The notes under the pieces were generated by a model that was not told where the DNA came from, searched no databases, and saw nothing but the letters and a program-made list of their open reading frames with translations. A stretch of DNA of 64,000 nt from Candidatus Gastranaerophilales bacterium (GTDB lineage Bacteria; Cyanobacteriota; Vampirovibrionia; Gastranaerophilales; Gastranaerophilaceae): contig JAFQOV010000025.1 of NCBI GenBank assembly GCA_017402995.1, forward strand, positions 62,001 through 126,000. The letters run 5' to 3'. Positions 1-64,000 of the stretch are shown here, one piece after another. Each line of letters opens with the position of its first letter. Position 1 is the stretch's first letter. The translations under genes and the position numbers were made by a program.

Positions 1-1
1 T

Positions 2-337
2 GAAAGCGCAATTTGCGCATTAGAAAAAAATGATTTTTCAAATGCGACATTATCAATCTATCGCAAAAAACTTGAAAAAACGTTCATTTTACAAGATTTA
101 TACACATATAGAAACATAATTGAAAAATTATACGAACGTTCTAATTCAATATCAATATATTATCCAAAGAAAATCAAAGAACTTTTTGAAATAATTGTAA
201 GTGCAAATTGCATTTCAAAATCTTCTCAAATAAGAAAATATGCAATGAGTTATTTCAAAGACAGAAAAATATCTGAATTATTTAAAGATATATTTAGCGC
301 CATAAAATGCGTTATAGATGTATTTTTTGGGAAATAA
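2..337 (+). CDS. FixC-like FAD-dependent oxidoreductase, C-terminal fragment
   Basis: The window opens inside a gene; an open frame from base 2 ends at the TAA at 335-337 and supplies about 111 residues. The fragment contains an LSIYRKKLE...QDLYTYRN stretch, which resembles the C-terminal region of FixC and electron-transfer flavoprotein:quinone oxidoreductases. The FAD-binding N-terminus lies outside the window. Only 3 bp separate it from the FixX-like ferredoxin gene, which is the usual partner of FixC and the strongest support for the call. FixC and FixX are expected to accept electrons from a FixAB electron-transfer flavoprotein at the membrane; fixAB is not visible here. Confidence 0.6.
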   Translation, partial: ESAICALEKNDFSNATLSIYRKKLEKTFILQDLYTYRNIIEKLYERSNSISIYYPKKIKELFEIIVSANCISKSSQIRKYAMSYFKDRKISELFKDIFSAIKCVIDVFFGK

Positions 338-340
338 TTT

Positions 341-637
341 ATGGGGAAAGAGGAAAACAAAAAATCAATAGACAAAAAAATATCAACAGTTAAATTTGAA
401 TGCTCGCAAAATTCGCATTTAACTGTTAATCAGGCAAAATGTGCAAAATGCAAACAAAAGCCTTGCCTGTTCATTTGTCCTGCAAATGTTTATATTCAAG
501 ACGAAGAAACAAAAGAAATCGTAGTTCAATACGAAAACTGTCTTGAATGTGGCGCTTGCAAAATTGTTTGTCCTAAAAAAACAATTGACTGGAACTATCC
601 AGCGTCGTCGTTTGGTGTTGTTTACAAAAATAGCTAG
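341..637 (+). CDS. fixX: FixX-like ferredoxin
   Basis: A 98-aa ferredoxin-like protein with two cysteine clusters. The first is C34-x2-C37-x4-C42-x3-C46-P and the second is C67-x2-C70-x2-C73-x3-C77-P, followed by the DWNYP ending typical of FixX. The second cluster is a classical 4Fe-4S motif. It follows the FixC-like gene after 3 bp, so the pair is probably one transcription and functional unit passing electrons from the flavoprotein. There is no signal peptide. It could be any small bacterial ferredoxin, but the C-terminus and the neighbour favour FixX. Confidence 0.75.
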   Translation: MGKEENKKSIDKKISTVKFECSQNSHLTVNQAKCAKCKQKPCLFICPANVYIQDEETKEIVVQYENCLECGACKIVCPKKTIDWNYPASSFGVVYKNS

Positions 638-652
638 ATTAAGGAGTAGGAT

Positions 653-1120
653 ATGGAAAATCAATATTTTTCAAGATGGTATGATAAAGACCCAGTGTTA
701 TCAATGTCTATGAGAACATTGGCAAGTTCAAACGACGAAAAACAAATCGCGGTTGCGCTAAATTTGATTAAGGTAATCATTGAACATAACATTCAAGACA
801 ATCAATATGAAAATGTTGAAGATATTATGACTGCTGTTGAAGAAGGAAGAATTCAACGCGGATATTGTCGTTGGTATGACATTGATTCAACTGTCAGAAC
901 AGCTATTCAAATGCTTGAAAAATGTGCACCTGAAACAAAGAAAAAAGTTGCGCTTGATATGGCTCAAATCGTAATTGAAAAAATTATTCAAGACGACGAC
1001 AAAGAAGAGCTTGAAAAAGAAGAACAACAAGCACAAGAGCCAAAAACTCCAAGCAGAGAATTTGAAGGAAAAGTGATAGATTTAGATTTAGACGAAATTT
1101 TAAAAAACGAAAATGAGTGA
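653..1120 (+). CDS. Unknown protein with two RWYD repeats
   Basis: I do not recognise this 155-aa protein. It contains an internal duplication with a period of about 65 residues. Each copy begins RWYD (residues 8-11 and 73-76), continues through an amphipathic helical stretch of about 35 residues, and ends in a run of I/V/E/H-K residues followed by IQD. The C-terminal 40 residues are highly acidic and look disordered. AAGGAG lies 8 nt upstream of the ATG. The stop overlaps the start of the TPR gene by 8 bp, so the two are probably translated together. The duplication suggests a helical protein-protein interaction module. Confidence 0.6.
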   Translation: MENQYFSRWYDKDPVLSMSMRTLASSNDEKQIAVALNLIKVIIEHNIQDNQYENVEDIMTAVEEGRIQRGYCRWYDIDSTVRTAIQMLEKCAPETKKKVALDMAQIVIEKIIQDDDKEELEKEEQQAQEPKTPSREFEGKVIDLDLDEILKNENE

Positions 1121-2069
1121 TATTGAAAAGTTTGAACAACTGCAAACAACCATCAAATTAAATCCTAAAAATTTTCAAGCAAGAAGAGAGCTAATTATGC
1201 TCTGCTTAGATTTAGGGTTTGAATCTGCTGCTTTATCACACATCAAATATCTTTTAAATATTTTCCCTCAAGATGCTGATTTATACTTTAACACTGGTGT
1301 TTGTTTTGAAAAGCTAAAAGAAATTGATAAAGCTTTAATCGCCTATGAAAAAGCTGTCGAATTAAAACCAGATGAGCCTGATTTTTTATATAATCTTGCT
1401 CTTGTTTATGAGCTTAAAGGTCAATTAGATCTTGCAATGGAAAATTTTAAAAAAGTTATTTTTTACAAAAATGAAGATGCAAACGCCTTTTTTTCAATTG
1501 GGATAATTTACTCTAAAAAAGGCGAGCATCAAACCGCAATTAAATGCTTTAAAAAAGCAATAGAGCTTAATTATAGCGATTATTTTGCACATTTTTATTT
1601 AGCTGGCGAATACAAAGCAATTAATCAATATGACTTTGCTCTTGTTGAATATCGAAAAGTTTTGGAATTGTCTCCTGACTATTCTTGGGCATATTTTAAT
1701 ATTGCGCAAATTTATTGGGAATTAAACAGAATTGATGATGTTATTGTTATGCTCCAAAAGACGATTGAAAAAAACCCAAAAGACATGGAAGCATACAAAT
1801 TAATGACACAAATTTTTGTCAAAGATAACAAGATTGAAGAAGCGCTAGAGTTGCTTTTGCCAATTGCGCAAGAGTACGAAAATGGCGACATTTATTATCT
1901 TTTGTCTAAAATTTTTGAATTAAATAATGATACTTCATCTCAAATAGATACACTGGAATTAGCGCTAGAAAACCAAAACAGCTTGACATTTGATATCAAT
2001 TGCGTGAAATTTGAATATAATAACTTGAAAAAAGAATTGGCAAATGCAGGAAAAAACAAAACAGCTTAA
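1113..2069 (+). CDS. TPR repeat protein
   Basis: A 318-aa soluble protein made largely of tetratricopeptide repeats. At least five units can be read between residues 35 and 240, with typical signatures such as LYFNTGVCFEKLKEIDKALI, FLYNLALVYELKGQLDLAM, AYEKAVELKPDEP and YFNIAQIYWELNRID. It has no signal peptide or membrane segment. It overlaps the upstream RWYD gene by 8 bp and the downstream dprA by 26 bp, so it is probably cotranscribed with both. TPR proteins act as scaffolds; the partner cannot be read from the sequence. Confidence 0.85.
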   Translation: MSDIEKFEQLQTTIKLNPKNFQARRELIMLCLDLGFESAALSHIKYLLNIFPQDADLYFNTGVCFEKLKEIDKALIAYEKAVELKPDEPDFLYNLALVYELKGQLDLAMENFKKVIFYKNEDANAFFSIGIIYSKKGEHQTAIKCFKKAIELNYSDYFAHFYLAGEYKAINQYDFALVEYRKVLELSPDYSWAYFNIAQIYWELNRIDDVIVMLQKTIEKNPKDMEAYKLMTQIFVKDNKIEEALELLLPIAQEYENGDIYYLLSKIFELNNDTSSQIDTLELALENQNSLTFDINCVKFEYNNLKKELANAGKNKTA

Positions 2070-3189
2070 ATTTAACACTTCAATACAAGAAGAAGAAATA
2101 AAATATTTTACGGCGTTTAGTTTCCTTTACTGTGACACATTTTTTAAAGCCAAATTATTAGAATACTTTAATTACAGTGCTAAAATGGCTTTTTTAGCAG
2201 ATGAAAAAGATCTTGAAGGTTTTTCATTGCATTATGATATTACAGTGCCAAGAAGTTTTATTTCAAAACGCAACAAATTAAATGTTGATAAGTGTTTTGA
2301 AAAAGCATTTCAAGATAAAAATATTAAAATTGTCACATATAATGATGAAAATTATCCGCAATTTTTAAAACATATCCCCGATTTTCCTCTTGCACTTTTT
2401 TACAAAGGAAACCTAGAAAACATTGACTATAACTACTCTTTAGCTGTTGTAGGTTCAAGAAGAGCCTCAACTGACGCACAAAATGGCTTATATAAAATAT
2501 TGTCTAATTTTAAAAATTCAAACATAACAATCGTCTCAGGACTTGCATATGGAATTGACGCAACAGCACACAAAGCCTCTTTAGATAATAATATCAAGAC
2601 ATTAGGCGTCATTGGCTCGGGGCTAGATTTTTATTATCCTGCTCAAAACAAATATTTATATGACAAAATTGTCTCAGAAAATGGTGCAATAATCAGTGAA
2701 TATCCAACAGGAACCGAACCAATTGCAAGAAACTTCCCAATGCGAAATAGAATTGTTGTCGGTATGACAAAAGGAACGCTTGTTGCAGAAGCACAAATGA
2801 AATCTGGAGCAATGATAAGCGGAAATCTTGCTCTTGAATATAATAAAGAATTAATGTGTATTCCTGGAAATATTTTAAATCCAAACACTCAAGGAATTTA
2901 TCATTTGATTAAACAGGGGGCTGGAATTGTCTCTACAAGCGAAGATATCCTTAATATCATGGGTTGGGAAAATAAGTGCAAATTATCAAAAAATGATGAA
3001 AATGAAAAAATCGGCGAATTAAATGATACACAAAAAGCAATAATTAACGAAATAGCACTTGAAGCAAAATCTTTTGATGAAATAATAAATAATATAGAAC
3101 TAGATACTCCGTCTTTGATGGTTAATTTAACGGAGCTTGAACTATTAGGTTTTATAAAGCAAGTAAATAATAGATATTATAAGTTGTAG
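2044..3189 (+). CDS. dprA: DNA-processing protein DprA (Smf)
   Basis: A 381-aa protein with the Rossmann-like DprA core at about residues 100-310. Visible motifs are VVGSRRAS, SGLAYGIDATAHKASL, VIGSGLDFYYPAQN, SEYPTGTEP, FPMRNRIVVGM and the VPGN-like CIPGN segment. A C-terminal winged-helix-like region spans about 320-381. DprA protects incoming single-stranded DNA and loads RecA during natural transformation. The start lies inside the preceding TPR gene. Together with pilT, recJ and the prepilin elsewhere in the window it suggests a competence-capable cell, which is inference. The N-terminal 100 residues are divergent. Confidence 0.93.
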   Translation: MQEKTKQLKFNTSIQEEEIKYFTAFSFLYCDTFFKAKLLEYFNYSAKMAFLADEKDLEGFSLHYDITVPRSFISKRNKLNVDKCFEKAFQDKNIKIVTYNDENYPQFLKHIPDFPLALFYKGNLENIDYNYSLAVVGSRRASTDAQNGLYKILSNFKNSNITIVSGLAYGIDATAHKASLDNNIKTLGVIGSGLDFYYPAQNKYLYDKIVSENGAIISEYPTGTEPIARNFPMRNRIVVGMTKGTLVAEAQMKSGAMISGNLALEYNKELMCIPGNILNPNTQGIYHLIKQGAGIVSTSEDILNIMGWENKCKLSKNDENEKIGELNDTQKAIINEIALEAKSFDEIINNIELDTPSLMVNLTELELLGFIKQVNNRYYKL

Positions 3190-3198
3190 TGAGTAAAA

Positions 3199-5478
3199 AT
3201 GGCAGTCAATTCAAAAGTGAATGAAAAAGAAAAAACGTTAGTTATAGTAGAGTCTCCAGCAAAATCAAAAACCATTAGCAAAATTCTTGGACCTAATTAT
3301 TTAATTCATGCTTCAATGGGTCATGTGCGTGATTTGGCGTCTAAAGGGCTTGGTTTTGATATTGAAAACAATTTTAAACCCACTTTTGAAATTATTCCAG
3401 AAAAGAAAAAAGTTATCGCGGAGTTGAATAAAATCGCTAAAACTGTTGACCGTATCTATCTTGCATCCGACCCTGATAGAGAAGGAGAGGCGATTGCTTG
3501 GCATGTTAGAGAATGCTTAAAATTTCCGCAAGATAAAATCTTTAGAATTGTCTTTAACGAAATCACTCCAAATGCAATCAAAGAAGCTGTTGCAAACTAT
3601 CACGATATCGACATGTTAAAAGTTGAAGCTCAAAAAACAAGACAAATCTTAGACAAACTTGTTGGTTTTAAAATTAGCCCACTTTTATGGGAAAAAATGA
3701 AAAACTATAAACTTTCTGCAGGTCGCGTTCAATCAGTTGCGCTTAAAATGATTTGCGAAAGAGAAGATGAAATTGAAGCGTTTGTTCCAAGTGAATATTG
3801 GTCAATTGACGCGCTTTTAAACAAGTCTGATAATCCAACTTTTAATTTTATTGCCGAATTATCTCGTGTTATCAAAAATGGAAAAGATGAAAAACTTGAG
3901 CTAAAATCCAAAAAAGATACAGATGAAGTCTTGGCAAAATTAAAAGGCGCAAAATATGTCGTATCAAAAATTAATTCAAGAGATACAAAAAGAAATCCTC
4001 AACCGCCATTTATCACTTCAACTCTACAAAGAGAAGCGAGCTCAAAATTGGGCTATGGCGTATCTAAGACTATGCAAATTGCTCAAAAACTTTACGAAGG
4101 GATTGATTTAGGTGATGGCTCTGTTGGTTTAATTACATACATGAGAACGGATTCAACTCGTATTTCAGACGAAGCTCAAGCAACCGCAAAAAGCTATATT
4201 GAAGCTAATTTTGGAGAAGAATATTATCCTAAAACTCCAAATAATTACGTGAAGAAAAAACAAAATGTTCAAGACGCACACGAGGCAATTCGTCCATCAT
4301 ATATTGAAAAAACACCTGAAAGCATTAAAAAATATCTAACAAGCGAGCAATATAAACTCTATAAATTAATTTGGGAAAGATTTATGGCTTCTCAAATGAG
4401 CTGTGCTAAAGTTAAAAACTTAACTGTTGATATTGAAGCTAACGGCTACATTTTCAAAATGGGTTCTTCTAAAATTATGTTTGATGGTTTCACAAAAATC
4501 TATAACGACGAAGAAACTCAAAGTGCAAAAATGTTCCCAAGCCTTGAAGTTGGCGACGAATTAAATTTAAAAGATTTAATCTCTGAACAACATTTCACGC
4601 AACCGCCAGCAAGATTTTCAGAAGCAACGCTAGTTAAGCAACTTGAAGAATATGGAATTGGCAGACCATCAACCTATGCTCCAATCATCACAAAAATTCA
4701 ACAAAGAAATTACGTTGAAAAGGTTGATAACAAAGCGCTTAAACCAACTCCTTTAGGAAGAGTTGTGTGCAAACAATTAGTTGAACACTTTGTCAATATC
4801 ATGGACTATAAATTTACTGCAAGAATGGAAGAAAAGCTTGATGAAATTGCAGAAAACAAAGAAGATGGTCCTAAGACATTAAACATGTTTTGGTCATTAT
4901 TTTCAAAAGCGCTAGATCAGGCGTCTAAAAACATGAAAAGAGTAGATGTTGAAACAGATAAAGTTTGTCCAAATTGCGGAAAAACAATGGTTGTTAAATT
5001 ATCTCGTTATGGCAAACAATTTTTAGCATGTTCTGGCTATCCAGAATGCAAAACTGCTCTGCCAATGGAAGGAAGCAAACCTGTTGAAATTCCAGAAGAT
5101 GAACCAACAGATAAAAAATGTGAAAAATGTGGCGGCGATATGGTCATTAAAACGGGTCCATATGGCAAATATTATCAATGTTTAGATGATAAATGTAAAA
5201 AAAGATATTCTATTGTAGAATCATCTGGCGTTAAATGTCCGGAATGTGCCAAAAAAGGCATTGAAGGCGAACTTGTGAAAAGAAAATCTCGCTATGGCAC
5301 ATTTTTCTGGGGCTGTTCAAAATATCCTGATTGTTCTTTTGCGCTTTGGGCAGAACCAAACGGGGAAAAATGCCCCGATTGCGGTAGTTTATTAGTCAAA
5401 AAATATTTAAAACGCGGTAATAAAATCGCATGTTCAAATAAAAATTGTAAATATTCTAAAGCAATGGATGAGGAATAA
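3199..5478 (+). CDS. topA: DNA topoisomerase I
   Basis: A 759-aa type IA topoisomerase that relaxes negative supercoils. The Toprim domain is at about residues 10-130 (VIVESPAKSKTI, ASDPDREGEAIAWH). The catalytic tyrosine lies in GLITYMRTDSTRISDEA near residue 315. The C-terminus carries four zinc-ribbon modules, each with CxxC pairs (CPNCGKTM, CEKCGGDM, CPECAKKG, CPDCGSLL), from about residue 592 to the end. It follows dprA after 9 bp, as is common in bacteria, and its stop overlaps the aroE start in TAATG. Confidence 0.97.
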   Translation: MAVNSKVNEKEKTLVIVESPAKSKTISKILGPNYLIHASMGHVRDLASKGLGFDIENNFKPTFEIIPEKKKVIAELNKIAKTVDRIYLASDPDREGEAIAWHVRECLKFPQDKIFRIVFNEITPNAIKEAVANYHDIDMLKVEAQKTRQILDKLVGFKISPLLWEKMKNYKLSAGRVQSVALKMICEREDEIEAFVPSEYWSIDALLNKSDNPTFNFIAELSRVIKNGKDEKLELKSKKDTDEVLAKLKGAKYVVSKINSRDTKRNPQPPFITSTLQREASSKLGYGVSKTMQIAQKLYEGIDLGDGSVGLITYMRTDSTRISDEAQATAKSYIEANFGEEYYPKTPNNYVKKKQNVQDAHEAIRPSYIEKTPESIKKYLTSEQYKLYKLIWERFMASQMSCAKVKNLTVDIEANGYIFKMGSSKIMFDGFTKIYNDEETQSAKMFPSLEVGDELNLKDLISEQHFTQPPARFSEATLVKQLEEYGIGRPSTYAPIITKIQQRNYVEKVDNKALKPTPLGRVVCKQLVEHFVNIMDYKFTARMEEKLDEIAENKEDGPKTLNMFWSLFSKALDQASKNMKRVDVETDKVCPNCGKTMVVKLSRYGKQFLACSGYPECKTALPMEGSKPVEIPEDEPTDKKCEKCGGDMVIKTGPYGKYYQCLDDKCKKRYSIVESSGVKCPECAKKGIEGELVKRKSRYGTFFWGCSKYPDCSFALWAEPNGEKCPDCGSLLVKKYLKRGNKIACSNKNCKYSKAMDEE

Positions 5479-6335
5479 TGGAAAAATTAAAACTTGGTTT
5501 AATCGGTTATCCTTTAGGGCATTCTCTAAGTCCTATCTTGTATCGAGCTGCTTTTAAAGATTTAGGAATTGAAGGCGAATATGAACTTTTAGAAACGGCT
5601 CCCGAGGATTTAATTAATCAGATTAAAAATTTAAAAAGAAATAAATATTTTGGATTTAATGTCACAATTCCGCACAAAGTCCCTTTGACATTGTTTTTAT
5701 CAAAATATGACGAATATGTTAATATGACAGGGTCTGTGAATACTGTCAAAATCGAAGAGGATTTGACATTATCTGGCTATAACACAGACGTATATGGCTT
5801 TTGCGAGGCTATTCCAAAAGATATTAGCTTAAAAGGAAAACACGCAGCCGTCATTGGTACAGGCGGCGCTTCAAGAGCAATCTGCGCAGGATTATATAGT
5901 CTTGGGGTTGCAAAAATTGATATCTATACAAGAAATGTCATAAATTCAAAAGAAACAATTGAAACATTAAGAAACCGTTTCGATAAAATCGAAATTAAAG
6001 CAATTCAACTATCTTTAATGGAAAGCCTTGAAGATGTGGATATCTTGGTTAATACAACCCCAGTGGGCATGAAAAACTTTAAAGAAGATTTATCTCCTGT
6101 TTCAGACAAAAATATTGAAACAATGAAAGATGACGCAATAATATATGATATTGTTTACAATCCGTTACGAACTGCGCTAATTTCAAAGGCAATTAAATAC
6201 AACAAACGCTATATTACAGGTCTTGACATGCTAATACACCAAGCAATCCGCGCAAGCGAGATTTGGTGCGGTAAAAAGCCAGATTTTAAGACTTTAAAAA
6301 TTGCAGCTTTGGAAGAATTTTTAATCAACAAATAA
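5478..6335 (+). CDS. aroE: Shikimate dehydrogenase (NADP+)
   Basis: A 285-aa enzyme that reduces 3-dehydroshikimate to shikimate in the chorismate pathway. Motifs include the shikimate-binding GYPLGHSLSP, the catalytic lysine in NVTIPHK, SVNTVK, the catalytic aspartate in GYNTDVYGF, the nucleotide-binding GTGGASRAI, NTTPVGM and a C-terminal GLDMLIHQA. Length and motif order are typical. Its ATG overlaps the topA stop by one base, so the genes are translationally coupled. The gap to the next gene is 94 bp with no clear terminator. Confidence 0.95.
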   Translation: MEKLKLGLIGYPLGHSLSPILYRAAFKDLGIEGEYELLETAPEDLINQIKNLKRNKYFGFNVTIPHKVPLTLFLSKYDEYVNMTGSVNTVKIEEDLTLSGYNTDVYGFCEAIPKDISLKGKHAAVIGTGGASRAICAGLYSLGVAKIDIYTRNVINSKETIETLRNRFDKIEIKAIQLSLMESLEDVDILVNTTPVGMKNFKEDLSPVSDKNIETMKDDAIIYDIVYNPLRTALISKAIKYNKRYITGLDMLIHQAIRASEIWCGKKPDFKTLKIAALEEFLINK

Positions 6336-6429
6336 TAATTACATCAACTATTTAGATTATTTTTGAATACCTACTAGACAACAATTATTTTTTTATATAT
6401 GATTATTGTAAAATGTATTATAGTGGTTT

Positions 6430-7104
6430 ATGGAAAATTTTAAATTAATGAAAAGCGGCACAATTAAAAATAAGAAAAAAGGCTTTACACTCGCTGAAGC
6501 ACTTGTAACCTTGGTTATTATCGGTGTAATCGCTGCATTAACTATCCCTGCTATTTTGGTTAACACAGAACAACACGAATATAAATCTGCTTTGAAAAAA
6601 GCTTTATCTGCACTTAACCAAGTTATTGAGTTAAATATCGCTTTGGAAGGCTTTGGTCCATTGGAAACAACCCCAACTCCAACTGCAGAAGATAGTTTAT
6701 TTGAACTGTTTAGAAACAGAATGAACGTAATTTCAACATCAGACGCATATGACTGGGGTAACACTTCAAATTATGCTTTCTTCACAGCTGATGGTATGAG
6801 ATATGAATTCCCAACTGAACCTGCAATCACAGGTGCAACATTTGCAACAGGCAACGCAAAATGTGCTTTCCCTGGCGCTAGAGTTCAAGACGAAATGGGT
6901 GACGAATATAACGATCCTTGTTTGATTATCGTTGACGTTAACGGTCAAAGAAAACCAAACCCAAGAAAAACAAAAGGTTCTTATAAAGTTCCAAAATCAA
7001 CTGGTAGATCAAAAATCCTAGACGTATTCCCAATCATTATCACAGATAGAAACGCATATCCTTTCGGTATCGTTGCTCAACGTGCAATGTTCCAACACGA
7101 CTAA
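6430..7104 (+). CDS. Prepilin-like protein with type IV pilin leader
   Basis: A 224-aa protein with a short positively charged leader followed by GFTLAEALVTLVIIGVIAAL, the class III signal processed by prepilin peptidase between G and F with Glu at position +5. After the N-terminal helix the body is unlike major pilins and contains short G/T/P-rich loops and one late cysteine pair, so a pseudopilin or minor pilin is as likely as a major one. PilT at 36235-37323 fits a type IV pilus. Start choice is uncertain: an alternative ATG at 6448 gives a shorter leader. A TATTAT box ends 8 nt before the first ATG. A strong terminator follows. Confidence 0.8.
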   Translation: MENFKLMKSGTIKNKKKGFTLAEALVTLVIIGVIAALTIPAILVNTEQHEYKSALKKALSALNQVIELNIALEGFGPLETTPTPTAEDSLFELFRNRMNVISTSDAYDWGNTSNYAFFTADGMRYEFPTEPAITGATFATGNAKCAFPGARVQDEMGDEYNDPCLIIVDVNGQRKPNPRKTKGSYKVPKSTGRSKILDVFPIIITDRNAYPFGIVAQRAMFQHD

Positions 7105-7124
7105 GGATTATATAACATAGATTT

Positions 7125-7151
7125 CAAAAGCCCTCTTGTGAGGGCTTTTTT
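7125..7151 (+). terminator. Rho-independent terminator after the prepilin gene
   Basis: The arms AAAGCCCTC and GAGGGCTTT form a 9-bp stem around a TTGT loop and run into TTTTTT. It lies 20 bp after the prepilin stop and shows that the next gene (start 7207) has its own promoter. Confidence 0.9.
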
Positions 7152-7171
7152 AAATAAGAAATATTACTTTT

Positions 7172-7200
7172 TTGCCATTTCAAAAAACAAAAAATATAAT
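7172..7200 (+). promoter_or_regulatory. Sigma70-type promoter, possibly giving a leaderless mRNA
   Basis: TTGCCA (7172-7177), a 17-bp spacer and TATAAT (7195-7200) make a near-consensus promoter. The ATG of the GT2-GtrA gene begins at 7207, only 6 nt after the -10 box, where transcription would normally start, and no Shine-Dalgarno sequence is visible. Confidence 0.65.
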
Positions 7201-7206
7201 AGAAAT

Positions 7207-8316
7207 ATGAAAACATTAAGCTTAATAATACCTGTATATAATGAAGAAAACACTTTAAAAAGCCTTGTTGATGAAGTTTTAAAGATTGAAAATCATCAAT
7301 TTTTTAAAGAAAACTCAATCGCTCTTGAGCTTGTTTTAGTTGACGACTGTTCAAAAGATAACAGCTTAACTATTGCAAAAGAAATCGAAAAAGAAAAAAA
7401 CAACGTTAAAGTTTTTTCTCACGACATCAATAAAGGTAAAGGTGCAGCACTAAAAACAGGTTTTCAGGTGGCTAGTGGCGATTTTATCGGCATACAAGAC
7501 GCCGATATGGAATATGACCCATTTGACTATATTAAGCTAATAAAACCTTTGTTAGAGGATAAAGCAGACGTTGTCTATGGTTCAAGATATTTAACTCAAG
7601 ACACAAGAAGAGTATTATATTTTTGGCATACATTTATGAACAAAGGTTTAACTCTTTTGACCAATATGTATACTAATCTTGGCATAACAGACATGGAAGT
7701 TTGTTATAAGCTATTTAAAAAAGAGGTCATTAAAGAAATCGCCCCAAAATTAAAAGAAAATCGTTTTGGTTTTGAACCCGAAGTCACAATACACGTTGCA
7801 AAAGGCAAATATCGCCTTTATGAGTGTGCAATAAGCTACAATCCAAGAAGTTACGAAGAAGGTAAAAAAATCGGCGCAAAAGATGGTCTAAGGGCGCTAT
7901 ATTGCATTTTGCACTATGGTGGTTCAACAGCACCATTACCAATGCAATTTTTATTATATATTTTAATTGGCGGCATATGCGCCATTATTAACATCTGTGC
8001 ATTTTTGATTTTGGCAGATATTTCAACAAATTTATTGTTTAACGTAATTTTTGCGTTTTTAATCTCTGCATTAGTTAACTATTTATTATGTATTACATTA
8101 TTGTTTCGCCATAAAGCACATTACAACTCTTTTGGCGAAATTGTTGCCTATGCTATTACGCTATTAATTATGGGTGCAATGGATTATTGGGTGACAGCAG
8201 GGTTATTGTTCATTGGCGCAACAAACTTTTGGGCAAAAGCAATCTCAAGCCTTGTTGGTTTAATTGGAAACTTTGTTTTAAGAAAATATTTTGTTTTTCT
8301 TGAAAAGAAAAATTAA
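7207..8316 (+). CDS. GT2 glycosyltransferase fused to a GtrA membrane domain
   Basis: A 369-aa two-domain protein. Residues 4-235 form a dolichyl-phosphate-mannose-synthase-like GT2 domain ([22 protein letters not shown], the DADMEY metal/sugar motif, VYGSRY). Residues about 255-365 form a GtrA domain with four hydrophobic helices. Such enzymes usually charge a polyprenyl phosphate with a sugar, and GtrA domains help move the lipid-linked sugar across the membrane, so the fusion may do both. The frame extends upstream to 7138, but that would start inside the terminator; ATG 7207 begins exactly at [14 protein letters not shown]. The 3' end overlaps the opposite-strand PFL gene by 4 bp. Confidence 0.88.
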
Positions 8317-9680
8317 TTATTTAAGCTATGCAAAGGTGCAGGAACTCTTCCGCCTCTTTTAACAAATGTTTCTGATGAATATGGATTTACTTTCATAATC
8401 GGTGCTGAACCCAATAAACCACCAAATTCTGCGCTATCTCCGATTGTTTTTCCAATAACTGGGATAATTCTAACGGCAGTGGTTTTTTTGTTAATCATGC
8501 CAATTGCCATTTCATCTGCGATAATACCAGCAATGGTTGAGTTTGGAGTGTCACCTGGAATTGCAATCATATCAAGACCAACAGAACATACACTTGTCAT
8601 TGCTTCAAGTTTATCTATTGTCAAGGAACCAAGTTTTGCCGCTTCAATCATGCCAGCATCTTCTGAAACAGGAATAAACGCGCCAGACAAACCACCAACA
8701 TAGCTTGAAGCCATAATTCCGCCTTTTTTAACAGCATCATTAAGCATTGCAAGAGCCATTGTTGTGCCGTGCGCACCAGCTTGCTCTAGACCCATAGCTT
8801 TAAATATTTCAGCAACACTATCGCCTTTTGCTGGTGTTGGCGCTAAAGATAAATCAATTATTCCAAAAGGAATATCTAATTTTTTGGCTAATCTTCTGCC
8901 GATAAGTTCACCTGCAGTTGTAATTTTAAATGCCATTTTTTTAATTAAATTCGCTACTTCACCAAAATCTGCGGCTTTATCAAGCTCTTCAATCGCACTT
9001 GAAACAACCCCAGGACCAGATACACCAATATTCAGTGCACATTCGGCTTCGTTTATTCCGCAAAATGCGCCAGCCATGAATGGATTGTCTGTTACAGCGT
9101 TACAGAAACATACAAATTTAGCAGCGCCTATGCTATCAAAATCTTTTGTAAGTTCTGCGGTTTTTTTAATAACATCTGCTGTTTTTAAAACAGCGTCCAT
9201 GTTAACGCCCGCTTTTGATGTACCAAGATTTACAGAAGAACAAAGTTTATTTGTTGTTGCAAGCGCCTCTGGGATTTGTTCAAAAAATCTTAAGTCACCT
9301 TTTGTAAAGCCTTTGTCAACAAGTGCCGAAAAACCACCGACAAAATCAACCCCAACTTCAGCCGCTGCTTTGTCTATCATTTGCGCAATATAAACATAAT
9401 CAACATTGTCGCAACTTTCACCAATTAAAGATATTGGTGTCAGTGCAATTCTTTTATTTACAATTGGAATTGAATATTCGTTTTCAATTTCTTGCGCTAA
9501 TGGCACAAGTTTTGTTGCATATTTTAAAATCTTATCATAAATTTTATTTGCAGTTGTTTTTGTGTCTGTACTTGCGCAATCTCTCAAGCTTAAAGAAAGC
9601 GTGGTTGTTCTAATATCAAGATGATGTATTTTAATCATTTTGATAGTTTCTATGATTTGTTGTTGGTTAAAATTCGACAT
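8313..9680 (-). CDS. PFL family protein (DUF711/UPF0210)
   Basis: A 455-aa protein of the DUF711/UPF0210 family, often annotated PFL family protein, recognised from its length and its Gly/Ala-rich segments ([38 protein letters not shown]-like, [32 protein letters not shown]). The biochemical function is not established as far as I know. The gene lies 8 bp downstream of an ACT-domain gene, the conserved partner of this family in many bacteria. It is the last gene of the deoC-65aa-ACT-PFL run and converges on the GT2-GtrA gene with a 4-bp overlap. Confidence 0.85.
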
Positions 9681-9688
9681 TGTAATTC

Positions 9689-9970
9689 CTAAATAGTGTG
9701 CATTTTATCAAAGATATCTTTCTTTTGAACCCAAATTTCCATTCCGAGTTCTTCGCCAAGAGTTTGCAAGTTATCTTTGAATTCTTTAAAAGAAACTTCC
9801 ATTTTTTCGATATTGCAAAGCATAATCATGACAAAATTATCTTGCATGATTGTTTGTTTAATATCTTCGATATTTACTTTGTGATTAGAAAGCGCATTTG
9901 AAACGTTTGCGACAATACCCGTTTTATCTTTACCAGCTACGGTAATAATAATTTGATTATTTTCTTCCAT
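9689..9970 (-). CDS. ACT domain protein (UPF0237-type)
   Basis: A 93-aa protein that is essentially one ACT domain. It begins [18 protein letters not shown] (the ligand-loop pattern G-x-D-x-x-G), with the second half of the fold at about residues 50-88. Stand-alone ACT proteins of this type sense small molecules, usually amino acids, and are linked genetically to PFL proteins. Its ATG overlaps the stop of the upstream 65-aa gene by one base and it lies 8 bp before the PFL gene, so it is probably a regulatory partner of that protein. Confidence 0.85.
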
Positions 9971-10167
9971 TATTTCACATCTTCCTTAATTACGATTAAA
10001 TTATTCATAATTTTCATTGCGACTGTTGGGAAAACAACATTTTTAAGACCATCAGCAACTGATACAACACTTCCAGCCTTAAGAGTCACTTCTTCGCCTT
10101 TATACATAAATGTGTAATCTGTTGCCCTATCTGAACGGATTGTGATTTTGTTTTCTTCTTTAGACAT
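9970..10167 (-). CDS. Small unknown protein, 65 aa
   Basis: I do not recognise this protein. It is 65 aa, predicted all-beta (alternating V/T/I stretches such as ITIRSDRATDYTFMYKGEEV), with no cysteines, signal peptide or membrane segment. It sits in a tight run: deoC ends 1 bp upstream and the ACT gene overlaps its stop by one base. That coupling makes a real gene likely. A small binding or assembly role with the ACT and PFL proteins is possible but is inference. Confidence 0.65.
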   Translation of the reverse strand: MSKEENKITIRSDRATDYTFMYKGEEVTLKAGSVVSVADGLKNVVFPTVAMKIMNNLIVIKEDVK

Positions 10168-10168
10168 T

Positions 10169-10831
10169 TTATTTATTTTCTCCCATTATAATTTCAACAC
10201 CTGATGACGTTCCAAGGCGCATAGCCCCAGCTTCAACCAGAGCTTTAGCTTTAGCATAATCTTTTATTCCGCCGCTTGCTTTAACAAAAAGCCCATGTGG
10301 CGAAACAATATCATACATTAATTTAACATCTTCAACTTTAGCACCAACCCCACCTTTTACAAAACCGGTTGAAGTTTTAACGCAATTTGCGCCTGCGTCA
10401 ACTGCGCATTTGCAAGCGATTTCAATTTCTTCTTTTGTTAATAAATCAGTTTCTAAAATAACTTTTAAAACATATTCGCCACAAAGCTCTTTTGTTCTTT
10501 TGATGTCATATGTGACTTTTTCATAGTTTTTGTTTTTTAACTCAGCTAAATTAATAACTGTGTCGATTTCTTGCGCGCCATCAATCAAGGCTCTGCCTGT
10601 TTGCAAAAGAATTGTGTCAATTGTATTATTTGCCAAAGGAAAATTCACAACCGTAACAAGCTTTGTATTTGAATTTTCAAGTAATGGCTTTGCCTCTTTA
10701 ACATGATTTGGATTAATGCAGACCCCAAGGAAATTATATTCAAGAGCTTCTTGAATAACTTTTTCAACATCTTTAAACGTAGCGTCTGGCTTTAAAATTG
10801 TGTGCTCAATATATTCATTAATTGGTTTCAT
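10169..10831 (-). CDS. deoC: Deoxyribose-phosphate aldolase
   Basis: A 220-aa class I aldolase that splits 2-deoxyribose 5-phosphate into glyceraldehyde 3-phosphate and acetaldehyde in deoxynucleoside breakdown. Seen motifs are IEHTILKPDAT near the N-terminus, CINPNHV, EIDTVINLAELK, LKVILETDLL (Schiff-base lysine region), CVKTSTGFVKGG (catalytic KTSTG) and VKASGGIKDY. The 10-bp gap to the upstream dehydrogenase gene contains a TATAAT-like sequence on this strand that ends 9 nt before the ATG, so an internal promoter is possible. Confidence 0.95.
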   Translation of the reverse strand: MKPINEYIEHTILKPDATFKDVEKVIQEALEYNFLGVCINPNHVKEAKPLLENSNTKLVTVVNFPLANNTIDTILLQTGRALIDGAQEIDTVINLAELKNKNYEKVTYDIKRTKELCGEYVLKVILETDLLTKEEIEIACKCAVDAGANCVKTSTGFVKGGVGAKVEDVKLMYDIVSPHGLFVKASGGIKDYAKAKALVEAGAMRLGTSSGVEIIMGENK

Positions 10832-10841
10832 AATACGTTTA

Positions 10842-11846
10842 TTATAGCAAAATCAGGTTTTGAGTGCTAGTATTTTTGTTTTTTACTTGTTCAATATTTT
10901 CTAATGTTATTTTGATTATTTTTGATATTGCTTCTTTTGTATTATAGGCGTTATGAGGCGTTATAATCACATTTTTTAACTGCATTAATTTTTGAATAAA
11001 GAAATATTTTTTTAAACAAAAGTCACTGTTTTTAGCTCCATTTTTGCAAAATTCATAATTAGTACAAAGAATTTCTTCGCATTCGACAACATCAAGCCCA
11101 GCTCCGCGAATTTTTTTGTTTATCAAAGCTTCATATAAAGCTTTTGTATCTACAATTTCACCACGCGCAACGTTGATTAAAAGAGCATTTTGTTTCATTT
11201 TTAAAAACGCTTTTTCATCAATTAACCCCCTTGTTTGTTCTGTCAAAGGGCAAGTTAAAACAACATAATCTGCTCTTTCAAATAACTCATCTAATTCAAC
11301 AAAATCATAGGCACCTTTTGGTTTAATATCATAAACTAAAACATTCATATCAAACCCATGAGCGATATTAATGACTTTTCTACCAATTGCACCTGCGCCA
11401 ATAACGCCGATTGTTTTTGAATTTAGCTCGTAACCCATTAATATTTCACTATCAATCACCCCATCTTGAATAGCAATTTTTGAAGCCAAAATTTTGCGCT
11501 CTAAATTTAAAATCAGCGCAAAAACATATTCTGCAACGGTTGAATTGCCGTAGTTTTTAGCGTTATATACCTTAATATCATTTTCCTTGCAATAATTTAA
11601 ATCAACATTTGAATAGCCAACACATCTTAAAAAAATATATTTTAAATTTTTAAACTTAGATAAAACGCCTTTATTTAAACTTGAACCAACAAAACAAGAA
11701 ATTGCTTCAACATCTTTAAATTTTTCATCTATATAGGTTGAATTTAATAGAGAATTTTTAAAAAAATAACCTTCAATATTTTTGGGAAGATATTTTATTA
11801 AAAGCTCATTTTCATATTCTTTAACGTCATAAAAAAGTATTTTCAT
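10842..11846 (-). CDS. D-2-hydroxyacid dehydrogenase (D-lactate dehydrogenase-like)
   Basis: A 334-aa NAD-dependent D-isomer-specific 2-hydroxyacid dehydrogenase. It has the Rossmann motif GVIGAGAIGRKV near residue 150, the substrate-binding Arg in NVARGEIVD, the acidic residue in LDVVECEE, and the catalytic His in ITPHNAYNTKEA. The overall shape is like fermentative D-lactate dehydrogenases, but 2-hydroxyisocaproate or other 2-ketoacid specificity cannot be excluded. It is transcribed with deoC 10 bp downstream. The upstream gene, a dicarboxylate symporter, is 63 bp away. Confidence 0.85.
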   Translation of the reverse strand: MKILFYDVKEYENELLIKYLPKNIEGYFFKNSLLNSTYIDEKFKDVEAISCFVGSSLNKGVLSKFKNLKYIFLRCVGYSNVDLNYCKENDIKVYNAKNYGNSTVAEYVFALILNLERKILASKIAIQDGVIDSEILMGYELNSKTIGVIGAGAIGRKVINIAHGFDMNVLVYDIKPKGAYDFVELDELFERADYVVLTCPLTEQTRGLIDEKAFLKMKQNALLINVARGEIVDTKALYEALINKKIRGAGLDVVECEEILCTNYEFCKNGAKNSDFCLKKYFFIQKLMQLKNVIITPHNAYNTKEAISKIIKITLENIEQVKNKNTSTQNLILL

Positions 11847-11909
11847 AATAAGAAAATAACTTTAATATACTTTTTTTAAATTCTTTAAAAGTTTAATCAA
11901 ATGGGACAA

Positions 11910-13154
11910 TTATAATGTCTTTAAAAAAGTATTCATTTTATCATGATCAAATTCGTTTTCCCAACGAGCCACAACTGCTGTTGCAACGCAATTTCCAATT
12001 AGGTTAACTGTTGTTCTGCCCATATCTAGTAATTGATCAATACCTAATAAAATTGCGACACCAATAACTGGCAAACCAAAACTTGTTAAAGTGCCTGTTA
12101 AAACAACGAGTGAAACCCTTGGAACGCCCGCAATACCTTTTGAAGTCAACATAAGCGTCAACATAATCATTAGCTGTTGCTCAAGCGTTAGGTGAATTCC
12201 CGCAATCTGTGCGCAAAACAAAGATGCTAATGTTAAATACATTGTTGTGCCATCAAGGTTAAACGTATATCCCATTGGCATTACGAAACTGACAATACTT
12301 TTTGGAACACCAAATTTTTCCATTAAATTCATTGCTTTAGGCAACGCTGCTTCAGATGAAGCGGTTGTGAAAGCCAAAAGCGCTGGGTCTTTGATTGTTT
12401 TTAAAATGCCAAAAAATGGAATTTTAACAATTTTACAAACAACAACCAAAACCAAAATTACAAAAATTATCAATGAGAAATATGTGATTGAGATAAGTTT
12501 TGCATAGCTTGCCAAAATCCCAATGCCGTTTTGTCCAATTGTTGCAGAAATTGCCCCGAAAACCCCAATTGGCGCAAATTTCATGACAAATTCTGTGAAT
12601 TTAAACATAATATCGCAAGTGCTTTGCAAAAAGTCTAAAACAGGACGAGCTTTTTGACCAACGGCACATATTGCAAGCGCGAAAAAGATTGCAAACACAA
12701 CAATTTGCAACAAATCTCCATTACACATTGCCTCAACAACGCTTGTTGGAACAGCATTTACAAACATTTGAACAACATTTCCGCTTTGAAAAGTTGTTTG
12801 CATGTTATCAACTGCCTGCATTGAAATTGAATTTATATCAATATTAAATCCTAAACCAGGCTTTAAAATGTTTCCCATAAAAAGCCCTAAAATCAGCGCA
12901 ATTGTAGTTGCAATTTCAAAATAAATAATTGTTTTTAAACCAATTTTACCAAGGTTTTTGACATCACCATGTCCTGCAATCCCAACAGTTAGAGTTGCAA
13001 AAATTAATGGAGCAATAATCATTTTAACCATTCTTAAAAACAAATCGCCCAATGGTTGCATTTTTGCAGCATATTGGGGACATAACCAGCCAAAAATAAT
13101 GCCCAAAAATAGCGCCAAAAATATATAAAGCGTAAGATTTTTAGAATTTTTCAA
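11910..13154 (-). CDS. Dicarboxylate/amino acid:cation symporter (DAACS family)
   Basis: A 414-aa membrane transporter of the GltP/DctA family with about eight membrane helices and two re-entrant hairpins. Signatures are TTASSEAALP (serine-rich HP1 tip), GYTFNLDGTTMY (the NMDGT motif with L for M), SKGIAGVPR (HP2) and DMGRTTVNLIGN (substrate-binding TM8). It should import glutamate, aspartate or C4-dicarboxylates with H+ or Na+; the exact substrate is not readable. The start is a TTG at 13154 preceded by GGAG 7 nt upstream. Confidence 0.92.
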   Translation of the reverse strand: MKNSKNLTLYIFLALFLGIIFGWLCPQYAAKMQPLGDLFLRMVKMIIAPLIFATLTVGIAGHGDVKNLGKIGLKTIIYFEIATTIALILGLFMGNILKPGLGFNIDINSISMQAVDNMQTTFQSGNVVQMFVNAVPTSVVEAMCNGDLLQIVVFAIFFALAICAVGQKARPVLDFLQSTCDIMFKFTEFVMKFAPIGVFGAISATIGQNGIGILASYAKLISITYFSLIIFVILVLVVVCKIVKIPFFGILKTIKDPALLAFTTASSEAALPKAMNLMEKFGVPKSIVSFVMPMGYTFNLDGTTMYLTLASLFCAQIAGIHLTLEQQLMIMLTLMLTSKGIAGVPRVSLVVLTGTLTSFGLPVIGVAILLGIDQLLDMGRTTVNLIGNCVATAVVARWENEFDHDKMNTFLKTL

Positions 13155-13200
13155 TTAAATACTCCAAAGCTTGAAAATATTATAATATAAACATGGGAAA

Positions 13201-15438
13201 TTATAAATCTATCAAGACGTCTTGAGGATAAACCTCGTTAATTAATTCATTGGAAGCGTCTAAAATAAAGAAATTAAAGTGTCTGTTGATGATTTGTAAG
13301 TCTTCAACAGATATTTTTATTTCAATAACATCATTTTTATAATTTGCTTTTGATTTTCTTGCTGCAAGCTGGCTCCAAAGCCCATATGGAGCAGATTTAT
13401 TCATAAAAATTCGAGAAAGTCTTGTTTTGTTAATTACAAATCTGACTTCATTTGAAAATTGATTTTTTGCAATAGGATAAATATTTTCATTTTTGCTGAC
13501 AAAACGAATTGGTGAAAAATATTCAGATTTTTCATCTGCAAAATAAATCGCAATTTGATTTTCGATATTACCATCTTGCAGTTTTCTAGAGTTTTTGTTT
13601 AATTCAAACCTGAAATAGATGTTATTATCATCTCGACCAAAGCGAATATTTTTAATTAAGCGCGAAATATTTGCCGTTGGACCATCTGGAATAAAGATAT
13701 AACCAGCATTTTCCCATTCATCATCTGTATCTTCCATATTACATTTTAAACTTGGGGTAATTTTGCTAAACGGATTTCTTAAAGGTCTTGTTGTAGAACC
13801 AGCCAAAGGAATTGTTAAATATTGAGGAACATCTAAGCCCAAAATTCGATAGACATTCATCAAATGACTTCTAAACAAATAGTCAAATACTCCGTCGCTT
13901 TTTGATTCATTTGGCTCACCATACCACCAATACCAATCGCTTCCTTGCGCAATCAAAAGCTCATATTGAGCAAAATCTATTTTTTCTTTTGCAATTAGGA
14001 TTTCTTTTTTGTCTTTTAATTTTTTAATATCGTTTTTATATTTTTCAAAATCTTCTCGAACACTCGCCAAATAAAGCCAAGCAATGTTTTTGGTTGGTTC
14101 GCCAATCCATAGGTCAAAATTTCTGTTTATCCAAGAGCCACCTTTAAGGGTTTCTAGGGCTTGTGGTTTATTTTTTTCAATATAATCGCTAACTAAAACG
14201 GTTTCTAGAGTATCATCAGATGAAATTAGGAAATATAGCGCACTTAAAAACTCTTCGCCATCATTTTGATACATTTCCCAACAATTTTCACCATCTAGCG
14301 CGATTGTTAAAACATGATTTTCCAATGGAGAAGTTTGAAGCTTTGCTTGAACAATTTTAATTTTTTCATAAAGGTCATTTGCAGCGATTTTAGGGTCATA
14401 ATTACCATAACTAAAGTTAATTAAATGTGCAAAAAATGCGTCTGCAAACATAAGATTTAACGGATTTTTGCCTTTTGTAATATAGTTTTGGTTAAGATTA
14501 AACGGATTTTCAAGGTTTCCCTCGAAGTCTCTGATAAATTCCGTTTTTGTAGATTTAGATAATAAACCTTCATCTAAAACTGTCCATTTGATGCCATATT
14601 CTGATAACAATTGTGCTGTTTTTGGACAAATACATTGTTCTGAAAGCCACATACCTTTTGGATTACAACCAAAAATGTCGTGATATTTATCTATTGCTTT
14701 TTTAATTTGCGCTTTGGCGTCTTCTAATGCTGTGAAGTTTTCAGGCAGATTTTCATGGTTTTTAATTTCTTTACCTTTAAAATCCAATAATAGTGGCAAA
14801 ATTGGGTGGTAATATGGACTTGTAGAGATTTCAATCCTGCCTTCATTTTGATATTTTTTATATTCTCTAAATATTCTTCTAATGATATCAATTTGAATAT
14901 CGCAAATTTCGTTTCTATCTTCTAAGCTGTATCCAATTTCTTTATCAAACAAACGCGAAAGCTGAGGATAATCTTTTTTGAAAATTTCATCTATCCAACA
15001 AAGCGTGTAATTCGCCATAATGTCAGAATATTCTTGTGGAGTGAACATATCGAGATTTAGCTCTTTTGCGTTTGCTCGTCGGTTATAGAGCTCTGTAAAA
15101 TATGGTCGTTTCAAAACCATATTTTTATAATTCAAATCAAAATAATTATTTAAAACAAAAATCTTATCTTCTGCGCTAAATTTTTCGGTATCTTTCAACA
15201 AGAGTTTTTGGTGCAAATCCATTTGCCCTTTAAGATATCTTTGCATTGATTTCAATAAAATTGGTGAAAAATTGAAGTTTAATTTTAAATTATCAAATTC
15301 TTCAATCCTTAAAAGCATATCAAGATAGTCTTTTGACGCATGAAGCCTAACCCAAGGCAATAAAAAATCATCATCATACGAACGTTGATAATTTGGTTGA
15401 TGAAAATGCCATATAAACGCTATATTCAACTTTTTCAT
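13201..15438 (-). CDS. Glycoside hydrolase family 57 (alpha-amylase/amylopullulanase-like)
   Basis: A 745-aa GH57 enzyme. The family's conserved regions are visible in order: FIWHFHQPNYQ at the N-terminus, GRIEI, GMWLSEQCI with the expected nucleophile Glu, and IALDGENCWEMY with the expected acid/base Asp. The catalytic module covers about residues 1-450. The C-terminal 300 residues, including WYWWYGEPNE and a beta-rich domain, resemble the extra region of the larger GH57 proteins of Cyanobacteria. There is no signal peptide, so it probably acts on internal glycogen. It lies 18 bp downstream of recF and may share its transcript. Confidence 0.88.
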   Translation of the reverse strand: MKKLNIAFIWHFHQPNYQRSYDDDFLLPWVRLHASKDYLDMLLRIEEFDNLKLNFNFSPILLKSMQRYLKGQMDLHQKLLLKDTEKFSAEDKIFVLNNYFDLNYKNMVLKRPYFTELYNRRANAKELNLDMFTPQEYSDIMANYTLCWIDEIFKKDYPQLSRLFDKEIGYSLEDRNEICDIQIDIIRRIFREYKKYQNEGRIEISTSPYYHPILPLLLDFKGKEIKNHENLPENFTALEDAKAQIKKAIDKYHDIFGCNPKGMWLSEQCICPKTAQLLSEYGIKWTVLDEGLLSKSTKTEFIRDFEGNLENPFNLNQNYITKGKNPLNLMFADAFFAHLINFSYGNYDPKIAANDLYEKIKIVQAKLQTSPLENHVLTIALDGENCWEMYQNDGEEFLSALYFLISSDDTLETVLVSDYIEKNKPQALETLKGGSWINRNFDLWIGEPTKNIAWLYLASVREDFEKYKNDIKKLKDKKEILIAKEKIDFAQYELLIAQGSDWYWWYGEPNESKSDGVFDYLFRSHLMNVYRILGLDVPQYLTIPLAGSTTRPLRNPFSKITPSLKCNMEDTDDEWENAGYIFIPDGPTANISRLIKNIRFGRDDNNIYFRFELNKNSRKLQDGNIENQIAIYFADEKSEYFSPIRFVSKNENIYPIAKNQFSNEVRFVINKTRLSRIFMNKSAPYGLWSQLAARKSKANYKNDVIEIKISVEDLQIINRHFNFFILDASNELINEVYPQDVLIDL

Positions 15439-15456
15439 GCTTAACTTAAATTATAC

Positions 15457-16557
15457 CTAATTTTTTTCTACTATTCTACCCTGATTGATTTTTATTATAT
15501 CAACATTTTTTAAAAATTCATAGTCAAAAACTAAAGTATCCACACTTGTGATGACCATTTGAGTATTATCATCAATCGCACTTAGAAGGTAATTTTGACG
15601 TATATTGTCTAATTCCGCCAAAACATCATCTAAAAGCAAGAGTGGAGTTTCATTAATTTTTTCTTTAATAATTTGCAATTCTGCAAGCTTCAGCGCCAAA
15701 ACAATCGTTCTTTGTTGACCTTGAGATGCAAATTTTTTAGAATCTATGTCATTTATAAAAAAGTCAATGTCGTCTCTGTGCGCGCCTATAAGGCATTGTT
15801 GTTTTCTTTTTTCTTCTTCTTTAATTTCACTTAATTTTTGATAAATCTTTTCGCTTAAATCTTGAATAGTTGAATATTCATCTACAATTGTTTGATATTT
15901 TAATGTCAAATTTTCGTTTTGCGCCATATGTGCGTGTTTTTTATTTGCGATTTTTTCAAGTTCTTTTAAATATTTCATTCTTAAATAAATCACATTTGCG
16001 CTCGCAATTGAAATTTGTTGGTTAAATACATCAAGCATAGTGTTATCAATTGTCGAATTTTGCAAAAAGTTTGCTTTTTGAAGACGAATTTTGTTGAATT
16101 TATTTAATTTTTCGCGATACAAAGGATAAACTTGAAAAATCGCCATATCAAGCCATTTGCGCCTGTTTTGCGGTTCGCCCCTTAAAAGCAAAAGATCATT
16201 AGACGAAAAATTAACACTTGATAAAACCCTTAAAAAATCGCTAGATTTCGCCTTTTTCAAGCCATTTACTTTCAAAACTTTGTTTTTTGGTGGGTTAATT
16301 ATTGTTTCAAGTTCAATCTCTGTGTCTGTTTTTTCAATTTCCGCTTTGATTGAGGTGAAATCTTTTTCAAACATAATCAACTCAGAATCTTTTTTAATTC
16401 TATTTGAATCAAGCGCGCAAAGGTAATAAATCGCTTCAAGGATATTTGTTTTTCCTTGGGCATTTTTTCCAATTATTAAAGTTTTATTTTTTGAAAAATT
16501 ATACTCAAAATCTTCGTAATTTCGATAATTTTTCAAAATTAATTTCTTTAATTTCAT
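15457..16557 (-). CDS. recF: DNA replication and repair protein RecF
   Basis: A 366-aa SMC-like ATPase that loads RecA onto gapped DNA with RecO and RecR. Visible are LKNYRNYEDFEYNFS, Walker A GKNAQGKTNILEAI, the signature-like ASQGQQRTIVLALKLAE, Walker B PLLLLDDVLAELD and a D-loop region (QNYLLSAI). The ATG at 16557 is the only start that fits the family N-terminus. It diverges from the PfkB gene across a 50-bp AT-rich region holding near-palindromic TATAAT-like boxes for both strands. Here recF is not next to dnaA/dnaN. Confidence 0.95.
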   Translation of the reverse strand: MKLKKLILKNYRNYEDFEYNFSKNKTLIIGKNAQGKTNILEAIYYLCALDSNRIKKDSELIMFEKDFTSIKAEIEKTDTEIELETIINPPKNKVLKVNGLKKAKSSDFLRVLSSVNFSSNDLLLLRGEPQNRRKWLDMAIFQVYPLYREKLNKFNKIRLQKANFLQNSTIDNTMLDVFNQQISIASANVIYLRMKYLKELEKIANKKHAHMAQNENLTLKYQTIVDEYSTIQDLSEKIYQKLSEIKEEEKRKQQCLIGAHRDDIDFFINDIDSKKFASQGQQRTIVLALKLAELQIIKEKINETPLLLLDDVLAELDNIRQNYLLSAIDDNTQMVITSVDTLVFDYEFLKNVDIIKINQGRIVEKN

Positions 16558-16607
16558 ATGATTATAGTATAATAAAATTGATTAGTTAGCAAAATAAGGC
16601 AATAAAT

Positions 16608-17657
16608 ATGTACGATTTTATAACCATAGGTTCAGCAACCCAAGATGTTTTTATTCAATCTGATGTTGCAAGCATTGTAACAGTTAGTCAAATGGCGAAA
16701 AAAAGCGAATTTATGTCATTCCCATATGGCGCAAAGACAGAAATTGCCGACTTTTCAAAGAATTTGGGGGGTGGTGCTGTTAATACGGCAACAAATTTTG
16801 CAAATCTTGGTTTAAAAACTTCAACAATAATTAAATTAGGCAATGATGAATTAAACTCAATTATCAAATTAAAACTTGCGCAATCAGGAATTGATATTAT
16901 GAATATTATCGATTCTAAAAAAGATTTAACAGGTTTTTCAATAATTCTTGTATCATTCCAAGGGGACAGAACCGTTTTGGCGCACAGAGGCGCAAACGCT
17001 CACGTTTCAGAAAAAGAAGTTAACTTTAACGCAATTAAAAATTCGCGCTGGGTCTATGTTTCACCATTGTCTGGCGACAGCAACAAAATTCTAGATAAAA
17101 TCGCAAAATTTTGCGAAGAAAATAAAATCAACCTTGCAATTAATGCCGGCACTACCGCATTAAAAAAAGGTGCAAAATATTTTTCAAAAATTTTAAAAAC
17201 TGCACAAATTGTTGTGATGAACAAAGAAGAGGCGACTCTTGTCACAAAAATTCAAGTCAGACCAGACACAAAAGAAGAAAAATATTCAAAAGAAAAAATT
17301 CACCCAGATATCGTCTCAATGCTTAAGGAATTAAAAGGGGATTCAGAAGCCATTGTTGTAATCACAGATGGTAAAAACGGTGTTTATTGTTATGATGGCA
17401 AAAAAATCTATATTTGCCCAATCTTCCCTTCTCCTGTTGTTTCAACCTTAGGCGCGGGAGATGCTTTTTCATCTACTTTCTGTGCAACATATGACAAATT
17501 TAATGGCAACATTGAAAAAGCTTTAATGTATGCTTCAATCAATTCTGCTTCAATTTGCGGACATTTTGGCGCACAAGATGGCTTTTTAACTTTTGATGAA
17601 ATCGAAGCAAAATTAAAAGAAACTCCAGAATTTAAGGCAAAAACAATATGCGTCTAG
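16608..17657 (+). CDS. PfkB family carbohydrate/nucleoside kinase
   Basis: A 349-aa ribokinase-fold kinase. It has the N-terminal glycine signature NLGGGAVNTATNFANLG and the C-terminal PfkB signature with the catalytic Asp in STLGAGDAFSSTFCA. The substrate is not obvious: the sequence is closest in pattern to generic ribokinase or adenosine kinase-like members rather than fructose-1-phosphate kinase. AAGG precedes the ATG by about 9 nt, and a TATAAT box is at 16568-16573. The 3' end overlaps the S4-domain gene by 10 bp, so the two are coupled. Confidence 0.88.
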   Translation: MYDFITIGSATQDVFIQSDVASIVTVSQMAKKSEFMSFPYGAKTEIADFSKNLGGGAVNTATNFANLGLKTSTIIKLGNDELNSIIKLKLAQSGIDIMNIIDSKKDLTGFSIILVSFQGDRTVLAHRGANAHVSEKEVNFNAIKNSRWVYVSPLSGDSNKILDKIAKFCEENKINLAINAGTTALKKGAKYFSKILKTAQIVVMNKEEATLVTKIQVRPDTKEEKYSKEKIHPDIVSMLKELKGDSEAIVVITDGKNGVYCYDGKKIYICPIFPSPVVSTLGAGDAFSSTFCATYDKFNGNIEKALMYASINSASICGHFGAQDGFLTFDEIEAKLKETPEFKAKTICV

Positions 17658-17893
17658 ATAAATTTTTAAAAGTTTCAAGATTAATCAAAAGAAGAACTGT
17701 TGCAAATGAAGTATGTGATTCTGCAAGAGTTTTTGTGAACAACAATCCTGCAAAACCCGCAAAACAATTGAAAGTTGGGGATATTATTTCAATTGAATAT
17801 AAGAACTTAATTAAAACATACAAAGTTTTAATTATTCCAGAAAAAAACGTGCCAATCTCTGAAGCAAATACTCTTTATGAAGAAATTAATTAA
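17648..17893 (+). CDS. rqcP: S4-domain RNA-binding protein, RqcP/YabO-like
   Basis: An 81-aa single S4 domain beginning MRLDKFLKVSRLIKRRTVAN, the hallmark start of RqcP (formerly YabO) and Hsp15-like proteins. In Bacillus RqcP binds the 50S subunit with tRNA and RqcH and helps add C-terminal alanine tails during rescue of stalled ribosomes. It overlaps the PfkB kinase gene by 10 bp. A role in ribosome quality control is by family; no rqcH gene is in the window. It ends 2 bp from the convergent glycine-rich gene. Confidence 0.85.
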   Translation: MRLDKFLKVSRLIKRRTVANEVCDSARVFVNNNPAKPAKQLKVGDIISIEYKNLIKTYKVLIIPEKNVPISEANTLYEEIN

Positions 17894-17895
17894 AA

Positions 17896-18711
17896 TTATA
17901 GGTCATCAACAAGCTTAGAGTCTGATTCCATATCAGATTTAAGGGTTTGTCTAACGATATCTGCTTGTGTGTCTAACATTTTGCAGATTGTTTCAATGTT
18001 TCTGACTTTGTCCTCTAAAATCGCATCTGCGTTATTTGTGATGTTACCTGTGATATTTTGATAAGCAGATAAAGCAGCAGAACCAGTACCCTGCATTAAG
18101 TTACCAGCAACAATTGCGCCAAGCCCAAAGCTTCCAGCATATGGTGCGATAGATTGCAAAATGCCGCCCCAACCAGAAACCAAACCTGCGATTGGTAATA
18201 AAATATTTTGTCCAAAACCAACACCAGCTGTGCTTCCAGCGGCATATGAAGCGCTATTTAAGGCTGCAATACCCGCAGCAGATACTGCATATCCTGTTGC
18301 CATGCCAGCTGCACCACCAGTTGGAGCGCCTTGTGACCCAAAACCAAGGGTAATACCTGCAGCGCCAGAAGGGAAACCAGAAAAACTAGACAACCCAGAA
18401 ACACCAAAAGAATTGGTGCCTGAATCCCAATATGAATTTGTTGAATAATTTGGTGACCAATAAGAAGTCCCTGGAATATTCATCATTGAAGTACCACCAA
18501 GAGTCGTCATGAAGCTTGATGGAGAAAAAAGGTTTGCCAATTGCCACAAGAAACCACCAGCAGAACCAAACCCAGAACCTGTTGCGGTTGAACCAGAAAC
18601 CGCCAAATCTCTTAAGCGGTCATATGTTTCATAAAGCTCTGCTTTTGCTGCTGAGCTTGCTGAACCATATTTATTTGCAATTGTGAGCGCGTGGTCGTTT
18701 TTATATGACAT
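17896..18711 (-). CDS. Gly/Ala/Ser-rich protein of unknown function
   Basis: I do not recognise this 271-aa protein. Residues about 38-220 are dominated by Gly, Ala and Ser with aromatic residues, including W/Y-rich patches (SYWSPNYSTNSYW) and glycine-zipper-like stretches that could insert in a membrane (GAAGMATGYAVSAAGIAALN, IAGLVSGWGGI). The N-terminal 35 residues and the C-terminal 45 (ILEDKVRNIETICKMLDTQA) are predicted helical, the latter possibly a coiled coil. There is no signal peptide. GAGGTAAC precedes the ATG. A small-residue core between two helical ends suggests a structural or membrane-associated role, but no function can be assigned. Confidence 0.65.
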   Translation of the reverse strand: MSYKNDHALTIANKYGSASSAAKAELYETYDRLRDLAVSGSTATGSGFGSAGGFLWQLANLFSPSSFMTTLGGTSMMNIPGTSYWSPNYSTNSYWDSGTNSFGVSGLSSFSGFPSGAAGITLGFGSQGAPTGGAAGMATGYAVSAAGIAALNSASYAAGSTAGVGFGQNILLPIAGLVSGWGGILQSIAPYAGSFGLGAIVAGNLMQGTGSAALSAYQNITGNITNNADAILEDKVRNIETICKMLDTQADIVRQTLKSDMESDSKLVDDL

Positions 18712-18782
18712 AGTTACCTCAATATATAGTTTAGTTGATTAAAGGGATAATTTCTATAATATAATTTGCGTATTTTTGCGCT

Positions 18783-18815
18783 AAAAAAGGCAAAATAGAA
18801 CTTTATTTTGCCTTT
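18783..18815 (-). terminator. Rho-independent terminator of the secreted-protein gene
   Basis: On the minus strand the arms AAAGGCAAAATA and TATTTTGCCTTT form a 12-bp stem with a 6-nt loop and lead into TTTTT. It sits 24 bp after the stop of the gene at 18839-19300. Confidence 0.88.
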
Positions 18816-18838
18816 AATGATTATTTTTTAATAGTCAA

Positions 18839-19300
18839 CTATTTTGCATTTAAAAATGTTTGAACATTTGTTGTCATGCTTTCTTCAGAGATTTTCCAAG
18901 AATTTCCCGATTTAGTGAAAATAAAATGAGATGGCAAACCAACTTTGTCGTTTCTTGGAATTCTTGTTGCGCTAACTTTGTAACCGTTTTCAACTTTTGA
19001 TATTTTTCTATCTTCATATCTATTTTTATAGCCTGTTGCTTTTGCAAGTTTTGAATGTGTTTGCAATTCTTTTAAATATCTATCATATGGAATATAAACA
19101 GATTTTTGACCGCCTTGTTTTTTGTTAACAACACGAATGATTTTAGCATTAGCTGTATAATAATTTGGAATTGAAGTTGAATATGCGTTTGCATCATTTA
19201 CATATTTATCAAATGTTGCTAAAACGTCAGCTTTATCGTCTGCTTTAGCTATACAAGTTAAAGAAACCACGCAAACTAAAAGTAAAATAATTTTTTTCAT
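18839..19300 (-). CDS. Secreted protein with NTF2/SnoaL-like shape
   Basis: A 153-aa protein with a clear signal peptide (MKKIILLLVCVVSLTCIAKA, cleavage expected after AKA at about residue 20). The mature part starts DDKADVLATFDKYVNDANAY and ends in a strand pattern (HFIFTKSGNSWKISEES) reminiscent of NTF2-like domains, where SGNSWKI is common near the end. It has no catalytic motif that I can name. AAGGAT lies upstream of the ATG. Export to the periplasm is well supported; function is unknown. Confidence 0.7.
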   Translation of the reverse strand: MKKIILLLVCVVSLTCIAKADDKADVLATFDKYVNDANAYSTSIPNYYTANAKIIRVVNKKQGGQKSVYIPYDRYLKELQTHSKLAKATGYKNRYEDRKISKVENGYKVSATRIPRNDKVGLPSHFIFTKSGNSWKISEESMTTNVQTFLNAK

Positions 19301-19370
19301 AACTAATCCTTTTTTCCTATATATAGATTATACTATAAAATTTTTGTTTTTAATTGCCAAAAAAGATAAC

Positions 19371-19397
19371 TTAAAAAGCTCCCTTAAGGGAGCTTTT
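19371..19397 (-). terminator. Rho-independent terminator downstream of waaA
   Basis: AAAAGCTCCC and GGGAGCTTTT form a perfect 10-bp stem with a TTAA loop, followed on the minus strand by TTTTT. It lies about 100 bp after the waaA stop. Confidence 0.88.
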
Positions 19398-19480
19398 AAT
19401 CTGTGATTAAACAATTAATCTATCGGCAAGCATGCTTTGAGATTTTATCCTCAAGGACAGTCACTTGCAACAATATAATA
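19398..19480 (-). ncRNA. Structured waaA 3' region or small RNA candidate
   Basis: Between the waaA stop and its terminator the minus strand can fold into nested stems: GCAAG with CTTGC outside and CTTGAG with CTC(A)AAG inside. It ends at the strong terminator at 19371-19397. An AT-rich promoter-like sequence lies just upstream on the minus strand, but I see no clean -35 box. It may be only the 3' UTR of waaA, or a short independent RNA. No known family is recognised. Confidence 0.25.
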
Positions 19481-19499
19481 ATTCCCAATGAGCAAAAGT

Positions 19500-20756
19500 T
19501 TATAACAATTCTTTTAATTTTGAAATTACAAACTCTAGTGCACCTTGTTGGTTATTAAAACAATTTAAGCTGTTTTCAACGCTTTTAGCGTAAAATGCTT
19601 CATCTGTAAATAATTTTTCTAAAATTTTATTAAACTCTTTTTCGTCTTTAACAACAAAACTTGCGCCGTCACGACAAAGAATTGAATAAATATCTCTGAA
19701 ATTTTTAATTGATGGACCAGAAACAGTTGGTTTTGAATAAATCGTTGCTTCTAGTGGATTGTGTCCGCCTGTTTGGTTAAAACTTCCGCCGATATATGCA
19801 ACATCAACTATTTCATAAATTTTTGATAATTCTCCAAGAGTATCTAAAACAATTAAGTCATTATTTTGGAAATTGTCGTTTTGAGTTCTATATCCAACTT
19901 TAAAATCAAAATTTTTCAATATTTTTTTGATTTCGTCTAATCTTGTTAGGTGTCTTGGAGCCAAAATCATTTTAATATTTTTATTTTTATTTCTTAAATT
20001 TTCAAAAGCGCGAAAAGCAATTTCGTCTTCGCCTTTATGGGTTGAAGCAGCAATAAAGACTTTTGAATTTTCTTTTTTTAAATCAATATCACAAACTTTT
20101 TTTTGAATTTCAAATTTCAAATTTTTCATAACTTGGCAAGTTTCTTGCTCTGCGCCAAGCTCAATGAAACGAGATTTGTCTAATTCACTTTGGCAAAAAA
20201 TCCCACTATACAGATTTAAAACAAACTTAAAAAAGCCCTTTAACTTCAAATAGCTTGGATATGAATGGTCAGAAATCCTGCCGTTTATAACATAAATCGG
20301 TATATTTCTTTCCTTGCAAGAATATGCAAAATTTGGCCAAAGCTCAGTCTCTGCCATTAAGACAACCGAGGGGTTGATTTTATCTAAAAATGTATTAACT
20401 GATTTATAGATATCAAGCGGAAAATACGTAATGAAATCAGCATATTCGCCATATTTCTTGTGCGCTTGTTCTTGTCCTGTAACTGTTCCTGTTGTAATCA
20501 CAAGAGAACAAGACGGAAATTCTGTTTTTATTTTTTTAACTAAATTTTCTAATGATAATACTTCACCAACACTGACCGCATGGAGCATTATTGTTTTGTT
20601 TTGCAAATTTGGAGCGTCAAATTTTGCTAATTTTTCAAACAACGGAATTGGAGGTTTGTTTTTAAATTTTCTAATTAAATCAACAACAGGGATAATCACC
20701 TCTGCGGTTTTTGGGCTAATTGATTTATATAATTCAAAACAAAAATTCTTTTTCAA
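19500..20756 (-). CDS. waaA: 3-deoxy-D-manno-octulosonic acid (Kdo) transferase
   Basis: A 418-aa GT30-family enzyme that adds Kdo from CMP-Kdo to lipid A precursor at the inner membrane. Motifs include LHAVSVGEVLSLENLV, ITTGTVTGQEQA, YFPLDI, MAETELWPNF, INGRISDHSYPSY, CQSELDKSRFIELGA, STHKGEDEIAF, APRHLTRLDEI and GGSFNQTGGHNPLE. The usual N-terminal membrane helix is short. The start is a TTG at 20756 with GGAG 7 nt upstream. Its presence argues for an outer membrane with lipopolysaccharide. Confidence 0.93.
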   Translation of the reverse strand: MKKNFCFELYKSISPKTAEVIIPVVDLIRKFKNKPPIPLFEKLAKFDAPNLQNKTIMLHAVSVGEVLSLENLVKKIKTEFPSCSLVITTGTVTGQEQAHKKYGEYADFITYFPLDIYKSVNTFLDKINPSVVLMAETELWPNFAYSCKERNIPIYVINGRISDHSYPSYLKLKGFFKFVLNLYSGIFCQSELDKSRFIELGAEQETCQVMKNLKFEIQKKVCDIDLKKENSKVFIAASTHKGEDEIAFRAFENLRNKNKNIKMILAPRHLTRLDEIKKILKNFDFKVGYRTQNDNFQNNDLIVLDTLGELSKIYEIVDVAYIGGSFNQTGGHNPLEATIYSKPTVSGPSIKNFRDIYSILCRDGASFVVKDEKEFNKILEKLFTDEAFYAKSVENSLNCFNNQQGALEFVISKLKELL

Positions 20757-20776
20757 AACTTTTCTCCAAATTTAAA

Positions 20777-20857
20777 TGTCGGTGGGGGGACTTGAACCCC
20801 CACAGATTTCTCCACACGCCCCTCAAACGTGCGCGTCTACCATTCCGCCACACCGAC
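20777..20857 (-). tRNA. tRNA-Leu(GAG)
   Basis: An 81-nt tRNA on the minus strand. GTCGGTG and CACCGAC form the acceptor stem, the discriminator is A, and the anticodon stem-loop CACGT-TTGAGGG-GCGTG gives anticodon GAG. A longer variable arm follows, as expected for leucine, then a T arm with GTTCAAG. CCA is not encoded. It lies between waaA and fabF on the same strand. Confidence 0.95.
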
Positions 20858-20867
20858 ATTTAATTAT

Positions 20868-22133
20868 TTACTTTTCAAATTTTTTAAATAATAAAGAAGC
20901 ATTTTGTCCGCCAAAACCAAATGAATTTGTTAAAGCGTAATTAACTTCTTTTTTAATTGCCTTGTTTGGAACATAATCCAAATTAGCAACTTCAGGATCT
21001 TGATTAACAAGGTTAATCGTTGGTGGGATAATGCTTTCATTAATTGCTTTAATACAAACAATCGCTTCAGCACCACCTGTTGCGCCAACCATATGACCAT
21101 GCATTGATTTTGTAGATGAAACTTTCAAATTCTTATTAACTGAAAGGTCGCCAAAAACTTTTGCAATCGCATTTGATTCAGCAATATCACCAAGATGTGT
21201 TGATGTGCCATGAGCGTTAACGTAATCTACATCACTTGGTTTGATACCTGCATTTTGTACAGATAATTCCATAGCTTTTGCAGCACCCACGCCACTTGGG
21301 TCTGGCGCTACCATGTCATATGCGTCTCCTGTTTGACCATAGCCAACAATTTCAGCATAAATTTTAGCACCACGAGCAAGAGCATGATTTAATTCTTCAA
21401 GAATTAAACAAGCACCCCCTTCGCCCATAACAAAACCATCTCTATCAATGTCATATGGTCTTGAAGCGTGTTCTGGGTCGTCATTTCTTCTTGATAAAGT
21501 TCTTGCACATGTGAAAGCACCAACACCAAGATTTGTTAAAACGGCTTCTGAACCACCTGCAATAACGATATCCGCATCATCAAATTGAATTGAACGGAAA
21601 GCATCACCAATACAGTGAGCGCTTGTTGCGCAAGCAGTTGTAACGCATTTGTTAACCCCTTTTGCCCCATGGCGCATAGAAATTCTGCCTGCTGCCATGT
21701 TATTAATCAACATTGGAACAGTAAAAGGAGAACATTTGGTTGGTCCTCTTTGAATCATGTTTTGATGTTGTGTTTCGAAAGTATGAAAACCGCCAGCACC
21801 AGAGCCAAAAACAACCCCGACTCTGTATGGGTCTTCTTTTTCTATGTCAAATCCGCTGTCTTTAACAGCTTCATCTGCTGCAACAACGCCAAATTGAGTA
21901 AATCTGTCCATGCGTTTAAATTCTTTTGCATCAATCAAATTATTTTGTGCCACTTCGTCATCAAAAGTTGTTGCTTCGGCGCCAAAAGTAACCAAATGTC
22001 CTTCTAGAGGAATTCTTGTTAAATTACGAACGCCAGATTTTCCTTCTTTTAAGGAATTCCAAAACTTGTCTACGCCGCAACCGTATGAGCTAACTATGCC
22101 CATGCCAGTGACGACAACTCGTCTTTTTTCCAT
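20868..22133 (-). CDS. fabF: Beta-ketoacyl-ACP synthase II
   Basis: A 421-aa condensing enzyme of fatty acid elongation. The Cys-His-His triad is visible: the cysteine in TTACATSAHCIGDA, the first histidine in VNAHGTSTHLGD and the second in SMHGHMVGATG. The N-terminus RRVVVTGMGIVSSYG fixes the start. The frame is open to 22169, but ATG 22133 has GAGGTAA just upstream and matches the family. The acpP gene lies upstream on the same strand but is separated by a terminator. tRNA-Leu follows 10 bp downstream. Confidence 0.96.
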   Translation of the reverse strand: MEKRRVVVTGMGIVSSYGCGVDKFWNSLKEGKSGVRNLTRIPLEGHLVTFGAEATTFDDEVAQNNLIDAKEFKRMDRFTQFGVVAADEAVKDSGFDIEKEDPYRVGVVFGSGAGGFHTFETQHQNMIQRGPTKCSPFTVPMLINNMAAGRISMRHGAKGVNKCVTTACATSAHCIGDAFRSIQFDDADIVIAGGSEAVLTNLGVGAFTCARTLSRRNDDPEHASRPYDIDRDGFVMGEGGACLILEELNHALARGAKIYAEIVGYGQTGDAYDMVAPDPSGVGAAKAMELSVQNAGIKPSDVDYVNAHGTSTHLGDIAESNAIAKVFGDLSVNKNLKVSSTKSMHGHMVGATGGAEAIVCIKAINESIIPPTINLVNQDPEVANLDYVPNKAIKKEVNYALTNSFGFGGQNASLLFKKFEK

Positions 22134-22153
22134 GTTTACCTCGATTCTGGTTT

Positions 22154-22189
22154 TTAAAAAAGACTGCATGGGAAAACCAGCAGTCTTTT
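22154..22189 (-). terminator. Rho-independent terminator of acpP
   Basis: The arms AAAAGACTGC and GCAGTCTTTT (minus strand) form a 10-bp stem around a 12-nt loop, followed by Ts. It separates acpP from fabF. The 70 bp between the acpP stop and this hairpin also hold a small AGTGC-GAT-GCACT hairpin. Confidence 0.85.
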
Positions 22190-22266
22190 AAGTTTTTGTT
22201 TTAAGCTCTCTTTGTGCCCTCGTTTGTTCAGCTAGTGCATCGCACTACGCTTCACAGCACTCAGGT

Positions 22267-22503
22267 TTACTGATGAGCTTCGATGTAGTTAACTGCGTCT
22301 TGAACTGTTGCAATTTTTTCTGCATCTTCATCAGGAATTTCGCAACCGAAAGCTTCTTCGAAAGCCATTACTAATTCAACTGTGTCTAATGAATCTGCAC
22401 CTAAATCAACTGTGAAAGAAGCGTTTGGTGTAACAAGGCTTTCATCAACACTTAGTTGATCTATAACTACTTTTTTTACTTTTTCTAAAATTTCTGTACT
22501 CAT
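22267..22503 (-). CDS. acpP: Acyl carrier protein
   Basis: A 78-aa acidic protein with the phosphopantetheine attachment serine in [11 protein letters not shown] (DSL motif) at about residue 37. It carries growing acyl chains for FabF and the other fatty acid enzymes and also serves lipid A synthesis. GAGG precedes the ATG by 8 nt. A near-consensus promoter lies 46-74 bp upstream and a terminator follows, so it is transcribed alone, as fits a very abundant protein. Confidence 0.97.
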
Positions 22504-22548
22504 TTTTACCTCAATTTTTTGTAATAATACTATCTATTTACATGCTCA

Positions 22549-22577
22549 ATTATATAAGCTAGAAAAATTTTTTGCAA
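22549..22577 (-). promoter_or_regulatory. Sigma70-type promoter of acpP
   Basis: On the minus strand TTGCAA (22572-22577), a 17-bp spacer and TATAAT (22549-22554). The predicted start would leave a leader of about 40 nt containing GAGG, so this gene is conventionally led. Confidence 0.6.
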
Positions 22578-22656
22578 ATTTATTTAATTTTCACTTTAAA
22601 ATATTCCCCAAAAGGCTTTAAAACAATAGTTTTACAGGTGTTTAGTTTTGTAAAGC

Positions 22657-25191
22657 CTAGAACGTTTTTAAGCCAGATGTTGTTGAATCGAGAATTTTTT
22701 CCCCATGCTTTCCAAATTCAATAACGTAACTTTTTTCGTTATTATTTTCAAGAATTTCTTTCACTCTTCCAACTCCAAACGTTGTATGGAAAACTCTTGT
22801 TCCAACAGGAAATAACCCTGTTCCAACCGCAACTGTGCTTGTTTTGGAAGCTTGATTTTTTGCCTTTTGAATCATCTCTTGAATGCTCATTTTTGGCTTT
22901 TCTTCTTGATTTTTTTTCACCACATGCGCATTAACCGTTTTATAGTCAACCTTTTTTGGCGCTTGAGTATCTGATTGCACACTCATTTTTTTAATTTTTG
23001 CCAACGAACTTGCTAAATTGTTTGTTGCCTGAGTTGTTGATTGCGCTTTTGCACTTGATTGTTTAATTCGCTCAATTGAACTCAAAAGTCCGCTAGATTT
23101 TGGGGCTTGAGCTTGGTTTGAAGAATATGAATTATAAGTTTTCTTTTCTTTAATTTTAGAAACGGTTGATGAAAAACTAGATTTTGAACCGCCAAAAGTC
23201 CTTGAAATACTTTCTTCTTCAATTAAATTTTCAGGAATTTCTTTTAAAAACATACTCTTTGGATTTGTTTGGTAATGTCCCCAAACTTTTCTTGATTGTG
23301 CATGTGTTAAATATAATTTTTCTTTAGCTCTTGTAATCCCAACATACATCAAACGGCGCTCTTCTTCTAATTCTGCTTTGTTTGCGCCAAAACCAATACT
23401 TCTGCCATGAGGGAAAATTCCATCTTCTAACCCCGCCATAAAGACACAAGGAAACTCTAACCCTTTCGCCGCATGCAAAGTCATTAAAGTAACAGAGTTT
23501 TCATCATCTTTCACTTGGTCAATATCTGAAACAAGCGCCACTTGAGATAAGAAATTTCCCAAAACACCAAGGTCATCTTCTGGGTCTAGCGCAAATTCAT
23601 CTTGCTCAAATTCTTGTGCGACATTGACAAACTCTTGCAAGTTTTCAAGACGAGATTGGTTTTCAATGCTGTCTTCTTGTCTTAAAAGCGGGGAATATCC
23701 CGTTCTTTCAAGGATTTCTGTCACATATCCACTCAAAGTATAATTATTTTGCAAGCTTGTAATTTCTTCTATTGTCGCAAAAAAGTTTTGAAGCTTTGCT
23801 TTTGTGCCAGAATTAATTTCTTCAATTTTATCAAGATGTTTTAAAGCCTCATAAATACTAATTTCATACTCATCTGCATATTGCGAAAGCTTATTTATCG
23901 TTGTTTCGCCAATCCCACGCTTTGGCTCGTTAATAATTCTTTTAAGCGCTTGAGAATCGTTATGGTTATAGATTAATTTTAAATATGCAATAATGTCTTT
24001 GATTTCTTTTCTTTCGTAAAACTTCAATCCGCCAACCATTTTATATGGAATTGAATAGCTCATCATTGCTTCTTCAATAGAGCGAGATTGCGCATTTGTG
24101 CGGTACAAAACAGCAACGTCTTTTCTTGCAAATTTTCCATTTTCGATTTTTTTTGCAATATAGCGACTTTCTGAAAAATCATCTTGCGCTTCAAAAAGGC
24201 TAATTTTTTCACCTTCGCCCTTTGTTGAATATAAGTTTTTTTCTAATCTTTCTTCGTTGTTTTTAATCACTTCATTTGCAGCATTTAAAATGCAAGCAGT
24301 TGAGCGATAGTTTTTTTCTAATTTAATTAATTTTGTATTTTCATAATCTGATTGAAAATTTAAAATGATTTTAAAATCCGCTCCACGCCAAGAATAGATT
24401 GATTGGTCAACATCTCCAACTGCGCAAAGCGAGCCTTTTTTCTCAGTTTCTGGCGGATACAACATGCGAATTAAGTCATATTGGGCTTTATTTGTGTCTT
24501 GAAATTCATCTACCAAAATGTGTTTAAAGCGAGCTTCGTATTTTTTTCTAACTTCTTCATTTTCTTTTAGCATATTAACTGCAAGCATTAACATATCATC
24601 AAAATCAAGAGCATTGTTTAAAGCCAATTGGCGCTCATATTCGTAATATATTTCAGAAATCTTTTGGTTGTAGTAATCACGAGCATAAGTCGCAAAAAGA
24701 TAAGCATCTTGCATTTTATTTTTAGCATTTGAAATTGCCGCTTTAACAGCTTTAATTTCAAAAGATTTTTCATCTATGTTTAATTTTTTAAGCGCATTTT
24801 TAATTATTGTTTTGGTATCTGTATCGTCATAAATTACAAAATTATTGTCCCAATGTCTGCCATCTTTTGTTTTGTAGCTTTCCAAATCTCTTCGCAAAAA
24901 TCTGCCACAGATACTATGGAAAGTGCCTACCCACATTTTTTTGACAACTTCTTCACCCAAATATTTTGCTAAACGTTCTTGCATTTCTTTTGCTGCTTTA
25001 TTGGTGAAAGTCACAGCCAAGATATCATAAGGATTTGCGCCGTTATGGACAAGGTTTGCAATCCTTGAAGTCAAAACTTTGGTTTTTCCAGAGCCTGCGC
25101 CAGCTAAAACCAAAATTGTTCCTTCTTTTTCAATTACAGCTTGATTTTGTTGTTCGTTCAAACCTTGTAAAAACTCTAAATTATTCGGCAT
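22657..25191 (-). CDS. UvrD/PcrA/Rep-type DNA helicase
   Basis: An 844-aa superfamily 1A 3'-5' helicase. Visible are Walker A LAGAGSGKTKVLTSRI, VTFTNKAAKEMQERL, VGTFHSICGRFLRR, Walker B ILVDEFQDTNKAQYDLI, VGDVDQSIYSWRGAD, LEKNYRST and VTLMTLHAAKGLEFPCVF. After the helicase core (to about residue 660) there is an S/K/Q-rich linker of about 110 residues and a C-terminal Tudor-like module (VGTRVFHTTFGVGRVKEI) typical of PcrA, which contacts RNA polymerase. Expected roles are mismatch and nucleotide excision repair and clearing of transcription complexes. A short AT-rich gap separates it from the divergent DprA-like gene. Confidence 0.94.
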   Translation of the reverse strand: MPNNLEFLQGLNEQQNQAVIEKEGTILVLAGAGSGKTKVLTSRIANLVHNGANPYDILAVTFTNKAAKEMQERLAKYLGEEVVKKMWVGTFHSICGRFLRRDLESYKTKDGRHWDNNFVIYDDTDTKTIIKNALKKLNIDEKSFEIKAVKAAISNAKNKMQDAYLFATYARDYYNQKISEIYYEYERQLALNNALDFDDMLMLAVNMLKENEEVRKKYEARFKHILVDEFQDTNKAQYDLIRMLYPPETEKKGSLCAVGDVDQSIYSWRGADFKIILNFQSDYENTKLIKLEKNYRSTACILNAANEVIKNNEERLEKNLYSTKGEGEKISLFEAQDDFSESRYIAKKIENGKFARKDVAVLYRTNAQSRSIEEAMMSYSIPYKMVGGLKFYERKEIKDIIAYLKLIYNHNDSQALKRIINEPKRGIGETTINKLSQYADEYEISIYEALKHLDKIEEINSGTKAKLQNFFATIEEITSLQNNYTLSGYVTEILERTGYSPLLRQEDSIENQSRLENLQEFVNVAQEFEQDEFALDPEDDLGVLGNFLSQVALVSDIDQVKDDENSVTLMTLHAAKGLEFPCVFMAGLEDGIFPHGRSIGFGANKAELEEERRLMYVGITRAKEKLYLTHAQSRKVWGHYQTNPKSMFLKEIPENLIEEESISRTFGGSKSSFSSTVSKIKEKKTYNSYSSNQAQAPKSSGLLSSIERIKQSSAKAQSTTQATNNLASSLAKIKKMSVQSDTQAPKKVDYKTVNAHVVKKNQEEKPKMSIQEMIQKAKNQASKTSTVAVGTGLFPVGTRVFHTTFGVGRVKEILENNNEKSYVIEFGKHGEKILDSTTSGLKTF

Positions 25192-25312
25192 AAATAATTG
25201 GACACTCCCCTTGTATTACGATTTTTAGTTGGATATTTTGCTTAGATATTTTCAAAATGTGGAAAATATGTTAATATTATATAGCAAAAAAATAAAGGAA
25301 AAAATAAAAAAT

Positions 25313-25873
25313 ATGCAAGAAAACGAAAGACAACAACCTTCAATCGTAGTTCCAATGGACGATTTGGACAAAGTAGAACAAAAAGATGGAGATGATGTTG
25401 ACGCATTAGCGCAAGAATTAGCAACAATTCGCCAAAGTGCAAAAAGAATAGCTATCATTGGTTCAAGAAACCTTACAATTACACACCAACAAATTATTGA
25501 AACTTTAACTACAAGCCTTGTTATGCAAGGAAATACAATAATCACTTCAGGTGGTTCTTCTGGTACAAATGCCGCTGCAATCAGAGGGGCATTGAAAGCT
25601 AATCCTGAAAAATTAAAAATTATTCTTCCACAAACAATTGGTCAACAACCATCAGACGTTCAAGACCAACTTATCGGCGTTCCAAACATTGTTGAACACC
25701 CAGACAGAGCAATGATGACATTGGCTGATGCAAGTAGAATTTGTAACAGAGAAATCATATCAGAATGTCAACAATTGATTTGTTTCTTGTCGCATTCTTC
25801 AAATACATTACATAAAGCAGTTGAATTTGCTGAAGAATCACATAAAGTTGTTACAGTATTTTATTTAGATTAA
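25313..25873 (+). CDS. Cyanobacterial-type DprA-like Rossmann protein
   Basis: A 186-aa protein with a stand-alone Rossmann-like fold related to DprA/lysine decarboxylase-like proteins: AIIGSRNLTITHQQIIE, NTIITSGGSSGTNAAAIRGA, KIILPQTIGQQPSDVQDQL, ASRICNREIISECQQLICF and a closing VVTVFYLD. This is the pattern of a short protein annotated DNA recombination-mediator protein A in Cyanobacteria, as I remember it. It lacks the extra domains of true DprA, which is also in this window. The frame extends to a TTG at 25229, but ATG 25313 has AAAGGA 13 nt upstream and drops a poorly conserved extension. Function is not established. Confidence 0.75.
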   Translation: MQENERQQPSIVVPMDDLDKVEQKDGDDVDALAQELATIRQSAKRIAIIGSRNLTITHQQIIETLTTSLVMQGNTIITSGGSSGTNAAAIRGALKANPEKLKIILPQTIGQQPSDVQDQLIGVPNIVEHPDRAMMTLADASRICNREIISECQQLICFLSHSSNTLHKAVEFAEESHKVVTVFYLD

Positions 25874-25887
25874 TAAGTTTTTAAGTA

Positions 25888-25927
25888 AAAAAAGACTCCT
25901 GTGTTGATAGGGGTCTTTTTTTTATTA
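25888..25927 (+). terminator. Rho-independent terminator of the DprA-like gene
   Basis: AAGACTCC and GGGGTCTT pair (one T-G) around a 9-nt loop, followed by an unbroken T run. It ends 13 bp before the inverted-repeat element. Confidence 0.9.
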
Positions 25928-25996
25928 TTTTTTTGGATAGAATATATTGTTTTATTCAATTTCAAAAAGTTCATTTTTTAAAAAGCTAAAGCTTTT

Positions 25997-26053
25997 GTAC
26001 TCTTTTCTTTCTTTTTCTCTCAAACGCCGAAATGAAAAGAAAGAAAAGAGTAC
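25997..26053. repeat. Left hairpin of the inverted-repeat element
   Basis: The arms GTACTCTTTTCTTTCTTTT and AAAAGAAAGAAAAGAGTAC are perfect complements (19 bp) around a 19-nt loop containing ACGCCGAAAT. Confidence 0.85.
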
Positions 26054-26388
26054 GAGAAAAGAAAGAAACCTCGGGCTTGGTTAAATTGTTTTGCTTTTTT
26101 GCAACGCTTCAAAACTTAACTCCTGAATAAAACAGTCGAGGTTTTGAACACCTTATACAATAATTTCTATACAATGAAACATAAAAAGCTTAAAACGTTC
26201 AAATTCCTCTCCGGTTTTATTTTCATACGTCATTAAGTTTCTCGCTTGTGGAAAAGCACACGCACTTAATGAAACGGCAATGCGTAAGGGTTGTCTGAGC
26301 GCTAGCGAGTTCCCGTAAGCATTGACGTTGAATTTAGTGCGTCACTAGAAACCCACATGAAACCGAGCCGTGTTTTCTTTTCTTTTTG

Positions 26389-26441
26389 CTTCGTTTTTCT
26401 TTTCTTTGATCGGCGATTGAAAAAAGAAAAGAAAAACGAAG
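26389..26441. repeat. Right hairpin of the inverted-repeat element
   Basis: The arms CTTCGTTTTTCTTTTCTTT and AAAGAAAAGAAAAACGAAG are perfect complements (19 bp) around a 15-nt loop with GATCGGCGATTG. The loop core is the reverse complement of the left hairpin's loop core. Confidence 0.85.
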
Positions 26442-26545
26442 AAGTCTGAAGGACTTGACGAAAGAAAAAGAAAATGAACAAGAACTTTAGTTCTTTATAA
26501 AAAATCAAAATTGAATAAAACAATATATTTTATTCAAAAATCAAA

Positions 26546-28288
26546 TTAATCTATTTCTTCCTCAAAAAGCTTATCTGCAAGCTTTTGTTCCGTTTTTCCA
26601 TTTAATCTTTTTGAAATTTTTCTCAATTTTTGAGCAATAACTTCCATCTCATCTGTCCAGATAAAATTATCCAAAACATATTTCTCGCCTGCTTCAAAGT
26701 CGCCATTCATTTGAATTTTTACAATTTCAGACAACATTTCATATGCTGTATCTACCATTTTTTCAATATGAACTGTTAAAAATCCGTCTTTTGAAATTTC
26801 AATTGCGCCTTTTTGAAGGAAATAATAATTTTGCATTACAGAGCGAACCCTATGCGCCTGAGACAATGTTGGCTTAGATTTCAACATGTTATCTGTCGCA
26901 TATGTTACAATGATTTTTTCTTTTTCTGCTTGTGAATATAAACCAGCTTCAGATAGTTTATCTAGCATTGAAAGAGCAACCATATCAGCCTTATTTTCTT
27001 CAATAATTGATTTATATTTTCCTAAAGCTTCACAACCCTCTTTCGGACCAAGGGAATGTCCGTTTTCATGCCCAATTGTAAAAGGATGGTCCATTTTATC
27101 GTCGTAATATTTATGCAAAGATTTTTCTAAAATATTATCTAATCTTTCTTGGATTTTTTGTTTGGCGTCGTCTGATGTCACAAAGCGAATTTGTCTATGA
27201 TATACGTTTCTTCTGCCACCGCCAATAGTTAAAGATAATTTATCATTATTTGGTAGATTTTCTGCTAATGTGATACCTGCACGAAAAGCACCAACATCTC
27301 CTGCAACTTCAATTAAATCAACATCTACCATTGTTTGAGATATTTCATTTTCATCACTGATAACTTGCTCATATTCGCTATTATATGGCATATTCATAGC
27401 CATTAAAGGAAGGAAATCTTTAACTTTTAAAATGTAATCTGTTCCTTCTTTGTTAACTATCCCAACGCGCGCGCCAAGATAATCTTTTGAAATGACATCA
27501 ATATTATTTTTGTCTAATAATGCCTTTAATTCAGCATTTTCCAAAACAGTTTCTGTCATTTCATCTGTATAATTTTCTCTTGTGATTGTAAATTCAAGTG
27601 GAGTATCTTGCAAAGTTGCCCATTTTTTATCAGCATATGCGTCTTTGATTGGGTCAGCCTCTAAAAATGCGTCTGCTTGAAGTCTTAAATATTCGTTGAA
27701 ATCAACGTTTGTAGATAAACAACTCGCTTTTAAAAGATATTTTGCAACTTGTTTAAAATCTTCTTTAAATTTATCAACAAAATCAATCGCAACAAGCTCG
27801 CTGCCTTTTCTTTCAACAACACTTCTTTGATTTAAGATTTTTTTAACTTCTAATGCCTTATTTTCTTTTAACATTTTAATTAAAATATCGTGAAATTCAG
27901 ATATTTCAAGGTCATCTGGATAGAGACCTCTGCCTTTTTTTAATTCTAAACCGCGAGCCAAAACAACAAGATTTGATTCGCAATCAAGCGCAAAAATGCC
28001 CTTTTGAGCGTCAAACAATATTTTTGTTAATTGCGCTTTTTTATTTCCTTTTTTGATTTCATCTTCTAGGTATTTTTTAAAACCAAGATTATGATGAGAA
28101 TCAAGTTGCATATTAATTTTTTCAATTATTCTTGCCGCTTTAACCAAATACGAAAGAGCGCCTTTGTCGCCGTCTTTAAGTGCTGCAAATTCGCTTGAAT
28201 CCACATCAAGCATTTTTTTAGTCACAAGATAGTCCTTGTGCGTTCTTTTTTCTAGTTCTTCTTGCGTCAAGTTTAATTCAAAATTCAT
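26546..28288 (-). CDS. M49-like (dipeptidyl-peptidase III fold) metallopeptidase
   Basis: A 580-aa cytosolic protein. Residues 407-411 are HENGH and residues 430-435 are EENKAD. These match the two zinc motifs of family M49 (HExxGH and EExRAE) in order and spacing, with the first motif shortened by one residue to HExGH. Pentapeptide HExxH-type motifs occur in some bacterial DPP III and in M49-like domains of plant Nudix proteins, as I recall. Expected activity is release of dipeptides from short peptides, but a hydrolase of another kind is possible. There is no signal peptide. It is monocistronic: a terminator lies upstream and the inverted-repeat element downstream. Confidence 0.75.
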   Translation of the reverse strand: MNFELNLTQEELEKRTHKDYLVTKKMLDVDSSEFAALKDGDKGALSYLVKAARIIEKINMQLDSHHNLGFKKYLEDEIKKGNKKAQLTKILFDAQKGIFALDCESNLVVLARGLELKKGRGLYPDDLEISEFHDILIKMLKENKALEVKKILNQRSVVERKGSELVAIDFVDKFKEDFKQVAKYLLKASCLSTNVDFNEYLRLQADAFLEADPIKDAYADKKWATLQDTPLEFTITRENYTDEMTETVLENAELKALLDKNNIDVISKDYLGARVGIVNKEGTDYILKVKDFLPLMAMNMPYNSEYEQVISDENEISQTMVDVDLIEVAGDVGAFRAGITLAENLPNNDKLSLTIGGGRRNVYHRQIRFVTSDDAKQKIQERLDNILEKSLHKYYDDKMDHPFTIGHENGHSLGPKEGCEALGKYKSIIEENKADMVALSMLDKLSEAGLYSQAEKEKIIVTYATDNMLKSKPTLSQAHRVRSVMQNYYFLQKGAIEISKDGFLTVHIEKMVDTAYEMLSEIVKIQMNGDFEAGEKYVLDNFIWTDEMEVIAQKLRKISKRLNGKTEQKLADKLFEEEID

Positions 28289-28321
28289 TATTCTATCCTT
28301 ATTTCTGATAAAAATATAATA

Positions 28322-28353
28322 TCAAAAATTAAGCCCCTTTAAAAGAGGCTTTA
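28322..28353 (-). terminator. Rho-independent terminator of the diguanylate cyclase gene
   Basis: On the minus strand AAGCCTCT and AGGGGCTT pair (one T-G) around a short A/T loop and lead into ATTTTT. It lies directly after the stop at 28355 and separates that gene from the M49-like gene. Confidence 0.75.
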
Positions 28354-28354
28354 A

Positions 28355-29740
28355 TTATTTATTTTGATATACAACAACTCTGTTTCTGCCGCTTTCTTTT
28401 GCTTGATATAGCGCTTCATCAGCGTTTTTATAGAGCATTTGCGGTTCTTTCATTGATTTATTAAATTCTGAAACACCAATTGAAATAGTAACAGAAATCT
28501 CTTTAACGTTTTCAATATTAAACTCTTCAATATTAATTTTTTTCTTTGCGACTGCTTCGTTTAACCTTTGTGCAACAATTTTTGCCTCGTCTAAATTTGT
28601 ATGCGGCAACAAGAAGATAAACTCTTCCCCACCGTAGCGAGAGGCGATATCCTCTTCTCTTAATTCTTTTTTGATTGTTTTTGCAACAGCTTTTAAAACA
28701 CAATCGCCAACTGCATGTCCATATGTGTCATTAACTTTTTTGAAAAAGTCAATATCAGACATAATGCAACATAAAGGTTGATTTTGTCTTTTTGCACTTG
28801 CCGTTGTTTCTCTTAAACGTTTTTCAAATTGATGGCGATTATTATAGCCCGTCAAAGCGTCAAGCGTTGCATATTCTAACACTTCAACATATGATTTAGC
28901 GCGTTCTAGGGTCACTTGTGCTTGAGATTTGATTTCATCTAAATATTCAATTTCTTTTGTTGTAATTTTATCAAAATGATTGTATGCAACAATTGCACCA
29001 TAAGGCTTTGAGTCAATGATAAGAGGGAAAATACCCATTTTACCATTTTGTTTTATCATTGTTTTAGATTTTGAATTTATCTCTTCTAAATATTCATAAA
29101 TTTTGTCATCTGAACATTTTTTTGGCCAAATTAATTTATATTCTTTTTTGTTTTTGTTTTTAATGAAAATATAAATCAAATGGTCATAAATGAACCCGTC
29201 AATCATTTCGCCCATAATCGGCAAAATATAATCTAGTTCATATTGAGTTTCTGTGATTTTTGCAATGTTTCTAACTGTTTGATGAAATTTTGATGAAGTT
29301 GATATCATTTCATTATTTTTTAAATTCATACAAAGCAAAGAAATTTGCGAAATTGCCAAAGGCAAAATTGAAAAAAAGTCATTTTTAGGTGAGATTTTTT
29401 CTCTTGATTTCAATTTTAAAAACCCGAGAGTTTTGTGCTTTTGAATTATTGGAAAATACAAAACGTCGTTAGAGATTTCATATTGGCTTTTTTGAATTAA
29501 AAAATTATCAAATCTGTTTCTAATTTCATCTTTACAACCATTCAAAGACAAGCTCTCCCAAGGCTTTTCAAAATCCTTCAAAAGATAAGAATATTCGTCC
29601 ATTAAAAAAATTTTCAACTCTTGCACAGGAAAAAAGATAGATAGCGCCTCTTTAAAAGCTTCAATTAATGTGCTTCTATCTGGGATATCGTCTGTTTTTG
29701 TTATTGTATAGATAAAATCATATAGTGTTTTAAAATCCAT
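28355..29740 (-). CDS. Diguanylate cyclase with GAF-like sensor
   Basis: A 461-aa cytosolic protein. Residues about 130-285 look like a GAF domain (GIFPLIIDSKPYGAIVAYN, TTKEIEYLDEIKSQAQVTLE), preceded by another, divergent sensor-like segment. Residues about 295-461 are a GGDEF domain with an active GGEEF signature (RYGGEEFIFLLP) and DIDFFKKVNDTYGHAVGD. It should make c-di-GMP from two GTP. No RxxD inhibitory site is obvious before the GGEEF. The start ATG directly follows the stop of the TPR membrane protein, so the two form one operon. Confidence 0.9.
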   Translation of the reverse strand: MDFKTLYDFIYTITKTDDIPDRSTLIEAFKEALSIFFPVQELKIFLMDEYSYLLKDFEKPWESLSLNGCKDEIRNRFDNFLIQKSQYEISNDVLYFPIIQKHKTLGFLKLKSREKISPKNDFFSILPLAISQISLLCMNLKNNEMISTSSKFHQTVRNIAKITETQYELDYILPIMGEMIDGFIYDHLIYIFIKNKNKKEYKLIWPKKCSDDKIYEYLEEINSKSKTMIKQNGKMGIFPLIIDSKPYGAIVAYNHFDKITTKEIEYLDEIKSQAQVTLERAKSYVEVLEYATLDALTGYNNRHQFEKRLRETTASAKRQNQPLCCIMSDIDFFKKVNDTYGHAVGDCVLKAVAKTIKKELREEDIASRYGGEEFIFLLPHTNLDEAKIVAQRLNEAVAKKKINIEEFNIENVKEISVTISIGVSEFNKSMKEPQMLYKNADEALYQAKESGRNRVVVYQNK

Positions 29741-30799
29741 CTAAGCGCCTTCTCCCACGAAAATCTCCCTGTTTGAACATTGACTAAAGCTTTTGATTAA
29801 ATCTTCGTCTTCAAACTCGTCTAAAATTAATTTTCCTGCTTTATATTTCATTAAGCTATTTTTTTCATCTGCCTCTCTAAGTTTTTTGAAATATTCAGTA
29901 TTATCTGATGCAGAGATTTTTTGATTAACTTGGGTTAAAACGTCGTAAATATATTTATGTTTTGTTGTATCTGCTTTTGAATCTAAAATTAAACCTGCTT
30001 TTTTAAATTCTGAAGCAGCACCTGTATAATTTTTCATGTCCATCAATAAAACTGCCAAGTTGAAATGTGCTTCATATTCCATTGGCTCAATTTCCATGGC
30101 TTTGCAATAGTAATATCCTGCTTGGTGCTGGTTTTTTAAAAGTTGATTAATCAAAGCAAGATTATAGTTTGCATTGTAATTGTTCAAGGTTTCAAGCGCT
30201 TTTTTATATGAATCATCTGCTTTTTGAAGATATTTCTTTCTTTCAGCACGATTTAAACCTGCAAGCAAAGATTTTGTGCGATATGCAAGCCCCATATTAT
30301 AAAAAGCTACGCCACGATTATGATTATATGATTTTTTGTTATCTACCAAAAATGGAATTTTGATGAATTTAGGTTTTGTTTCTGTAACCTTTTCGTATTC
30401 TCTTATTGCTTCATCTGTTTTATATGTTTCAGTCAAAATTATTGCATAATTAATTCTTGCAACTTCGTAATCTGGCTTGATTGCAAGAGCTTTTTTATAG
30501 TTTAATAATGCAGAATAATAATCTTCATATGCAACATAAATATTTGCAAGGTTATACATTGCACGATAATGTTTTGGGTGGAGCTTTATGGCATATTCGT
30601 AATAGTTAATTGCTTCTTGAAGATTATGATTTTTATATTCCTTATCACCACGATAAACCCAATAATAACCTTTCATGTGGCTATATTGTCGCTTATAGAA
30701 ATCAAAAAAGAAAAAAACAGAGGCGCCGAAAATCAAGATAAGCAACAAACTTACCACTTTAGCAACTGTTGATTGAAATATCTTTTTTAATTTATACAT
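29741..30799 (-). CDS. Membrane-anchored TPR protein
   Basis: A 352-aa protein with one N-terminal membrane helix (residues about 13-31, VAKVVSLLLILIFGASVFFF) followed by TPR repeats between about residues 50 and 270 (YYEYAIKLHPKHYRAMYNLA, YKKALAIKPDYEVARINYAI, YNLALINQLLKNQHQAGYYY). The repeats would face the periplasm if the N-terminus is cytosolic. It is directly followed by the diguanylate cyclase gene with no gap, so it may scaffold a surface complex tuned by c-di-GMP; that is inference. Confidence 0.85.
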   Translation of the reverse strand: MYKLKKIFQSTVAKVVSLLLILIFGASVFFFFDFYKRQYSHMKGYYWVYRGDKEYKNHNLQEAINYYEYAIKLHPKHYRAMYNLANIYVAYEDYYSALLNYKKALAIKPDYEVARINYAIILTETYKTDEAIREYEKVTETKPKFIKIPFLVDNKKSYNHNRGVAFYNMGLAYRTKSLLAGLNRAERKKYLQKADDSYKKALETLNNYNANYNLALINQLLKNQHQAGYYYCKAMEIEPMEYEAHFNLAVLLMDMKNYTGAASEFKKAGLILDSKADTTKHKYIYDVLTQVNQKISASDNTEYFKKLREADEKNSLMKYKAGKLILDEFEDEDLIKSFSQCSNREIFVGEGA

Positions 30800-30861
30800 A
30801 TTTTCTGGTATTTATTTGGCCTTACTTCGCTTTGCCGACTTAGCACCGGCTTGCGCCTTTT

Positions 30862-30937
30862 GCTCCTGTGGGTATTTCGGCTTTGTTCGGCTAAGTCGCC
30901 TCGCAACCTCAATTATCCTACGTCGCTATCGTTATGC
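30862..30937 (-). repeat. Modular intergenic repeat, copy A
   Basis: A 76-bp GC-richer block sharing nearly every base with copy D (35784-35859), from GCTCCTGTGGGTATTTCGGC to the ATTATCCTACGTCGC core. It overlaps the stop codon of the upstream TPR gene. A second module, GCCGACTTAGCACCGGCTTG (30835-30854), lies next to it and recurs beside copy B. Confidence 0.8.
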
Positions 30938-32551
30938 TTCAAACAGTTTATAAAGTCTATTTTCAATCAATGCAGAGTCCATCTCTTCTTTAACTTTATT
31001 AATGTTTAAAGCTTTTTGATATTGTTTTGCTGCTTGAATTTTTTCGCCCAATCCTTCGTGTGCTCTTGCAAGATTAAAATGCGCCAAAACATATTCAGGA
31101 CTGATTTCAACAGCAGTTTTGAAATATTCCATTGCTCTTGGCAAATCGCCAAGACCGTCCATGAAAACTACTCCAAGATTATTATATGCTATATCGTATG
31201 TTGAGTCTAGCTCTAGCGCTTTTGAATAGAAAATAATCGCCTTTTCAATGTAATCTTTTTCCCAATATGCCATTGCTAAACGAGAATAGATTTTTGGATT
31301 TTCACTATCATCTTTAAGCGCATATTCATAATATTCAATCGCTTTGTCTAAATCTTCAGTATCATAATAGATATCTGCAATTGCTTCGTGGATTTGTGAT
31401 TTATTTTTTGTTAAAAGCAAGCTATTTTGAAGCATTGAAATTGCAGCTTCAGAATTACCTTTAACTTGGTGATAAATTGCTGCTAAAGCTTGCGCTACAA
31501 TAGCAGACCATTCGTTATTTGGATTTGCCTCAAGCGCTTTTTGATATAATTCAATAGCAGAATCGTACTGTTCAAGTTGAACATAAGCATAAGCAAGCGA
31601 ATTTTGATAATATGGGTTGTTTTCTTCATATTTCATTGCAAGCTTAAATGCACTTAAAGCGTTAATTTTTTCATCTTTTTTAAGATACAAATGACCAAGT
31701 TCATAATAACATTTTGACAATTCAGGATATTTATTTGCCAAAATTGTATAGTAATCAACAAGCTCGTTAATCTTGTCGCTTTGATATTTTTCTAAATATT
31801 CAATAGCGTTAACAATTTTAATTGGGTCGTTATTTGATAAAATTACAACATTATTTAAACAATCAAGCGCGATATCATGGCGATTTTTCTTGATTGCAAT
31901 ACGCGCCATGCGTTCGTATAAAACAATTGATTTTTTAGAGTTATCAACTGCACTCAAATAAAGGTTATAGGCTTTCTTTTCAGAATTAATTTTTTCAAAG
32001 AATTTGCCAACAGTTCTATGGCGAACAAAGTTGATATCGTCTGCAATATTGTGAGCTAAAAGTTTCAAACTTGTTTTGTCAAACAAGCTCATCAATGCGC
32101 CTGTAAAACCGTAATATAGCGCATTTGAGATGTCACTAATTGAATTTTTTGAAACTTGATTTTTGATTTTTTCAAGCATTGTCAAAGCCAAAACAAGTCT
32201 TGTTCTGGAAATTGCTGGCTTTAATTTAATAGCTTCTTTAAATTCTGCTTCTGCTGCGTCAAACTCTTGATTTAAAGAAAGAAAATATCCCAAATACATA
32301 TGCGCATTTGCGTCATTTGGCGCTACATTAACCGCTTTTTTACATTGTTCAATAGCACTCTCAAGTCCAATTTGACCATTTTTGTGCAAAAGTGTGGCAA
32401 GGTGATAATATGCGCTTGTGACTTGCGGATTTTCCTTAATTGTTTCAATATAACAATTAATTGCAGTCGTCAAATCTTCATTAGTAGGCTTCAAAAGATA
32501 TCTTTGATGTGCCTCTGTTGCCATTTCAAGCGTATTTTGAGCATTAGTCAT
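30932..32551 (-). CDS. Large TPR repeat protein
   Basis: A 539-aa protein built almost wholly of tetratricopeptide repeats, with at least ten units (AYYHLATLLHKNGQIGLESA, AHMYLGYFLSLNQEFDAAEA, CYYELGHLYLKKDEKINAL, AYNNLGVVFMDGLGDLPRAM, AHFNLARAHEGLGEKIQAAK). It has no membrane segment or signal peptide. The frame opens at a TTG at 32632, but ATG 32551 (MTNAQNTLEM) is the better start; neither has a strong Shine-Dalgarno. Its stop lies inside intergenic repeat copy A. It is a scaffold protein; the client is unknown. Confidence 0.85.
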   Translation of the reverse strand: MTNAQNTLEMATEAHQRYLLKPTNEDLTTAINCYIETIKENPQVTSAYYHLATLLHKNGQIGLESAIEQCKKAVNVAPNDANAHMYLGYFLSLNQEFDAAEAEFKEAIKLKPAISRTRLVLALTMLEKIKNQVSKNSISDISNALYYGFTGALMSLFDKTSLKLLAHNIADDINFVRHRTVGKFFEKINSEKKAYNLYLSAVDNSKKSIVLYERMARIAIKKNRHDIALDCLNNVVILSNNDPIKIVNAIEYLEKYQSDKINELVDYYTILANKYPELSKCYYELGHLYLKKDEKINALSAFKLAMKYEENNPYYQNSLAYAYVQLEQYDSAIELYQKALEANPNNEWSAIVAQALAAIYHQVKGNSEAAISMLQNSLLLTKNKSQIHEAIADIYYDTEDLDKAIEYYEYALKDDSENPKIYSRLAMAYWEKDYIEKAIIFYSKALELDSTYDIAYNNLGVVFMDGLGDLPRAMEYFKTAVEISPEYVLAHFNLARAHEGLGEKIQAAKQYQKALNINKVKEEMDSALIENRLYKLFEA

Positions 32552-32704
32552 AGTTGTAACGTCTTTTCTATTTGGGGAAATCTCTCTACATAAAATAAGT
32601 TCAATACTACATAAACTATCGATTTTACACAATTATGCTTGAATTGATAACACTTTAAATCATCTATACGTATGAAATACGAAAGTCGAGACAAGCTATA
32701 GGTA

Positions 32705-33085
32705 TTATTTCCTAAACACCCAAAACTTCAAAATCACAAACGAAGTCAAAGCAACAGGGAAAATTAAAATTGCTTGAGCAAAATATTCATTTACATATTT
32801 AATTAAAAAATTTAATAAAATGCTATTTAAGAAAAAAGTAAAAACATAACTCAAAACAAATTTAAAAAGCAAACGATTGTCATTGTTTTTAAAAACAATA
32901 CTTCCAGTCGTTTTAAAATTCCACAAAACCCCAAAAATATATTGAAAAAATAGCGCCAAATTTGCAACCAAGCCAATAGCAACAAAAAAGGCATACAAAA
33001 CATAGGAAACGAAGGTATTTAACAAGCCAACAAAAATGAATTTAAAAAATTTCTCATCAAATTTTGAAAAAATTCCAAAAAACAT
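32705..33085 (-). CDS. GtrA family membrane protein
   Basis: A 126-aa protein with four hydrophobic helices and the GtrA pattern FKFIFVGLLNTFVSYVLYAF, followed by LWNFKTTGSIVFKNN and ending LTSFVILKFWVFRK. GtrA proteins are thought to help move polyprenyl-linked sugars across the membrane. The frame is open back to 33214 inside rplA, but that stretch contains the rplA terminator. I therefore place the start at ATG 33085, which gives the usual family length. No glycosyltransferase gene is adjacent; the GT2-GtrA fusion is elsewhere in the window. Confidence 0.75.
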   Translation of the reverse strand: MFFGIFSKFDEKFFKFIFVGLLNTFVSYVLYAFFVAIGLVANLALFFQYIFGVLWNFKTTGSIVFKNNDNRLLFKFVLSYVFTFFLNSILLNFLIKYVNEYFAQAILIFPVALTSFVILKFWVFRK

Positions 33086-33110
33086 TTTTTTATGAATATA
33101 GTGAAAAACA

Positions 33111-33151
33111 CAAGAAAGCACAGCCCTAAATTTCTTATAGGCTGTGCTTTC
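33111..33151 (-). terminator. Terminator of the rplK-rplA operon
   Basis: On the minus strand GAAAGCACAGCC and GGCTGTGCTTTC form a perfect 12-bp stem with a 14-nt loop, followed by a T-rich run. It lies 20 bp after the rplA stop. Confidence 0.8.
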
Positions 33152-33170
33152 AGTAATTTTATTATAAAAA

Positions 33171-33896
33171 TTAGCCAACATATTCTTTAACTTCAGCAGG
33201 TGTGTTTTTAGCATCTAATTTGATACCAGGACCCATTGTAGTTGAAAGATATACTGATTTTAGATATGTACCTTTTGCTGCAGATGGTTTTGCTTTAATA
33301 ACAGCGTCAGCCAATGTAGCAAAGTTTTTCATTAAATCATCTGTTGAGAATTTCATTTTGCCAAGAGGAACGTGAATCATGCCTTGTTTGTCAGCACGGA
33401 ATTCAACTTTACCAGCTTTAGCATCTTTAACTGCACGAGCTACGTCAGTTGTAACTGTACCTGTTTTTGGGTTTGGCATTAAGCCTTTTGGACCAAGTAC
33501 TCTACCTAATTTACCTAATTTAGGCATCATATCAGGTGTTGCAATTAAAGTATCAAATTCAAACCAACCGTCAGAAATTTTATCGATAATTTCTTCTGAA
33601 CCAGCTTCTTCTGCGCCTGCTTCTTTTGCCGCAGCAACTAAGTCAGCTTTTGCAATAACACAAACTCTAACTTCTTTACCAAGACCAGCAGGTAAAACTG
33701 TTGTTGATCTGATTTGTTGGTCAGCATGTTTTACATCAATACCAAGACGCATATGGCATTCTAAAGTTTCATCAAATTTAGAAGTTGCTTGCGCGATTTC
33801 TTGAAGTTTTTTAATTGCTTCAACAGCTGATGTTGGTTGAGCAAAATCTGCCAACATTTCGTTTATTTTCTTTTGTTTTTTGGTTAATTTAGCCAT
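33171..33896 (-). CDS. rplA: Ribosomal protein L1
   Basis: A 241-aa large-subunit protein that binds the L1 stalk of 23S rRNA and usually represses its own operon. Motifs include the [13 protein letters not shown]-like segment (here [17 protein letters not shown]), [31 protein letters not shown] and the C-terminal [25 protein letters not shown] precedes the ATG. It follows rplK by 53 bp containing an L1-site-like hairpin. The usual downstream rplJ and rplL are absent: a terminator and a GtrA gene follow. Confidence 0.97.
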
Positions 33897-33910
33897 TTTT
33901 TTCTCCTTTT

Positions 33911-33949
33911 GTGGTAATTAACGACAACCTTTAAGTTGTCTCCCATCTA
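33911..33949 (-). promoter_or_regulatory. Probable L1 autoregulatory site before rplA
   Basis: The RNA reads GATGGGAG, then a GACAAC-TTAAAG-GTTGTC hairpin, then GTTAATTACCAC. The two flanking strands resemble the L1-binding region of 23S rRNA (GGUGGGAG and GAAAUACCAC). The second strand abuts the Shine-Dalgarno of rplA, so L1 bound here could block translation. A related element precedes rplK. Confidence 0.45.
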
Positions 33950-34387
33950 CTATTGTGCAACTGTTACGCCCATTGATCTTGCAGTACCTTTAATCATTTC
34001 TACTGCAGCTTCTAATGATGTAGCGTTTAAGTCGTCCATTTTAATTTTTGCGATTTTTTCAAGTTGTTCTTGAGTTAATTGAGCAACTTTGTTTTTATTA
34101 GGAACAGCAGAACCTTTTGGAAGATTCAATTCTTTCTTAATTAAAACAGCAGCTGGAGGTGATTTGATAACGAAGTCAAAACTTCTGTCTTCGTATACAT
34201 CAATTACAACAGGAATGATGTAACCAGCTTGTGATGCAGTTCTGTCATTGAACTGTTTGCAAAAATCCATGATATTAACACCTTTTTGACCCAATGCTGG
34301 ACCAACTGGTGGAGATGGATTTGCTTTTCCGGCTTCAATTTGCAATTTGATTTTGCCGGTAACTTTTTTGTTTGATTTTGGTGCCAT
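33950..34387 (-). CDS. rplK: Ribosomal protein L11
   Basis: A 145-aa protein of the GTPase-associated centre of the 50S subunit. Typical segments are [51 protein letters not shown] and GTARSMGV near the C-terminus. AAAGGAGAA lies just before the ATG. It lies in the conserved order secE-nusG-rplK-rplA; the gap from nusG is 244 bp and holds intergenic repeat copy B and an L1-site-like element. Confidence 0.97.
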
Positions 34388-34401
34388 TTTATTCTCCTTT
34401 C

Positions 34402-34435
34402 GTGGTAATTACGGATTTATATCCTTCCACTATTT
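34402..34435 (-). promoter_or_regulatory. Probable L1 site before rplK
   Basis: The RNA reads AATAGTGGAA, then a GGAT-ATAA-ATCC hairpin, then GTAATTACCAC directly before AAAGGAG. It shares the TAATTACCAC strand and the spacing to the Shine-Dalgarno with the element before rplA, though its hairpin differs. Confidence 0.4.
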
Positions 34436-34496
34436 GCACTTTATCTTTTCTATGTACCTTTTGGCTTTTGCCTTTTTTGAAAACGCTGTACCTTTG

Positions 34497-34580
34497 GCTC
34501 GTGTGGGTATCTCGCTAAAGCTCACTTTTGCTATCGCTGGCGTTCGCTCGCTCGATTATCCTACCTCGCCATCGTAATGC
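34497..34580 (-). repeat. Modular intergenic repeat, copy B
   Basis: An 84-bp copy between nusG and rplK. It keeps GTGTGGGTAT-CTCGC at one end and GATTATCCTACCTCGC at the other, with a diverged middle. A GCCGATTTACGCACCGGCTC module at 34602-34621 matches the one beside copy A. Confidence 0.7.
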
Positions 34581-34631
34581 TCAATCGCCAAAACTTGTCG
34601 TTTTGCCGATTTACGCACCGGCTCACGCTTT

Positions 34632-35261
34632 CTATACTTTTTGTATTTGTTTGTATTCAAGTTCAACCGGTGTCTCACGACCAAATATAGACACCATTGC
34701 TCTTAATTTTGATTTATCAGGATAAACTTCTGTAATATCCCCAATGAATTCAGCAAACGGACCAGAAATGATACGAACTTTGTCGCCAACTTTAACGTCA
34801 AGTTCGATTTTAGTAACTGTTTGTTGACCTCTGTGAATAATCTTTTTAATTTCAGAATCTTTAGCAGGAATTGGTTTTTTAGCAGTTCCAACAAATTTTG
34901 TAACCCCTGCAGTATGACGAACTACATACCAAGAATCGTCGTCCATAATCATTTCAACAAGAACATATCCAGGGAAGATTTTTTCTTCTTTTTTAGTCTT
35001 TTTACCTGAACGAACTTGAGTAATGGTTTTTTGAGGAACTTCAATTCTAAAGATTTTTTCACCCATGTTCATATATTCAATACGTTTTTCAAGGTTAACT
35101 TTAACTTTGTTTTCGTAGCCAGAATATGTATGAACAACATACCATCTTTTCTTTGGAGCTTTTTCAACATTGTGAGTTGGCTCTTTGCTGATGTAGATAT
35201 TTTCTTCAACAGCTTGTTCGTTTAATTCTTGTTCTTGAATTTCGTTTTCTTTTTCTGCCAT
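34632..35261 (-). CDS. nusG: Transcription termination/antitermination factor NusG
   Basis: A 209-aa RNA polymerase-binding factor. After an acidic N-terminal extension of about 37 residues, the NGN domain starts at KRWYVVHTYSGYENKVK and includes FPGYVLVEMIMDDDSWYVV and RHTAGVTKFVG. The C-terminal KOW domain (VGDKVRIISGPFAEFIGDIT) is complete. It lies 11 bp or more downstream of secE on the same strand, the classical arrangement. Confidence 0.97.
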   Translation of the reverse strand: MAEKENEIQEQELNEQAVEENIYISKEPTHNVEKAPKKRWYVVHTYSGYENKVKVNLEKRIEYMNMGEKIFRIEVPQKTITQVRSGKKTKKEEKIFPGYVLVEMIMDDDSWYVVRHTAGVTKFVGTAKKPIPAKDSEIKKIIHRGQQTVTKIELDVKVGDKVRIISGPFAEFIGDITEVYPDKSKLRAMVSIFGRETPVELEYKQIQKV

Positions 35262-35271
35262 TTTTCAACCT

Positions 35272-35487
35272 TTACTTAATTAGCCCCAACAGAGCTTTAA
35301 AAATTATATCCATAAAATAAACAACTAAAGTAAAAAATGTGACAACCAATAAAACAATTCCGCACTCAGCGATAATTTGTTTTTTAGTAGGCCAAGAAAC
35401 CTTAGACCACTCAGTTTTCACACCTTTAAAATATGTCACCATATCTTCTTTAAAAGTATTTTTTTGTGAGTTTTTTTCCGCTGTCAT
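35272..35487 (-). CDS. secE: Preprotein translocase subunit SecE
   Basis: A 71-aa single-span membrane protein. The conserved amphipathic segment FKGVKTEWSKVSWPTKKQII precedes one hydrophobic helix (CGIVLLVVTFFTLVVYFMDI), the expected layout of a short SecE that clamps SecY. The frame continues up to a GTG at 35520, but ATG 35487 is the usual family start. tRNA-Trp lies upstream and nusG downstream. Confidence 0.93.
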   Translation of the reverse strand: MTAEKNSQKNTFKEDMVTYFKGVKTEWSKVSWPTKKQIIAECGIVLLVVTFFTLVVYFMDIIFKALLGLIK

Positions 35488-35535
35488 TTTTTTACTTTCT
35501 TTGCCGTTTTGGCTTAACACATTTTGTGGTATTTG

Positions 35536-35617
35536 GCTCCTGTTGGTATCTCGCTTGTTTTCGCTTTGCTATCGCACTCGCTCAAAAGCTCGATATCCTA
35601 CGTCACCTGTCAATTGT
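35536..35617 (-). repeat. Modular intergenic repeat, copy C
   Basis: An 82-bp copy between tRNA-Trp and secE. It begins GCTCCTGTTGGTATCTCGC and ends with CGATATCCTACGTCACCTGT. Its middle (TTCGCTTTGCTATCGCACTC) resembles copy B more than A or D. Confidence 0.7.
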
Positions 35618-35672
35618 TCCGCATAAACAAAATTCGACATTTTGTTTATGTTTCACTCTGTTTTATTTAATT

Positions 35673-35745
35673 CGCGCCCTGAAGGACTCGAACCCTCGAC
35701 ATCCGGTTTTGGAGACCGACGTTCTACCAACTGAACTAAGGACGC
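35673..35745 (-). tRNA. tRNA-Trp(CCA)
   Basis: A 73-nt tRNA on the minus strand. GCGTCCT pairs with AGGGCGC (one T-G) with discriminator G. The anticodon stem-loop TCGGT-CTCCAAA-ACCGG gives anticodon CCA, and the T arm contains GTTCGAG. CCA is not encoded. Its place between rpmG and secE is the common bacterial arrangement. Confidence 0.96.
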
Positions 35746-35783
35746 AAATTTAATATTAAATTTTCAATTGTACAAATCGTTTT

Positions 35784-35859
35784 GCTCCTGTGGGTATTTC
35801 GGCTTTGTTCAGCTAAGTCGCCTCACAGCCTCAATTATCCTACGTCGCAATCGTACAGC
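35784..35859 (-). repeat. Modular intergenic repeat, copy D
   Basis: A 76-bp copy between rpmG and tRNA-Trp, almost identical to copy A; the differences are mainly TTCAGC for TTCGGC, CACAGC for CGCAAC, and CAATCGTACAGC for the last dozen bases. Confidence 0.8.
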
Positions 35860-35905
35860 TCCAGCGCTTTGCTCGACGCAAATCGCTTGGGAGCCTCAGC
35901 TACCG

Positions 35906-36073
35906 CTATTTTGTTTCTTTGTGGTTAGTATGTTTTTTACAAGTTGGACAATATTTTTTAAGTTCCATTCTTTCTTTGTGAACTTTTTTGTTTTTAGTTG
36001 TAGTGTAATTTCTTTCTTTGCAATCTTCGCAAGCAAGAACTACCATTTTGTCTAATTTACCTTTAATTCCCAT
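35906..36073 (-). CDS. rpmG: Ribosomal protein L33
   Basis: A 55-aa zinc-binding L33 (C+ form) with CEDC and CPTC pairs and the highly conserved [20 protein letters not shown] ending [11 protein letters not shown] 36073 has GAAAGG about 9 nt upstream and gives the normal family length; the longer open frame to 36133 overlaps a possible short ORF. It heads the cluster rpmG-tRNA-Trp-secE-nusG-rplK-rplA. Confidence 0.95.
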
Positions 36074-36074
36074 T

Positions 36075-36161
36075 TTATCTGCCTTTCTTGGGGTTAAAAA
36101 TCTTATTTCTTTCCTTATTAAGAGAATGTCCACGACATTTGGGACATTCTTTTAAATTCAT
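36075..36161 (-). CDS. Possible 28-aa CxxC peptide upstream of rpmG
   Basis: A short frame encodes [20 protein letters not shown] plus eight basic-rich residues and stops 1 nt before the rpmG ATG. It has a CPKC pair and a His, a zinc-knuckle-like pattern. It has no Shine-Dalgarno, but TATAAT-like bases directly precede the ATG. The same DNA can form a GAATGTCC/GGACATTC hairpin, so the sequence may instead be a leader structure. Confidence 0.25.
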
Positions 36162-36234
36162 TATAAATATATTCTATCAAGAACATATTTTTTTACAAAT
36201 ATTAATTTTTATATAATTTACAGTTTCTTAACAA

Positions 36235-37323
36235 TTACATTTCGTTTTCGTAATATGCCATGCCCATAGAACGAGCAAATTCTTCAGGACGTTGTGATTT
36301 CAAAATTGCATCTTTAACGTCAACTTTTTTCTGTTTAACAAGTTCTTTCAAGCACATATCAAGTGTTTGCATACCCATTCCGACACCTGTTTGAATTGCA
36401 GAATAAATTTGTGCTGTTTTTTGTTCACGAATCAAGTTTGCAATCGCTGGATTAACAAGCATGATTTCTTGGGCTAGTTGACGACCTTTTTTAATGCCAT
36501 TTTCTTGCAATTTTGGCAATAAACATTGAGAAAATACTGCAACTAATGAAATTGAAAGTTGAAGTCTGATTTGTTGTTGTTGCGCTTCTGGGAAAATATC
36601 AACAATACGGTCAATTGTTTGAGAAGCAGATGAGGTGTGCAATGTACCTAAAACTAAGTGACCAGTTTCAGCAGCTGTCAGCGCCAAGCGAGTGGTTTCC
36701 AAGTCACGCATTTCACCAACCAAGATAACATCTGGGTCTTCACGAAGAGCTGAGCGAAGCGCATTTGCAACAGATTTTGTATCTTGTCCCAATTCACGTT
36801 GGTGAATAATACATTTTTTATTTTGATGAATAAATTCAATAGGGTCTTCAATCGTAATAATATGTTCAGAACGAGATGAGTTAATATAGTCAATCATTGC
36901 AGCTAATGTTGTAGATTTACCAGAACCTGTTGGACCAGTAACCAAAACAAGCCCTCTTGGTCTTTGTGCAACTTTTTTCATAACCTCTGGCAAGCCTAAA
37001 TCATCAAAATTTGGAGGAGTTGAATTAATCGCACGAAAAGCCGCAGCATATGAACCTTTATCACGATAAATATTTACCCTGAAACGACCAACGCCGTGCA
37101 ACCCATAACCAAAGTCTAATTCCCAATTTTGTTCAAGTTCACGTCTTTGTTCGTTTGACAAAATAGGGAAAATAATTGTTTCAACGTCATCTGACGATAA
37201 AACAGGCAAATTTGTTCTGAATAATTTACCGTCTATTCTAAGTACTGGTGGTAAACCAGCGGAAATATGAATATCGCTTGCATTTTTTGATATAGCTAAT
37301 TCTAAAACTTCTTCGATTAACAT
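36235..37323 (-). CDS. pilT: Type IV pilus retraction ATPase PilT
   Basis: A 362-aa secretion-type ATPase that depolymerises pili. It has an N-terminal PAS-like region (ASDIHISAGLPPVLRIDGKL), Walker A GPTGSGKSTTLAA, the Asp box GEMRDLETTRLALTAAETGH with Walker B, and the HTSSASQTIDRIVDIFP His box. The AIRNLIRE-like segment near residue 290 (AIANLIREQKTAQI) is the PilT signature that drives retraction, which supports PilT over PilB. GGAG precedes the ATG. It is monocistronic here. Confidence 0.95.
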   Translation of the reverse strand: MLIEEVLELAISKNASDIHISAGLPPVLRIDGKLFRTNLPVLSSDDVETIIFPILSNEQRRELEQNWELDFGYGLHGVGRFRVNIYRDKGSYAAAFRAINSTPPNFDDLGLPEVMKKVAQRPRGLVLVTGPTGSGKSTTLAAMIDYINSSRSEHIITIEDPIEFIHQNKKCIIHQRELGQDTKSVANALRSALREDPDVILVGEMRDLETTRLALTAAETGHLVLGTLHTSSASQTIDRIVDIFPEAQQQQIRLQLSISLVAVFSQCLLPKLQENGIKKGRQLAQEIMLVNPAIANLIREQKTAQIYSAIQTGVGMGMQTLDMCLKELVKQKKVDVKDAILKSQRPEEFARSMGMAYYENEM

Positions 37324-37416
37324 CTACAATAACTCCATCATTAATTTACATAAGATAGCATACTACATTTTTAGATGTTTGATAATCAACAATTTAAACT
37401 ATTTTCAAGAAAATAT

Positions 37417-37445
37417 TGTAAATATTTTGAAAATTAGGGTATAAT
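37417..37445 (+). promoter_or_regulatory. Promoter of the GGDEF/HD-GYP gene, possibly leaderless
   Basis: TTGTAA (37417-37422), a 17-bp spacer and TATAAT (37440-37445). The ATG is at 37453, 7 nt after the -10 box, and the only AGGG lies inside the promoter, so the transcript may start at the ATG. Confidence 0.6.
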
Positions 37446-37452
37446 ACTTTTT

Positions 37453-39369
37453 ATGGGAATATTAGATTGGATAACGCAGTCAGCGCAAAAACTCAAAGAC
37501 GTTGAAAGCCAAATACACGCTGATTCGCAAGATGCTTACGAAGTTTATCAGAGAAATATTGTTTTAGAGCGCGAAATTGCTCAAAGAACAGAGGAATTGC
37601 GCCTTGCCAATCAAACCCTTTTAACTCTTGAACAAGTTTGGGACATGATGAACTCATCTCGCCCACTGTCAAGCGTTTTAGAAACAATTGTTTCAAGCTT
37701 ATACGGCGAATTTGGTTATATTTATAGCTTTATTGCTCAAAAAGAATATGACGCAAAACACCCAACATATGCTCTTAAAACATATCTTGAAAACGAATTT
37801 TCAACTGATATGTCAAATTTAATTAATGAAAGCATTTTTGATTTTAAATTACACCCGCAAAAAGACGGGCTTATTGAACAAGCAATTGCGAAAAAAGAAG
37901 TAACATATTATATCAGCCTAAAAAGTTTTATCGAAGATAACTTAGAAGGGATTGATACAGAACGTTTAAGCGACTTTAGCGCAAAATTTGATATTAAAAC
38001 AATTATCATTTTGCCAATTACAGTCCAAAATCAATTCAGTGGTTTTCTTTCAGTATTTTCACCAAGAAAAGAGCTAAAAGAAGATGAATTAAGCTTTTTA
38101 AACTTGTTCACAAGACAAATAGAGCTTGCAATTACAATTGCAAACTTGTTTGAAACTGTTAAAAAACAAGCTGTTACAGACCATTTAACAAATCTTTTCA
38201 ACAGAAGATTTTTTGAAGACGCACTTCACCGCGAGGCAACTCGTTCTTTGCGTACAAAACAACCTTTCTGTTTGATTGGCGTTGACCTTGACCACTTGAA
38301 GCAAATCAACGACACATATGGTCACTCAATGGGCGATAAAGCTATTGCACAAATTGCCCAAGCAATCACAAAAAACTCTAGAAGTGTTGATATCCCAGCG
38401 CGTTTTGGCGGCGAAGAATTTTTCATAATCTTACCTGGAATTGACGCAAAAGGCGGCATGATTGCAGCAGAACGTTTAAGAAGCTTCATTGAACAATCAG
38501 AAATCGAAGGGCTCGAAAAAGGAATTACAGCCTCACTCGGCGTATCAAGCTTTATTGAACAAACAACAAATATAGATGAACTTTTTGAAATGTGCGACAA
38601 GGCAATGTATTTATCTAAACAAAATGGCAGAAACCAAGTCACACTTGCAGATACAGAAAAAATCACATCTTGGCAAGATATTGCAATTGATGCCTTTGTT
38701 GATATCTTAACTCAACATAGAATCCCATTTAGCAAAACACTTGCTGCAGATTTAATTGAAAAATTACAATTAAAACAACAAGATTCAACAGGAACATCAA
38801 CCCAAGAAACGCTATATAGCATTGTTGATTCAATTTCAAAATCATATTTCCCATTGTATCCTGATGGAAGTACAAAAAACAAAGTTCAACTTGCAACTTT
38901 AATTGCAAAAAGATTAAACCTTCCAAAAGGCGAAATAGACAAATTAAAAATTGCAACCTTGTTATATGACATTGGCAACACCTTAATGCCAAAAGACTTA
39001 TTAAAAAAAGCTGCGCCATTAAATAAAAAAGAAAAAAGCAAAATCGAAAAACACCCAATCATTGGCGCTCAAGAAATCTTAAAACCAATCTCATCTGTTG
39101 CAAATATTATCCCAATCATTGAACACCACCATGAAAATTGGGACGGAACGGGATATCCAAACAACAAAAAAGGCGAAGAAATTCCAATCACAGCACAAAT
39201 TATTTTAATCGTGGATAGTTATTTTGCAATGATTTCATATCGTCCATACAGAAAAGCATATACTGTTGATGAGGCGATTGAAGAAATCAAAGCAAATGCA
39301 AACAAAAAATATTCTCCTGAAGTCACAGAAGCATTCTCATATGCGATTGATGAATTCAAGAAATTATAA
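37453..39369 (+). CDS. GAF-GGDEF-HD-GYP hybrid c-di-GMP protein
   Basis: A 638-aa cytosolic protein. It has an N-terminal coiled-coil-like region to about residue 60, a GAF-like sensor (about 65-235), a GGDEF domain (about 240-400) with intact RFGGEEFFIILPG, and an HD-GYP-type domain (about 475-630). In the last domain the HHE-DGxGYP part is intact (HHHENWDGTGYP, residues 558-569), but the HD dyad reads Y505-D506 and the following conserved Lys is Asn (DIGN). So c-di-GMP synthesis is likely, whereas hydrolysis is doubtful; the HD-GYP domain may only bind ligand or partners. It is followed 22 bp later by fliI. Confidence 0.88.
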   Translation: MGILDWITQSAQKLKDVESQIHADSQDAYEVYQRNIVLEREIAQRTEELRLANQTLLTLEQVWDMMNSSRPLSSVLETIVSSLYGEFGYIYSFIAQKEYDAKHPTYALKTYLENEFSTDMSNLINESIFDFKLHPQKDGLIEQAIAKKEVTYYISLKSFIEDNLEGIDTERLSDFSAKFDIKTIIILPITVQNQFSGFLSVFSPRKELKEDELSFLNLFTRQIELAITIANLFETVKKQAVTDHLTNLFNRRFFEDALHREATRSLRTKQPFCLIGVDLDHLKQINDTYGHSMGDKAIAQIAQAITKNSRSVDIPARFGGEEFFIILPGIDAKGGMIAAERLRSFIEQSEIEGLEKGITASLGVSSFIEQTTNIDELFEMCDKAMYLSKQNGRNQVTLADTEKITSWQDIAIDAFVDILTQHRIPFSKTLAADLIEKLQLKQQDSTGTSTQETLYSIVDSISKSYFPLYPDGSTKNKVQLATLIAKRLNLPKGEIDKLKIATLLYDIGNTLMPKDLLKKAAPLNKKEKSKIEKHPIIGAQEILKPISSVANIIPIIEHHHENWDGTGYPNNKKGEEIPITAQIILIVDSYFAMISYRPYRKAYTVDEAIEEIKANANKKYSPEVTEAFSYAIDEFKKL

Positions 39370-39375
39370 TTTAGA

Positions 39376-39384
39376 TGGTATAAT
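39376..39384 (+). promoter_or_regulatory. Extended -10 promoter element before fliI
   Basis: TGGTATAAT is an extended -10 element, with no good -35 box upstream. The fliI ATG follows 7 nt later at 39392, again compatible with a leaderless transcript. Confidence 0.5.
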
Positions 39385-39391
39385 ATTTTAA

Positions 39392-40738
39392 ATGAACGAG
39401 AATATAGAATATAAAATTCAACAAATGAAACAAAAGGCATATTCAACCATCGAAAATGCCAGCTTATATAAGTACAAAGGCGTCGTTTCAAAGCTTTTGG
39501 GCTTAACTGTTGAGGTTAAATTACCAGGGTTAAAAATTGGCGACTTATGCTATATTCAAACACATACCGGAGAGCGCAAAGCAGCAGAAGTCCAAGCTTT
39601 CAAGGGTGATGTTGCGCAACTTTTGCTTTTATATGATGGCGAAGGAATTGGACAAGGTTCACTAGTTGAAACAACAGGCGGACCAATTTTGTTCCCTGTT
39701 GGAGATTTTTTACTTGGCAGATTGGTTAACCCTTTAGGTGAACCAATGGATTCAAGACCGTTGGATTTGACAAATGCTAAATATATGAACATCAACGGCA
39801 CAATTCCAGACGCTTTCCATAGACCAATCATCACAGAGCAAATGTCCACAGGGGTTCGCGTCATTGACGGACTTTTAACCATGGGAACAGGGCAACGTAT
39901 GGGGCTTTTTGCAGGTTCTGGGGTTGGTAAATCAACACTTTTGGGTATGATTGCAAGAAACTCTGACGCTGATGTCAACGTAGTTGCACTGATTGGTGAA
40001 CGTGGTCGTGAAGTAAAAGAATTTATTGTTGACGCACTTAAAGAAGAAGGTATGAAAAAATCTGTTCTTGTTTGCGCAACAGGTGACCAACCTCCTCTAA
40101 TCAGAATGAAGTGTTTGCTTGCTGCAACAACAGTTTGTGAATATTTTAGAGATCAAGGCAAAAAAGTATTTTTAATGACAGACACAGTAACACGTTGCGC
40201 AATGGCGGGGCGTGAAGTTGGCTTGTCATTGGGCGAACCACCAACAATGAAAGGTTATCCACCATCAATTTTCTCTTGGCTTCAAAGAGCGCTTGAGCGC
40301 ACAGGAAACTCCGAAAAAGGTTCTATTACAGCGCTATACACAGTATTGATGGAAGGTGATGATATCACAGACCCAATCGTTGACATTGTCCGTGGTATTG
40401 TAGACGGTCATATTTTCTTATCAAGAAAAGTGGCAGAACAAAACCATTACCCTGCAATCGATTCTCTTGGTTCTATTTCAAGGCTGATGAGCGCTATTGC
40501 TGACCCTGAACACAAAGAAGCAGCTGGTAAAATGAGAAATTTACTAGCGCTATACAGGGAAAACAAAGACTTGATTGATGTTGGTATGTATCAAATGGGG
40601 TCAAATCCAAAACTTGACATTGCAATCGAATTAATGCCACAAATTAACGCATTTTTACAACAAAGAACAACGGATATCGTCTCAATGGATACAACAATTA
40701 ACACATTAAAAGACATGATGAGAGGTGTCGAGCTTTAA
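39392..40738 (+). CDS. fliI: Flagellar/type III export ATPase FliI
   Basis: A 448-aa F1-beta-like ATPase. It has Walker A GLFAGSGVGKSTLLGMIA, GERGREVKEFI, Walker B-type VFLMTDTVTRCAMAGREVGL, GEPPTMKGYPPSIFSWLQR and the C-terminal LAIYREN-like ALYRENKDLIDVG. These features separate FliI/type III export ATPases from ATP synthase subunits. FliI feeds flagellar export in complex with FliH; fliH is not adjacent. A virulence-type export ATPase cannot be fully excluded, but fliN at 47443-47739 favours flagella. The 3' end overlaps the opposite-strand kinase gene by 4 bp. Confidence 0.92.
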   Translation: MNENIEYKIQQMKQKAYSTIENASLYKYKGVVSKLLGLTVEVKLPGLKIGDLCYIQTHTGERKAAEVQAFKGDVAQLLLLYDGEGIGQGSLVETTGGPILFPVGDFLLGRLVNPLGEPMDSRPLDLTNAKYMNINGTIPDAFHRPIITEQMSTGVRVIDGLLTMGTGQRMGLFAGSGVGKSTLLGMIARNSDADVNVVALIGERGREVKEFIVDALKEEGMKKSVLVCATGDQPPLIRMKCLLAATTVCEYFRDQGKKVFLMTDTVTRCAMAGREVGLSLGEPPTMKGYPPSIFSWLQRALERTGNSEKGSITALYTVLMEGDDITDPIVDIVRGIVDGHIFLSRKVAEQNHYPAIDSLGSISRLMSAIADPEHKEAAGKMRNLLALYRENKDLIDVGMYQMGSNPKLDIAIELMPQINAFLQQRTTDIVSMDTTINTLKDMMRGVEL

Positions 40739-41361
40739 TTGATTTTGTTTGGAATTTTTAATTCAACAATTACTTTTTCTTTTGTTTTTGTAAATTTAAT
40801 GTCTGTTTTAATTGCTTTTGCAAGCTTTTGACAAAAATCTAATCCCAAAGAAAATCCGCTTTTTTGTGCTGAATATAAATTTTCAAAAATTATCAAAACA
40901 CCGTTTTGCTTTTTAACCATTTCAATATATGCGTTTTGATTTTCACTTGCATGAAAAGCAATGTTTGAAATAATATTTCCAATTATGCTAGACAAAAATA
41001 TTTCAATAGAATTAACGCAATATTCCTGATTTTCATAGACAAAATCTATGCAAATATTTTTTTCAATCAAAATTTGCTTACAATTTTCAATTTTTTGATT
41101 AATTATTTTTTTAATATCACAAAGCGAATTATTATTTTCGAATTTACCTAATTTAAAACTGTAATTTACCAAAAAATTTTCAATATATTCTATTGTATCT
41201 ATTATTGTTTTAAAAATTTCTTTGTTTAATTCGTTATCTAATCTATTTTGCAAACCGATTTTAATGCTATACAAAGGACTTTTGATATCATGCAAAATAT
41301 TTGCGATTACTTTTTCATTTTCGCTAATAATCAAAGTTGTCTTGTCTACTGTTTTTTCCAT
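40735..41361 (-). CDS. Minimal cytosolic histidine kinase-like protein
   Basis: A 208-aa protein with a HisKA-like H box (H24 in HDIKSPLYSIK), an N box (IGNIISNIAFHAS) and a truncated ATPase domain ending near SGFSLGLDFCQKLAKA, which matches the G2 region. I see no clear DxGxG (G1) motif; the expected place reads VLIIFENLYSAQ. It lacks any sensor, membrane or HAMP domain. It may be a signalling ATPase, an Spo0B-like phosphotransferase or a regulator of other kinases. No response regulator is next to it. It converges on fliI. Confidence 0.7.
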   Translation of the reverse strand: MEKTVDKTTLIISENEKVIANILHDIKSPLYSIKIGLQNRLDNELNKEIFKTIIDTIEYIENFLVNYSFKLGKFENNNSLCDIKKIINQKIENCKQILIEKNICIDFVYENQEYCVNSIEIFLSSIIGNIISNIAFHASENQNAYIEMVKKQNGVLIIFENLYSAQKSGFSLGLDFCQKLAKAIKTDIKFTKTKEKVIVELKIPNKIN

Positions 41362-41423
41362 AGTTTAAAATTAGCTTTCTATAAGAAAAAAATAAATTAC
41401 CAACTCGGGTTATTTTTAAACCT

Positions 41424-41451
41424 TTGCGCAAAATTTTTTTTCATATACAAT
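41424..41451 (+). promoter_or_regulatory. Promoter of pgi
   Basis: TTGCGC (41424-41429), a 16-bp spacer and TACAAT (41446-41451). A leader of about 17 nt with GAGGGTGA precedes the ATG. Confidence 0.5.
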
Positions 41452-41475
41452 GAAAAATATCAAAGAGGGTGACAA

Positions 41476-42858
41476 ATGATTAAATTTGACTATAAAAACG
41501 TCACAGACGAGGTTATTGGCGCTGAAGGATTAAACTTGTGCCATGCTTTTGACGTGTGGTCAGATAAAATTCAAGAAATTATCACCAACTTAAATATGAA
41601 AAAAGACAAGCCTGGCGCTTGGCTTCAATGGATGAATTTAGGATATAACGAAGAAACTGTTTGGTATGTTAAAGAATTTGCCGCAATGGTAGAAGGCAGA
41701 TTTGATAACGTTTTAGTTCTTGGTATTGGCGGTTCGGCGCTTGGCGCAAAAGCTTTATCTGAAGCGCTTTTAAAACCATATTGGAATTTCTTAGACAAAG
41801 AACAAAGAGAAAACTTACCAAGAATTTTCTTTTTAGATAATATCGACCCAGACGAAATCGACGCCCTTTTAAATATTTTAGATTTAAAGAAAACTTTAGT
41901 TAATGTAATCACAAAATCTGGCTCAACCGCTGAAACAATGAGCCAATTTATGGTTCTCAAAGACAAGATGCACGAACTTTTAGGTGATGATTACAGAAAA
42001 AACATTGTCGCTACAACAGATAAACAATCTGGTATTTTAAGACAACTAGCAAACGAAGAAGGCTATAAAACCTTTGTTGTTCCAGATGATGTCGGTGGTC
42101 GTTTTAGCGTATTTTCGGCTGTTGGACTTGTGCCTTTAGCTTTAGTTGGCATTGATATCGACGAAATTATTCGCGGTATTAAAATCATGGATTTAGCTTT
42201 AAAAAATACTGATATCAAAAAAAATATCGCAGCGCAAAATGCCCTAATTCATTATTTAATGGACACTGAAAAAGGCAAATATCTATCTGTTATGATGCCT
42301 TATTCGTCTCGTATGAAATATGTTGCAGATTGGTACACTCAACTTTGGGCAGAGTCATTGGGCAAAGAGTTTGATAGAGAAGGAAACAAAATCAATAATG
42401 GTCCAACTCCAATCAAAGCGCTTGGTGCAACCGACCAACACTCTCAAATTCAACTATACAACGAAGGTAAAAATGACAAGGTAATCACATTTATTCGTCT
42501 CGAAGAATATGATAAAACTGTTGAAATTCCAAATATTTTTGAATATACAGGTGTTAACTATCTTGGTGGAAAATCAATCAATCGCTTAATTAACGCTGAA
42601 GCTGACGCTACAAAAGTTGCATTGTGCGATTTTAAACGTCCAAATTTAACAATAACTTTGCCAAAAATTAATGAATATTATTTAGCTCAACTGTTTTATA
42701 TGTTTGAAATGCAAACAGCTATAATTGGCGAATTATATAACATTGACGCATTTAATCAACCAGGTGTTGAACAAGCCAAAAATTATACCTATGCTTTGAT
42801 GGGCAGATTGGGTTATGAAGAATCTGCACAAGAATTAACTAAAAAATTGAATTCATAA
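41476..42858 (+). CDS. pgi: Glucose-6-phosphate isomerase
   Basis: A 460-aa phosphoglucose isomerase interconverting glucose 6-phosphate and fructose 6-phosphate. Motifs are VLGIGGSALGAKALSEAL, TKSGSTAETMSQFMVL, DVGGRFSVFSAVGLVPLAL, the active-site histidine region ATDQHSQIQLYNEG and a C-terminal Lys-containing stretch. The shorter length is typical of the Firmicutes/cyanobacterial type rather than the 550-aa proteobacterial one. GAGGGTGA is upstream of the ATG; the agmatinase gene follows after 9 bp. Confidence 0.96.
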   Translation: MIKFDYKNVTDEVIGAEGLNLCHAFDVWSDKIQEIITNLNMKKDKPGAWLQWMNLGYNEETVWYVKEFAAMVEGRFDNVLVLGIGGSALGAKALSEALLKPYWNFLDKEQRENLPRIFFLDNIDPDEIDALLNILDLKKTLVNVITKSGSTAETMSQFMVLKDKMHELLGDDYRKNIVATTDKQSGILRQLANEEGYKTFVVPDDVGGRFSVFSAVGLVPLALVGIDIDEIIRGIKIMDLALKNTDIKKNIAAQNALIHYLMDTEKGKYLSVMMPYSSRMKYVADWYTQLWAESLGKEFDREGNKINNGPTPIKALGATDQHSQIQLYNEGKNDKVITFIRLEEYDKTVEIPNIFEYTGVNYLGGKSINRLINAEADATKVALCDFKRPNLTITLPKINEYYLAQLFYMFEMQTAIIGELYNIDAFNQPGVEQAKNYTYALMGRLGYEESAQELTKKLNS

Positions 42859-42867
42859 AGGAAAAAG

Positions 42868-43704
42868 ATGTTAAAAGGTCCATTTTTATCAAAAGATTTT
42901 ATTGGCGCAAATCCTGATTATAATTCATCTAAAATTGTAATGCTTGGAATGCCATATGATTGTACATGTTCAAATCGCGCAGGTACACGCTTTGGCCCAC
43001 AGGCAATGCGTCTTGAAAGCATTGGAATTGAAACATATTCTCCATTTTTTGATATCGAAATGGAAGATACATCTTTTTATGACGCTGGTGACTTGGAATA
43101 TCCTTTTGGAAACGCTCAAAAAGCACTTGATATTACAGAAGAAAACGTTGATTGTATTTATAATGACAATAAAAAACTCCTTGGTATTGGCGGAGAACAT
43201 TTAATTACTCTTGCAAGCGTTAAATCTGTTTTAAAAAAATATGATAACGTTGCTGTTATTCAATTTGACGCTCATACGGATTTAAGAAAACAATACCTTG
43301 GAGAAGAATTAACACACAGCGGAGTGATGTATCAAATCGCTCAATTAATTGGTTATGAAAATATTGCTCAAATTGGCTTAAGAAGTGGCGAAAAAGAAGA
43401 ATTTGACATAGTTAAAAAATATTCAACCCTTAAGACAAAAAAAGAAGAATTGGATAAATTTAAAGACAAAAATATCTTTTTGACCATAGATTTAGACGTC
43501 CTAGACCCAAGTTTGATGAGTGGAGTTGGAACACCAGAGGCTGGCGGTTTAACCTATCTTGAGCTTTTGGATTGGTTAAAACACTTGAAAAACTTTAACA
43601 TCATTGGGGCAGATATTATGGAGCTTGCTCCTGATATTGATATCACAAAAACTTCAACTGCAACGGCTTGCAAGCTTGTTAGAGAAGTTTTAGCACTTCT
43701 TTAA
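42868..43704 (+). CDS. speB: Agmatinase (ureohydrolase family)
   Basis: A 278-aa arginase/agmatinase fold enzyme. All manganese-binding motifs are present: LGIGGEHL, VIQFDAHTDLRKQYLG and LTIDLDVLDPSLMSGVGTPE. The N-terminal TRFGPQAMRLESIGIETYSP is typical of agmatinases, which release urea and putrescine; guanidinobutyrase or another ureohydrolase is possible. AAGG precedes the ATG. It is cotranscribed with pgi. The 3' end overlaps coaE on the other strand by 26 bp. Confidence 0.88.
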   Translation: MLKGPFLSKDFIGANPDYNSSKIVMLGMPYDCTCSNRAGTRFGPQAMRLESIGIETYSPFFDIEMEDTSFYDAGDLEYPFGNAQKALDITEENVDCIYNDNKKLLGIGGEHLITLASVKSVLKKYDNVAVIQFDAHTDLRKQYLGEELTHSGVMYQIAQLIGYENIAQIGLRSGEKEEFDIVKKYSTLKTKKEELDKFKDKNIFLTIDLDVLDPSLMSGVGTPEAGGLTYLELLDWLKHLKNFNIIGADIMELAPDIDITKTSTATACKLVREVLALL

Positions 43705-44227
43705 CTCTTTGCTTTAATTCATCAATTGTAGAATTATTTTGAATTATGATATCGGCAAGATGTTTATTATTTTGTTGCGAATTAATTCTTTTTGATGCTT
43801 CAGTTTCAGCTAAATTATTTCGCTTCATCAAGCGCTCAAGGCGAAGCTTTGGGTCTGCTTCAACAAAAATTGTCTTATCAAAAAATTTGCTAAATCCGCT
43901 CTCAAAAAGCAACGCCCCCGAAACAAAAAGCTTATCTTGGGCTTTATTTTCATCAAAAATTTTAAACATTTCATCTTTAATCATTGGATGGATAATATTT
44001 TCAAGAGTTTTTAACTTATTTTTATCATTGAAAACAATTTTAGATACTTCAGTGCGTTCAAAAGTATCGAACTCAGATTTTAATTTTTGCTTTAAAACTT
44101 CGCTATTTTCAAACAAAGAATGCGTTGTTTTATCAAGGTCAAAAACCTTATACCCGCAATCAGATATAATCTTTTCGACTTGACTTTTGCCAGATGCAAT
44201 ATTACCTGTAATTCCTACTTTTAACAT
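43679..44227 (-). CDS. coaE: Dephospho-CoA kinase
   Basis: A 182-aa P-loop kinase for the last step of coenzyme A synthesis. It has GITGNIASGKSQVEKII (Walker A), FDLDKTTHSLF, VFNDKNKLKTLENIIHPMI, LFESGFSKFFDKTIFVEA and RLMKRNNLAETEASKRINSQ. The last 26 bp overlap the convergent agmatinase gene. The promoter region is shared with the divergent Bax inhibitor-1 gene, where near-palindromic TATAAT-like boxes lie on both strands. Confidence 0.94.
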   Translation of the reverse strand: MLKVGITGNIASGKSQVEKIISDCGYKVFDLDKTTHSLFENSEVLKQKLKSEFDTFERTEVSKIVFNDKNKLKTLENIIHPMIKDEMFKIFDENKAQDKLFVSGALLFESGFSKFFDKTIFVEADPKLRLERLMKRNNLAETEASKRINSQQNNKHLADIIIQNNSTIDELKQRVKEVLKLL

Positions 44228-44287
44228 AACTTTATTTTAACTTAAAATTATAGTATAATTCAATTGATATTTTACGAGGAGATTATT

Positions 44288-45016
44288 ATGTCATCAAATC
44301 CAATGATAAAATCAAACGTTCAAGAAAATGTTATTCTTGAAGGCAAACCAATGACTATTCAAGGAGCAATTAATAAAACTCTTATTCTTCTAGGAATTGT
44401 TATTTTAAGCGGATTATATACTTGGAACCTTTGTGCGCAAGGTTTTTCAGATAAAGCTGGTTTAATGGCAGTTGTGGCTTCTGTTGCTGGTTTAATTTTG
44501 GCAATCGTTGCAAGCTTTAATCCAAAGTCATCTCCAATCACAGCGCCAGCATATGCAGTTTGTGAAGGGCTTGTAGTTGGTTCTGTCAGCTTTATGTACG
44601 CAAGTTTATATGAAGGAATTATTGTTAACGCAGTTACAATAACTCTAATCACTTTGTTATCAATGCTTTTATTGTACAAAACCAAAACAATCCAAGCAAC
44701 ACCAACCTTTAGAAAAATCATTTTCACGTCAACTGTTGCTGTTGCAATATTTTACTTAGCAGGTTTCATTGGCGCACTTTTAGGTCACCCAATGACAATA
44801 TTTAACGGCTCAAGCCTTGGAATTGGCGTCAGCCTTTTAATCTGTGCAATTGCAGCGTTCAATTTCATTTTGGACTTTGATTTCATTGAACAAGGACAAA
44901 ACAGAAATTTGCCAGAATATTTTGAATGGTATGGCGGTTTTGCACTTTTAGTAACTGTTATTTGGTTATATTTTGAAATTTTAAGACTTCTAGCTCAATT
45001 CTCAAGACGTGATTAA
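44288..45016 (+). CDS. Bax inhibitor-1/YccA family membrane protein
   Basis: A 242-aa integral membrane protein with about seven helices. It has the N-terminal SNPMIKSNVQ pattern, the conserved LDFDFIEQG segment near residue 200 (with Asp pairs important in this family) and a final GFALLVTVIWLYFEILRLLA. The family includes calcium-leak channels such as BsYetJ; the role here is unknown. ATG 44288 has CGAGGAG 8 nt upstream; an upstream TTG in frame is rejected. It overlaps the recJ start by one base. Confidence 0.88.
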   Translation: MSSNPMIKSNVQENVILEGKPMTIQGAINKTLILLGIVILSGLYTWNLCAQGFSDKAGLMAVVASVAGLILAIVASFNPKSSPITAPAYAVCEGLVVGSVSFMYASLYEGIIVNAVTITLITLLSMLLLYKTKTIQATPTFRKIIFTSTVAVAIFYLAGFIGALLGHPMTIFNGSSLGIGVSLLICAIAAFNFILDFDFIEQGQNRNLPEYFEWYGGFALLVTVIWLYFEILRLLAQFSRRD

Positions 45017-47370
45017 TGCTTTATAGAAAAATAAAAACAAAAGAAAAAATTAAAATCCAAAGCTCAACTAAAAACTCTCTTTTAGATGAGCTTTTGGGTT
45101 TAAAAAATTTCCAAAACGAAAAAGAAATTGAAAAATTCTTAAACCCATCAAAAAACGATTTAATTTCGCCATACGCATTTTGCGATATGGAAAAAGCTGT
45201 CAAACGAATTTTTAGCGCAATTGAAAACAACCAAAATATTTTAATCTGGGGCGATTTTGATTGTGACGGCGTGACATCTAGTTCTGTTTTATATAAAGCT
45301 TTAAAAAAATTAAACGCAAACGTGCAGGTGTTTATTCCAGATAGAGCGCTACATGGGCACGGATTAAATTCCAAAGAATTAATCAAATTTATTTCAAAAG
45401 ATAAAATCAAATTAATCATTACTGTTGATTGCGGGATTTCAAATTTATCTGAAATTAATTTAACAAAAAGCCTTGGGGTTGATGTCATTGTTACAGACCA
45501 CCACTCAACAGAGCTTGAACTTCCAAAAGCATATGCAATTATTAACCCGCAAGTTAAAAATTCAATTAAAGAAGAAATTTCTATTGAAGATATCAAATCT
45601 TTAAGCTATAACTCCGGCTCTGTCATTGCCTATAAGCTTGCTATGGCATTATTGGAAAACAATGAAGATGAAGATTTAAAAAATGAACTTTTAATTATTT
45701 CTTCTTGTGGCGCTGTTGCTGATGTTATGCCACTTTTGGGCGAAATTCGCTCAATGGTTGCCTTAACTATTGAAAAATTAAACAGTGGCAAAGTTTATAA
45801 CAAAGGGATATCTAAGCTTTTTGAAAATCAAAATCGAGAAAATATCACAAGCACAGATATAGCTTTTGTTTTGGCGCCAAGAATAAATGCCGTTGGAAGA
45901 TTAGCAAATGCAAAATTATCTTTTGAATTTTTAACAGAAGAAAATGAAGGAAAGCTTGATTTAATTTTAGAAAAACTTGAAAATTACAACTCTATAAGAC
46001 AATCAAAATGCCAAGAAACATACGAGGAAATTTTAAACTATTTAAAGAAAAACAAAGAAGAAACAAAAAACCCAGCAATTGTTTTAATTAACAAAGATTG
46101 GCATATCGGCATTATTGGGATTGTTGCTTCAAAAATCGTTGAAGAATTTAACAAACCTTGCTTTTTAGCGACAATAGACGAAGAAAACAAGGCAAGATGT
46201 TCAATCAGAAGTAATGACACAGTTAATGTCTACGAGGTTTTAAAAGAAAACGAAAATCTTTTCCTTGGCTTTGGCGGACACAAACAAGCTGGTGGTTTTT
46301 CGCTTGATTTAGAGGAAATTCCTTTTGAAAAAGCTAAAAGTGAAATTTTAAAAACTGTTCAAAATCAAACCCAAGATATTAAACAAGAAAATATTTTATG
46401 GGCAGATATTGAACTTCAAAAAGAAGATTTAACACTTGATTTAATTGACACAATTAATATCTTAGAGCCATTTGGCGAAAAAAACGAAGCGCCTGTTTGC
46501 GTAATGTATGATGTGATTTTAGAAGATTTTAAAACAATTGGAAAAGAACAAAATCATTTGAGGGCGGAAATTTCAAAAGATGGTGAAAAATTTAATTGTG
46601 TGAAATGGGGCGAAAAAACAATCGAAATTCCATTTAAATCAAAATGCGATATTGCTTTTTTCCCAAGGGTAAATTCTTTTAATGATACGGTATCTATCCA
46701 GCTTGAAATCATTGATATTTATAGCGAAAACTATAAAAAAGAAGCTTGTGAATTTAAGCTTTTCGACCACCGCAAAAAAACAGGAATATTAGAACAAATT
46801 TCAAGCTATTTAAAAACAGACGAGCTTGATATTTGCGTTTTTGCAAAAACGCCCGAAACAAAAGAAAAACTTGGCGAATACGCAAACATTAAAAGCAAAT
46901 TTTTAAACGACAAAACAACACATAACGGCATAATGTTTTTTGATTATCCAAGTTCAAAAAACGAATTTATCGAAATTTTATCTGCAATTAAACCTAAAAA
47001 AATTCATTTAATGAACTATCAAGCAGATGAAAACATTGAAAACTATATTAAACAAATCAATGGAATGATTAAATATTGCGCAAACAAATTAGATGGAAAC
47101 ATTGATCTTTCAAGGTTTTCACAAGCCCTTGGAGTTAGCGAAAATTTTGTTCAAATCACATTTGAAATCCTAGAAAATCTTGAAGCAATTAAAATCCTTG
47201 ATATTGATAAAATTGAATATTTAAAACCATTTAAATACGAAGAATTTAAAGAAAATTCAATGTTTGAATTATTAAAAGAAGAATTTGAAACAATTTTAAG
47301 CTTCAAAAAAGAACTTCAAATCTGCGAATTAAAAGAAATTGAAGAAATTATAAAACAAGCAAATTTGTAA
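45016..47370 (+). CDS. recJ: Single-stranded-DNA exonuclease RecJ
   Basis: A 784-aa 5'-3' ssDNA exonuclease of the DHH phosphoesterase family. The metal motifs are visible: WGDFDCDGVTSSSVL, VDCGISNLSEI, VTDHHSTELELP, SSCGAVADVMPLLGE, APRINAVGRLANA and, in DHHA1, FGGHKQAGGFSLDLE. The extra C-terminal region of about 220 residues makes it long, like the Bacillus enzyme. It begins at the last base of the Bax inhibitor gene. RecJ acts with RecF and in mismatch repair. Confidence 0.95.
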   Translation: MLYRKIKTKEKIKIQSSTKNSLLDELLGLKNFQNEKEIEKFLNPSKNDLISPYAFCDMEKAVKRIFSAIENNQNILIWGDFDCDGVTSSSVLYKALKKLNANVQVFIPDRALHGHGLNSKELIKFISKDKIKLIITVDCGISNLSEINLTKSLGVDVIVTDHHSTELELPKAYAIINPQVKNSIKEEISIEDIKSLSYNSGSVIAYKLAMALLENNEDEDLKNELLIISSCGAVADVMPLLGEIRSMVALTIEKLNSGKVYNKGISKLFENQNRENITSTDIAFVLAPRINAVGRLANAKLSFEFLTEENEGKLDLILEKLENYNSIRQSKCQETYEEILNYLKKNKEETKNPAIVLINKDWHIGIIGIVASKIVEEFNKPCFLATIDEENKARCSIRSNDTVNVYEVLKENENLFLGFGGHKQAGGFSLDLEEIPFEKAKSEILKTVQNQTQDIKQENILWADIELQKEDLTLDLIDTINILEPFGEKNEAPVCVMYDVILEDFKTIGKEQNHLRAEISKDGEKFNCVKWGEKTIEIPFKSKCDIAFFPRVNSFNDTVSIQLEIIDIYSENYKKEACEFKLFDHRKKTGILEQISSYLKTDELDICVFAKTPETKEKLGEYANIKSKFLNDKTTHNGIMFFDYPSSKNEFIEILSAIKPKKIHLMNYQADENIENYIKQINGMIKYCANKLDGNIDLSRFSQALGVSENFVQITFEILENLEAIKILDIDKIEYLKPFKYEEFKENSMFELLKEEFETILSFKKELQICELKEIEEIIKQANL

Positions 47371-47442
47371 ACTTGTATGAATAATTATGTCTTCTTGATT
47401 TTATGTGATATAAGTAATATTAGGGGAGTTTAAGGATAAATT

Positions 47443-47739
47443 ATGGAAAACACAGCACCAACACTTGATTTTAACAATATTGCAAAAGTTGCAAATATCG
47501 AAGTCACCCTAAGTGCTGAACTTGGACGCAATACATTATCTTTAAAAGACGCAATTGAATATGATACAGGTTCAATCATAGAACTAGACAGAACTAATAA
47601 TGAGCCTGTTAATATCTATGTTGATGACATTTTAATTGCAAAAGGTCAAATTGTTGCAATTGAAGATTCTTACGGCATTAAAATCGTAGAAATCATTGAA
47701 AACAAAGAATTAGAAAAAGCAAGCAATGCGAAAATTTAA
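47443..47739 (+). CDS. fliN: Flagellar motor switch protein FliN (SpoA domain)
   Basis: A 98-aa protein dominated by a SpoA/FliN C-ring domain: IEVTLSAELGRNTLSLKDAI, YDTGSIIELDRTNNEPVNIY, VDDILIAKGQIVAIEDSYGI and IVEII. FliN forms the lower C ring of the flagellar switch; YscQ-like proteins of type III secretion share the fold. AAGGAT precedes the ATG. The 3' end overlaps the ThiF-family gene by 14 bp. It lies apart from fliI, so flagellar genes seem dispersed. Confidence 0.85.
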   Translation: MENTAPTLDFNNIAKVANIEVTLSAELGRNTLSLKDAIEYDTGSIIELDRTNNEPVNIYVDDILIAKGQIVAIEDSYGIKIVEIIENKELEKASNAKI

Positions 47740-48463
47740 AAAATATCAAAAAAATCTTGCAAAAGAAGGAATTACCCAAGAACAACAAGAAAAGCTTTTT
47801 AACGCTAAAGTTCTTGTTATGGGCGCAGGGTCTCTTGGTTCAAACGTGATTATGAACCTTGCGGCACTTGGTGTTGGGCAAATTAAAATTATTGATGGCG
47901 AAATTATCCAAGAAACAGATTTCAACCGCCAATTAATCCACAAATACAAAAATATTGGCAGAGCAAAAGTTATGTCTGCAAAAGATTGGATTCAAGAATT
48001 TAACCCAGATATTAAAGTTGAGCTTGATAAAACAAAGCTTCACGAACTAAATTATTTTAATACAATTGAAAATTACGACATTATTGTTGATTGTTTTGAT
48101 ACAAATGAAGCAAAATATATGTTGAACGAGATTGCAATTCGCCACAACAAAATCCTTGTCCATGGCGGTGTTCGCGGTTTCAGAGGACAAGTCACAACAA
48201 TAATCCCAAACAGAACTGGTTGTCTTTCTTGCGCAATTCAAAAACCACGATTTTTCAAAGACGAAGAATTTGCAGTTTTATCCCCTGTTGCAAGCGTAAT
48301 TTCATCTTTGCAAGCGCAAGAAGTCTTTAAGCTTATAACAGGCGAAGGCGAATTACTATTAAACAAAATTCAAGTTTTTGACGGACTAAAATCCGAATTT
48401 AAAATCTTGAACTTTGCTAAAAATGCGCTTTGCGAAACTTGTTCAAACCCATTAGGTTTTTAA
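47726..48463 (+). CDS. ThiF/MoeB/HesA family adenylyltransferase
   Basis: A 245-aa E1-like enzyme. It has the nucleotide motif GAGSLGSNVIMNLAALGVG, the E1 residues DFNRQLIHKY, DCFDTNEAKYMLNE and a zinc site of two CxxC pairs (CLSCAIQ and CETC). It adenylates the C-terminus of a small ubiquitin-like sulfur carrier (ThiS or MoaD), which is not in the window. It has no rhodanese domain. The 14-bp overlap with fliN is an operon coupling, not a known functional link. Confidence 0.88.
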   Translation: MRKFKKYQKNLAKEGITQEQQEKLFNAKVLVMGAGSLGSNVIMNLAALGVGQIKIIDGEIIQETDFNRQLIHKYKNIGRAKVMSAKDWIQEFNPDIKVELDKTKLHELNYFNTIENYDIIVDCFDTNEAKYMLNEIAIRHNKILVHGGVRGFRGQVTTIIPNRTGCLSCAIQKPRFFKDEEFAVLSPVASVISSLQAQEVFKLITGEGELLLNKIQVFDGLKSEFKILNFAKNALCETCSNPLGF

Positions 48464-49572
48464 GAAAAATATTCTTCAATTATTTTTTCGATATATTCAC
48501 AAGCATGCCCGTCACCATAAGGGTTTATCGCCTTGGACATTTTGTCATATTCTTCTTTATTATCTAGCAATTTTTGAACAGTTGACGTGATTTTTTCTTC
48601 ATCACACCCAACAAGCTTAACTCCGCCATATTCCAAAGCTTCAGGGCGTTCTGTTTCATCTCTTAAAACTAAAACAGGAACACCTAACGCCGGTGCTTCT
48701 TCTTGAACTCCACCAGAATCAGTCAAAATGATATGAGATTTTTTCATTAAATTGCAAAATGGAACATAATCTAATGGTTCGATTAATTTAACTCTTTCAA
48801 TGCCTTCTAATATTGGTTTAACCGTGTTTCTCACATTTGGATTTAAGTGCATTGGATAGACAACTTCAATATCTTTATTTTGTTCAACAAGCTTTTTAAT
48901 TGCTTTGCAAATATTTTCCAATGGTTTTCCAAAATTTTCTCTTCTATGTGAAGTCAATAAAATTGTTTTTAAATTTAGATTTAAATTAATATATTCAAGT
49001 TCATCATTTTTGTTTTCAATGACATACATTAAAGCGTCAATTACAGTATTTCCCGTCTTATAAATTCCTTTTTTAATTCCTGATTTTTCAATATTTTCAC
49101 AAGCTTTATCTGTCGGACAAAACATTAAATCAGAAACAGAATCTACAATAACTCTGTTAATTTCTTCAGGGAAAGGATAGTTCTTATCAAAAGTGCGAAG
49201 CCCAGCTTCAACATGTCCGATTTTAATTCTTGAATAAAACGCACTTAGTGCGCTAATTCCAGCAGTTGTAGTGTCACCATGAACTAAAATTAAATCTGGG
49301 TTTTCTTTTTCAAAAACTTTTTTAGTTTCCAACAAAATATCTGATGATAAATTCCAAAGATTTTGATTTGTTTTCATTAAATTTAAATCATAATCAGGAA
49401 CAATATCAAAAAGCTCTAGAACACTGTCTAGCATTTGTCTATGTTGCGCTGTGACAATTGTTAAAACGTCAAATTTTGGATTTTGTTTTAACTTTTTCAC
49501 CAAAGGACACATCTTAATCGCTTCTGGGCGAGTTCCAAATACTAATGCAATTTTGATTTTTCTATCTTTCAT
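48460..49572 (-). CDS. wecB: UDP-N-acetylglucosamine 2-epimerase (non-hydrolysing)
   Basis: A 370-aa GT-B-fold epimerase making UDP-ManNAc for surface polysaccharides. Motifs include LVFGTRPEAIKMCPLV, VTAQHRQMLDSVL, VHGDTTTAGISALSAFY, GHVEAGLRTFDKNYPFPEE, NTVIDAL, LLTSHRRENFGKP and LTDSGGVQEEAPALGVPVLV. All expected catalytic residues appear intact. It converges on the ThiF-family gene with a 4-bp overlap. Confidence 0.95.
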   Translation of the reverse strand: MKDRKIKIALVFGTRPEAIKMCPLVKKLKQNPKFDVLTIVTAQHRQMLDSVLELFDIVPDYDLNLMKTNQNLWNLSSDILLETKKVFEKENPDLILVHGDTTTAGISALSAFYSRIKIGHVEAGLRTFDKNYPFPEEINRVIVDSVSDLMFCPTDKACENIEKSGIKKGIYKTGNTVIDALMYVIENKNDELEYINLNLNLKTILLTSHRRENFGKPLENICKAIKKLVEQNKDIEVVYPMHLNPNVRNTVKPILEGIERVKLIEPLDYVPFCNLMKKSHIILTDSGGVQEEAPALGVPVLVLRDETERPEALEYGGVKLVGCDEEKITSTVQKLLDNKEEYDKMSKAINPYGDGHACEYIEKIIEEYFS

Positions 49573-49617
49573 AACAAAATTATTTTACATAAAGTAATTT
49601 TTATAATCAATAAATTT

Positions 49618-49646
49618 TTGCTTTCATTTTGCTTTTATTGTACAAT
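49618..49646 (+). promoter_or_regulatory. Promoter of gyrA
   Basis: TTGCTT (49618-49623), a 17-bp spacer and TACAAT (49641-49646). The leader of about 25 nt carries AAGAGGA 8 nt before the TTG start codon. Confidence 0.55.
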
Positions 49647-49678
49647 ATTCATATATACAGACTAAGAGGAGTGTTATT

Positions 49679-52222
49679 TTGGCTCAAACCAGCTTATTTG
49701 ATGACGGCAAAATTATTCCCGTTAATATCAGAGAAGAAATGAAAAGATGTTATATAGATTACGCTATGTCAGTAATCGTTGGTCGTGCATTGCCAGACGT
49801 TCGTGATGGTTTAAAACCTGTTCATAGACGTATTTTATTTGCTATGAACGAACTTGGTATGACACCTGATAAACCATTTAAAAAATGTGCGCGTATCGTT
49901 GGGGAAGTTCTTGGTAAATACCACCCACACGGCGACTCATCTGTTTACGAAGCCTTGGTGCGTATGGCGCAAGACTTTTCAACAAGATATTTAACAGTAG
50001 ATGGTCATGGTAACTTTGGTTCAGTTGACGGTGACGGCGCTGCCGCAATGCGTTATACAGAAGCTAGAATGCACAAAATCACTACTGCAATGCTTGCTGA
50101 TATCGATTGTGAAACAGTTAATTTTGTACCAAACTTTGATGGCTCTCTAGAAGAACCATCAGTTCTTCCAACAAGACTTCCAATGCTCTTGTTAAATGGT
50201 ACTTCAGGTATTGCGGTTGGTATGGCAACAAATATTCCACCACACAACCTAAACGAAATCGTTGACGGTACTATCGCATTAATCGATAACCCAGACATCA
50301 CAATTGATGGCTTAATGCAATACATTAAAGGTCCTGATTTCCCTACTGCCGCAACAATTGTTGGCACATCAGAAATCAAAAAAGCATATGAAACAGGTCG
50401 TGGTTCAATCAAAATGCGCGCTGTTTCATCTATTGAAGAATTGCAAGGCGGTGCAGGTCGCCAAGGAAGAAGTGCAATCGTTGTAACTGAAATTCCATAT
50501 CAAGTTAACAAAGCTGAATTAATCAGAAAAATTGCAGAACTTGTTAAAGATGACAAAATCAAAGGCATTTCTGATTTACGTGATGAATCTGACAGAGACG
50601 GTATGCGCATTGTTATCGAATTAAAACGCGACGCTAAACCAGACGTTGTCAGAAACAATTTATATAAACAAACTGCTCTTTCAACAAGCTTTGGCTTCAA
50701 CATGGTTGCGCTCGTTGGTCAACAACCACGCTTGTTAAATCTATATGAAGTTTTATCTGAATTCGTTGAACACAGAGTTGATGTCATCACTCGTCGTACA
50801 ATGTATTTCTTGAAAAAAGCAAAATATAGAGCACATATCTTAGAAGGTTTGATGATTGCTCTTAATTCATTAGACGAAGTTATTGAGTTAATCAAAAAAT
50901 CACCAAATACAGAAACAGCTCGCGCTGGTTTGATTAATCGTTTCGGCTTAGATACCGAACAAGCAAATGCAATTTTAGAAATGCAATTGAGACGCTTAAC
51001 AGGCTTAGAACAAGACAAAATCAGAGCTGAACATGCAGATTTAATGAAGAAAATTGCAGAATATGAAGAACTTTTATCTTCAAGAGATAAAATTTTAGCT
51101 TTAATCAAAGTTGAACTTTTAGAAGACAAAGAAAAATATGGAGACGATAGAAAAACTGCAATCGTTCCTGAAGAAGGCGAAGTTACAGTTGAAGATTTGA
51201 CTCCAAATACTCAAATGGCAGTTTTCATCACTCGTCAAGGATATATTAAAAGAATTTCACTAGATACTTTTGTTCGCCAAAACCGCGCAACAAGAGGAAA
51301 AGGTGGAATGAAAACAAAAGAAGATGACGACGTAGCACATTTCTTTACTGCAATGATGCACGATAAAGTATTATTCTTCTCTTCTAAAGGTCTTGTATAT
51401 TCATTATCTGTTTATGATTTCCCTGAAGGTTCAAGACAATCAAAAGGTTTGCCAATCATTAACGTATTACCTTTAGAACAAGACGAATCAATCACCGCAA
51501 TCGTTCCTGTATCAGAATTTAAAGAAGACTTAAACTTAATTATGTTGACCAAAAAAGGTTACATTAAGAGAATTTCTTTAGACAATTTCACATCAATCAG
51601 AAGAAACGGCTTGATTGCAATTGGTTTAGAAGAAAATGATACATTAAATTGGGTTAAACTTGCTCATGGCAATGATGAAATCTTAATCGGTACATCTTGC
51701 GGTATGGCAATTCGCTTCCCAATCGAAGATTTAAGACCACTTGGCCGTTCTGCTCGCGGTGTAAATTCAATGAAATTAAGATCATCTGACGAAATCATTG
51801 GTTGCGACGTTGTACCAAAAGATTATGACGCAGATTTACTTGTAATCACATCTGATGGTTTTGGTAAACGTTCAAAAATTTCCGAATTTAGAACCCAAAA
51901 CCGTGGCGGACTTGGTTTGATTGCAACTAAATTCAAATCTTCATCTTCAAGATTAGTCGACCTTTCAATCGTAAAAGATGATGATGAAATCATGGTTGTT
52001 ACAGCAAATGGTATTGTTACTCGCGTCAGCGCAAACGATATCTCTCGCCAAGGCAGACCAGCAACAGGCGTTCGCGTTCAAACGCTAGATGGCGAAGACT
52101 ACGTTGTATCTGTTAACAAAATCATCAACACAGATGAAGACGAAAAAGATACAGAGGCATTAATCGAAGAAGCAAAAGAAGAACTTGCACAAAACGTTGA
52201 ACAAGGAAGCTTTTTTGATTAA
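49679..52222 (+). CDS. gyrA: DNA gyrase subunit A
   Basis: An 847-aa type IIA topoisomerase subunit. The catalytic tyrosine is in [10 protein letters not shown], and the quinolone-determining region reads [12 protein letters not shown] with S87 and E91 at the positions of E. coli S83 and D87, the usual sensitive residues. The C-terminal beta-pinwheel repeats ([20 protein letters not shown] and later copies) include a RATRGKGG segment at the GyrA-box position. The start is TTG with AGAGGA at a proper distance. It could be ParC by fold, but the GyrA-box-like motif and N-terminal match favour GyrA. gyrB is not nearby. Confidence 0.93.
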
Positions 52223-52239
52223 TTAAAAAATAAAACAAA

Positions 52240-52275
52240 ATGAAAAGGCTCTAGGGATTTTCTCTAGAGCTTTGA
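52240..52275. terminator. Likely bidirectional terminator after gyrA
   Basis: AAAGGCTCTAG and CTAGAGCTTT form a stem with one unpaired G and a 9-nt loop, lying between the convergent gyrA and the unknown gene at 52307. The T run is weak on both sides. Confidence 0.55.
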
Positions 52276-52306
52276 TGTTATTGAAAGGAAAAGTATAGAA
52301 AACTTT

Positions 52307-52810
52307 TTACGCGAATAAGTTATCTAATTCGCCCTTTTCGTCAGTTGTTGCTTCTTCGCCATTTTGAAATGGGTTAAAGCCGTTTTGCGAATTGGAGTTT
52401 TTATCACTTATATTGAATAAGTTAATGATATTTCTGTTATTTTCAAGTTGTTTAACAGGAGCTAATTCGTTAGCTTGAGTTGTGCTTTGAGTTAATTCAA
52501 CTTGTTTTTGAACAGCTTGAGCTGAATATAAATTCATTGCAGCTTGAGCATTTAATCTTGCAACGTCAACGCTTTTAGCATATAAACCAGCTTGAGTTAA
52601 AGCGATTTGTTTTTGTAAATCAGCGTTTGTTCTTGAAGAATATAAGTCGATACCAAGAGTAGCTCTGTTGAATTTTGAATAGTCGATAGATTGAACTTGT
52701 GGTTCGCTTTTTTGTTGTGCTGATTTCAAAATTTGGCTTGAAACTGCATTAACGCTATTTAAATCCACACCTTTTGAAGAATATAAAACTGTATTCAAGT
52801 TTAAGCTCAT
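52307..52810 (-). CDS. Unknown protein with LYSS-type repeats
   Basis: I do not recognise this 167-aa protein. It has recurring LY(S/A) motifs at Y10, Y57, Y77 and Y95, each followed by a polar helical stretch rich in Q, A and N, then a Q/N/S-rich disordered tail. There is no signal peptide or membrane helix. The ATG at 52810 has GGAG 10 nt upstream; a GTG 18 bp further up is possible. It shares an intergenic region with the divergent pyr operon. Confidence 0.55.
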   Translation of the reverse strand: MSLNLNTVLYSSKGVDLNSVNAVSSQILKSAQQKSEPQVQSIDYSKFNRATLGIDLYSSRTNADLQKQIALTQAGLYAKSVDVARLNAQAAMNLYSAQAVQKQVELTQSTTQANELAPVKQLENNRNIINLFNISDKNSNSQNGFNPFQNGEEATTDEKGELDNLFA

Positions 52811-52990
52811 TTTGCCTATTTGCTCCACTTATTGTCTAGTCTTGTCTTTCCTTATATTTGTATATTCGACAAATTTAGTGGTAACTTTAGGTTTTAAACT
52901 TGTTTTGTTACATTTATTTACATATGAAAATTCATGCTTTATTAAAATTATTTTTAGTTTATAATATTTACAGAAAATTCGGTATAGAAA

Positions 52991-53029
52991 ATGAGAAAAA
53001 CAATTCTTAAAAATAAATATAACAACTGA
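52991..53029 (+). CDS. Possible pyr leader peptide MRKTILKNKYNN
   Basis: A 12-residue frame placed directly before the leader terminator. It is rich in AAA, AAT/AAC and ATA-type codons rather than in one amino acid. Its ribosome site is weak (GGTATAG). It is supported only by position. Confidence 0.3.
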   Translation: MRKTILKNKYNN

Positions 53030-53030
53030 A

Positions 53031-53059
53031 AAAGAAGGCAACTTTGCCTTCTTTTTTTT
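53031..53059 (+). terminator. Leader terminator upstream of pyrK
   Basis: AAAGAAGGCAA and TTGCCTTCTTT are perfect complements, followed by eight Ts in all. No gene is transcribed into it from the left on this strand other than the short leader. Confidence 0.88.
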
Positions 53060-53076
53060 ATTTAAGGATAAGCTCT

Positions 53077-53796
53077 ATGAAAGATTACAAAGGTAAAATA
53101 AAATCTGTTAAAAAAATATCAATCGACGCATATGAATTGTTAATTCAATCTGATTTAGAAAATGCAATCTCAGGACAATTCATTTCAATCTTATGTCCAA
53201 ATACAACTTTGCGTAGACCGTTCTCTATTGCTGGATTTGACAAAGAAACAAAAACCTTAAAAATTTTAATCAAATTAAAAGGCGATGGCACGAATTATTT
53301 AAAAACTTTAAAAGAAAATGACGAAATTAATTTTTTAGCGCCACTTGGAAACGGGTTTAAAATTGAAAATAAAAAATCTCTTTTAATCGGTGCTGGGATT
53401 GGAATTGCACCAATGCTATTTTTAAAAGATGAACTAAAAAACAAAAACATTGAAAACTATCTAATCTCAGGCTTTAAAGCCCAAGAAGAAATGATTGAAG
53501 GAAGCGACAAAACCGTTATTGGTGGCTCTGTTTTAGATAATCTTGATGAAATTATTAAAGAAAAAAATATTGAAATATTATATTCTTGCGGGCCACATAT
53601 TGTTTTAAAACTTGTTTCGCAATTAGCCAAAAAGCACAATATCGAAGCACAAGTTGCAATGGAAAAAACAATGGCTTGTTCAATCGGTGTTTGCAGAGGT
53701 TGCATAATCAAAATAAATAAACAAGGAAAAATAGAAAACGCGTCTGTATGCAAAGATGGACCCGTATTTTATGGAGATGAAGTGATATGGGAATAG
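53077..53796 (+). CDS. pyrK: Dihydroorotate dehydrogenase electron transfer subunit
   Basis: A 239-aa FAD and 2Fe-2S protein that passes electrons from dihydroorotate dehydrogenase B to NAD+. It has the FAD-binding RRPFSIAG (residues 46-53), the NAD region LIGAGIGIAPMLFL, YSCGPHIVLK and the 2Fe-2S cysteine cluster MACSIGVCRGC plus a later Cys in ASVCKDG. The frame is open to 53044, inside the terminator; ATG 53077 has AAGGATAAG upstream and is preferred. It is the first gene of the pyr operon and overlaps pyrD by 10 bp. Confidence 0.94.
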   Translation: MKDYKGKIKSVKKISIDAYELLIQSDLENAISGQFISILCPNTTLRRPFSIAGFDKETKTLKILIKLKGDGTNYLKTLKENDEINFLAPLGNGFKIENKKSLLIGAGIGIAPMLFLKDELKNKNIENYLISGFKAQEEMIEGSDKTVIGGSVLDNLDEIIKEKNIEILYSCGPHIVLKLVSQLAKKHNIEAQVAMEKTMACSIGVCRGCIIKINKQGKIENASVCKDGPVFYGDEVIWE

Positions 53797-54722
53797 AAAA
53801 ATTAAAAACCGTATTAAAAAACAAAAATAGGAGTCTAACTCTAAAGACTCCAATCATCTCTGCAAGCGGAACATACGGATACAGTGATGAATATGAAGAT
53901 TTTATTGACCTAAATTGCTTTGGCGCAATTTCAACAAAAGGAATTACCCTTGAAAAAAGATTGGGTAACGACGGAGATAGAATTTTTGAAGTCAAAGGCG
54001 GAATGATTAACCGAATTGGGCTTGAAAATGTCGGTATTGAAAAATTTATTGAAACAAAATTGCCAATTTTAAGAAAGAAAAAAATTGATTTTCTTTTAAA
54101 TATCGCAGGCTCAACTTCGCAAGATTATGAAAAACTTGCCTTAATTGCCCAAAAAAACAACATTGAAGCGATTGAAGTCAACGTTTCTTGTCCAAATGTC
54201 AAATCCGGCTGTTTAGAATTTGGCTTAAATCCAAATTCACTATATGATTTAACTTCAAAAATCAGAAAAAATTATGACGGATTTTTAATCGTTAAATTAT
54301 CACCAAACACTTCAGACATTAAAGCCCTAGCAACTGCGGTTGAAGAAGCAGGCGCTGACTGCATTAGCGCAATTAATACTTTGCGTGGTCTTGGAATAAA
54401 ACTAGATTGGGTTGGCAAAAAATTCATTAAAAAATCAGTTCAAGGTGGTTTATCGGGCGCTTGCATTAAACCTGTTGCGCTTTATATGGTAAATCAAATC
54501 AAAGAAGCGGTTAAAATCCCAATCATTGCAATGGGCGGAATTGAAAAACTACAAGATTTATTCGAGTTCATTTCCGTTGGGGCAGACGCTTTTCAAATTG
54601 GCACAGCAAATTTCATAAACCCAAGCATATGTTCAAATTTAGCAAAAGAATTAAACGAATTTATGATAAAAAATGAAATTAAAGATTTTGAAGAATTGAA
54701 AGAGGTAATAAAAAATGACTAA
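53787..54722 (+). CDS. pyrD: Dihydroorotate dehydrogenase B (NAD+) catalytic subunit
   Basis: A 311-aa class 1B dihydroorotate dehydrogenase. The class 1 catalytic base cysteine is in IEVNVSCPNVKSG. FMN-binding regions include SASGTYGY, NRIGLENVGI, VKLSPNTSDI, AINTLRG, GGLSGACIKP and MGGIEKLQDL with a final FQIGTANF. It works as a heterotetramer with PyrK, the gene just before it. It overlaps pyrE by 8 bp. It feeds orotate to PyrE. Confidence 0.96.
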   Translation: MGIEKLKTVLKNKNRSLTLKTPIISASGTYGYSDEYEDFIDLNCFGAISTKGITLEKRLGNDGDRIFEVKGGMINRIGLENVGIEKFIETKLPILRKKKIDFLLNIAGSTSQDYEKLALIAQKNNIEAIEVNVSCPNVKSGCLEFGLNPNSLYDLTSKIRKNYDGFLIVKLSPNTSDIKALATAVEEAGADCISAINTLRGLGIKLDWVGKKFIKKSVQGGLSGACIKPVALYMVNQIKEAVKIPIIAMGGIEKLQDLFEFISVGADAFQIGTANFINPSICSNLAKELNEFMIKNEIKDFEELKEVIKND

Positions 54723-55293
54723 TCAAGTTGATGTAAAAGAGCTTTTAAAGCAAGCTCAAGGGCTATTATCAGGACATTTTTGTCTAACTTCTGGTTTGCA
54801 TTCTGATACATATTTTCAATGTGCAAAACTATATCAATATCCAGATATCGTTGAAACTTTAGCGCGCGAATTAGCCAAACAACTTGAAGATGTCGAGTTT
54901 GATACAATTGTCGCCCCAGCAATTGGTGCGGTAATTTTCGGATATGAAGTTGCAAAACAATCCAAAAAAAGAAATCTTTTTGTTGAAAGAAAAGACGGCG
55001 AAATGCAACTAAGACGTGGTTATTCTCTTGCAAAAGGCGAAAAAGTTGTAATTGTCGAAGACGTTATCACAACTGCAAGAACAATTTTTGAAACAAAAGA
55101 AGCAATTAAAGAATTTGGTTGCGAAGTTGTTGGAGTTGCTTGTATTGTTGATAGAACGCAAGGAAAACTAGACGACCAATTCAAAATTTATTCATTACTT
55201 CAATCTTCTCCTGTAACATATGAACCAGATAACTGTCCATTATGTAAAGCAGGAATAGAACTAGTTAAGCCGGGAAGTAGAGCAGGTAAATAA
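54715..55293 (+). CDS. pyrE: Orotate phosphoribosyltransferase
   Basis: A 192-aa type I phosphoribosyltransferase converting orotate and PRPP to OMP. It has GHFCLTSGLHSDTYFQCAKL, IVAPAIGAVIFGYEVA, VERKDGEMQLRRGY (mobile catalytic loop) and the PRPP loop VIVEDVITTARTIFET. The PRPP loop usually reads VITTGGS, so the two glycines are replaced by Ala-Arg and the Ser by Thr. The C-terminus has a CPLCKAG. It overlaps pyrD by 8 bp and pyrB by one base. Confidence 0.93.
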   Translation: MTNQVDVKELLKQAQGLLSGHFCLTSGLHSDTYFQCAKLYQYPDIVETLARELAKQLEDVEFDTIVAPAIGAVIFGYEVAKQSKKRNLFVERKDGEMQLRRGYSLAKGEKVVIVEDVITTARTIFETKEAIKEFGCEVVGVACIVDRTQGKLDDQFKIYSLLQSSPVTYEPDNCPLCKAGIELVKPGSRAGK

Positions 55294-56183
55294 TGAAACA
55301 TTTAATCAATATCGAATCTTTATCAAATGACGAAATAAATCAAATTTATTCAAGAGCTTGTGAATTTGAAAAAGGAATAAGAAAATCAAATCATAGTGGC
55401 GCACATGTTGCTAATATGTTTTTTGAAAATTCAACAAGAACAAAAATGTCATTTGAAATGGCAGAAAATAAACTAAACATCAATAAATATGACTTTTGTG
55501 CAGATACTTCATCTTTGAACAAAGGGGAAGATTTATTTGACACATTAAATAATTTATCTGCAATCGGCATTGATACAATCGTAATGCGCCATACAAATGA
55601 TGAATTGATTAATCTATTAGCTCAAAAAAACTATTTTAATGAACTATCTTTCATTAACGCTGGAAGTGGCAAAACAGCCCACCCAACGCAAGCTTTGCTT
55701 GATTTTTACACAATGAAAAGACATTTTTTAAATCTATCTGGCAAAATCATTACAATAGTTGGCGATATTGCACACTCACGCGTTGCAAAATCTAACATTG
55801 AGCTTTTGCAAAGATTTGATATGATCATAAGATGTCTTGCGCCAGAAAACTTAATGGGCGAAAAAATCGACGGAGTACACTATTACACAGATTTAAAAGA
55901 AGCATTTGAAAATGTTGATATCGTAATGGCATTAAGGATTCAAAAAGAAAGAATTCAAGAACAAATAGATTTTGATTACTACATCAAAAACTATCAAATC
56001 ACAAAAGAAAACTTGCCATATGCAGCGTTTTTAATGCACCCTGGACCAATTAATAAAGATATTGAAATCAAAAGTGATGTCTTATTAACTCAAAACGCAA
56101 GAACAATCTTAAACCAAGCGAAAAACGGAGTTTATGTCAGAATGGCAGTTTTGGATATGATTTTAGCTTCAAAAGGACTGTAA
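55293..56183 (+). CDS. pyrB: Aspartate carbamoyltransferase catalytic subunit
   Basis: A 296-aa transcarbamoylase joining carbamoyl phosphate and aspartate. Present are the carbamoyl-phosphate motif FFENSTRTKMSFEMA (residues 43-57), AGSGKTAHPTQALLDFYTM, the aspartate-binding MALRIQKERIQEQ and LMHPGPINKDIEI. Length and motifs fit the ATCase catalytic chain. No pyrI regulatory subunit is present, so it is probably an unregulated trimer or associated with PyrC. One-base overlaps join it to pyrE and pyrC. Confidence 0.96.
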   Translation: MKHLINIESLSNDEINQIYSRACEFEKGIRKSNHSGAHVANMFFENSTRTKMSFEMAENKLNINKYDFCADTSSLNKGEDLFDTLNNLSAIGIDTIVMRHTNDELINLLAQKNYFNELSFINAGSGKTAHPTQALLDFYTMKRHFLNLSGKIITIVGDIAHSRVAKSNIELLQRFDMIIRCLAPENLMGEKIDGVHYYTDLKEAFENVDIVMALRIQKERIQEQIDFDYYIKNYQITKENLPYAAFLMHPGPINKDIEIKSDVLLTQNARTILNQAKNGVYVRMAVLDMILASKGL

Positions 56184-57172
56184 TGAAAAAAGAAATTAAA
56201 ATTACAACAATACCATCTTTAATTGATATGCACGTGCATTTTAGAGAACCTGGTTTTGAATATAAGGAGACAATCGAAACAGGCATCAAATCTGCGCGCA
56301 AGGGAGGTTTTTCTGGCGTTTGTACAATGCCAAACACAAACCCTGTCACAGACAACCCTAAAGTCGTCAAAGAAATTTTGAAAAAAGCTAAAAAACATAA
56401 ATTTGAAATCTATCCTGTTGCAGCTATCACAAAAAACCTTGACAGCCTTGAACTTGTAGATTTTAAAGAGCTCAAAAAAGCAGGTGCAATCGCTTTTTCA
56501 AATGATGGTTTGCCACTTTTAGATAAAGATGTATTCTTAGAAGCCCTAAAAAGCGAAGAATTAATCTTATCTCATTGCGAAGATGAAACGAAAGAAGTAA
56601 CTTGGCAAATTGAAATGTTCAAAAAAGCGCTAGAGCTTGGCTTTAAACCACGCTTGCACTTTTGTCATATCTCAAAAAAAGATAGTGTTGATGTTATAAG
56701 AACAGCAAAAAAACAAGGGCTAAATATCACCTGTGAAACAGCTCCGCACTATTTTACCTTCACAAATGAAAATATTGGACTTGATGGAGTGTATAAAATG
56801 AATCCGCCATTGGCTTCTGAAATGGATAAAAAAGCAATTATGGACGGACTTTTTGATAATACTATTGATGTTATTGCAACAGACCACGCGCCACATAGCG
56901 ACGAAGAAAAACTAAGGCCACACATGGCTTCTCCCAATGGAATAACGGGTCTTGAAACCGCCTTTTCATTGGCATATGAGCTTTTAGGATTAGATAAAAC
57001 ATTAGAAAAAATGGCGTATAATCCAAGAAGAATTTTAGGAATTAACAACAAAAAAATGATAAAAGTTGCGCTTGATGAAACTTGGATAGTTGATCCAAAA
57101 CTTTTTGAATCAAAATGCAAAGTATCACCATATAAAGCAATGAAATTAAAAGGAAGAATAATCAATGATTAA
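56183..57172 (+). CDS. pyrC: Dihydroorotase, N-terminally short class I
   Basis: A 329-aa amidohydrolase that cyclises carbamoyl aspartate. All metal-ligand motifs are present: D15-M-H17-V-H19, FSNDGLPLLDK, LSHCEDE, LHFCHISKKDSVD and IATDHAPHSDEEK. Class I dihydroorotases usually have about 420 residues with the HxH near residue 60; here it is at 17-19, so the N-terminal strand domain is missing, and the C-terminus is shorter too. Upstream, pyrB ends on the same base, leaving no room for a lost exon or frameshift. It is likely functional, perhaps with PyrB as a partner. Confidence 0.9.
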   Translation: MKKEIKITTIPSLIDMHVHFREPGFEYKETIETGIKSARKGGFSGVCTMPNTNPVTDNPKVVKEILKKAKKHKFEIYPVAAITKNLDSLELVDFKELKKAGAIAFSNDGLPLLDKDVFLEALKSEELILSHCEDETKEVTWQIEMFKKALELGFKPRLHFCHISKKDSVDVIRTAKKQGLNITCETAPHYFTFTNENIGLDGVYKMNPPLASEMDKKAIMDGLFDNTIDVIATDHAPHSDEEKLRPHMASPNGITGLETAFSLAYELLGLDKTLEKMAYNPRRILGINNKKMIKVALDETWIVDPKLFESKCKVSPYKAMKLKGRIIND

Positions 57173-57902
57173 AATTAACGAAAAAATCAGAGAAAAACTT
57201 GTTTTAGCGCTAGATGTTGAAGATATCAACGAAGCTAAAAAATTGGTTGAAGATTTATCGCCATACATTGGCACTTTCAAAGTTGGTTTGCAATTGTTTT
57301 GCGGATATGGCTTGGAAATTGTCAATTTTATCAAAGAAAAAAATGCCGATTTCTTTTTAGACGTTAAATTGCACGACATTCCAAATACTGTTGAAAAAGC
57401 AAGCTTTAACGTCATTAAAAATGGTGCAAATTTCTTTAATGTTCATGCGACAGGCGGGATTGAAATGATGAAAGCAGCGCGCAAAGGAGCAATGGAAGCT
57501 TGCGTTAAATATGGCAAAAAAGAACCAATTATCTTAGCTGTTACTGTTTTAACAAGTATTAGTGACGAGGTTTTAAAAGAAGAATTATCTAACACAAAAA
57601 CAAGCGCAGATTTTGTCGTACAACTTGCAAAAAATGCCAAAACTGCTGGTTTGACTGGTGTTGTTGCTTCTGCAAAAGAATTACCACTAATTAAAAAAGA
57701 ATTGGGTGATGATTTTATCGTTTTAACTCCTGGAATTCGCCCAGCTTGGAGCGCGACAAATGACCAAAAACGAATTGCAACACCAACAAGCGCCCTAAAT
57801 GATGGAGCAGATTATATCGTCTTGGGCAGAGCTGTAACGGCGGCAGAAAATAGAATTGAAGCAATTGAAAAAATTTATCAAGAAATTGAAGAAGGTATCT
57901 AA
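57165..57902 (+). CDS. pyrF: Orotidine 5'-phosphate decarboxylase
   Basis: A 245-aa (beta/alpha)8 barrel that decarboxylates OMP to UMP. It has LVLALDVEDINEAKKLV, the catalytic array DVKLHDIPNTVEKA (Lys, Asp), VTVLTSISDEVLKEE, VLTPGIRPAW and DYIVLGRAVT. It overlaps pyrC by 8 bp and ends 1 bp before the carA ATG, so it is the sixth gene of the operon. Confidence 0.96.
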   Translation: MIKINEKIREKLVLALDVEDINEAKKLVEDLSPYIGTFKVGLQLFCGYGLEIVNFIKEKNADFFLDVKLHDIPNTVEKASFNVIKNGANFFNVHATGGIEMMKAARKGAMEACVKYGKKEPIILAVTVLTSISDEVLKEELSNTKTSADFVVQLAKNAKTAGLTGVVASAKELPLIKKELGDDFIVLTPGIRPAWSATNDQKRIATPTSALNDGADYIVLGRAVTAAENRIEAIEKIYQEIEEGI

Positions 57903-57903
57903 A

Positions 57904-59013
57904 ATGGGAACATTAATTTTACAAGACGGAAGCGTTATTAAAGGAAATTCAAAAGGCGCAATTGGTGGATACGAAGGCGAAATCGTTTTTAATACATCAA
58001 TGGCTGGTTATCAAGAAATTTTAACCGATTTGAGTTATGCAAAACAAATTGTCGTGATGAGCTATCCTGAAATTGGTAATTACGGAATAAACGAAATTGA
58101 TTTTGAAGCGCAAAACCCTGCTTTAGTTGGCATTATCGCTAAAAACTTTTGCGAAGAAGAAAATCATTACAAATCTACTCAAAACATTTCAACATACCTT
58201 CAAATGCACAACATCATTGCACTTGATGACATTGATACACGCGCTCTTGTAAAAAAAATCCGCGAAAATGGAACCCAAAGCGCTTTCATAACTTCAAATG
58301 ATTTAACTCAAGAAGAAATTGAAGAAAAAATTCAACACCTTCAAGAGTTCAAAATCTCAAATGACGTCATTTTGCAAACAGGCGCAAAAGAAAAATATCA
58401 ATATAATGACCAAGGCGAAATTGACCTTGCGTTTATTGATTACGGCACAAAAAACAGTATCTTAAATACTTTAGCTAAAAAAGGTTGCAAAATCACAGTA
58501 TATCCACCAAGTGTGAGCGCCCAAGAAATCCTTGAAAATAATCATCACGCTTTATTTTTATCAAGTGGCCCAGCAAATCCAAACGAATTTAGCTATCAAA
58601 TTGAACAAATAAAAGAAATTGTTGGCAAAATCCCGCTTTTTGGAATTGGTTTGGGCTATCAACTTCTTGCACTTTGTGCTGGTGCTGAAGTATACAAATT
58701 AAAATCTGGTCACAGAGGGACAAATTACCCTGTTATAAATTTAGAAAACAAAAAGATTTTAATCACAAACCAAAATCACGGATATGCCGTTAAATCAGAT
58801 AATTTAGCGAAATTTATCCGCGCAACATATAAAAATTTAAATGACGATACCCTAGAAGGTTTTGAAATCGACAGTTTAAAAGTATATGCTGTTCAATTTT
58901 ACCCAGAAACAACTGTCAAAGCAGAAGAAACAACAACAATTTATGATGAATGGGTAAACATTGCAAAAAGAGAAATAAACAACAAAAACAACGAGGTAAA
59001 AAATGAAAGATAA
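57904..59013 (+). CDS. carA: Carbamoyl-phosphate synthase small subunit with inactivated glutaminase
   Basis: A 369-aa CarA. The N-terminal domain is normal (NTSMAGYQEILTDLSYAKQI, DDIDTRALVKKIRENG). In the class I glutaminase domain the nucleophile motif, normally GICLGHQ, reads GIGLGYQ: residue 249 is Gly instead of the catalytic Cys (E. coli C269) and residue 252 is Tyr. The catalytic His of HPE is also lost, reading Y333-P-E335. NGPGDP is likewise changed to SGPANP. The frame is open and complete, so this is not a broken gene. Free ammonia is the probable nitrogen donor. The ATG at 57904 has GAAGG upstream; carB overlaps by 11 bp. Confidence 0.93.
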   Translation: MGTLILQDGSVIKGNSKGAIGGYEGEIVFNTSMAGYQEILTDLSYAKQIVVMSYPEIGNYGINEIDFEAQNPALVGIIAKNFCEEENHYKSTQNISTYLQMHNIIALDDIDTRALVKKIRENGTQSAFITSNDLTQEEIEEKIQHLQEFKISNDVILQTGAKEKYQYNDQGEIDLAFIDYGTKNSILNTLAKKGCKITVYPPSVSAQEILENNHHALFLSSGPANPNEFSYQIEQIKEIVGKIPLFGIGLGYQLLALCAGAEVYKLKSGHRGTNYPVINLENKKILITNQNHGYAVKSDNLAKFIRATYKNLNDDTLEGFEIDSLKVYAVQFYPETTVKAEETTTIYDEWVNIAKREINNKNNEVKNER

Positions 59014-62000
59014 ATCTCTTAAAAAAGTTCTTGTAATTGGCTCTGGACCAATTGTAATCGGTCAAGCAGCCGAATTTGACTATGCAGGCGTACAGGCATG
59101 TAGAACATTAAAAGAAGAAAATATTGAGATTGTTCTTGTAAATTCAAACCCTGCAACAATTATGACAGACGAAGAAATTGCAGACAAAGTTTATATTGAA
59201 CCACTAACGCTCGATTGCGTTTCAAAAATCATTGAAAAAGAGCGCCCACAAGGCTTAATCGCATCTTTAGGCGGTCAAACAGCTCTTAATTTGGCTTGTG
59301 AACTTGACGAAGCAGGAGTTTTAGAAAAATTTAACGTCAAATTGTTAGGCACAAATATTGAATCTATTAAAAAAGCGGAAGATAGAGAATTATTTAAAAA
59401 TTTAATGCAAGAAATTGGCGAACCAGTTCCACAAAGCGACATTGTTTCAACTTGGGAAGAAGCTATCACTTTTAGCGAAAAGATTGGTTTCCCAATAATT
59501 ATCCGTCCAGCGTTTACTCTAGGCGGTGCTGGTGGCGGTATTGCGCAAAATATGGAAGAATATGACGAAATTGTTCATCAAGGACTTGCGCAATCTCCAA
59601 TCAATCAAGTTCTTGTTGAAAAATCAATCGCTGGCTATAAAGAAATTGAATACGAAGTAATTCGCGACTCAAATAATACTTGCATAATCGTTTGCAATAT
59701 GGAAAATATCGACCCAATCGGTATCCACACGGGCGACAGCTTTGTTGTTGCGCCAACTCAAACATTAACCGCAAAAGAATGCAATATGTTAAAAGCAAGC
59801 GCAATCAAAATCATTAAAGCGCTAAAAATCGAAGGCGGTTGCAACGTTCAATTTGCGCTTGATACCGTTTCAAATCAATATTACGTTATTGAAGTTAATC
59901 CAAGGGTTTCACGCTCTTCTGCTTTAGCTTCAAAAGCAAGCGGTTATCCAATTGCAAAAATTACAACAAAAATTGCAATCGGATACAACTTACATGAAAT
60001 CAAAAATTCAATCACGCAAACTACACTAGCTTCTTTTGAACCAACGCTAGATTACGTTGTAGTTAAAATTCCAAAATGGCCATTTGATAAATTTTCAACA
60101 GGCGATAGAATGCTTGGAACAAAAATGAAAGCAACAGGCGAAATTATGGCAATTGGAAGAACATTCATTTCTTCGTTTAAAAAAGCTGTAACTTCACTTG
60201 AAGAAAGATACACAGGACTGTTGCACAGGGGTTTTGAAACTTTAGAAAAAGCTGACTTATTAAAAGAATTAGCTCTTCAAGACGACAGAAGAATTTTCAG
60301 ACTTGCTCAAGCACTCTATAATGGCATTGAAATTGAAAAATTAAATAAAATCACAAAAATTGACAAATGGTTTATCTCTAAAATTAAAGCTATTGTGGAT
60401 TTAGAACATACACTTGAAAAGAAAAAATTAGATTGGGACCTATATTTAAAAGCAAAACAATTTGGCTTTTTAGATAGTGAAATCATTGCAATAACAGGCG
60501 CAACAAAAGAAGAAATCGAAAACTTTGCTCTTCAAGCTTCTTTTAAAACTGTTGATACATGTGCTGGCGAATACAGCGCAACAACGCCATATTTCTATTC
60601 AACTTGGGGCGAAGAATGTGAAGTTGAAGAATTTAAATTAAAAAATAACAACAAAAAAACAAAAGATACGATTGTTGTCCTTGGTTCTGGTCCAATTCGA
60701 ATTGGTCAAGGTATTGAATTTGATTATTGTTCCGTACATGCGTCATTAGAGCTCATGAAAAACGGATATCAATCAGTAATGATTAATTCAAACCCAGAAA
60801 CCCTTTCAACCGATTTTGACGTTGCAAATAGATTATATTTCGAACCAATGAACGAAGAATATGTGATGAACATAATCAAAAAAGAAAAACCAAAAGGCGT
60901 CTTGGTTCAATTCGGCGGTCAAACTGCGATTAATCTTGCTCAAAAACTTAATGCTCAAGGGGTTAAAATCCTTGGCACAAGCTTAGACAGCATTAATGCA
61001 ACAGAAGACAGAAAAGTTTTTGAAAAATTAATGCGCGAGCTTGATATCCCACAACCAAAAGGTTGCGCTGTCACAAGCGTGACAGAAGCGCTAAGCGCAG
61101 TCAAAGAAATTGGCTATCCGGTTTTGGTTCGCCCAAGCTATGTAATTGGCGGTCGCGGTATGCAAGTTGTTTATAATGATGATGAACTTTTGACATATAT
61201 CAACGAAGCGTTCAAATTTTCAAACGAACACCCTGTTTTGATTGACCAATACCTAGAAGGTCAAGAAGTTGAGCTGGACGCAATTTCAGACGGCAGAGAT
61301 ATCTTAATCCCTGGAATTTGCGAACATATCGAACGCGCAGGGGTACACTCTGGCGATTCAATGAGTATTTATCCAAGTCAAAATATTTCAAGAAAAAATG
61401 AAAAGATTTTGGTTAAATATGCTCAAAAAATTGCCAAAAAATTGAATATTAAAGGTTTAATGAATATTCAATTTATCATCAAGGACAATCAAGTCTATGT
61501 AATTGAAGTTAATCCAAGAGCTTCAAGAACTGTGCCAATTATGTCTAAGGTCACTGGTATACCAATGGCAAAAATTGCGCTTCGTGCAATCCTTGGAAAA
61601 TCAATCAGACGCGCAGGCTTTGGCGTTGGATTATATAAAAAATCAAATCTTGTTTCGGTTAAAATGCCTATTTTCTCTTGGCAAAAATTAAACAGAATCG
61701 ACCCAGCGCTAGCTCCCGAAATGAAGTCAACAGGCGAAGTTTTGGGTATTGATACAAAATATAAAAGAGCTTTATATAAAGCATTTTTAGCTGGTGGCTA
61801 CAAATTTTCAAATTCAAAACAAAGGGTTTTGGTCTCATTAAATGACCATTACAAAAAGCCAGCTTTGCCTGTAATTAAAAAGCTTTTCAAACAAGGATTT
61901 TTCATCATGGCAACCTGGGGAACTCACAAATTCCTTGAAAAACATGGTGTTCCATCAAAAATGATTGAAAAATTCATGATTGATAAATTACAAAAGCGTA

Positions 62001-62239
62001 TGAAAAACGGGCGTTTGAGTTTCATTATCAACACACCAACAACTGGCAAAAACTCTCAAAACGCAGGTTTCCAAATCCGAACAATTGCACAAATGTATGG
62101 CATTCCAAGCTTTACATCAATAGATACTGCAAATGCGTTTTTAGTTGCGCACAAAGTTTTTGATAAAAATACTATTTTAACCTATGACACAATCACAAAC
62201 TATCGCAAAAAAAAATTTTTAGATATGTTTAAAAAATAA
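59003..62239 (+). CDS. carB: Carbamoyl-phosphate synthase large subunit
   Basis: A 1078-aa protein with two homologous ATP-grasp halves. The first starts KVLVIGSGPIVIGQAAEFDY and the second, near residue 555, VVLGSGPIRIGQGIEFDYCS. Both halves carry ATP-grasp motifs (PAFTLGGAGGGIAQN and PSYVIGGRGMQVVY; EVNPRVSRSSALASKASGYP and EVNPRASRTVPIMSKVTGIP). The C-terminal allosteric domain from about 935 is present. It phosphorylates bicarbonate and carbamate and makes carbamoyl phosphate from ammonia; with a dead CarA it may take ammonia from solution. It is the last pyr gene; no terminator is obvious after it. Confidence 0.96.
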   Translation: MKDKSLKKVLVIGSGPIVIGQAAEFDYAGVQACRTLKEENIEIVLVNSNPATIMTDEEIADKVYIEPLTLDCVSKIIEKERPQGLIASLGGQTALNLACELDEAGVLEKFNVKLLGTNIESIKKAEDRELFKNLMQEIGEPVPQSDIVSTWEEAITFSEKIGFPIIIRPAFTLGGAGGGIAQNMEEYDEIVHQGLAQSPINQVLVEKSIAGYKEIEYEVIRDSNNTCIIVCNMENIDPIGIHTGDSFVVAPTQTLTAKECNMLKASAIKIIKALKIEGGCNVQFALDTVSNQYYVIEVNPRVSRSSALASKASGYPIAKITTKIAIGYNLHEIKNSITQTTLASFEPTLDYVVVKIPKWPFDKFSTGDRMLGTKMKATGEIMAIGRTFISSFKKAVTSLEERYTGLLHRGFETLEKADLLKELALQDDRRIFRLAQALYNGIEIEKLNKITKIDKWFISKIKAIVDLEHTLEKKKLDWDLYLKAKQFGFLDSEIIAITGATKEEIENFALQASFKTVDTCAGEYSATTPYFYSTWGEECEVEEFKLKNNNKKTKDTIVVLGSGPIRIGQGIEFDYCSVHASLELMKNGYQSVMINSNPETLSTDFDVANRLYFEPMNEEYVMNIIKKEKPKGVLVQFGGQTAINLAQKLNAQGVKILGTSLDSINATEDRKVFEKLMRELDIPQPKGCAVTSVTEALSAVKEIGYPVLVRPSYVIGGRGMQVVYNDDELLTYINEAFKFSNEHPVLIDQYLEGQEVELDAISDGRDILIPGICEHIERAGVHSGDSMSIYPSQNISRKNEKILVKYAQKIAKKLNIKGLMNIQFIIKDNQVYVIEVNPRASRTVPIMSKVTGIPMAKIALRAILGKSIRRAGFGVGLYKKSNLVSVKMPIFSWQKLNRIDPALAPEMKSTGEVLGIDTKYKRALYKAFLAGGYKFSNSKQRVLVSLNDHYKKPALPVIKKLFKQGFFIMATWGTHKFLEKHGVPSKMIEKFMIDKLQKRMKNGRLSFIINTPTTGKNSQNAGFQIRTIAQMYGIPSFTSIDTANAFLVAHKVFDKNTILTYDTITNYRKKKFLDMFKK

Positions 62240-62273
62240 TTGAGTAGTGTATAATATTCAAAAAGGGAAAACA

Positions 62274-63629
62274 ATGTTTGAAAAATTTACACAAAAAGCA
62301 ATAGAAGTTGTTCAAAGCGCGCAAAACTACGCTTTGGATTTCAAACACGGCAAAGTTTTGCCAGAGCACCTTTTAATTGGTCTTGTTGCTAAAACAAAAG
62401 GGGTTCAAGCAAAAATTTTAAACTTCGACAAAATTAACTTTGGCGATTTAAATACTGCTGTTTTCACTTGCACACAATCAAACTCAAACAAAACAGATAT
62501 CCCTTTTGATATTGAAACAAAAAACATTTTAAACAAAGCGATTGAACTCTCAAACGAATTAAATTCAAAGTTTGTAATGCCTCAACATATTGCTCTTGCA
62601 CTATTAACTCAAAAAGAAACAGGTGCATATAAACTTTTAAAAAAATTCGATATTGATGAAGAAAAAATTGTTCCAAACCTTATAAGAATATTAGACAAAA
62701 GCTCAGATATCAAAAACATACACCCAGAAGATATCATTGAAAACACCGAATTGACAAACATTAACGACTTTTTCAATGAAAAAGTGATGTCTGAAATTTT
62801 ATCTAATGCGCAATCAAAAGCCACAACCCAAGGTTTTGAAATCATGGGAACGGAACAAATTTTATTATCAATTTTAGATAATAAAAACTATCCAATCGTC
62901 AACATTTTAGACAAATATGATGTGACATATGATGTTTTTTGCGAAAAATTGAGCAAATTTACATCTAGAAATGCTGAATTTGAAAATTCTGAAAAACAAA
63001 TCATCTTCACTCCAAACGCTTTTCAAGCAATTGTTCAAGCGCTTGATTGCGCAAAGGAATCTGGAAGTGTTAGCATTTTACCTGAACATATTATTCTTGG
63101 AATTTTAAAATCTAAAAAAGGGATTGCATATAAAATTTTGTCTGAATTAATTCCAAATTCAATCGATTTTGAAGATGTTGTAATTAAAAAATTGAACGAT
63201 AAATTCCCAGAAACACTTGCTATTTTAAGACTTGCAAAAGAAGAAGCAAGGGCTTTAAATTCATCTACCGTTGGAACAGAGATGATTTTATTGGGCATTT
63301 TATCTTATGGCAAAGGTGTTGCTTATGATACTTTAAAACTTCTTGGCATTACCCACAAAGACGCAAGAGAAGAAGTTAAAAAAATAGTTAAGCCAGAAAA
63401 AGAAATTAAAACAGTTTCTTATAGCCCAAGAGCTAAAAAAATCTTAGAAGTTGCGTATGAAACAGCGCAAGAACACGACAGAAAGAAAATTAAATCTGAA
63501 AATCTTTTATATGGCATTACAAAAATGCCAAATTGCCTTGCTATGCAAGTTTTGAGCAATCTTGGAACAGACGTATTAGAAATTCAACAAGGAATCAAGC
63601 AAGAGCTTCTTTGCGGTATGGATTTATAA
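62274..63629 (+). CDS. Stand-alone protein of six Clp-N repeats, no AAA+ module
   Basis: A 451-aa protein. Six units of about 70 residues can be read, each with the Clp_N pattern of two helices around an (E/Q)H(I/L)LLG-type centre: LPEHLLIGLVA, MPQHIALALLT, GTEQILLSILD, LPEHIILGILK, GTEMILLGILS and SENLLYGI. This equals three consecutive Clp_N domains of ClpA/ClpC-type chaperones, but no Walker A or B motif is present, so it is not an unfoldase. Stand-alone Clp_N proteins such as plant ClpT or ClpC adaptors bind Clp complexes. A TATAAT box at 62250-62255 and AAAGGG before ATG 62274 suggest it is transcribed separately from carB. Confidence 0.8.
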   Translation: MFEKFTQKAIEVVQSAQNYALDFKHGKVLPEHLLIGLVAKTKGVQAKILNFDKINFGDLNTAVFTCTQSNSNKTDIPFDIETKNILNKAIELSNELNSKFVMPQHIALALLTQKETGAYKLLKKFDIDEEKIVPNLIRILDKSSDIKNIHPEDIIENTELTNINDFFNEKVMSEILSNAQSKATTQGFEIMGTEQILLSILDNKNYPIVNILDKYDVTYDVFCEKLSKFTSRNAEFENSEKQIIFTPNAFQAIVQALDCAKESGSVSILPEHIILGILKSKKGIAYKILSELIPNSIDFEDVVIKKLNDKFPETLAILRLAKEEARALNSSTVGTEMILLGILSYGKGVAYDTLKLLGITHKDAREEVKKIVKPEKEIKTVSYSPRAKKILEVAYETAQEHDRKKIKSENLLYGITKMPNCLAMQVLSNLGTDVLEIQQGIKQELLCGMDL

Positions 63630-63630
63630 T

Positions 63631-64000
63631 ATGGAAGAAATTTTTTCAAGAAATGTTCTTTTTTGGGGCGAAGAATTTCAAAATTATTTAAAAAATAAAA
63701 ATATTTTCGTTTTTGGACTTGGCGGCGTTGGCGGATTTGCGCTTGATTCTCTAGCGCGAGCAGGAATTGAAAACTTTACAATCATTGATTTTGATACTGT
63801 TTCAAAAAGTAATATTAATCGCCAGCTTGTTGCGCAAATTAGCACGGTGGGCAAAAAAAAGACAGAACTTTTTGAAAAAAAATTAAAAGATATTAATCCA
63901 AACATTAAAATCAAAACGATTGATGATTTTTTTGAAGAAGAAGATATTGAAACCGTTTTTTCTCAAAAACCCGATTTTATAATTGACGCGATTGATAGCC
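63631..64000 (+). CDS. tcdA: tRNA threonylcarbamoyladenosine dehydratase, N-terminal part
   Basis: The gene runs off the window after 123 residues. It begins MEEIFSRNVLFWGEEFQNYL and has FVFGLGGVGGFALDSLARAG, the ATP-binding loop and SNINRQLVAQISTVGKKK, followed by INPNIKI...DDFFEEEDIE and IDAIDS. These are the TcdA (CsdL/YgdL) marks, distinct from the ThiF-family protein at 47726. TcdA dehydrates t6A37 of tRNA to its cyclic form. It starts 1 bp after the Clp-N gene, so the two are cotranscribed. Confidence 0.88.
   Translation, partial: MEEIFSRNVLFWGEEFQNYLKNKNIFVFGLGGVGGFALDSLARAGIENFTIIDFDTVSKSNINRQLVAQISTVGKKKTELFEKKLKDINPNIKIKTIDDFFEEEDIETVFSQKPDFIIDAIDS

Follow-up and report, generated by a model that had tools for sequence, protein, structure and literature searches.

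A mobile repeat of Candidatus Gastranaerophilales with paired modules predicted to end in triple-helix pseudoknots

Results

The element and its surroundings

The genome analysed here, an assembly of 1.7 Mb in 26 contigs, belongs to a Candidatus Gastranaerophilales bacterium whose relatives are Candidatus Gastranaerophilales of the animal gut. Within the window, the stretch of 64 kb of this genome that was analysed, a dprA-like gene (25229-25873, + strand) and an orphan gene for a 580-aa protein (26546-28288, - strand) converge on an intergenic element, which is immediately preceded by a terminator belonging to the dprA-like gene. An earlier note on this DNA had described the element as devoid of open reading frames, and indeed the sole internal frame listed (73 aa, TTG start, low-complexity F/K) is not credible; neither a promoter-like nor a terminator-like site was found inside. 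The protein of 580 residues has no Pfam match but is conserved across the Gastranaerophilales at about 65-83% identity with differing neighbours in relatives, and a HEXXH-like stretch in its sequence (GHENGHSLGP) suggests that it may be a peptidase.

The terminal inverted repeats are exact over 22 bp (25941-25962, + strand, and 26508-26529, - strand) and extend to 42 nt at 86% identity (25921-25962 and 26508-26549). The left end, AATATATTGTTTTATTCAA, is matched exactly at other copies. Since a palindrome (26511-26537) makes up the right end, the true limits of the element probably lie a few bases further out, at about 25931 and 26539. Two hairpins with perfect 19-bp stems (25997-26015/26035-26053 and 26389-26407/26423-26441) enclose loops of 15 and 19 nt that contain the reverse-complementary motifs CGCCG and CGGCG. 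The terminal repeats and the two stems are the three longest inverted repeats in the window among those with arms no more than 700 bp apart, and when the element was shuffled 500 times as dinucleotide blocks the longest inverted repeat did not exceed 14; the terminal repeats and hairpins are real and beyond chance. The earlier description of the ends and hairpins is confirmed at the coordinates it gave, and the middle, as it had missed, is in addition a structured domain. The polypurine/polypyrimidine arms that had been called unusual turn out to be the key feature, although it had gone unnoticed that these tracts form mirror repeats, as had the dozens of copies and the palindromic nature of the right end.

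The element comprises two modules that face outward, each consisting of a head domain and, on its 3' side, a unit with the arms. On the - strand, the left head (CCGGAGAGG ... CTCGACTG, 26069-26215), delimited by comparing upstream regions across copies, leads into the left unit (25997-26076; match to the covariance model R2 at 25997-26079, 71.7 bits), in which a short segment S1 (GCC) is followed by a putative third strand Y2, the pyrimidine arm Y, a loop with GGC and the purine arm R. Here Y2 (26054-26068) mirrors the Y arm (mirror repeat AAAGAAAGAAAAGAG / GAGAAAAGAAAGAAA; mirror score 15 versus a direct score of 12). A small outer palindrome, AAAAAGCTAAAGCTTTTG, adjoins this unit at 25979-25996 by direct reading, and the same position holds AAGGGCGAAAGCCCTT, AAAGACTAAAGTCTTT and similar sequences in other copies. 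On the + strand, a structured right head with covarying pairs (26257-26350) precedes the right unit (26364-26441; R2, 53.2 bits), composed of S1 (GCCG, 26367-26370), a perfect 34-nt mirror repeat of Y2 and Y (26374-26407), a loop with CGGC (26411-26414) that can pair with S1, and the R arm (26423-26441). Further outward, direct reading reveals the small palindromes AAGTCTGAAGGACTT (26441-26455) and AAGAACTTTAGTTCTT (26480-26495). Between them, GAAAGAAAAAGAAAATGAAC and the bases that follow (26459-26479, + strand) are nearly identical to part of a unit found at two other loci (L007/L032), namely its R arm with the outer flank, marking this stretch as the R-arm remnant of another unit type and as a sign of mosaic copies.

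Copy number, mobility and distribution

BLAST searches within the same genome revealed that the repeat forms a large family, in which some copies are full and others partial, and R2 recovered about 30 type IV units in its 1.7 Mb (E<=1e-6). The copies are mosaic in that arms, outer palindromes and middle modules are swapped among them, with other repeats nested in some; one such second repeat (TGTCATGCTGAACTTGTTTCAGCATCT ... AGACCCTGAAA...TTCAGGGTGACA) lies inside copies L016, L031 and L036. Since 29 of the 52 contig ends fall in a copy or within 250 bp of one (e.g. C2:1, C9:9930, C20:67899 and C26:23710), the repeat is a main cause of breaks and accounts for much of the poor assembly of this gut genome, and the real copy number is probably higher than that counted. 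BLAST of the element against phages, and of the right head against plasmids or phages, gave no match.

The earlier note had proposed a miniature transposable element, a decayed transposon or a structural element at convergent gene ends, and had held that a single copy without empty-site alleles and with conserved synteny in all relatives would speak against mobility. The dprA-like and 580-aa genes are not adjacent in the 80 relatives fetched and hence offer no clean empty site, so other copies were used. At a junction of divergent genes, pflA and a surface-protein gene, the intergenic distance is 789 nt with the element in the genome analysed here versus 123-165 nt without it in 16 relatives. 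Similarly, the divergent metK and aspS genes are separated by 644 nt with the element in one other genome (G005), whereas 202, 215, 222 and 257 nt separate them without it among the source genome, G009, G018 and G042. The element is thus mobile, multi-copy and either present or absent at conserved gene junctions, as expected of a miniature transposable element. Intergenic flanks are too diverged between species for these comparisons to fix insertion ends or target-site duplications. For a decayed transposon, neither a coding remnant nor, in searches for Y1_Tnp, DDE_Tnp_1 and RVT_1, a transposase with the same ends came to light.

The metK-aspS junction is an insertion hotspot at which other species carry differing small inserted genes (L296, L303, L308, L310, L311, L315). 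Upstream of metK, on the metK strand, the motif GCTGGGTCGGAATTAAAAACCTTACCAGC is kept in all species of the genus seen (L297, L306 and other metK loci); without a match in Rfam, it may represent an unrecognised metK leader.

Units matching R2 occur in 19 of 28 genomes of the genus and in 76 of 192 genomes (28 of 45 genera) of the order, and in a sample of 386 genomes from the phylum all matches fell within the order Gastranaerophilales, with the qualification that R2 was built from the window genus and that distant forms may escape it. When two units cluster, they face outward (-+ order) in 22 of 25 cases, 151-486 nt apart. Many units are single in the stretches fetched, and for some of these the contig stops before any partner could be seen. 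In one genome (G203) a fluoride riboswitch match (Rfam RF01734, L277:606-681, - strand) lies beside a copy. Literature searches turned up no description of repeats of this kind in Gastranaerophilales or Melainabacteria.

A putative third strand that mirrors the pyrimidine arm

On the type IV strand a unit reads S1, Y2, Y arm (preceded by GTTC), loop and R arm (followed by GAAC). As a mirror of the Y arm, Y2 has the same direction as R and sets T against A and C against G, which by its sequence is the register of a pyrimidine-motif, parallel Hoogsteen third strand; both units of the window show it, on opposite strands. All three strands of an intrastrand triplex of class II/IV are thus present in register on one strand. 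Mirror scores are higher than direct scores in 107 of 120 distinct units, which represent 82 distinct arms and many genera, and lower in two. Moreover, CC steps in the third strand number 2 versus 12.4 +/- 3.1 expected, an avoidance to be anticipated if neighbouring C+.G-C triples are costly. Single-strand energy models give triplexes no score.

A loop stem that covaries

The 3-6 bases directly 5' of Y2 (S1) pair with the hairpin loop, and the pairing is retained while its sequence changes: GCCG/CGGC, GGCG/CGCC (L050, L240), GCCC/GGGC (L046, L047), AGCC/GGCT (L218), TGTG/CACA (L213) and TTGCG/CGCAA (L100). The S1-loop duplex has an energy of -6.28 versus -4.30 with shuffled loops (z -11.5). 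For loops other than GGCG/GGCA, the native pairing also surpasses that obtained when loops are swapped between units (z -6.3), while GGCG-type loops give no signal in this comparison since they share one common sequence. The covariation that an H-type pseudoknot predicts is therefore observed, though not in every unit: some units in other genera have loops of 4-5 nt and no convincing S1 stem. At the variable fourth S1 pair, reading the type IV strand yields G.T 12 times and A.C twice (sign test p 0.006, over 14 cells that are not fully independent), which favours the type IV strand as the one that folds. From this covariation we infer a three-stranded pseudoknot. Triple-helix pseudoknots of the telomerase type have this topology, in which a pyrimidine loop 1 that follows S1 crosses the major groove of what is here the Y:R stem.

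Head domains

An alignment of nine right heads (A4) supports 28 consensus pairs, 16 of which show compensatory changes on both sides. In the window genus this head always sits directly upstream of a type IV unit, with which it shares its strand. No credible Rfam match was obtained with it, none reaching the gathering score of Rfam 15, and weak matches (microRNAs, Phe leader) are dismissed as chance matches to polypurine hairpins. Predicted RNA folds are more stable than expected for the right head with its unit (z -5.7) and for the left head with its unit (25979-26215, - strand; z -4.6). The left head is common to other species of the genus, with weak covariation. An excess of G.U in the head structures drawn by RNAalifold was excluded as evidence, because the program accepts G.U and not A.C. 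In other genera different sequences take the head position, several of them common to multiple copies and some with covarying stems. Further conserved heads upstream of units in other genera were seen at L200, L202 and L250-L255, at L205, L257 and L267, and at L208 and L261-L263.

Search for a mobilising enzyme

Searches with profiles for Y1_Tnp, DDE_Tnp_1 and RVT_1 revealed no transposase with the element's ends. DDE_Tnp_1 was rejected as a driver, being present in two of 27 genomes of the genus and unrelated to copy number. Genomes of the genus with RVT_1 have more units (mean 8.7 versus 2.5; Mann-Whitney p 0.04), but the presence of RVT_1 and that of units are not significantly associated (Fisher p 0.22). 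Judged by gene order and size, these reverse transcriptases look to be of mixed types, some resembling those of diversity-generating retroelements, and no unit lies nearby; a reverse transcriptase was thus rejected as the driver and the association treated as confounded. Two loci, L349 and L355, combine a reverse transcriptase with a small upstream gene, in L349 also with a possible target protein, and are candidate diversity-generating retroelements.

Discussion

With modest confidence, we read the block as a mobile, MITE-like repeat that is non-autonomous and whose two outward-facing modules end in triple-helix pseudoknots, most likely formed in RNA. In this scenario the terminal inverted repeats enclose two modules, each with its unit on the 3' side of the head domain, and the unit would fold as an H-type pseudoknot that a long triple helix of the pyrimidine motif closes. 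Lodged in the major groove of the hairpin that Y and R form, Y2 would be parallel to the purine arm, while S1, a stem of 3-6 bp, would tie the hairpin loop to the base immediately ahead of Y2. The strand expected to fold is the one that reads S1-Y2-Y-loop-R, most likely as part of an RNA whose transcription begins in the middle of the element and proceeds outward; the triple helix may protect or mark the 3' end of this RNA. The repeat would be copied by an enzyme supplied elsewhere, in trans. An RNA is suggested by the direction of the wobble pairs, by the one-sided placement of heads and by the fact that pyrimidine-motif triplexes form in RNA, while purine-motif ones do not (PMC4666352).

The main rival is that the same mobile repeat folds as single-stranded DNA, on the lagging strand or upon extrusion by supercoiling, serving as a recognition structure for transposition or as a replication-blocking one. 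We regard this as possible though unlikely. In its layout the motif equals the intrastrand-triplex DNA repeats of bacteria (BoxC/PIT/TM_ECO), which likewise occur as inverted pairs (PMC4666352), the paired units described here are mostly inverted too, and insertion occurs regardless of gene orientation. However, the preference for G.T over A.C at the variable S1 pair and the right-hand head that is always 5' on the same strand both fit RNA better, even if they are tolerable in DNA.

It could also be argued that the mirror symmetry is a by-product of polypyrimidine/polypurine composition and that the units are ordinary hairpins beside low-complexity tracts, since the arms are T/C-rich and often partly self-symmetric, and direct-repeat scores are high as well (mean 10.8). 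Yet swapping arms between units lowers the mean mirror score from 13.3 to 8.9, asymmetric arms (e.g. tttttcttctctttt / TTTTCTCTTCTTTTT) fit the mirror far better than the direct arrangement (15 versus 9), a mirror copy cannot be produced by duplication or template switching, and S1 covaries too. This explanation is therefore largely refuted and quite improbable.

Even less probable is a repeat of the REPIN/BIME type driven by a REP-associated tyrosine transposase (RAYT), with the small outer palindromes acting as REPs. The idea draws on the single Y1_Tnp/RAYT-like gene of the source genome (G000:C1:122985; L143, G000:C1:121485-124811), which is preceded by the palindrome GGTAGACTTTAGTCTACC and AAAGAACTAAAGTTTTT, a small palindrome ahead of it resembling those outside the units. 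Nevertheless, no unit lies near this gene and Y1_Tnp occurs in only this one of 15 genomes of the genus, being absent from all 14 others searched, several of which (G006 and G011 included) carry 11-16 units; we therefore rejected a RAYT as the driver.

Finally, selection of a fixed element at convergent gene ends, for a structural or terminator role, as the position of the window copy behind a dprA-like gene with its own terminator might suggest, is hardly tenable and is refuted as a general role, since the four flanking-gene orientations are about equally frequent (++ 20, -+ 19, +- 18, -- 17), so that units are neither 3'-UTR elements nor tied to convergent ends, the genes on either side of the pflA and metK-aspS insertions are divergent, and the element contains no terminator-like site.

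A broader and distinctly more tentative proposal than the MITE-like repeat with RNA pseudoknots is that the Gastranaerophilales harbour an order-wide class of mobile non-coding RNAs with exchangeable structured heads and a common 3' tail that forms a long triple-helix pseudoknot with all its strands encoded. Triple-helix motifs were recognised in bacterial repeats decades ago but have been assigned no function. Evolutionary evidence for selection on a three-stranded fold comes from the more than 100 diverged natural units that retain a mirror-register third strand, in most cases along with a covarying loop stem. The family also supplies many ready-made test molecules and indicates several structured domains that are absent from Rfam.

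How do these repeats compare with known systems? Like MITEs, they are short, gene-free and dispersed, with terminal inverted repeats and with polymorphic insertions for which relatives have empty sites (at copies other than that of the window), but they are longer and internally modular. No partner transposase emerged from the searches for Y1_Tnp, DDE_Tnp_1 and RVT_1, nor a target-site duplication from flanks so diverged between species. With REPIN/BIME repeats they share palindromes, inverted pairs, mosaicism and intergenic location, although no RAYT consistently accompanies them and their units are much larger and contain a third strand. H-type pseudoknots with major-groove U.A-U triple helices are found in telomerase RNA and in the SAM-II and preQ1-II riboswitches. 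The order of parts is that predicted for the units (S1, a loop 1 that follows the major groove of stem 2 in parallel orientation, then S1' and stem 2'), but here 10-16 consecutive triples are predicted, and in a mobile bacterial repeat.

ENE triple-helix stability elements occur in transposon RNAs, such as that of Arabidopsis Evade (PMC12501189). By analogy, the repeats described here may be mobile elements whose RNA likewise contains a triple helix, possibly with a protective role; unlike ENEs, which clamp a poly(A) tail, they encode all three strands themselves. If the proposed class exists, it would be a bacterial counterpart of triple helices of the ENE and telomerase type that has spread by transposition.

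The closest parallel is offered by BoxC/PIT/TM_ECO, which read Y-loop-R-spacer-R2 (class II) or, on the other strand, Y2-Y-loop-R (class IV), and which are also intergenic, multi-copy, often in inverted pairs and absent from some close relatives (PMC4666352). For the E. coli triplex repeat, folding in vivo is at best minor or transient (PMC4666352). The third strand of our repeats is T/A-rich and 12-16 nt long, whereas it is G/C-rich and 9 nt long there, and structured heads and terminal inverted repeats set them further apart. Moreover, the ITxF search rule sets loops of 1-6 nt, whereas those described here are mostly 6-20 nt (15 and 19 nt in the window, 4-6 nt in some units of other genera) and pair with a covarying S1; the word pseudoknot does not occur in PMC4666352. 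The layout is thus known from BoxC/PIT/TM_ECO, with the long T-rich third strand, the pseudoknot loop, the heads and the terminal repeats as differences.
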